A stretch of DNA of 20,399 bases from IMG/VR virus record IMGVR_UViG_3300042541_001266, positions 1 through 20,399 of that record. One strand, written 5' to 3'. The notes under the pieces are model-generated. The model had not been told where the DNA came from. It saw only the letters and a program-made list of their open reading frames with translations, and ran no database searches. Source of the stretch: a virus. Shown one piece after another: positions 1 to 20,399 of the stretch; the first letter of the stretch is position 1; every line of letters starts with the position of its first letter. The position numbers and the translations under genes are program-made.

Positions 1-1
1 T

Positions 2-91
2 GCCAGAATGCACATAGCCAATGACACACTGCTGTATTATATGACGCAGAATAACAGCGGATACATCCTGACCAAAAGCGGCCCCAAATGA
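2..91 (+). CDS. 3' end of an unidentified small gene upstream of the repressor (partial)
   Basis: A frame is open from the window edge to a TGA at 89-91, giving 29 codons that end in TKSGPK. The stop overlaps the repressor ATG as ATGA, the same coupling used between almost all genes of this strand. That coupling is the main reason to list it. An internal ATG at 8-10 is possible as a start, but the gene may begin outside the window. No family is recognised, and an open frame this short can occur by chance, so confidence is low. Confidence 0.3.
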   Translation, partial: ARMHIANDTLLYYMTQNNSGYILTKSGPK

Positions 92-666
92 CTAACGGTA
101 CAGAGATTAGAGCGGCAAGAACAGCGCAGGGGCTCACCCAGGCGCAGCTTGCCGAACGCGCCGGATGCGCTCAGGCTGATATTTTCCGGATTGAAAAAGG
201 CGAAGTTTCTAATTCGAAATATTTACTGACTATTCTGCGTATACTACGGCTAGACACGGCTACACACATTAGTGTTCCTTTGATCGGTTATGTTGGCGCA
301 AATTGCGAGGTCAGAGACATTAGCGATGGATCAAGCCCCGACGGGACTACGGAACAGATACCCGCACCGCCGGGCCTCACAAACGGCATTGCACTCGTTG
401 TCAGGGGCGATGGCATGGAGCCCAAATATTCAGACGGCGAAATTCTGTTTATTGAGAAAACCATTTACAGCGTTGATGGCCTGATCGGTGAAAACTGCTA
501 CGTGCTGCTGGCCGATGGCAGCCGCTACGTGAAAAAGCTGCAACGCGGGACACAACCCGGCCTCTATACGCTGATCTCATACAACGGTCCGCCGATACAT
601 GATGTGCCTGTTGAGGCGGCCTATCCGATAGCATTTACCAAGCCCTGTTATCGCAATCTGAAATAA
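88..666 (+). CDS. Phage repressor, XRE HTH plus S24/LexA-like C-terminal domain, predicted cleavage-defective
   Basis: A 192-residue protein with an N-terminal XRE helix-turn-helix (about residues 5-55, with LTQAQLAERAG) and an S24-type dimerisation domain (about 64-185). The layout fits a CI/C2-like prophage repressor. Relatives carry V-GDSM-P at the nucleophile and an Ala-Gly cleavage pair in GYVGAG. Here the first reads VRGDGMEP (Gly109 in place of Ser) and the second GYVGAN (Ala71-Asn72). The lysine motif YVKKL (about 147-151) is kept. I infer a DNA-binding dimer that cannot self-cleave. It precedes a promoter carrying a palindromic operator at 689-702, its likely target. The gene is more A/T-rich than the early operon. 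Repressor identity is firm; the loss of cleavage is inferred from motif comparison. Confidence 0.88.
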   Translation: MTNGTEIRAARTAQGLTQAQLAERAGCAQADIFRIEKGEVSNSKYLLTILRILRLDTATHISVPLIGYVGANCEVRDISDGSSPDGTTEQIPAPPGLTNGIALVVRGDGMEPKYSDGEILFIEKTIYSVDGLIGENCYVLLADGSRYVKKLQRGTQPGLYTLISYNGPPIHDVPVEAAYPIAFTKPCYRNLK

Positions 667-678
667 AACAATTCTGTA

Positions 679-708
679 TTGACTAAATAAACGATTTCGT
701 TTTATTGT
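679..708 (+). promoter_or_regulatory. Predicted early promoter
   Basis: TTGACT at 679-684 matches five of six bases of the sigma-70 -35 box. TATTGT at 703-708 matches four of six of the -10 box, with an 18-base spacer. A shifted -10 (TTTATT, 701-706, spacer 16) is also possible. Transcription would start near 712-716, just upstream of the first early gene (ATG at 734). The location after the repressor stop codon and the palindrome in the spacer support a repressor-controlled early promoter. Confidence 0.55.
689..702. promoter_or_regulatory. Palindromic putative repressor operator
   Basis: AAACGA-TT-TCGTTT is a perfect 6-base inverted repeat with a 2-base centre. It fills most of the spacer between the proposed -35 and -10 boxes. 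A dimer bound here would exclude RNA polymerase. The repressor gene ends only 22 bases upstream, so it is the natural candidate to bind. I did not notice a second copy elsewhere in the window. Confidence 0.5.
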
Positions 709-729
709 CCTCCCATGACCACGGGAGGA
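708..729 (+). promoter_or_regulatory. Inverted repeat that can pair with the ribosome-binding site of the first early gene
   Basis: TCCTCCC (708-714) and GGGAGGA (723-729) are perfect 7-base complements around an 8-base loop. The right arm is the Shine-Dalgarno sequence of the gene starting at 734, so RNA that includes the left arm could hide it. The left arm lies at or just upstream of the start site predicted for the early promoter. Only RNA arriving from the repressor gene should therefore carry the whole hairpin. No T-run follows, so this is not an intrinsic terminator. Confidence 0.5.
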
Positions 730-733
730 CTGC

Positions 734-1084
734 ATGTCTACCACCTACATCCCCATTACAGTCTCAGTTAAAGAAGCTTCGTTCGATCTCGAATGCGTCG
801 CTGAAATTGAATATGAAACCAGCCGCCGCGACGGTCTAACGGATTGGCACGTTACAGATTTCCGTTACGATCAGATTCGCAGCGCCTATGACGCGACAGC
901 GTCTCAGTGGATTTACACCAAGATATCAGAGACCTGGTGCAGCGACGAGATGCGCCCGGTGCTCTTCAAATATTTAGACCGCCGCGACCTCGAGGAGCGG
1001 CTGGTGTCGCACCTCATCGACGAGGGCGAGGTCTGCTTTAGCAATGGCAGCGTTGCCGCTGACTACCGCGTGAGCGTGCTGTGA
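734..1084 (+). CDS. First gene of the early operon, unknown function
   Basis: A 116-residue, acidic, soluble-looking protein that I cannot assign to a family. The N-terminal half (TYIPITVSVKEASFDLE) looks like beta strands; the middle and C-terminal parts are rich in charged residues and may form helices. No signal peptide or membrane segment is seen. The ATG has a strong Shine-Dalgarno (GGGAGGA at 723-729, 4 bases away). It is the first gene behind the putative repressor-controlled promoter, the place where other temperate phages put a Cro-like or early regulatory protein, but no HTH is evident. Its stop overlaps the next start as TGATG. Confidence 0.7.
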   Translation: MSTTYIPITVSVKEASFDLECVAEIEYETSRRDGLTDWHVTDFRYDQIRSAYDATASQWIYTKISETWCSDEMRPVLFKYLDRRDLEERLVSHLIDEGEVCFSNGSVAADYRVSVL

Positions 1085-1341
1085 TGCAGCGCGTGATCAT
1101 CACCGGGCGCAACAACATTGTTCCGCTTCGCCCCTTCACGACTACCACCAATTCCGGCGTGAGGCCGGATGCTCGGGCCGCGCGAGCCTCGCGGTGCTCC
1201 ATAGCCCCACAGCGCCCGGTGCCGGTTCCCCCCGTTGCGGCATCGGGCGACTGGGCGGCGCGCATCGTTGACGCCGTTACGGTTGTCGGCGGGCTGGCGG
1301 TGTTCGGTATGATGGCGTTCGCGCTTCTGGTGATCGCGTGA
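1084..1341 (+). CDS. Small protein with one C-terminal membrane segment, unknown function
   Basis: Starting at the ATG that overlaps the previous stop (TGATG), the product has 85 residues; a GTG three bases upstream would add one residue. The N-terminal 50 residues are Arg/Pro/Ala-rich and probably disordered (for example RPVPVPPVA). The last 25 residues (VVGGLAVFGMMAFALLVIA region) form one hydrophobic helix, suggesting a tail-anchored membrane protein with a cytoplasmic N-terminus. No family is recognised. Its stop overlaps the next GTG start by 4 bases. Confidence 0.6.
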   Translation: MQRVIITGRNNIVPLRPFTTTTNSGVRPDARAARASRCSIAPQRPVPVPPVAASGDWAARIVDAVTVVGGLAVFGMMAFALLVIA

Positions 1342-1841
1342 GCGACCGCCGTCTCGAACTCGAAACCCGCGCTGCAAACCGGATCAGGCAAACGCTCGTC
1401 GCCGCTTATGGGGATGACACGGACCTCATCCGCGATGTCATTGAGGGCGAGACATCGGTGCGCGAGGCCCTTGCGGCAGTAGCGGAGACGCTACAATCGG
1501 TTGAAGGCGACATCGAGGGCGTCGAGATCGTGATGGCAAAGCTGGCTGCGCGAAAGGCCCGCTTTGTGCGGTATCGGGACGGCCTGCGTGAGGCTCTAGC
1601 ATGCGGAATGGAGGTGGCTGAAATCACCTCGCTCAAGACGCCGATCGCCACGCTGTCGATGCGTGCCACGCCACCCAGCGTCGAGATCATTGATCAATCG
1701 GTAATCCCGCCTGCGTTTATGCGGGTTGCTGATCCAGTGCCGGACAAGCGCGCGATCCTCGCCGCGATAAAGGACGGCGCGACGGTGCCTGGCTGTGTGC
1801 TGTCCAATCAACCCCCAGCCCTATCCGTGAGGACCTCATGA
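1338..1841 (+). CDS. Gp157-like siphovirus protein
   Basis: A 167-residue protein resembling the siphovirus Gp157 family. It has a long N-terminal helical region (about 1-95, including VREALAAVAETLQSVEGDIEGV) likely to form a coiled coil, then the family-like segment LKTPIATLSMRATPPSVEI and a C-terminal DKRAILAAIKDGATVPG. Gp157 proteins sit in early recombination modules. A role in phage-resistance phenotypes has been reported for the founding member, but the biochemical function is unclear. The start is GTG, overlapping the upstream stop as GTGA. The next gene is an ERF annealing protein, the usual neighbour. Confidence 0.78.
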   Translation: MSDRRLELETRAANRIRQTLVAAYGDDTDLIRDVIEGETSVREALAAVAETLQSVEGDIEGVEIVMAKLAARKARFVRYRDGLREALACGMEVAEITSLKTPIATLSMRATPPSVEIIDQSVIPPAFMRVADPVPDKRAILAAIKDGATVPGCVLSNQPPALSVRTS

Positions 1842-2470
1842 TCGAGACATCCGTAGACACTGCCAAGCTGGACGCGGCGCTGGCGAAAGCACAGGGCGAG
1901 TTTCCTGCCGCCATAAAGGACAGCAACAACCCGGCGTTCAAGACCAAATACGCCGATCTCAGCGCCATCATGAAAGCCATTCGGCCAGCATTGACGAAGC
2001 ACGGCTTGAGCCTCACTCAGTGGCCCGTTCACAGCGAGGACAACCGAGTCCACATGGTCACGCGCATTGCCCATGCGGGCGAGTGGATTCGTGGCACATT
2101 CTCTATGCCGTGCGATAAGCAGAACGCTCACGGCTATGGCTCAATAATCATGTACCTTCGGAGGTACTGCGCCGGGTCATGTCTTGGCGTTATTACTGAC
2201 CTTGACGATGACGGCAACGCCGCATCCGCCAGCCCAGCCACCCGCCAGGAACCAAAGCCGGAACCCGCCAAGCCAGCCGAGACGCTGGCCGACGCTATCC
2301 TGCGCCGGTTCAACGAAGCCGAGAGTGCCGCCGATTATGAGGGGTTGGTGCAGCGCGCGAGGGCCAAGTGGTCGCAGCTGAGTACTGGCGACAAGGCACG
2401 CGTGAGCAACGCCATTGAAGCCCGCAACGCATTCTGGGCGCAGTCGCCTGCGCTTGAGGCTGCTGAATGA
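1838..2470 (+). CDS. erf: ERF-family single-strand annealing recombinase
   Basis: A 210-residue protein of the ERF superfamily (P22 Erf-like), which anneals complementary single strands and supports recombination and genome circularisation. Family features in residues 10-128 are NPAFKTKYADL, ALTKHGLSLTQ, the H-GEWI strand (79-84), HGYGSIIMYLRRY (98-110) and the acidic DLDDDGN (121-127). A Pro/Lys-rich linker (about 130-150) leads to a helical C-terminal domain (about 155-205) that is less conserved. No exonuclease partner is visible nearby, but an SSB and an HNH nuclease follow in the same operon. The ATG overlaps the upstream stop by 4 bases. Confidence 0.88.
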   Translation: MIETSVDTAKLDAALAKAQGEFPAAIKDSNNPAFKTKYADLSAIMKAIRPALTKHGLSLTQWPVHSEDNRVHMVTRIAHAGEWIRGTFSMPCDKQNAHGYGSIIMYLRRYCAGSCLGVITDLDDDGNAASASPATRQEPKPEPAKPAETLADAILRRFNEAESAADYEGLVQRARAKWSQLSTGDKARVSNAIEARNAFWAQSPALEAAE

Positions 2471-2910
2471 GCAAAGACGTTCACTGTCCCGAATGCGGGT
2501 GCGACATCAGCGGCGACCTATTCAGCGCCGACCAGATGCGGAAGCGGTTCTTTGCCTGCCTGCGGGACGCTCACGCAAACATGCGCCCTGAGCATTTGCA
2601 GCAGTGGCCGGATTCCGAAGCCCTGCGGAAAGGTGCGCTCATTGCAGTCGGCCACTGTGATGTGGCGACGATCTGTGCCGGGTCCAAGAAGGCCGCGATT
2701 GAGTTCTCCACATACATCCACAGCCGGGATCGGTACTGCCTGGTGACGGTTAGTGGCGACGTGCTGATGGTCTACACGGCTCGCTCGATGGCGAGGCGGA
2801 TGCTTCAGAAAAAGCAGTTCATGGAAGTGGCCGACAAGGTGTTTGCCTGGATTGCAAACGCCACTGGCATCGATCCCGGTCAATCGTTTGAAGGGAGGGC
2901 AGCGGCATGA
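2467..2910 (+). CDS. Conserved phage protein with N-terminal zinc-knuckle motif, unknown function
   Basis: The 147-residue product begins with a CPECGC cluster (Cys7, Cys10, Cys12), suggesting half of a zinc ribbon. A body follows with a pattern I associate with a widespread phage family of unknown function: MRKRFFACLRDAH, then LRKGALIAVGHCD, and alternating hydrophobic segments such as CLVTVSGDVLMVYTARS. No catalytic motif is seen. It lies between the ERF protein and the DnaA domain IV-like protein, so a DNA-metabolism role is likely but unproven. It overlaps both neighbours by 4 bases. Confidence 0.7.
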   Translation: MSKDVHCPECGCDISGDLFSADQMRKRFFACLRDAHANMRPEHLQQWPDSEALRKGALIAVGHCDVATICAGSKKAAIEFSTYIHSRDRYCLVTVSGDVLMVYTARSMARRMLQKKQFMEVADKVFAWIANATGIDPGQSFEGRAAA

Positions 2911-3266
2911 CGCTGAACGCAGAAGCACAAGTCGAGATCGCGGAGGGCGTGGCGTTTGTTTTGCGGGCTCCGAGGCTGATGAATATTCTTGACGCGGTGT
3001 CCGCTGTCTATCGCGTCGGGAAAATGGACATGATGAGCCTGCGCCGCTTCCCAAATATGGTCGAGGCGCGTGATGCTTTTTACTACCTGTCCCGTCATCT
3101 TACGCCGCGCACCTATGTCGAGATCGGGCGGTTCTTAGCAGACCGCGACCACTCAACCGTGCTTACGGGCGTAGGCAGGGCTTCCATGCGCTTACCGGCT
3201 CACAAGAGACGGCTTGTCAAAGTGTGCAAGCAATTGAACATCAAAATCAATATTGAGGGGCTGTGA
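2907..3266 (+). CDS. Stand-alone DnaA domain IV-like DNA-binding protein
   Basis: This 119-residue protein resembles only the C-terminal DNA-binding domain of DnaA. The DnaA signature is seen as [18 protein letters not shown] (residues 72-89), matching the IGR-x-x-x-x-RDH-[ST]TV pattern that contacts the DnaA box. The preceding helices (about 26-70) fit the start of domain IV. No AAA+ Walker motifs are present and the gene is too short to hold them. I infer a protein that binds DnaA-box-like DNA, either as a replication-origin factor or to compete with host DnaA. It sits directly before ssb, consistent with a replication role. Confidence 0.75.
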
Positions 3267-3709
3267 TGGCATCCGTGAACAAAGTGATCCTCGTCGGCAA
3301 CCTGGGGCGTGACCCGGAGGTGCGCCACACTCAGGACGGGAAGCCCATCGTCAACTTGTCGGTGGCAACGTCCGAAAGCTGGAAGGACCGCAACACAGGC
3401 GAGCGCAAGGAGCGGAGCGAGTGGCATCGCGTGGTCATCTTCAATGAGGGGCTGGCAAAAATCGCGGAGCAGTACCTTAAGAAGGGCTCCACCGTTTACC
3501 TTGAAGGCCAGTTGCAGACCCGCAAATGGACCGACAAGGACGGCGTTGAAAAGTACAGTACCGAGGTCATCCTCCAGAACTTTAAGGGCGATCTTGTGAT
3601 GCTGGGCGGTCGGCGCGACGGTGACGCTGGCGAGAGCGCGGAAGACTTCAAGGCAGCGGTTCGCAAGACCTTTGCTGATCCTGGCCTTGATGACGAGGTG
3701 CCGTTTTGA
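3266..3709 (+). CDS. ssb: Single-stranded DNA-binding protein
   Basis: A 147-residue SSB with an N-terminal OB fold (about 1-112). Landmarks are [46 protein letters not shown] and [18 protein letters not shown] short linker of about 25 residues leads to the acidic tip DDEVPF, which recruits DNA-processing partners in bacterial SSBs. It is shorter than typical chromosomal SSBs because the Gly/Pro-rich linker is reduced, as is common in phage versions. The ATG at 3266 forms TGATG with the upstream stop; a GTG directly before it could also start. It likely protects single strands and cooperates with the ERF protein. Confidence 0.95.
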
Positions 3710-4077
3710 GCGAGGCGTTTTCACTCACAGGCCGCACGGTGCCGGAATGGGTCGGCAAAACCGCCGACAGCAAGCCGCCCAAGTCAGTGCTTGACCGGCT
3801 GTTTCTGCGGCAGGGCGGCAAGTGCGCAATCTCTGGCCGCAAGATCAGGCCGGGTGATAGCACGCACGCTGATCACATCAAGGCGCTGAAGGACGGCGGT
3901 GAGAACCGCGAAGGCAACCTACAACTTGTCCTAGCCGACGCCCACCGCGTCAAGACCAGCGCGGAGAACACATCACGCGCAAAGGAGAAGCGTTTGAGAC
4001 TGAAGCACGCCGGATTGTGGCCGAAGTCCACTCGCCCGCTTCAGGGCCGGGGCTTTCAGAAACGGGAGACGCCATGA
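3706..4077 (+). CDS. HNH endonuclease
   Basis: A 123-residue protein with a compact HNH (beta-beta-alpha metal) core. The segment [11 protein letters not shown] (39-49) forms the beta hairpin. [11 protein letters not shown] (55-65) supplies the first His (H57), EGNLQLV holds the central Asn (N71) and ADAHRVKTS the final His (H80). The C-terminal 40 residues are very basic ([13 protein letters not shown]), fitting DNA binding. The start is TTG overlapping the ssb stop as TTGA; no better ATG exists upstream of the core. It is placed in the recombination module rather than beside terminase genes, so a recombination or host-DNA role is more likely than packaging, but that is inference. Confidence 0.82.
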
Positions 4078-4343
4078 GCATCTATGACATTCTCGACGCG
4101 CGTCACCAGACACACGGCACGTTCTGCGAGGTCGCCGATCTGTCGATTGCGCTTCGGCACATGATTTTTAACGCACTGAGCGAACAGCAAAAAGTTTTGC
4201 CGCCCGACCAGGAAGAGGCGCTGATCCATATCTGCACGAAGCTTTCGCGGATCGTGCATGGCACCACGAACGCCGATAACTGGCACGACATAGCAGGATA
4301 CGCCACGTTGTGCGCCGACCGGCTGGAGGGCAAATCACGATGA
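4074..4343 (+). CDS. DUF6378-like protein
   Basis: An 89-residue protein starting at the ATG that overlaps the HNH stop (ATGA). It shows the pattern of the DUF6378 phage family: an N-terminal ILDARHQTHGTFCEVADLS, then ALIHICTKLSRIVHG, and the conserved DNWHDIAGYATLCADRL near the C-terminus. The arrangement resembles a small all-alpha MazG-like fold, with the acidic/His residues in the middle and end, but no enzyme activity has been established for it as far as I know. A nucleotide-metabolism role is only a guess. Confidence 0.72.
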   Translation: MSIYDILDARHQTHGTFCEVADLSIALRHMIFNALSEQQKVLPPDQEEALIHICTKLSRIVHGTTNADNWHDIAGYATLCADRLEGKSR

Positions 4344-4435
4344 CCGGTGTGCAACTCGCCATCCTCGCAGCTGCCATCGGCTGCGCGATTTTCATCGCTG
4401 TGATCGTTTACATTTTATGGGACTTGAACCGATGA
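4340..4435 (+). CDS. Micro-gene: 31-residue single-span membrane peptide
   Basis: The ORF overlaps the upstream stop (ATGA at 4340-4343) and the downstream start (ATGA at 4432-4435). It encodes 31 residues. Nearly all of it is one hydrophobic helix (LAILAAAIGCAIFIAVIVYI) followed by WDLNR. The double 4-base coupling and the clean membrane profile support translation. No family is recognised. Confidence 0.6.
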   Translation: MTGVQLAILAAAIGCAIFIAVIVYILWDLNR

Positions 4436-4608
4436 TCGCATTCTTTGGTGGCATCATTTTCGGTTGCCTATTTATGGCTGCCGCGTTCGCGATCTTCCTG
4501 AACTACCGCGCCCCTCGGCGTGACATCGCGGAATGGTCCGAGGCTACATATCAGCAGCCCCTAGTGACCACTCGCATCCTCATCAAGGAAAGGAACCTAG
4601 AACTGTGA
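4432..4608 (+). CDS. Small single-span membrane protein, unknown function
   Basis: The ATG at 4432 overlaps the previous stop and gives 58 residues; an upstream ATG at 4417 in the same frame would overlap the previous gene more and is less likely. Residues 1-24 (MIAFFGGIIFGCLFMAAAFA region) form a membrane helix. A short positively charged stretch (YRAPRRD) and a polar tail that would face the cytoplasm follow. Its stop overlaps the next GTG start. Function unknown. Confidence 0.6.
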   Translation: MIAFFGGIIFGCLFMAAAFAIFLNYRAPRRDIAEWSEATYQQPLVTTRILIKERNLEL

Positions 4609-4790
4609 GCATCAAGGCACTAATCGAAAGCATTGAACAGGCCCGCGCAAACAATACCAGCACGGCCACGGCTGTGTTGGGAAAACTCAACGAAATGATC
4701 CAGCAGATTGAGCACACGAAAGTGGCCGTTGCTGATGAGTTTGCAGAGCGTGACCGCGACCTTGTCCGTCTGATGGAAGGGGCCGCGTGA
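4605..4790 (+). CDS. Small helical protein, unknown function
   Basis: From the GTG that overlaps the previous stop (GTGA), the product has 61 residues. It is predicted to be almost entirely helical, with heptad-like spacing in VLGKLNEMIQQIEHTKVAV and a charged end (ERDRDLVRLMEG), so a coiled-coil dimer is plausible. It contains no Cys, signal or membrane segment. Longer upstream starts in this frame run antiparallel to better evidence from the preceding gene. Function unknown. Confidence 0.55.
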   Translation: MSIKALIESIEQARANNTSTATAVLGKLNEMIQQIEHTKVAVADEFAERDRDLVRLMEGAA

Positions 4791-4885
4791 TGCCCCACAA
4801 CATTCTCGGCTGGACCATGTTCGCGTTTTTCAGCATCGCCGCGCTTGGCGGGGCGGGCACGAACCCGGAAGATTGGGAAGTGTGA
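4790..4885 (+). CDS. Micro-gene: 31-residue hydrophobic peptide
   Basis: This ORF begins in a TGATG overlap with the previous gene and ends in a TGATG overlap with the excisionase-like gene. The 31 residues have a weak membrane or signal-like segment (LGWTMFAFFSIAALGGAG) and end in NPEDWEV. Coupling on both sides is the main evidence; no family is recognised. Confidence 0.45.
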   Translation: MPHNILGWTMFAFFSIAALGGAGTNPEDWEV

Positions 4886-5268
4886 TGGATTCGCCAATGC
4901 CACTAGAAATTGCAGCAAGAAGGCATTTTCCCGAGGGGGGTGTAACTATCCCCATGATGCGCGCTGCGATCCGCAAGGGCGAGTTGACTTGCGAACGGAT
5001 AGGGCGGTCATACTTCGTGACCATAAATGACATTAGGGAGTGGAGGAACAAATGCCGCGTAAAAGGCTCCCGGCAAGGCTTTATCTCAGACAACGGGAAA
5101 GCCGTGAACCCAGATGGGTCATTATCGATGGACGAACGGAAATCGACACTGGCTGCGGCCCTGGCGACTACAAACAGGCTCAAGACCAACTCGGGGAATA
5201 CATTGCGGAAACGCGGGAGATCGACACCAGCACTCGGAACCCCGCTCAGATTAGTTGCGCCGACGTGA
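4885..5268 (+). CDS. Excisionase-like HTH protein whose tail overprints the integrase
   Basis: Starting at the ATG in TGATG (4885), the frame gives 127 residues. Residues 16-56 form a MerR/excisionase-type winged HTH: EGGVTIPMMRAAIRKGEL, then the wing ERIGRSYFVTINDIREW. Such proteins bend attachment-site DNA and direct the integrase to excise. The position directly before int fits. Residues from about 58 on are low in recognisable structure and lie on DNA that also encodes the integrase N-terminus in another frame, an overlap of 217 bases. The HTH part is convincing. Whether the tail is a functional overprint or simply lacks an early stop cannot be settled here. Confidence 0.7.
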   Translation: MDSPMPLEIAARRHFPEGGVTIPMMRAAIRKGELTCERIGRSYFVTINDIREWRNKCRVKGSRQGFISDNGKAVNPDGSLSMDERKSTLAAALATTNRLKTNSGNTLRKRGRSTPALGTPLRLVAPT

Positions 5269-6101
5269 TAGCTCTTTACAGCAAGCACCACCCAGCCGCG
5301 CCTGGGTGCTACCACGCCAAGCCGCTTCTCGATTTTTTTGGCCTCAAGACGCTGAGCGAGATCAACGGCCAGCTATGCCGGGACTATCGCGCTGACCGAG
5401 GCAAGAAGGTGGTGGACTCCACGGTGCGCCGCGAACTTGGGACATTTCAAGCCGCCATCAATTTCTGGCACCTTGAGAGCCCCCTCAATGCGGTTCCGGT
5501 TATTACCAAGCCAGCCGAAAGCGCGCCGCGCGACCGGGTGCTGACCCGCACCGAAGCGGCCAAGATGCTCAATGCAGCCCGCAAGCTGCGCCTGCCCTAC
5601 GTTGCCCGGTTTATTCTGTTGGGCCTCTACACCGGCACCCGCCACGCCGCGCTGCTCAGGCTGCGCTGGTACGAGACGCCCGATGCCGGGTGGATTGATG
5701 CAGAGCGGGGGATCATCTATCGGGCCGGGAAAGCCGAGAAGCAAACCCGGAAGCGGCGCGGAACTGCCCGCCTGCCTGATAGGCTCCTGGCCCATGTCCG
5801 CAGATGGGCGCGCGTGGACCTTGGGGCGGGGCCACAGACGGCGGTCATCCGCTACAAGGGCAATCCCATAGGTCGCCAGCAACGGGGCTGGGAGGCCGTC
5901 CTAAAGGCCGCAGGATGCGAAGATGTGACGCCGCATGTGCTCAAGCACTCGGCCACCACATGGCTTCTGCGGGAAGGGATCGACCTGTTCGACATATCGG
6001 CGCTGACATCAACCAGCATGAAAACGCTGGAGGCGGTTTATGCTCACCACTCGCCTGAGTTTCAAAAGTCTACTGCGAACGCCTTTAGGAGGAGAGCATA
6101 G
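5052..6101 (+). CDS. int: Tyrosine-family site-specific integrase
   Basis: The start chosen is ATG 5052, with GGAGG at 5042-5046; an upstream GTG at 5040 is weaker. The product has 349 residues. The N-terminus (MPRKRLPARLYLR) matches the arm-binding start of alphaproteobacterial phage integrases. A core-binding SAM-like domain (about 66-150) and the catalytic domain (about 160-345) follow. Catalytic residues seen are Arg197 in LGLYTGTRHAALLRLRW, a basic hairpin (KAEKQTRKRRG), His295 in TPHVLKHSATTWL, and the nucleophile Tyr330 in VYAHHSPEF. In the H-x-x-R box the Arg is Lys298. It should recombine the tRNA-Val(GAC) core at 6720-6769. Only one gene separates it from attP. Confidence 0.93.
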   Translation: MPRKRLPARLYLRQRESREPRWVIIDGRTEIDTGCGPGDYKQAQDQLGEYIAETREIDTSTRNPAQISCADVIALYSKHHPAAPGCYHAKPLLDFFGLKTLSEINGQLCRDYRADRGKKVVDSTVRRELGTFQAAINFWHLESPLNAVPVITKPAESAPRDRVLTRTEAAKMLNAARKLRLPYVARFILLGLYTGTRHAALLRLRWYETPDAGWIDAERGIIYRAGKAEKQTRKRRGTARLPDRLLAHVRRWARVDLGAGPQTAVIRYKGNPIGRQQRGWEAVLKAAGCEDVTPHVLKHSATTWLLREGIDLFDISALTSTSMKTLEAVYAHHSPEFQKSTANAFRRRA

Positions 6102-6103
6102 AA

Positions 6104-6643
6104 ATGGTTGCATTAGTGAGTTCCCGCAGCGAGACTGAGATCAAGCAGCTTGGATCGCAAGCCACACTCGCCGGATATGCCAGAGCGGCATTCAGCGAAA
6201 TGTGCCGGGTCGCTGCCGGTGCCGGTAATGTTGACGCGGCACTTAAAACGCTGGTGGGGTTTCACGCATGCCTTTCTGACATCGAAGAAGATGGCGACCT
6301 TACAAAAGCGCAAATACAAGCCGCTTTTCAGTCTGCCTTACGGTTGTGGCTGGATAACTCGTTGGTTTATGAAGAGGACGATCCAGCTCAAGACATTGAA
6401 ACAATTGCGCGCGGGAGCTTGCGATTTGTTGCGTCAGAATTGACCGGCAACCGGACCCAGGCCGCTCTTGCACAAACCCAGATTTACGACGGGGTCATTG
6501 CCATCGAACAAATTCGCCAGAAGAACGCGATGGGCCATGACGCATGGGAGGAGCGGCAGGCTTTCACCAAATGGCGGGCAAGCGTGGCTTACAGAAAATG
6601 GGCGGCGGATGACCGCAAGGCAAACGGCTTCATTGATTTGTGA
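6104..6643 (+). CDS. Unknown protein between integrase and attP
   Basis: A 179-residue, acidic, mostly helical protein preceded by an AGGAGGAG ribosome site (6088-6095). It begins two bases after the integrase stop, so it is co-transcribed with int. No signal peptide, membrane helix or clear motif is visible; the C-terminal end (EERQAFTKWRASVAYRKWAADD) is amphipathic and rich in Trp/Arg/Lys. I do not recognise a family. The place between int and attP is often used for lysogeny-associated accessory genes, but nothing in the sequence proves such a role. Confidence 0.65.
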   Translation: MVALVSSRSETEIKQLGSQATLAGYARAAFSEMCRVAAGAGNVDAALKTLVGFHACLSDIEEDGDLTKAQIQAAFQSALRLWLDNSLVYEEDDPAQDIETIARGSLRFVASELTGNRTQAALAQTQIYDGVIAIEQIRQKNAMGHDAWEERQAFTKWRASVAYRKWAADDRKANGFIDL

Positions 6644-6644
6644 A

Positions 6645-6664
6645 AACCGGGCAATGCCGGGCAA
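6645..6664 (+). repeat. Left-arm direct repeats, two copies
   Basis: AACCGGGCAA (6645-6654) and TGCCGGGCAA (6655-6664) are direct repeats with a 10-base period, about one helical turn. The same motif recurs three times on the other side of the core. They are candidate arm-type binding sites for the integrase N-terminal domain or the excisionase. Confidence 0.6.
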
Positions 6665-6682
6665 ATAAAAAAGGAACAGACT

Positions 6683-7294
6683 ATGTCGTCTGCTAAGTTG
6701 TTGATTTTGTGGGAGAAAATGGTGGGTGGTACAGGGATCGAACCTGTGACCCCTACCATGTCAAGGCAGCGCGCACTAGCTAACTGTTTGATATATAATG
6801 AAATAGTCACGTCAAAATTCGCTAATTGTTCCCGTTATATTCACGGGAATACCGGGCAAAACCGGGCGAAAACCGGGCGCGGACTCTGGTTCTGGATTGT
6901 TGCCGCGCTGGCTATAGGCATCCAGCCATGCCACGCCGCCGACGCAACCCGGCTGGTGGCCGCCGAGGCCCGCCGCCAGGGCGTGCCGGTGGCGTTCGCG
7001 CTCCGCGTGGCGCGGGTAGAGAGCGGCGTGCAGTGCCATCGCCATAACAAGAGCGGGGCTAGTGGCCCCCTACAGATCATGCCCGCCAGCGCCCGCGCGC
7101 TGGGCTTCCGTGGGAATATCCGCAAGGCGTCCTGCTCGGTGCAGGTCCATTGGGGGATGCGCCACCTCGCCATGTGTTACCGGGGCGCTCGCGGCAACCA
7201 GCGGATTGCAGCGGCATGCCACTATCAGGGCGTCAGCGCCTTGCGTCGGGTTAGCCGATCCGGGGCGGCGTATGCGCGGAAGGTGCGGAAATGA
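6683..7294 (+). CDS. Lytic transglycosylase (SLT-like), ORF reading through attP
   Basis: The frame from ATG 6683 (AAGGA at 6671-6675, good spacing) gives 203 residues. Residues 13-30 (MVGGTGIEPVTPTM...) are the antisense translation of the tRNA core and 31-65 come from the right arm. A signal peptide follows (about 66-85, RGLWFWIVAALAIGI, cleavage near CHA-ADA). The mature SLT-like domain (about 87-200) has the catalytic Glu113 in RVARVESG and the family motif SGASGPLQIMPASARALGF. It would cleave the glycan strand of peptidoglycan in the periplasm. The only other usual start in frame is TTG 6788, without a ribosome site. The 66-residue leader before the signal is odd, so the true start is uncertain while the enzyme call is good. 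It overlaps the next gene by 4 bases. Confidence 0.75.
   Translation: MSSAKLLILWEKMVGGTGIEPVTPTMSRQRALANCLIYNEIVTSKFANCSRYIHGNTGQNRAKTGRGLWFWIVAALAIGIQPCHAADATRLVAAEARRQGVPVAFALRVARVESGVQCHRHNKSGASGPLQIMPASARALGFRGNIRKASCSVQVHWGMRHLAMCYRGARGNQRIAAACHYQGVSALRRVSRSGAAYARKVRK
6694..6706 (-). promoter_or_regulatory. IHF-binding consensus, left of core
   Basis: On the - strand the 13 bases read AATCAACAACTTA, a full match to the IHF consensus WATCAANNNNTTR. It lies between the left arm repeats and the tRNA core, where IHF would bend the DNA so that an arm-bound integrase reaches the core. Confidence 0.65.
6720..6769 (-). other. attP core: 3' half of tRNA-Val(GAC)
   Basis: On the - strand this segment holds an anticodon arm with 7-base loop TTGACAT (anticodon GAC), variable bases GGGTC, the T arm ACAGG-TTCGATC-CCTGT, the acceptor strand ACCACCC, discriminator A and an encoded CCA. 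The anticodon stem is complete, with one G-U pair (CTGCC/GGTAG). The 5' acceptor strand (GGGTGGT expected) and a normal D arm are missing, so it is not a functional tRNA gene. Such a fragment lets the phage rebuild the 3' end of the host tRNA after insertion. The 5' side of the true crossover identity cannot be fixed without the host sequence. Confidence 0.88.
6781..6793 (-). promoter_or_regulatory. IHF-binding consensus, right of core
   Basis: On the - strand the bases read TATCAAACAGTTA, again a full match to WATCAANNNNTTR. It begins 12 bases beyond the tRNA-like anticodon stem, similar to the close H' site of lambda attP, and is followed by A/T-rich DNA up to about 6840. Confidence 0.65.
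6829..6849. repeat. Inverted repeat within the right arm of attP
   Basis: TTCCCGT (6829-6835) and ACGGGAA (6843-6849) are perfect 7-base inverted repeats around a 7-base A/T-rich spacer. The repeat touches the right-arm direct repeats, so it may bind the excisionase or another accessory protein. It is also compatible with a weak RNA hairpin. Confidence 0.45.
6850..6880 (+). repeat. Right-arm direct repeats, three copies
   Basis: TACCGGGCAA (6850-6859), AACCGGGCGA (6860-6869) and AACCGGGCGC (6871-6880) repeat with a period of 10-11 bases, in the same orientation as the two left-arm copies. The set of five shared CCGGGC motifs on both sides of the core is the reason to call them integrase arm sites. 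Confidence 0.6.
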
Positions 7295-7521
7295 CTGACA
7301 TCACAATCCCACCCGAGGCGCTGGAGGCGGGGGCGAGGGCTATCGCTGAAAGCCTTCGCACTGCACGACTGACTACGGAAGCGCAGGACGGCTACAAGCC
7401 CGAAGCCCGCGCCGCCTGCATTGCCATGCTGCGAGCGTGGGAGGGGATGCGCATCTCATGGCTGGCCTCAAACGATGGCGCGATTGTCCTCCCCCTGCCG
7501 CAGGAGGCCAGCGATGAGTGA
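7291..7521 (+). CDS. Small conserved phage protein, unknown function
   Basis: A 76-residue soluble protein starting in an ATGA overlap with the transglycosylase. The sequence IPPEALEAGARAIAESL...EARAACIAMLRAWEGM is a pattern common among small accessory genes in alphaproteobacterial phages, but no function is known to me. It ends in LPLPQEASDE, which resembles the end of the next gene product (PPTEASDDQ). Its last bases contain the ribosome site of that gene. Confidence 0.65.
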   Translation: MTDITIPPEALEAGARAIAESLRTARLTTEAQDGYKPEARAACIAMLRAWEGMRISWLASNDGAIVLPLPQEASDE

Positions 7522-7765
7522 GTGGACCTACATTAAAATAGGCGACCGCCGTCCCGAAGGCCGTGTGCTGGTCGCGTACACGGACGAAACTGACCTGAAC
7601 TTTTTGCGGGCCGTGTACGGTCATGTAGTGCCAAAGGAATATGTGACCATTGCAAGTTGGAACAAAAGCAAATCGGTCTGGGTAACAGACCATTGGTACA
7701 TCCGAACCGTCTACGCGTGGATGCCTCTGCCCGCCCCACCTACGGAGGCCAGCGATGACCAGTGA
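7514..7765 (+). CDS. DUF551-like protein
   Basis: ATG 7514 with an ideal AGGAGG (7502-7507) is chosen over an in-frame ATG 93 bases upstream that lies inside the previous gene. The 83-residue product has the DUF551 pattern: a W near the start, then RRPEGRVLVAYTDE, aromatic-rich strands, and a C-terminal AWMPLPAPP. This family is frequent in phages and prophages; its role is unknown. It overlaps the previous gene by 8 bases. Confidence 0.7.
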   Translation: MSEWTYIKIGDRRPEGRVLVAYTDETDLNFLRAVYGHVVPKEYVTIASWNKSKSVWVTDHWYIRTVYAWMPLPAPPTEASDDQ

Positions 7766-7883
7766 TCTGGACGCGAAGGGGCCTCGTGTGCGCTCGGATG
7801 AACACAATCCCGAGAGGGACATCCCGAGCCCACAAGCGGCACCGCAGCCCGGCAATGACCCGAGCGGGATCGCCGCGCGATGA
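7755..7883 (+). CDS. Possible 42-residue gene, polar and disordered
   Basis: ATG 7755 follows the same ribosome site (GGAGG at 7744-7748) found before the previous gene, and the ORF overlaps that gene by 11 bases. The product is Pro/Asp/Arg-rich (NPERDIPSPQAAPQPG) and looks disordered. It ends 4 bases before the convergent metallophosphoesterase gene. The ribosome site supports translation, but the site may simply have been copied with the duplicated seam, so the call is tentative. Confidence 0.4.
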   Translation: MTSDLDAKGPRVRSDEHNPERDIPSPQAAPQPGNDPSGIAAR

Positions 7884-7887
7884 AAAC

Positions 7888-8865
7888 TCAGACCACCACC
7901 TGACCGCGCCAGTACGCGCGGCCCTCAATGACCTCGCATAGTTCGGGCGGCAGAATAGCGCCGCCCTTTTCTATGTGCAGTACTGCAAAGCCGGAAGCCC
8001 AGCCGACGGTGCCGTCCTCCGTATAATTGAATTGAGGCTGGCCGGGGCCAAAGTCAGACAGGCAACCGCAGTCAATGCCATAGGCGCGCCGCTTGCGATA
8101 GCTCGTGAATGGGGTGATGCGGAGGGCATGGAGGTGATTGCAGACGATGGCGTCGAGGCCGGAAGCGACCACGCTGCCCCAGGTGCTATGAATGCCGCCC
8201 TTCGGTGGGCGGTGCTTTATCATCACATTACCATTGACCATCAGGCTCATGCCCATCGACCACGCCGGGAAGTGGTCCTCAAGGCGCACGCCCGACAGGC
8301 CCGCCAGTTCCGGGGCATGGGACGCAATTCGAGCGGCCAGACGTACATCGTGGTTGCCGAGGTTCCAGACCAGCGTGCAGTCCTGTGATGCCAACGCCTC
8401 AATCTCGGCCAGATACTCCTGCGCGATGCCGATCTCTTGAGCAACGTCATGCTTTGGCTGATCGCCATAGCCTAGAGGCGCGTGCCGGGATGATGACGGG
8501 AGGTCGAGGAGGTCGCCATTAGCCACAATCATGGAAGGCTTAAGGTCGCGGATCACTTCCAACAGCGCACGATGCGCGGTGCTTTTCGGTTGGCTCGGCC
8601 ACCAATGCGCGTCACCAAATACCACGACGGGGCCGTTGACCTCGACCAGCTGACGTAAGCCAGTGCGAGGTAAATCGATCTTCTGTCTTTTGGTTGCGTC
8701 TCTGGCGTGACTTGGCAGGACTATTGCGAGCCGCCGCTCAAGCTCGTTCCTCCGCTTGTAGACGCCACGCACATTGATACCGAACACATCCGCGATCTTC
8801 TGCGGCGATCCGTATGTTCGGAAGGCTTCAATCAGTTCAGCGTCTGACACTCTTGCGGGAGACAT
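7888..8865 (-). CDS. HTH-metallophosphoesterase
   Basis: A 325-residue protein. Residues 6-45 form an HTH (SPQKIADVFGINVRGVYKRRNELE), followed by a calcineurin-like phosphoesterase domain (about 78-300). All metal-binding blocks are visible: GDAH (84-87), NGDLLD (116-121), LGNHD (169-173), KH (217-218) and NHLH (243-246). Such enzymes hydrolyse phosphodiesters using two metal ions. The HTH suggests action on nucleic acid, perhaps as a DNA-linked nuclease, but the substrate is unknown. It is the last gene of the leftward late operon, and its start overlaps the stop of the HExxH gene as TAATG. It converges on the + strand cassette with a 4-base gap and no obvious terminator. Confidence 0.85.
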   Translation of the reverse strand: MSPARVSDAELIEAFRTYGSPQKIADVFGINVRGVYKRRNELERRLAIVLPSHARDATKRQKIDLPRTGLRQLVEVNGPVVVFGDAHWWPSQPKSTAHRALLEVIRDLKPSMIVANGDLLDLPSSSRHAPLGYGDQPKHDVAQEIGIAQEYLAEIEALASQDCTLVWNLGNHDVRLAARIASHAPELAGLSGVRLEDHFPAWSMGMSLMVNGNVMIKHRPPKGGIHSTWGSVVASGLDAIVCNHLHALRITPFTSYRKRRAYGIDCGCLSDFGPGQPQFNYTEDGTVGWASGFAVLHIEKGGAILPPELCEVIEGRAYWRGQVVV

Positions 8866-9119
8866 TAGTGTTCCTCAATGCGGCGGAAGCCCAGTCGCGT
8901 CAGGACATCGCCAATGTGGCGGCCAAGTAGCTCGACCGCATCTTCCTCGAGGTACGGGCAGATAACGTGCGCGACCTCATGTGCGGCCACATCCAGCATA
9001 GTGGCGTCGGTCATTCGGGGGTCAAGAACAATCAGGTGATCGTCGGTATAAGCCAGGCCCCAGGTGGTCCGCATCTCGTCGAACTTGATCTTGATCCGTC
9101 GAAACCGCTTGCGGGCCAT
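8865..9119 (-). CDS. Small HExxH zinc-peptidase-like protein
   Basis: An 84-residue protein with a clear zinc-binding helix, AAHEVAHVICPYLEEDAVELLGRH (in two parts, HEVAH then a downstream acidic stretch and GRH). The N-terminus is very basic (MARKRFRRIKIKF) and continues as beta strands that fit a minimal metallopeptidase (SprT/Wss1-like) fold. Only the core is present, far shorter than typical proteases. The third zinc ligand may be the downstream His or Glu. The start is three bases after the preceding stop. Its biological target is unknown. Confidence 0.68.
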   Translation of the reverse strand: MARKRFRRIKIKFDEMRTTWGLAYTDDHLIVLDPRMTDATMLDVAAHEVAHVICPYLEEDAVELLGRHIGDVLTRLGFRRIEEH

Positions 9120-9122
9120 GTT

Positions 9123-9365
9123 TCACCTGTCGCGTGGCCGCTTGCGAAGGTGGTCCCATTCCTGGGCGCGGCGGGTGGCTTGGTGGAGATCGGCTTCCTG
9201 CGCAGGTGTCATGCGCTTTGCAATAATAGGCGCAACGGCCTTGTAACCGGCCACTAGCATGGCAGCGCCCAAGCCCAGCACAAACTCAGGACTATGAAAC
9301 GCGCCATAGACAGAAAATGCGGCGACGCCAAACAGCGCCGCCCATGCTAGCCACCAGATGTTCAC
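9123..9365 (-). CDS. Two-span membrane protein of the lysis cluster
   Basis: An 80-residue protein with two hydrophobic helices (about 3-22, WLAWAALFGVAAFSVYGAF, and 28-48) and a charged cytoplasmic tail (PAQEADLHQATRRAQEW...RKRPRDR). It overlaps the holin gene by 4 bases (ATGA at 9362-9365). The topology fits a second holin, an antiholin, or a spanin-like accessory. No lipobox was seen, which speaks against an outer-membrane spanin. The assignment rests on context and topology only. Confidence 0.6.
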   Translation of the reverse strand: MNIWWLAWAALFGVAAFSVYGAFHSPEFVLGLGAAMLVAGYKAVAPIIAKRMTPAQEADLHQATRRAQEWDHLRKRPRDR

Positions 9366-9532
9366 GCCACGGGCTTCTTTGCCCAGATGGACCAGCCAGC
9401 GGTGGCGAGCGTCACAAGCGCACCAACAACCGTCAGCATCGTGGCGTTGTCTACGAACCCTCGGGCCACGACATAGCCGCCAGCCGCCGCAAGAACCGCA
9501 CGAAGGACACCAGCGAATTGCTCAGAACTCAT
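9362..9532 (-). CDS. Holin, Pam3_gp28-like
   Basis: The ATG at 9532 overlaps the endolysin stop (ATGA) and gives 56 residues; longer upstream starts run into the endolysin gene. It contains two membrane segments, VLRAVLAAAGGYVVARGF and MLTVVGALVTLATAGWSIW, ending in KKP. The pattern (GGYVVARG...VGALVTL...WSIWAKK) resembles the Pam3_gp28 family of small holins found in alphaproteobacterial phages. The product would form lesions in the inner membrane so that the endolysin reaches the wall. The 4-base couplings on both sides fit a lysis cassette. Confidence 0.8.
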   Translation of the reverse strand: MSSEQFAGVLRAVLAAAGGYVVARGFVDNATMLTVVGALVTLATAGWSIWAKKPVA

Positions 9533-9954
9533 TTGATAGCTCCTGTTTTTGTGCCGGGAAATGTTTTCCACGGCAGTTGATGGTGGGGGCCGTCCCTGAA
9601 TGTCTTCCAATCTAGGCCAGCCTCGATAGGGACGTTCTCGGACTTGGCGGCAGATTTCATTGCGGCGGCAATCTTGACGTACAAAGGCCAATCCCAGCGG
9701 ACTTTTCCGTTGAGCGTGGCAGCAACGTCGATGGCGTGTGAGTATCCATTCGCCGCAATGAGGTGGCGCGAGCGCATCGTCTTGGACGCGCCTTTGGCAA
9801 CAAGCAGCCGCTGCTCCTCAATGGTGCGCGGGCCACAGGTCACAATGAACTGGAACGAGGTGTCCTTCCAGTCGCGGGCGCAGCGATTGACTACGCGGAC
9901 GAGATCGGGATGAACCCGCTTTAGCTTTGCGAGCGAGGATGCATTTAGGATCAT
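9529..9954 (-). CDS. M15-type endolysin (L,D-/D,D-peptidase)
   Basis: The ATG at 9954 overlaps the upstream stop (ATGA), giving 141 residues; an earlier ATG in frame would add 37 low-complexity, His/Arg-rich residues lying inside the previous gene. The zinc peptidase pattern of the M15 family is visible: SRHLIAANGYSHAIDVA (His64 and Asp76 as ligands), DWKTFRDGPHHQLPW (catalytic Asp and His124), plus TCGPRTIEEQRLLVAKGAS in the N-terminal half. It would cleave peptide cross-links in peptidoglycan. No signal peptide is present, so it needs the holin encoded next to it. Confidence 0.88.
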   Translation of the reverse strand: MILNASSLAKLKRVHPDLVRVVNRCARDWKDTSFQFIVTCGPRTIEEQRLLVAKGASKTMRSRHLIAANGYSHAIDVAATLNGKVRWDWPLYVKIAAAMKSAAKSENVPIEAGLDWKTFRDGPHHQLPWKTFPGTKTGAIK

Positions 9955-10199
9955 TTGGATTTGGACCAGTATGTGTACCATGTGCCGAGCGCCAGAGCGC
10001 CGAGGATGGCGGTTGTGATGGTGCGGGCAATGGTCTGGGTGATGGTTTTCTTTGTCTCGCGCCAACTGTCGAGCAAGCCACGAAGTTCGCGCACATCGAC
10101 TCCGGCGGTATCGTCGTGCAGCCCGACTTCGGACAGCGCCTTCTTGGCACCGGCTTCCGCAGCTTCAACAATGATTGCCTTTATTTCAAAGTCATTCAT
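9951..10199 (-). CDS. DUF6127-like membrane protein, first gene of the lysis cluster
   Basis: An 82-residue protein with an N-terminal helix rich in Ala/Glu (AAEAGAKKALSEVGL), a conserved acidic segment (DVRELRGLLDSWRETKK) and one C-terminal membrane helix (about 58-76, TITTAILGALALGTWY). This arrangement matches DUF6127, frequent in alphaproteobacterial phages before the endolysin. Possible roles are a lysis regulator or antiholin. It overlaps the endolysin by 4 bases and is separated from the tail genes by a hairpin. Confidence 0.72.
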   Translation of the reverse strand: MNDFEIKAIIVEAAEAGAKKALSEVGLHDDTAGVDVRELRGLLDSWRETKKTITQTIARTITTAILGALALGTWYTYWSKSK

Positions 10200-10248
10200 C
10201 GAGGCAAACCTGAATTAAAGAGGTTGAACTAGTGCGCGCCTGTGGAAA

Positions 10249-10272
10249 CGGCGGCACCGTTAGGCACCGCCG
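10249..10272 (-). terminator. Hairpin between tail and lysis genes, possible terminator
   Basis: Read on the - strand, CGGCGGTGCC and GGTGCCGCCG pair over 10 bases (two G-U pairs) around the loop TAAC, followed by TTT and CC. The G-U pairs would be A-C mismatches on the + strand, which argues that the - strand RNA is the functional one. The short T-run makes it a weak or partial terminator. It could lower read-through or stabilise RNA ends between 10307 and 10199, a stretch without a gene. Confidence 0.5.
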
Positions 10273-10306
10273 CTCTTTGTCAGTCGTGCTTGCTGTTGGC
10301 CTGGGA

Positions 10307-10804
10307 TTACAGCCACACCCTCGCGCGGTCCTTCACGACAGCCGGATCGAACAGGCAGACACCGTTCGGCCCCTCATAGCCACCGGGAACGCCGGGACCG
10401 GGGATCGGCGTCCACACCATGCCGGGAATGAGGCTGAGGATGTTCGTGCGTTCGAACACGCCCAGCAGCTTGCCGTCCTCGTCGTACTGCGGAAGCACTG
10501 TCGGGTTGCCCTCAGCATCCGGCGGTCCCGTCATCAGCACGGCCACGATGGGGTCGATGGCGACGAGGTTAACGTGATGCCCTGCGATGACAACCGCAGG
10601 CGTCACCACGTTGCCATCCTCGTCGTAGGTGGCAGGCGTCTTGGTGATCGGGCCAATCTCGTCGATGATGACGCCCTGATGCGGGATCAGCCGACCGTCC
10701 TCTGAAAGCGTTGCCAGCATTGAGCCGTCAGGCAGTGCGGTCGTGGTCATGCCCGTCACGAAGAGTTCGCGCGTGCTGCACCATGCGAAGATTTCGATGC
10801 TCAT
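10307..10804 (-). CDS. Unknown protein after the large adhesin
   Basis: A 165-residue, beta-rich protein starting in a TGATG overlap with the adhesin stop. It contains repeated hairpin-like motifs: ALPDGSMLATLSEDGRL, TYDEDGNVVTPAVV and QYDEDGKLLGV. No signal peptide or membrane helix. Its place directly after a large receptor-binding protein is where tail fibre assembly or accessory proteins often lie, but there is no recognisable chaperone motif. Function unknown. Confidence 0.65.
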   Translation of the reverse strand: MSIEIFAWCSTRELFVTGMTTTALPDGSMLATLSEDGRLIPHQGVIIDEIGPITKTPATYDEDGNVVTPAVVIAGHHVNLVAIDPIVAVLMTGPPDAEGNPTVLPQYDEDGKLLGVFERTNILSLIPGMVWTPIPGPGVPGGYEGPNGVCLFDPAVVKDRARVWL

Positions 10805-13149
10805 CAGGTTGTCCTCGTGATCAATTCTGCGTTTGATATTCTGCGCGGCAGATACGTGATCTGGCGGATGTGGCCGTTGAAGTTTCCACCACCTGTAAAA
10901 TTACCGCCGATGGTCAATTTGCTTGCTGCTGCACTTATAGTAGTGCCCACAGAGCTGACTGTACCGCCATTGCGAACTGCCCCATTGCTCGACCCGTCAT
11001 ATGCAAGGCCAAGCTTTTGAACAGAATTTGCGGTCGCCGTTCCAATGCTTACAACAGAGGCATCGACATATGCAGATATCTGCAAAGATGAAGCGTTTTG
11101 ATAGAATAAAAGCCCATTATCAGAAGAATTTGCTGCAAGACCTGCAATGTAATTTCCATTGCCAGAGCCTAGTATCGAAACAGCGGCAACAAGAGAAGAA
11201 GCAGTCGCCCCATACGGAAACGCTTGCGTGCTGACGCTGGCAACATCAGCAGAGCGGGTGGCTCCAGCGGTCGTAGAACCTACGGGGATGTAGCTGGTGG
11301 CGAAGGAGCCTGCTTCGACTTGAGCGCCCCAGAGGTAGGCACCTTTGGTAATGTCTCCAAGGTACGATGTCGTATTTGCGGCGCTGCACAGGCTAAATTG
11401 TAAGAACCCTGATCCACTAGCAGTAGCAGCTGCCGTTGCCGTGATCCTGTACCAACCGCCTCCAACTGGAGTTATGGTGGCCGTTCCCGTTCCTGAACGG
11501 TTTGTTGTTGTCACAGCACTAAGGTCATACTCTGCCGTGTAGACGGCTGACGTAGCGCCGCAGATGAGCTGAACAATGGAGCGTCCGTTGGCTCTTACGT
11601 ACACTGACCAAGTATAGGAGGTTCCAGAAGCTACTGTAGCGCCCACCTCATAAATGCGGTGGATGTCGGTGATTGCCGTTTCCAGAATGCTGTCAGCGGT
11701 AGATGCGCCGCTTGGAGCCGATACTGCATCGGAGGAAATAGTAACATTTCCGGGCGTCCATGATGATACGTTTCCAAACTCTTCAGACCGCAGCATCAAA
11801 TTAGTCCTCAACTCCTCCACCAGCAGCCCCTTAGCCGCTAGCGTTACCGGATCGTAGTCCAGTCGCGGCCCGTAATACGCAGCGGCAGTCGGTGCGGCTC
11901 CGTAGTTCGGCACGTAAGCGTCAAGCGAGGCGCTGTCGGAGAGTTGTGCGCCCCAGAGGTAGATGCCAGAGGTGCCGTTAGCAGTCCACATGGCAACAGG
12001 AGAGCCAGTCGTATAACTCTCTGGCAATATCCAGAACGAGAATGCCTGACTAGTCGCGTTTGTAATTTTTACCGAAATTCGATACCAACCGTTGTCAAGT
12101 GCTGTAATAGCTGGGGTCGCATAGGTGGCAGTATTGTCGAGGATAGAGCCAGCACCGTTGAGGCTGAAGGTTGCGTAATATTGTGCAGTGCCGTTTTCAC
12201 GCAGCGCAACTTTTGTGTATCCGTTTGGCTTTACGTAAAGCGAATGTGTAGCAACGCCACCGCCGAAGCTGACACCTGAAACATAAATAACATGGTATCC
12301 ATTAGCAGTGTCTAGTGTGAGTAGGTCTGCGGCAAGTAGCCCATTAGGGGCGGAGATTGCGTTTACTGTTGAGCCAGACCCAAATGACAGGAAACCTGTC
12401 TTGCTCCACCCCGCATTGCTGAAGTCCTCCGTATACCCCAGCAAATTCTTCGGCGTAGTCGGGTTGTACATCGGGTACGCAGAGGTGTTAGATTTCATGG
12501 CGCCGAGGTCGCTGCGGTAGAGGTGTGCGCCCCAGAGGTGGAATGTCCGACTTGTTCCTGTGTATGAGTTTAATCCGTAGTTACCAATAGTGCTCGCATT
12601 GCTCGCCGCAATGGCAAGGTAGTTTGCAGCTACACTTGAGCCGTTGGTGACAGTCAAAGAACAGCGATACCACCCACCACCTGCATCTTCCATTACCGGA
12701 GAGCCAACGGCGTACCCTGTGCCTGCGGCTGCGCTTGTACCGACAACCCCATTCAAAAGATCAAATGTTGCAGCCCCATAAGTTGTAGCGGTGCTATTCG
12801 AGTAAAGCGAAAGGCTAACCCATTGGCAGGAAATATATTTTGCATAGAAGCCAACAGTGTAAGTAACACTTGCAATAGTTGAGACCGCCTGTTCTGCAAG
12901 GCGATATCCGGCTCCAGTACCTTCATTAAAGGTGTCAGCAGTCGTGGTGCCGTTAGGCGCAACAGCTTGGTTCGCTGTAATGGTCGTAATTCCTGACGTT
13001 TTCGCCCAGTTGCTCGCATCAAACTGCTCACTCGCCAGCAGCAGATTGTGGGGAGCCCACTTGATCTTGCCATCGCTGTCCGTGAGGGTGGCGTTCGATG
13101 TGCGCGAGAACGTGATGAGCTCGCTGGCCTTGCCAGTGGTTGTCGGCAT
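10804..13149 (-). CDS. Multi-module phage adhesin with lectin-like C-terminus
   Basis: A 781-residue protein. A short N-terminal segment (1-30) is followed by three related modules of about 175 residues (about 35-212, 234-405, 449-622). Each begins with an N-L-L/M-x-x-(S/T)E-x-F pattern, has a GWYR strand (GGGWYRCSLTV, DNGWYRISVKI, GGGWYRITATA) and ends in a (Y/H)LWGA(Q/H) strand. The third ends FATSYIPVGST. The C-terminal part (about 640-780) resembles a LamG/concanavalin-like lectin (LGLAYDGS...KLTIGGN...GHIRQITYLPRRISNAEL). Such modules are known in phage tail proteins that bind surface glycans. I infer a receptor-binding or decoration protein. Bases are more A/T-rich than in neighbouring tail genes, hinting at exchange of this gene between phages. 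Confidence 0.78.
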   Translation of the reverse strand: MPTTTGKASELITFSRTSNATLTDSDGKIKWAPHNLLLASEQFDASNWAKTSGITTITANQAVAPNGTTTADTFNEGTGAGYRLAEQAVSTIASVTYTVGFYAKYISCQWVSLSLYSNSTATTYGAATFDLLNGVVGTSAAAGTGYAVGSPVMEDAGGGWYRCSLTVTNGSSVAANYLAIAASNASTIGNYGLNSYTGTSRTFHLWGAHLYRSDLGAMKSNTSAYPMYNPTTPKNLLGYTEDFSNAGWSKTGFLSFGSGSTVNAISAPNGLLAADLLTLDTANGYHVIYVSGVSFGGGVATHSLYVKPNGYTKVALRENGTAQYYATFSLNGAGSILDNTATYATPAITALDNGWYRISVKITNATSQAFSFWILPESYTTGSPVAMWTANGTSGIYLWGAQLSDSASLDAYVPNYGAAPTAAAYYGPRLDYDPVTLAAKGLLVEELRTNLMLRSEEFGNVSSWTPGNVTISSDAVSAPSGASTADSILETAITDIHRIYEVGATVASGTSYTWSVYVRANGRSIVQLICGATSAVYTAEYDLSAVTTTNRSGTGTATITPVGGGWYRITATAAATASGSGFLQFSLCSAANTTSYLGDITKGAYLWGAQVEAGSFATSYIPVGSTTAGATRSADVASVSTQAFPYGATASSLVAAVSILGSGNGNYIAGLAANSSDNGLLFYQNASSLQISAYVDASVVSIGTATANSVQKLGLAYDGSSNGAVRNGGTVSSVGTTISAAASKLTIGGNFTGGGNFNGHIRQITYLPRRISNAELITRTT

Positions 13150-13150
13150 G

Positions 13151-13384
13151 TTAAGTCCTCACCGAATAAGAGTTGTCCGTGAAGTCAGCGGCAAAGCCAA
13201 AGCCATCATTGAAGATGAGGCTTTCAGCGCCACTGTTGTTGCTGATCGCATACGTGTTCGACATGAAGTCGAGGGCGAACCCATTCGGCTCACTGGAAAG
13301 AAGAACCGCAGCCGGGAATGCAGCAATCCCGTAGGTGTTCAGCGGAGATCGAATGCCGTCAAGCGGCGACACAATCTTACGCAT
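13151..13384 (-). CDS. Small tail-associated protein with duplicated motif, unknown function
   Basis: A 77-residue protein with N-terminus MRKIVSPLDGIRSPL, a start I associate with small structural-region genes in alphaproteobacterial phages. It carries two copies of a 13-residue pattern: GFALDFMSNTYAI (in the middle) and GFAADFTDNSYSV, ending the protein as VRT. Almost the same motif ends the 160-residue tail protein at 16265-16747. The start overlaps the previous stop by 8 bases. No function is known. Confidence 0.62.
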   Translation of the reverse strand: MRKIVSPLDGIRSPLNTYGIAAFPAAVLLSSEPNGFALDFMSNTYAISNNSGAESLIFNDGFGFAADFTDNSYSVRT

Positions 13385-13661
13385 GGCTCACGACTACCTG
13401 TGCGCCGTCCTGAGCCCACGCATAGACGCGGTTGACACCGGACAAGCCGGGGAACAGGTCGGTCAGCAAGACGTTACGCTCGCCCTGCCCTGGGTTATAG
13501 CGGATCGAGCCAGTGATATCAGTCGGCGCGGTTGCGCCAACGGTTCCCTTCACAAGCACGAAATTGCCACTGATGTTCTGGAACGTCACTGTCGCAATGT
13601 TTGCGTCGGTCAGCTGGGTCCAAGTGGCAGCGGCCACGTTCTTTGTGGTGTTCTGAGGCAT
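13377..13661 (-). CDS. Small beta-rich structural-type protein, unknown function
   Basis: A 94-residue protein (MPQNTTKNVAAATWTQLTD...), predicted all-beta, without signal or membrane segment. The pattern (thirty residues of alternating strands, then RYNPGQGERNVLLTDLFPGLSG) looks like a small virion decoration or fibre-associated protein. It lies between two fibre genes. No family is recognised with confidence. Confidence 0.6.
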   Translation of the reverse strand: MPQNTTKNVAAATWTQLTDANIATVTFQNISGNFVLVKGTVGATAPTDITGSIRYNPGQGERNVLLTDLFPGLSGVNRVYAWAQDGAQVVVSHA

Positions 13662-13712
13662 AGTCTATTCCTTCATTTGGAGTTGCGAATAGTGATGAGT
13701 GCAGCGCAGAGG

Positions 13713-15731
13713 TCAGCGCAAGCCGTAGACAATGATTGTTCCGCTATCGAAGAAGTTGGTAGCATCCCAGCCAAACGTGATTGAGGTTGAACCGCGATTG
13801 AGCCCAGTAACGCCCTGCGTAATGCCTAACAGCCCAGAGGGTGATATGTAGCTCTGTGACATAAGAAGGCCTTGCCCCGAATTAAGATCAACCGTCATCC
13901 AGCCCCAATAAGTTGATGCCGCTGTGTTTGCGGAAGAACTGCAAACAATGCCATTGAGGGTAAGCGATCTCGCGCTTCCGTTCGTGCCGGACACGTTGGA
14001 AACCGAGATATAGAGTTGGCGGTATGTTGAGAGGTTTTGACCTGTCAGAGGTGCAGTGGCCCCGCTTGTCGTGGTCAGCGTGCCAAGAAGCACCGTCTGC
14101 TGGTCAGCGGTTGTCAGTATGGCGGTGCCTGCACCAGACGCGCAGTTGGCTATGTTGAGGTAGGCACCCCTAAAGGTTCCGCCGCCCTCAAGGATACGAA
14201 TATTATCAGCATAAGAGTCAATCAATACATTCCCAGCAAGGGTTGACCCAGACGCTGGCTTTTCTAAATGAAGCTCGCCGCCTTCTAAGCCTCCCTGCCC
14301 CTTGATAACCACCCCCGAAGAGATGCCGCCGTTAAAGGTTTGGACCTGACTGAATGTGTTGGTGACGCCCGTGCCAGCAGCGGCAAGGTTGGACCTAGCA
14401 GTCGCCGCATTGGAAAGGTCCGACAGGTTGTTGGACCGGAGCGCAAAACCGGAAACAGAAGTGTCAACGTAATCTTTCGACGCCGCATGAAGCGCAGAAC
14501 TCGGAGCGCCGGAGAGCGTGATCGCGCCGGTCATCGTGCCACCGGAAAGCGGCAGCTTGCCAGCGATAGAAGTTGTCAGCGTGCTGGATAGCGCGGTGTC
14601 GGCTGCGGTGTACCCAGTAGTGAGCGCAGTGCCTGCGCTGTCAACGTACTGCTTCGTGGCGGCGTGGAGCGCGGAACTGGGGTCGGCAGACAGCGTCACA
14701 AGCCCGGTCATTGTGCCACCGGCTTTCGGAAGCATGGTGTCAGCGTATTGCTTTGTCGCGGAACCAAGGGCGACAGTCGGATCAGCGGCCAGGATCAGCG
14801 CACCCGTCATCGTGCCGCCAGCCTTGTCGAGCTTGCCGTTGATGGCAGTGGCGGATGTCGTGTCGCCGACCAAGTCCCACTTGCTTGTAGCGCCGTTGTA
14901 GATGATCGACTGACCGGCGCTACAGGTTGCAGGCGATCCGGTAAGGCGGCTGTTCCACGAACTATCAACGGTGCCTGTCGTTGACACTGCGTAGTAGTTG
15001 CCGGTTGAGAAGGTTCCCGAAAGGGCGTAGGCGGCGGTGAGACTGACGGTGCCAAGGTAGGTCGCGGCGACCGGAAGCATTGAACCGTCAATGATACCGA
15101 CGGAGTTGAGCTTGACAACCTTGCCGCTATAGGTAGCGGAGCCGCCCACTGTGGTCTGATAGCCGCCGCTGTCAACGTACTGTTTCGTAGCAGCTTGAAG
15201 AGCAGTCGTTGGATCAGCTGGCAGCACCAGCGCACCCGTCATGGTGTCGCCCGCTTTAGTGACCTTCAGCGCGGCGGCTGTGTCAACGTATTGCTTGGAG
15301 GCGGCTTGCAGAGCAGACGATGGATCGGATGCCAGTGTCAGCGATCCGGTGAGCGTACCGCCAGCGGTCGATAGCTTGCCCGAGATAGATGTCGAAAGGC
15401 TTGTGTTGATCGCGTCAACGTATTGCTTCGTGGCGGCACCAAGTGCGGCGGATGGGTTGCCCGACAGGACCAGGAGGCCGGTCATAGTGCCGCCGGAAAG
15501 GGCAACCTTTGCGTCGAGTGCGGCCTGAGTGGCTGCATTGATTGCCGTGCTGGACGCCGAGGCATAGGGCAGCGCAGAGAATGTCGCGCTACCGTCGCCG
15601 ATCTTGATGCGAACGTCTGACCCGGAGACAACCTCGACGCCGATCTCACCACTGCCGAGGACGATGTTATTCGCAGCCCATGCGGCGGTCGAGCCGATGA
15701 GCTGCCGCTGGCGGGCGGCAGTGTCAGTCAT
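13713..15731 (-). CDS. Tail fibre with six fibre repeats
   Basis: A 672-residue protein. The N-terminal domain (1-60) resembles the Mtd-like/hyaluronate-lyase-like tail attachment domain, with RQLIGSTAAWAANNIVLGSGE and IKIGDGSATFSALPY. Six copies of a repeat, GGTMTGALxLxxxPxxALxAATKQYVD, follow (about residues 78-423). A globular insertion (191-301) lies between the third and fourth copies. NLSDLSNAATARSNLA, typical of fibres, is near 435-450. The C-terminal 200 residues are unlike the rest and probably form the receptor-binding tip. As with other fibres, a trimer is expected. Spacing to the adjacent genes is small, so it belongs to the tail operon. Confidence 0.88.
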   Translation of the reverse strand: MTDTAARQRQLIGSTAAWAANNIVLGSGEIGVEVVSGSDVRIKIGDGSATFSALPYASASSTAINAATQAALDAKVALSGGTMTGLLVLSGNPSAALGAATKQYVDAINTSLSTSISGKLSTAGGTLTGSLTLASDPSSALQAASKQYVDTAAALKVTKAGDTMTGALVLPADPTTALQAATKQYVDSGGYQTTVGGSATYSGKVVKLNSVGIIDGSMLPVAATYLGTVSLTAAYALSGTFSTGNYYAVSTTGTVDSSWNSRLTGSPATCSAGQSIIYNGATSKWDLVGDTTSATAINGKLDKAGGTMTGALILAADPTVALGSATKQYADTMLPKAGGTMTGLVTLSADPSSALHAATKQYVDSAGTALTTGYTAADTALSSTLTTSIAGKLPLSGGTMTGAITLSGAPSSALHAASKDYVDTSVSGFALRSNNLSDLSNAATARSNLAAAGTGVTNTFSQVQTFNGGISSGVVIKGQGGLEGGELHLEKPASGSTLAGNVLIDSYADNIRILEGGGTFRGAYLNIANCASGAGTAILTTADQQTVLLGTLTTTSGATAPLTGQNLSTYRQLYISVSNVSGTNGSARSLTLNGIVCSSSANTAASTYWGWMTVDLNSGQGLLMSQSYISPSGLLGITQGVTGLNRGSTSITFGWDATNFFDSGTIIVYGLR
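14463..15500. repeat. Six dispersed coding repeats of the tail fibre
   Basis: Copies start near residues 78, 122, 158, 302, 335 and 394 of the fibre. Each is about 30 codons (GG-T-MTG, then A-L, then ATKQYVD). They are protein-level repeats with diverged DNA and make recombination between fibre genes easy. They are not CRISPR repeats. Confidence 0.8.
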
Positions 15732-15743
15732 TTCAATGTTCCT

Positions 15744-16265
15744 TTAGGCGGCGGGGATTGCGGGCGTGCCAGCCGTGATTGTGTCGGTGGCCGGTGAAGA
15801 CGGGCTCCCGGCTGTGATCGTGTTAGTCGCGGGGCTGGCGGGCGTACCAGCCACATACCAGTTGCCAGACTCCGAGATGTTGCCGCTGGGCGGGCGGTCG
15901 AGATCAAGCTCCGCCGAAACCATGACACGGAGGTAGCCGTTGCCAATCGTCTCAATGCCAATGTCAGAGGTGTAGCGGATATAGTGCTGGATGAGCCGGT
16001 CGCCCAGGGACGAGAACCCTGAGTAGGCGCTCTCCAGTAGCATCAGGTGCCAATCGTAACCGCTCTGGTTGGCCCATGATTGCCACTCCCAAAGCTGCCC
16101 CGTGGTGAACACAAACGACAGGCTGAACGTGTGACGCTGGCGAGCAGATGTGCGGCGCTGCCGGTTGTTGCCACCCTCGAACTCAACGGCGGAAACACCC
16201 ATGACAGTGGCAACCGAATAGTCCGCGACGAGCGGAAGCGGCAAGCCGTCTGGATAGTTGGCCAT
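15744..16265 (-). CDS. Tail protein, paralogue of the next gene, with Pro/Thr-rich repeated tail
   Basis: A 173-residue protein. The first 125 residues resemble the 160-residue protein at 16265-16747: both start near YP-x-x-LPLP, share NRQRRTSARQRHTFSLSFVF versus HQAQRRVFSTMPHRFSLTFVL, and have a W-x-x-W-A-x-x-GY stretch followed by a conserved (R/F)V-SD-strand. They look like a duplicated pair of distal tail proteins. Residues 139-173 are repeats of the form (G/S)-x-P-x-x-PAT(N/D)TITA, ending in TPAIPAA, a low-complexity linker. The start overlaps the upstream stop as TAATG. A role in the baseplate or tail tip is inferred from position. Confidence 0.72.
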   Translation of the reverse strand: MANYPDGLPLPLVADYSVATVMGVSAVEFEGGNNRQRRTSARQRHTFSLSFVFTTGQLWEWQSWANQSGYDWHLMLLESAYSGFSSLGDRLIQHYIRYTSDIGIETIGNGYLRVMVSAELDLDRPPSGNISESGNWYVAGTPASPATNTITAGSPSSPATDTITAGTPAIPAA

Positions 16266-16747
16266 TAGATTCTCACAGCCGACGAGTTATCGGTGAAGTC
16301 GAGCGCAATTCCGGCGGGCTCATAGTTGTTCCGGGTGACGCCAAGCAGACTTTGAGCGCCGCTCGTCACCCTCTGGATCATCGCCGATGGTGCGCTTTCC
16401 GCCATGACGGTGACTTGCACATCGGTCAGCGATACCTTTGAGGCAACAATGTCGGAAACAAACCGGACTGTGATCGGCGCGATGTCCGCAGATACCATTC
16501 CCGCGTACATGGTCGGGAGTTCCAGATCGAACCAGCGATAGCCATTGCCTGACGCCCAGCTATACCAGGTTGCCCATTTCTGAAAGCTCAGGACAAAGGT
16601 CAACGAGAAGCGATGCGGCATAGTGGAGAACACACGACGCTGCGCCTGATGGGTTGGCGTCTCTGTCTTTATAAGGCCAGACGCAACCTCTGCCGAAAAG
16701 CCTTCAATCTTTGGCAGCGGCAGATCGCTCGGATAGAAGGTTTCCAT
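16265..16747 (-). CDS. Tail protein, first of a paralogous pair
   Basis: A 160-residue protein whose start overlaps the TipJ/J stop (TGATG). The main part (1-125) is the paralogue described for the next gene. The C-terminus has the motif GIALDFTDNSSAVRI, which is absent from that paralogue but closely resembles the two motifs of the 77-residue protein at 13151-13384. No signal peptide or catalytic motif is seen. Most likely a virion protein of the tail tip. Confidence 0.72.
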   Translation of the reverse strand: METFYPSDLPLPKIEGFSAEVASGLIKTETPTHQAQRRVFSTMPHRFSLTFVLSFQKWATWYSWASGNGYRWFDLELPTMYAGMVSADIAPITVRFVSDIVASKVSLTDVQVTVMAESAPSAMIQRVTSGAQSLLGVTRNNYEPAGIALDFTDNSSAVRI

Positions 16748-19032
16748 CAGCTGACCATATAGCTCATGCAGCCCGTAAAGATCGCGGGCGCATAGTTCAC
16801 AGCCTCAACCGTCACAGTGTTTTCTCCGGTCGGCTGCGTCGATGTCACGATGAAATCCCGAACCAACGTAGAGGATGAGCCAAAGGCAAACGACGTGTAT
16901 TCGTAATCGTTGTCCACGTTGATCGTCGTGGGAGGAGATGACGGCAGCACGATTTGATAGTCATACAAACCGCGCGTCACCGAGATAGGATCGGTCACAG
17001 ACCCGTCTGGCCTGCGGAGTAAGATCGTCTTGGTTCCGCCAGACCAGTCGAGGTTGTGGTCGGCTGACAGCGTGAGGCCAGAGACGGCAACGATGAGCCC
17101 GCTGTCGCCCCATTTCGGGACGTTGTGCGCGACGCCGATCCGGTCGCCCAGCTGGAGGAGCATGCCCTCTAGTTCGGTATCAAACGTCACGCGCTTCCGC
17201 TGACCTTGCCTGCGCTGCCAAGTCAGGAGCGCATACTGTGCCGCGTGTGTGGCGTTGGTGACACCGGGCAACATGAACTGCTCCGGGCGCAAAGCCGTCG
17301 AGGGATAAAGGGCATAAACCGGACGGAAATCTATGGGGTCAATGTATTCGATCTCGACGCCGTCCGTGGCTCCCTCCTCGTCCCAGGAGTAGCCGACCGT
17401 CAGACTGTTCGAGACAATGTTGGCGTTGCTGAAAAGCGCGGAACGTACCGCCTTCACGCCGTCCTGAACGACAGACATGACCGGGCCGGCCGGCACCGGC
17501 TCAGCGGCGAACGGGGTGGTGATAGTCCGCAGTGCTTCCCAAACAGTAGTGCGGTCAGTGAAAACAAAATTGAACTGGTAGCCGGTCCATTTCGTGTGGA
17601 GGTTGGCTAGTGCGGTGAGGTCAAGCTCGGCGCTCGGGCGCTTCGCTCCGTATGTCTGATTGGTGTAAACATCGGCGAACGCATATGCACCGCTGCTGGT
17701 CGCAACCTCAGTGCCGCCCCCTGGGGGTTGGAGCCTGCGGTTTGCCCTCGCACGGATACGGACAGAAGCGTCGTTGCCAAGCCCCTGAGACGCTTTAACG
17801 CGTACGGCCAGCAGGGTCACATCGCCGTATGCAGAGCCGCTCGGGTAATCGGCGTACAGTTTAAGCGCAGTCCAAATAAAGCGGTCGGTCCCGTTCACCG
17901 CGTTCGGGGCGGCGGTGATGCGCTCAATCTTCACCGCCCAGCGGGCGCTGCGCCCGGTGTCGATCTTGTATGATCTGCGGATCGGGGAGCCGATCTGCGT
18001 CTTGTTCTTCTCTGTTGTTGAGGTTGTGACGGTAGTTCCGCCGTTGGCGTCTGTGACCGTTTTTGCGCTGTTGGTCGAGGCCGTCACAACTTTCGTCACC
18101 ACTGCGCCAACCGCGGTGTCGTTGTCATCGAGTTCCTGCCACAAGATTCGGAACTGCGTGTCGCGACCGTTGACGTTGCCACCGTCAGACGGGTTGGTCT
18201 GCCCAGCGGGGAACACTATGTCGATCTGAAAGTAGCGCCCCTTGTTGCCGGATTTGCATGTGGCAAAGTAGCCAGCAACGTCGTTACCGTCCACGAACTC
18301 CTGATTGCTCACTTCCGGCGAGGTCACGACGTTTTCGTAAAAGCCGCCGCCCATTGCCGTGGCGATCACGCCCATCGTGCCTTGATGCTCGGCAGGCTTG
18401 AAGGCCCGCCATGTCACAACCCCGGCATCCGGGGTGGTCGATCCAGTGTCACCAAGATAGATGTTCGGAACGTCAATGTTGCCTTGGCCCACGCAGAGCA
18501 GAAGGTCGAGGTATTGGATGCCGTTGTAAGGCTGCTGAAAGTTTTGCTGTGACCAATCAAACCACGTGTACGGCTGCGCGATGTAGTCCGGAATGGTCAG
18601 GACTGAGCCGTAGACCACAGGCACGGCCTCGCCAAGTCGCGCTGAGTTCTGGCCGCCTGACACATCATAGATCGTAAGCGGCTTGCCCTTGGAACCGGAC
18701 GGTTCCTTGGGCCGGAAGAAATAGGTGAGGGCGAGAGAAGCACCGGCGAGGATTGCGCCGATGGCAAGCTGGATCAGGAAGGCGCTAAGGGTGATTGAGG
18801 CCGGGTCAATGCCAGGCATGACAGCAACGGTCGCCACATCATCGGGGCCAAGGGCATAGTCAAGATCGTCGAGCGGCTGCTCGGTGGCGTTTACATAAAA
18901 CCGCACCGGCATACCGAACCCATCAGGGTAATGCTCTTGCAGCCAATCAATCGCACGCATGCCGTCAGGCAGGTGGTGGGTCTCCCGCGTATGCGGTGCC
19001 AGCGGGTTACGGAGGAGGACTAGCGATGCCAC
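16747..19032 (-). CDS. TipJ/J-type tail tip protein
   Basis: The start chosen is GTG 19032 (GGAG 8 bases upstream), which overlaps the NlpC/P60 gene by 13 bases and gives 761 residues; an ORF extending to 19185 would overlap it by 166 bases with an Arg-rich, unconvincing leader. The N-terminus (about 1-75) is beta-grasp-like (ALGPDDVATVAVMPG). A hydrophobic segment follows (about 84-106). From about 120 on (LTIYDVSGGQNSARLGEAVPVVYGS) the protein matches host-specificity tail proteins of the TipJ/lambda-J type. FNFVFTDRTTVWEALRTI and the C-terminal fibronectin-like strands are compatible with that fold. Its position after tape measure, DUF1833 and NlpC/P60 genes is the standard siphovirus order. 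Confidence 0.85.
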   Translation of the reverse strand: MASLVLLRNPLAPHTRETHHLPDGMRAIDWLQEHYPDGFGMPVRFYVNATEQPLDDLDYALGPDDVATVAVMPGIDPASITLSAFLIQLAIGAILAGASLALTYFFRPKEPSGSKGKPLTIYDVSGGQNSARLGEAVPVVYGSVLTIPDYIAQPYTWFDWSQQNFQQPYNGIQYLDLLLCVGQGNIDVPNIYLGDTGSTTPDAGVVTWRAFKPAEHQGTMGVIATAMGGGFYENVVTSPEVSNQEFVDGNDVAGYFATCKSGNKGRYFQIDIVFPAGQTNPSDGGNVNGRDTQFRILWQELDDNDTAVGAVVTKVVTASTNSAKTVTDANGGTTVTTSTTEKNKTQIGSPIRRSYKIDTGRSARWAVKIERITAAPNAVNGTDRFIWTALKLYADYPSGSAYGDVTLLAVRVKASQGLGNDASVRIRARANRRLQPPGGGTEVATSSGAYAFADVYTNQTYGAKRPSAELDLTALANLHTKWTGYQFNFVFTDRTTVWEALRTITTPFAAEPVPAGPVMSVVQDGVKAVRSALFSNANIVSNSLTVGYSWDEEGATDGVEIEYIDPIDFRPVYALYPSTALRPEQFMLPGVTNATHAAQYALLTWQRRQGQRKRVTFDTELEGMLLQLGDRIGVAHNVPKWGDSGLIVAVSGLTLSADHNLDWSGGTKTILLRRPDGSVTDPISVTRGLYDYQIVLPSSPPTTINVDNDYEYTSFAFGSSSTLVRDFIVTSTQPTGENTVTVEAVNYAPAIFTGCMSYMVS

Positions 19033-19427
19033 CGGTAAAACTCCGTCCGAGGATAAAATGTTAAAAACCGCGAGAGCGAATGCCACGCAGAACCGAACGC
19101 CTTTGAAGCGTGGAGAACGCCGCCAGCCACGAAGACACCGACATGGTGCGGACGGTCGGCGCTGCCGACGATGGCGATATCCCACTCCTCCGGCAGATCA
19201 TCCGGCCAATTGACCCGGACAGAGCGCCCACCGTCCACCTCGCCAGCCAGAGCCGCAGAGATCGCCCGTGAGGCCCCTTGCTGGCCGGGGGTGGGTTGGT
19301 ACCAGTCAGGCAACTCAACGCCGCGCACGGCCCTAAACACCGCCGCAACGAGCCCATAACAATCGTATTCGTCTGGACCTCGCGCGCCTTCGCGGTAGGG
19401 AAGCCCGACAAAATCATCCAAGGTCAT
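19020..19427 (-). CDS. NlpC/P60 tail peptidase
   Basis: A 135-residue protein with the NlpC/P60 fold: catalytic Cys23 in YDCYGLVAAVFR, His95 in HHVGVFV and a later His106 in GGVLHA. These enzymes cut peptide bonds in peptidoglycan and in siphophages often accompany the tail tip to open the wall during DNA entry. It overlaps the DUF1833 gene as ATGA and the TipJ gene by 13 bases. Confidence 0.87.
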   Translation of the reverse strand: MTLDDFVGLPYREGARGPDEYDCYGLVAAVFRAVRGVELPDWYQPTPGQQGASRAISAALAGEVDGGRSVRVNWPDDLPEEWDIAIVGSADRPHHVGVFVAGGVLHASKAFGSAWHSLSRFLTFYPRTEFYRWHR

Positions 19428-19924
19428 CGACGGAGGCCCGGAAATGTTGCCAGTTTGTAGAAATTATACGGGAACGCCCTGCTCAAAACGTCCGTGCGGT
19501 TTGCCGTTGCAGACACCGCATCCCGGTTTACTTGCACGCCGGTGATGATGAGGGCCAGCGGCGGGCTGTTCTGCGGGCTGCTCGAGGCCTGATCGAGATA
19601 CACCCGGTATACACACTGCACCGGCTCTGACGGTTTAGTGATGGCGGCCTCAAGTGGGTCGATGAGTTCCCGACCGATGTTGGCAATGGTCAGCCTCATG
19701 TCCTGGTGGCCCTTACCGTCGAGGGACGGAAGGACAATCTGGAATGGCGTGACAGAGAAGGTCACCAGCTGGCCGGTTTCAAGAAGGTAGGACCACGGCT
19801 GGTTGTCGTTGGTCATATAGAACGTCTGTGGAAACAGAGAGTGGCTGAAGGAGAGTGTCTCTACATATCGCTGTGTCGCCGGGGCCGAAGCGTAAACCTC
19901 TTTAAGGGCTTGGCTGATCGTCAT
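19424..19924 (-). CDS. DUF1833 tail protein
   Basis: A 166-residue protein starting in a 4-base overlap with the tape measure stop. It shows the DUF1833 pattern (TISQALKEVYASAPA, then ETLSFSHSLF and LPSLDGKGHQDMRLTIANIG), a family found between the tape measure and NlpC/P60 genes in many siphophages. It is probably a distal tail component. No signal peptide or catalytic residues are seen. Confidence 0.85.
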   Translation of the reverse strand: MTISQALKEVYASAPATQRYVETLSFSHSLFPQTFYMTNDNQPWSYLLETGQLVTFSVTPFQIVLPSLDGKGHQDMRLTIANIGRELIDPLEAAITKPSEPVQCVYRVYLDQASSSPQNSPPLALIITGVQVNRDAVSATANRTDVLSRAFPYNFYKLATFPGLRR

Positions 19925-20399
19925 GATCTGCCCGCCCTCCGCAGCCCGTAACCTCGAGCAAGCGCCGCGTCGATCTTGTTGCCGCCGCGAATGAGCTTCT
20001 CGGCAAGCATGTCCTCAACCATTACCTCAAGTTCGCCTCTAGAGTTCTTGCGGGTGTTCACCGAGGCCGACGAGTTATTGATAACGGTCACGTTCATTTG
20101 AGGCACTGATGCCCCGCTCATCGGCGTGATGTTGGCGGGGCCGTGGATGATCTCGGGGCCGTTCTCGCCAGCGATGCCCCACTTGCCGGAGCCAAGGTTG
20201 CCGCCGTCAGCATAGAACCCGCCGAACGACATCCCGCCAACCGTGACCCCGCCCATGCCACCGGCCAGCATCGAGAGCAGTTTGAAGATCGAAGACTTTA
20301 TGAGTTGCGCGGCCAGCTGTGAAAGCTGTTGAGCAACACTGGCGGTCATGCTTGAGAAGGCGTCCTTCAGGCTCATTGTCCCGGAAATCAGACCTTCAA
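19921..20399 (-). CDS. Tail tape measure protein, C-terminal end (cut by window)
   Basis: The frame is open to the window edge: upstream of the ATG at 20376 it continues as EGLISGT, so that ATG is internal and the gene starts outside. The visible 158 codons hold the typical end of tape measure proteins: an amphipathic region (SLKDAFSSMTASVAQQLSQ), a hydrophobic Gly-rich stretch (MLAGGMGGVTVGGMSFGG), the marker YADGGNLGSGKWGIAGENGP and a Ser/Asn-rich linker. The full protein would set tail length and form part of the DNA-entry channel. Its stop overlaps DUF1833 by 4 bases. Confidence 0.88.
   Translation of the reverse strand, partial: EGLISGTMSLKDAFSSMTASVAQQLSQLAAQLIKSSIFKLLSMLAGGMGGVTVGGMSFGGFYADGGNLGSGKWGIAGENGPEIIHGPANITPMSGASVPQMNVTVINNSSASVNTRKNSRGELEVMVEDMLAEKLIRGGNKIDAALARGYGLRRAGRS

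Follow-up and report, generated by a model that had tools for sequence, protein, structure and literature searches.

Positions 6645 to 6880 of the window (that is, the whole 20,399-nucleotide stretch of viral DNA analysed here) very probably represent the attP of a temperate phage of the Alphaproteobacteria, which goes together with an int/xis cassette of the phage 16-3 type and, by predicted protein binding, would form a lambda-like Int/IHF intasome. The parts of the site and of the cassette are as follows, with offsets counted from a coordinate zero at 6761, the middle of the anticodon loop.

4873–5268, plus strand: xis-like ORF of 131 aa, overlapping the start of int with its 3′ half
5052–6101, plus strand: tyrosine integrase (Int) of 349 aa, with N-terminal, core-binding and catalytic domains
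6645–6880: attP, 236 bases
6646–6652, plus strand: first P-arm repeat, ACCGGGC, at −114
6656–6662, plus strand: second P-arm repeat, GCCGGGC, at −104
6694–6706, minus strand: left IHF consensus match, AATCAACAACTTA, at −61
6720–6766, minus strand: 3′ half of tRNA-Val(GAC), from the CCA end to the anticodon stem, the identity block with attB
6758–6764: predicted 7-bp crossover (overlap) region, the anticodon loop ATGTCAA, centred on 6761
6781–6793, minus strand: right IHF consensus match, TATCAAACAGTTA, at +26, its spacer varying among relatives
6826–6831, plus strand: TTGTTC motif, at +65
6851–6857, plus strand: first P′-arm repeat, ACCGGGC, its hexamer at +91
6861–6867, plus strand: second P′-arm repeat, at +101
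6872–6878, plus strand: third P′-arm repeat, at +112

The elements on which the initial annotation had based its attP were all recovered. The hexamer CCGGGC stands on the plus strand at 6647 and 6657 and again at 6852, 6862 and 6873, with a spacing of 10 on the left and of 10 and 11 on the right, and the two exact matches to WATCAANNNNTTR, both on the minus strand (6694–6706 and 6781–6793), are the only exact ones in the 20,399 bases. The tRNA-Val(GAC) 3′ half at 6720–6766 is the same as the 3′ half of intact tRNA-Val(GAC) genes in host genomes, and ARAGORN found no complete tRNA in the window. The site is flanked by phage genes, with int and an ORF on the left and SLT, metallophosphoesterase and tail genes on the right. 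As for the attP having been called complete, the core, both arms and the IHF matches are indeed present, but completeness itself can only be presumed, the left IHF match not always being kept among relatives.

The same anatomy is conserved in the closest relatives, here called the Val clade, which include four viral contigs (L002, L003, L017 and L019) with an Int 72–78% identical to that of the window. All four carry the tRNA-Val core with two repeats to its left and three to its right, as in the window. A further site, L008 (G001), is attR-like. Because its orientation is opposite to that of the int end with which it shares a contig, L008 was treated as an attR in its own right instead of being paired with the prophage L004. 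In these six sites (the window, the four contigs and L008), the P′ repeats stand at +91, +101 and +112 within a base, the five-base repeat patterns for L003, L017, L019 and L008 beginning one base later. All six have an exact right IHF match at +26, its four-base spacer changing among the sites, with L017 and L019 sharing one. The left repeats are located at −92/−82 in L002, at −103/−93 in L003 and L004, and at −114/−104 in the window, L017 and L019 being about equal to the latter; that is to say, the second left repeat of the clade is found at −82, −93 or −103/−104, in steps of 10–11 bp or about one helical turn. The left IHF match falls short of the full consensus in L003, L004, L019 and L044, and some relatives have a weaker left match or none. 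A search for more Val-type attP sites by core and IHF pattern gave four new loci, none of them with a detected relative of the window integrase. The earlier proposal to compare the repeats with related attP sites was thus answered in favour of the annotation: the layout and the right IHF match are kept, and the record of 16-3 annotates a functional attP, 260 bp long and spanning −138 to +121, that encloses the predicted arm repeats of 16-3 itself. Since the relatives in which both arms are readable have phased repeats flanking the tRNA core, sequence comparison supports the reading as an attP and a putative intasome.

Integrated forms of the element are also observed. The prophages L004 and L044 (Int of L044 is 48% identical) end in attL-type junctions, in which int is followed by the left-repeat pair, a complete tRNA-Val(GAC) and then host DNA. 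For L044, P′ repeats at the opposite end had been predicted from the rule before they were looked up; next to its second tRNA-Val half, which sits at a contig end, ATGGGC repeats were found at about +91 and +102, and because the two ends lie on two contigs, they are likely, though not proven, to belong to one prophage. The host tRNA-Val(GAC) gene that had been expected was found in the hosts of the relatives, and the identity block could be defined as the 3′ half to just past the anticodon loop. The identity between attP and intact host tRNA-Val genes stops after CAAGG, and the attP sequences diverge two bases beyond the loop. To judge from this comparison, the crossover probably takes place at the anticodon loop, a feature shared with the 16-3 module. 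The tRNA 3′ half (at most one mismatch) is present in 19 of the 69 genomes of the MAG family of L004, all listed places being exact, and integration into the tRNA-Val(GAC) gene seems to be common in this family. IHF alpha was above the cut-off in all four host genomes tested. In L091 (G299:C18), a tRNA-Val half and a full tRNA-Val(GAC) that point the same way enclose 16.6 kb, in which no relative of the window integrase was found. On the MAG contig of L090 (G001:C20:1-19990) and L008, a second tRNA-Val half that is attR-like and accompanied by P′ repeats stands inverted relative to the int-proximal junction, which may be due to a chimeric assembly, an inversion or a second prophage.

In a GC-rich genome, the CCGGGC array might consist of repeats that have arisen by chance, and the bare hexamer is in fact common, with 18 copies in the window versus 20.4 expected. 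Since this is no enrichment, the evidence of the repeats lies in the way they cluster in phase to the left and right of the core. The two-sided phased array (10–11 bp period) scores 4.6 at the attP, which is the maximum of a slide over the whole window and was reached in 0 of 1000 dinucleotide shuffles, whose peak is 3.2. Of ten attP arrays, nine beat all 60 shuffles, and that of L062 was reached by one shuffle. With the geometry being conserved in spite of different sequences, chance is already refuted, and this explanation was rejected as next to impossible. For the IHF matches, the 16 bits and the expectation of 0.007 calculated earlier are arithmetically correct; whole-window shuffles give 0.27 expected exact matches to the consensus versus 2 found, and the slightly looser WATCARNNNNTTR has a mean of 0.018 in shuffles of 6645–6880, which reflect the local composition, two copies being reached in 0 of 1000.

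Two other explanations concern the state of the site and the partner of its repeats. The stretch could be an attL or attR junction or a remnant, in which case the tRNA half would be a scar, and a virus record of 20 kb may well be a fragment. However, phage genes lie on both sides of the site, both arms are present and the tRNA 5′ half is absent; moreover, the joined structure is shared by L002, L003, L017 and L019, and an attL would carry the full tRNA instead. This explanation was rejected as very improbable. It is also conceivable that, with a real core and real IHF sites, the CCGGGC repeats bind Xis or a repressor and not the N-terminal domain of Int, a proposal in keeping with the potentially regulated genes that adjoin the repeats and with the secreted-protein reading frame that crosses the P′ repeats. 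It is considered unlikely, as all clades examined have direct repeats on both sides, in register and at a constant distance from the crossover, and their spelling shifts between integrase clades while their positions stay. An attP with arm-type repeats for Int is the preferred reading.

The int/xis cassette lies to the left of the attP. The xis-like ORF is 36% identical over 109 aa to the annotated Xis of 16-3 (E 2e-14), its first 65 aa give a weak PHROG excisionase match, and it is 53–68% identical in L002, L003, L017, L019 and L090. Int matches PF00589 (3.5e-11), and the catalytic residues R197, K234, H295 and Y330 are present, with K298 at the Arg-II position (H-x-x-R). Lys occupies this position in all six close Val-clade integrases (the window, L002, L003, L004, L017 and L019; HVLKH or HTLKH) and also in L047 and L033, and Arg is found in L044 and most other relatives. 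The activity of Int is therefore not self-evident, although the Lys is conserved across the clade. The AF2 model of Int has a pLDDT of 83.6 and a pTM of 0.57, which makes the placement of the domains uncertain. Its N-terminal part is a three-strand sheet (residues 9–15, 18–26 and 29–32) with a helix (40–54). In Foldseek, the model matches the lambda Int structures 1z1g, 1z1b and 5j0n over nearly the full length (351–369 columns), with a large whole-chain rmsd, as a different placement of the domains would lead one to expect; a sequence search of solved structures with Int returned mostly catalytic-domain relatives. Within the Val-site group, residue 13 is Arg where the repeats contain GGGC (the window, L002, L004 and L044) and Lys where they contain GGCC (L003, L017 and L019). 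Residue 13 as a determinant of the repeats is a lead only, as the independent cases are few and distant clades combine R13 with other repeats.

Between int and the attP, positions 6104–6643 hold a 179-aa ORF without a family match. Its slot contains a different stretch in L003 and nothing in L002 and L004, and to judge from sequence this region is a variable cargo slot.

On the basis of these parts, the following course of integration may be proposed. The N-terminal domain of Int would hold the arm repeats, five copies of CCGGGC of which P has two and P′ three. IHF bound at −61 and +26 would bend back the two arms, and the same Int molecules could then place their catalytic domains on the core. 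Strand exchange would follow over 7 bp, the anticodon loop of tRNA-Val(GAC). Through integration, an intact tRNA would be rebuilt beside int and the old 3′ half would be left next to the P′ arm, and Xis would help the reverse reaction. The share of each single repeat in these steps is likewise only presumed.

The P′ arm has two further peculiarities. TTGTTC occurs at +54, +65 or +75, in steps of 10–11 bp, in most relatives from four clades, and L003, L100 and L104 do not have this spelling. A 6-mer common to four clade representatives arises in 0.8% of shuffles, the motif having been picked post hoc. The left arm of several Val-clade sites has a mirrored GGAAC-like motif. It may be asked whether TTGTTC is a Xis site. 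In addition, the frame of a secreted SLT-domain protein (6683–7294 in the window) extends backwards across both the P′ repeats and the tRNA half, and the frame with the signal peptide possibly starts in or just before the P′ repeats, with GTG in L002 and ATG in L104. The P′ arm and the start of a gene thus seem to overlap.

The type of site is already known, and what is added here is a fixed geometry with a changing spelling of the repeats. Arm-type sites usually need footprinting, one integrase at a time. In the relatives studied, the position of the arm sites is conserved and their spelling is not, and they can therefore be read from sequence. Somewhat more probably than not, the 16-3-like attP geometry is fixed as a rule, with P′ repeats at +88 to +91 and +99 to +102, the spelling is re-set in each clade together with the N-terminal domain of Int, and the P arm changes in length only in steps of about a helical turn. 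If this is true, an arm-recognition code would become readable for many integrases from sequence alone. A layout that is kept while its repeats are respelled would be a natural data set on DNA recognition by integrases; with the closely related integrases whose repeats contain GGGC or GGCC, specificities could be swapped in order to examine DNA reading by the N-terminal sheet, and the 10–11 bp steps of the left arm are natural variants for testing the helical phasing of the intasome.

In the lambda scheme, the N-terminal domain of Int occupies arm sites, and IHF bends the DNA between these and the core sites (PMC4880445). The window shares with it the arm/core/IHF plan and, by structure match, the fold of Int; its lambda-type (heterobivalent) features are an N-terminal arm-binding domain, repeats on both sides of the core, and IHF sequence matches between core and arms, of which the right one is conserved. 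However, there is no close sequence relation, half a tRNA serves as the core in the window, and its repeats stand in tandem on both sides, 10–11 bp apart. IntS of the KplE1 prophage (argW) also has a tRNA 3′ end as its target and an intasome with arm-type and IHF sites (PMC2951348), and it differs from the window in its arm motif and gene order.

The phages with names that come nearest are rhizobial, and the model phage 16-3 is among them; for 16-3, the facts were taken from the GenBank annotation (NC_011103) and other papers. Window Int is 32.5% identical to 16-3 Int over residues 1–345 (E 3e-41). In both, xis overlaps int, the attP lies downstream of int and the tRNA 3′ half is cut at the anticodon loop, the annotated 23-bp core of 16-3 being centred on the tRNA-Pro anticodon loop, the same loop as the zero of the window. 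16-3 has two direct repeats per side (−118/−106 and +91/+101), spelled TTGCC and not CCGGGC at equal positions; a third P′ repeat was not seen in it. It also differs in its target, tRNA-Pro(CGG) instead of tRNA-Val, in its IHF match (+38 on the plus strand versus +26 on the minus strand) and in having Arg at Arg-II. Owing to the different arm-repeat sequence, the window site is a relative of the 16-3 module that is not interchangeable with it. The Rhizobium phages RHph_Y1_10, RHph_Y25, PPF1 and phi3LM21 (Int 35–38% identical to window Int) also target tRNA-Pro and have CGGTCCG repeats in both arms, with P′ at +88/+99, the record of phi3LM21 covering the left arm only. Several phages of this RHph type have three left repeats, unlike the two of the window, and the Val-type right IHF match was not found in them at the thresholds used. 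Elsewhere, the spelling is TTGCC in 16-3, X2_25 and AP-16-3, and CTGTACC in L067. In these more distant clades, RHph-type phages included, the first P′ repeat keeps to +88 to +91 and the second to +99 to +101. Across four clades with different spellings, the P′ repeats are found at +88 to +92 and +99 to +102; the arm-repeat sequence, in which its clades differ, does not define the 16-3 module.
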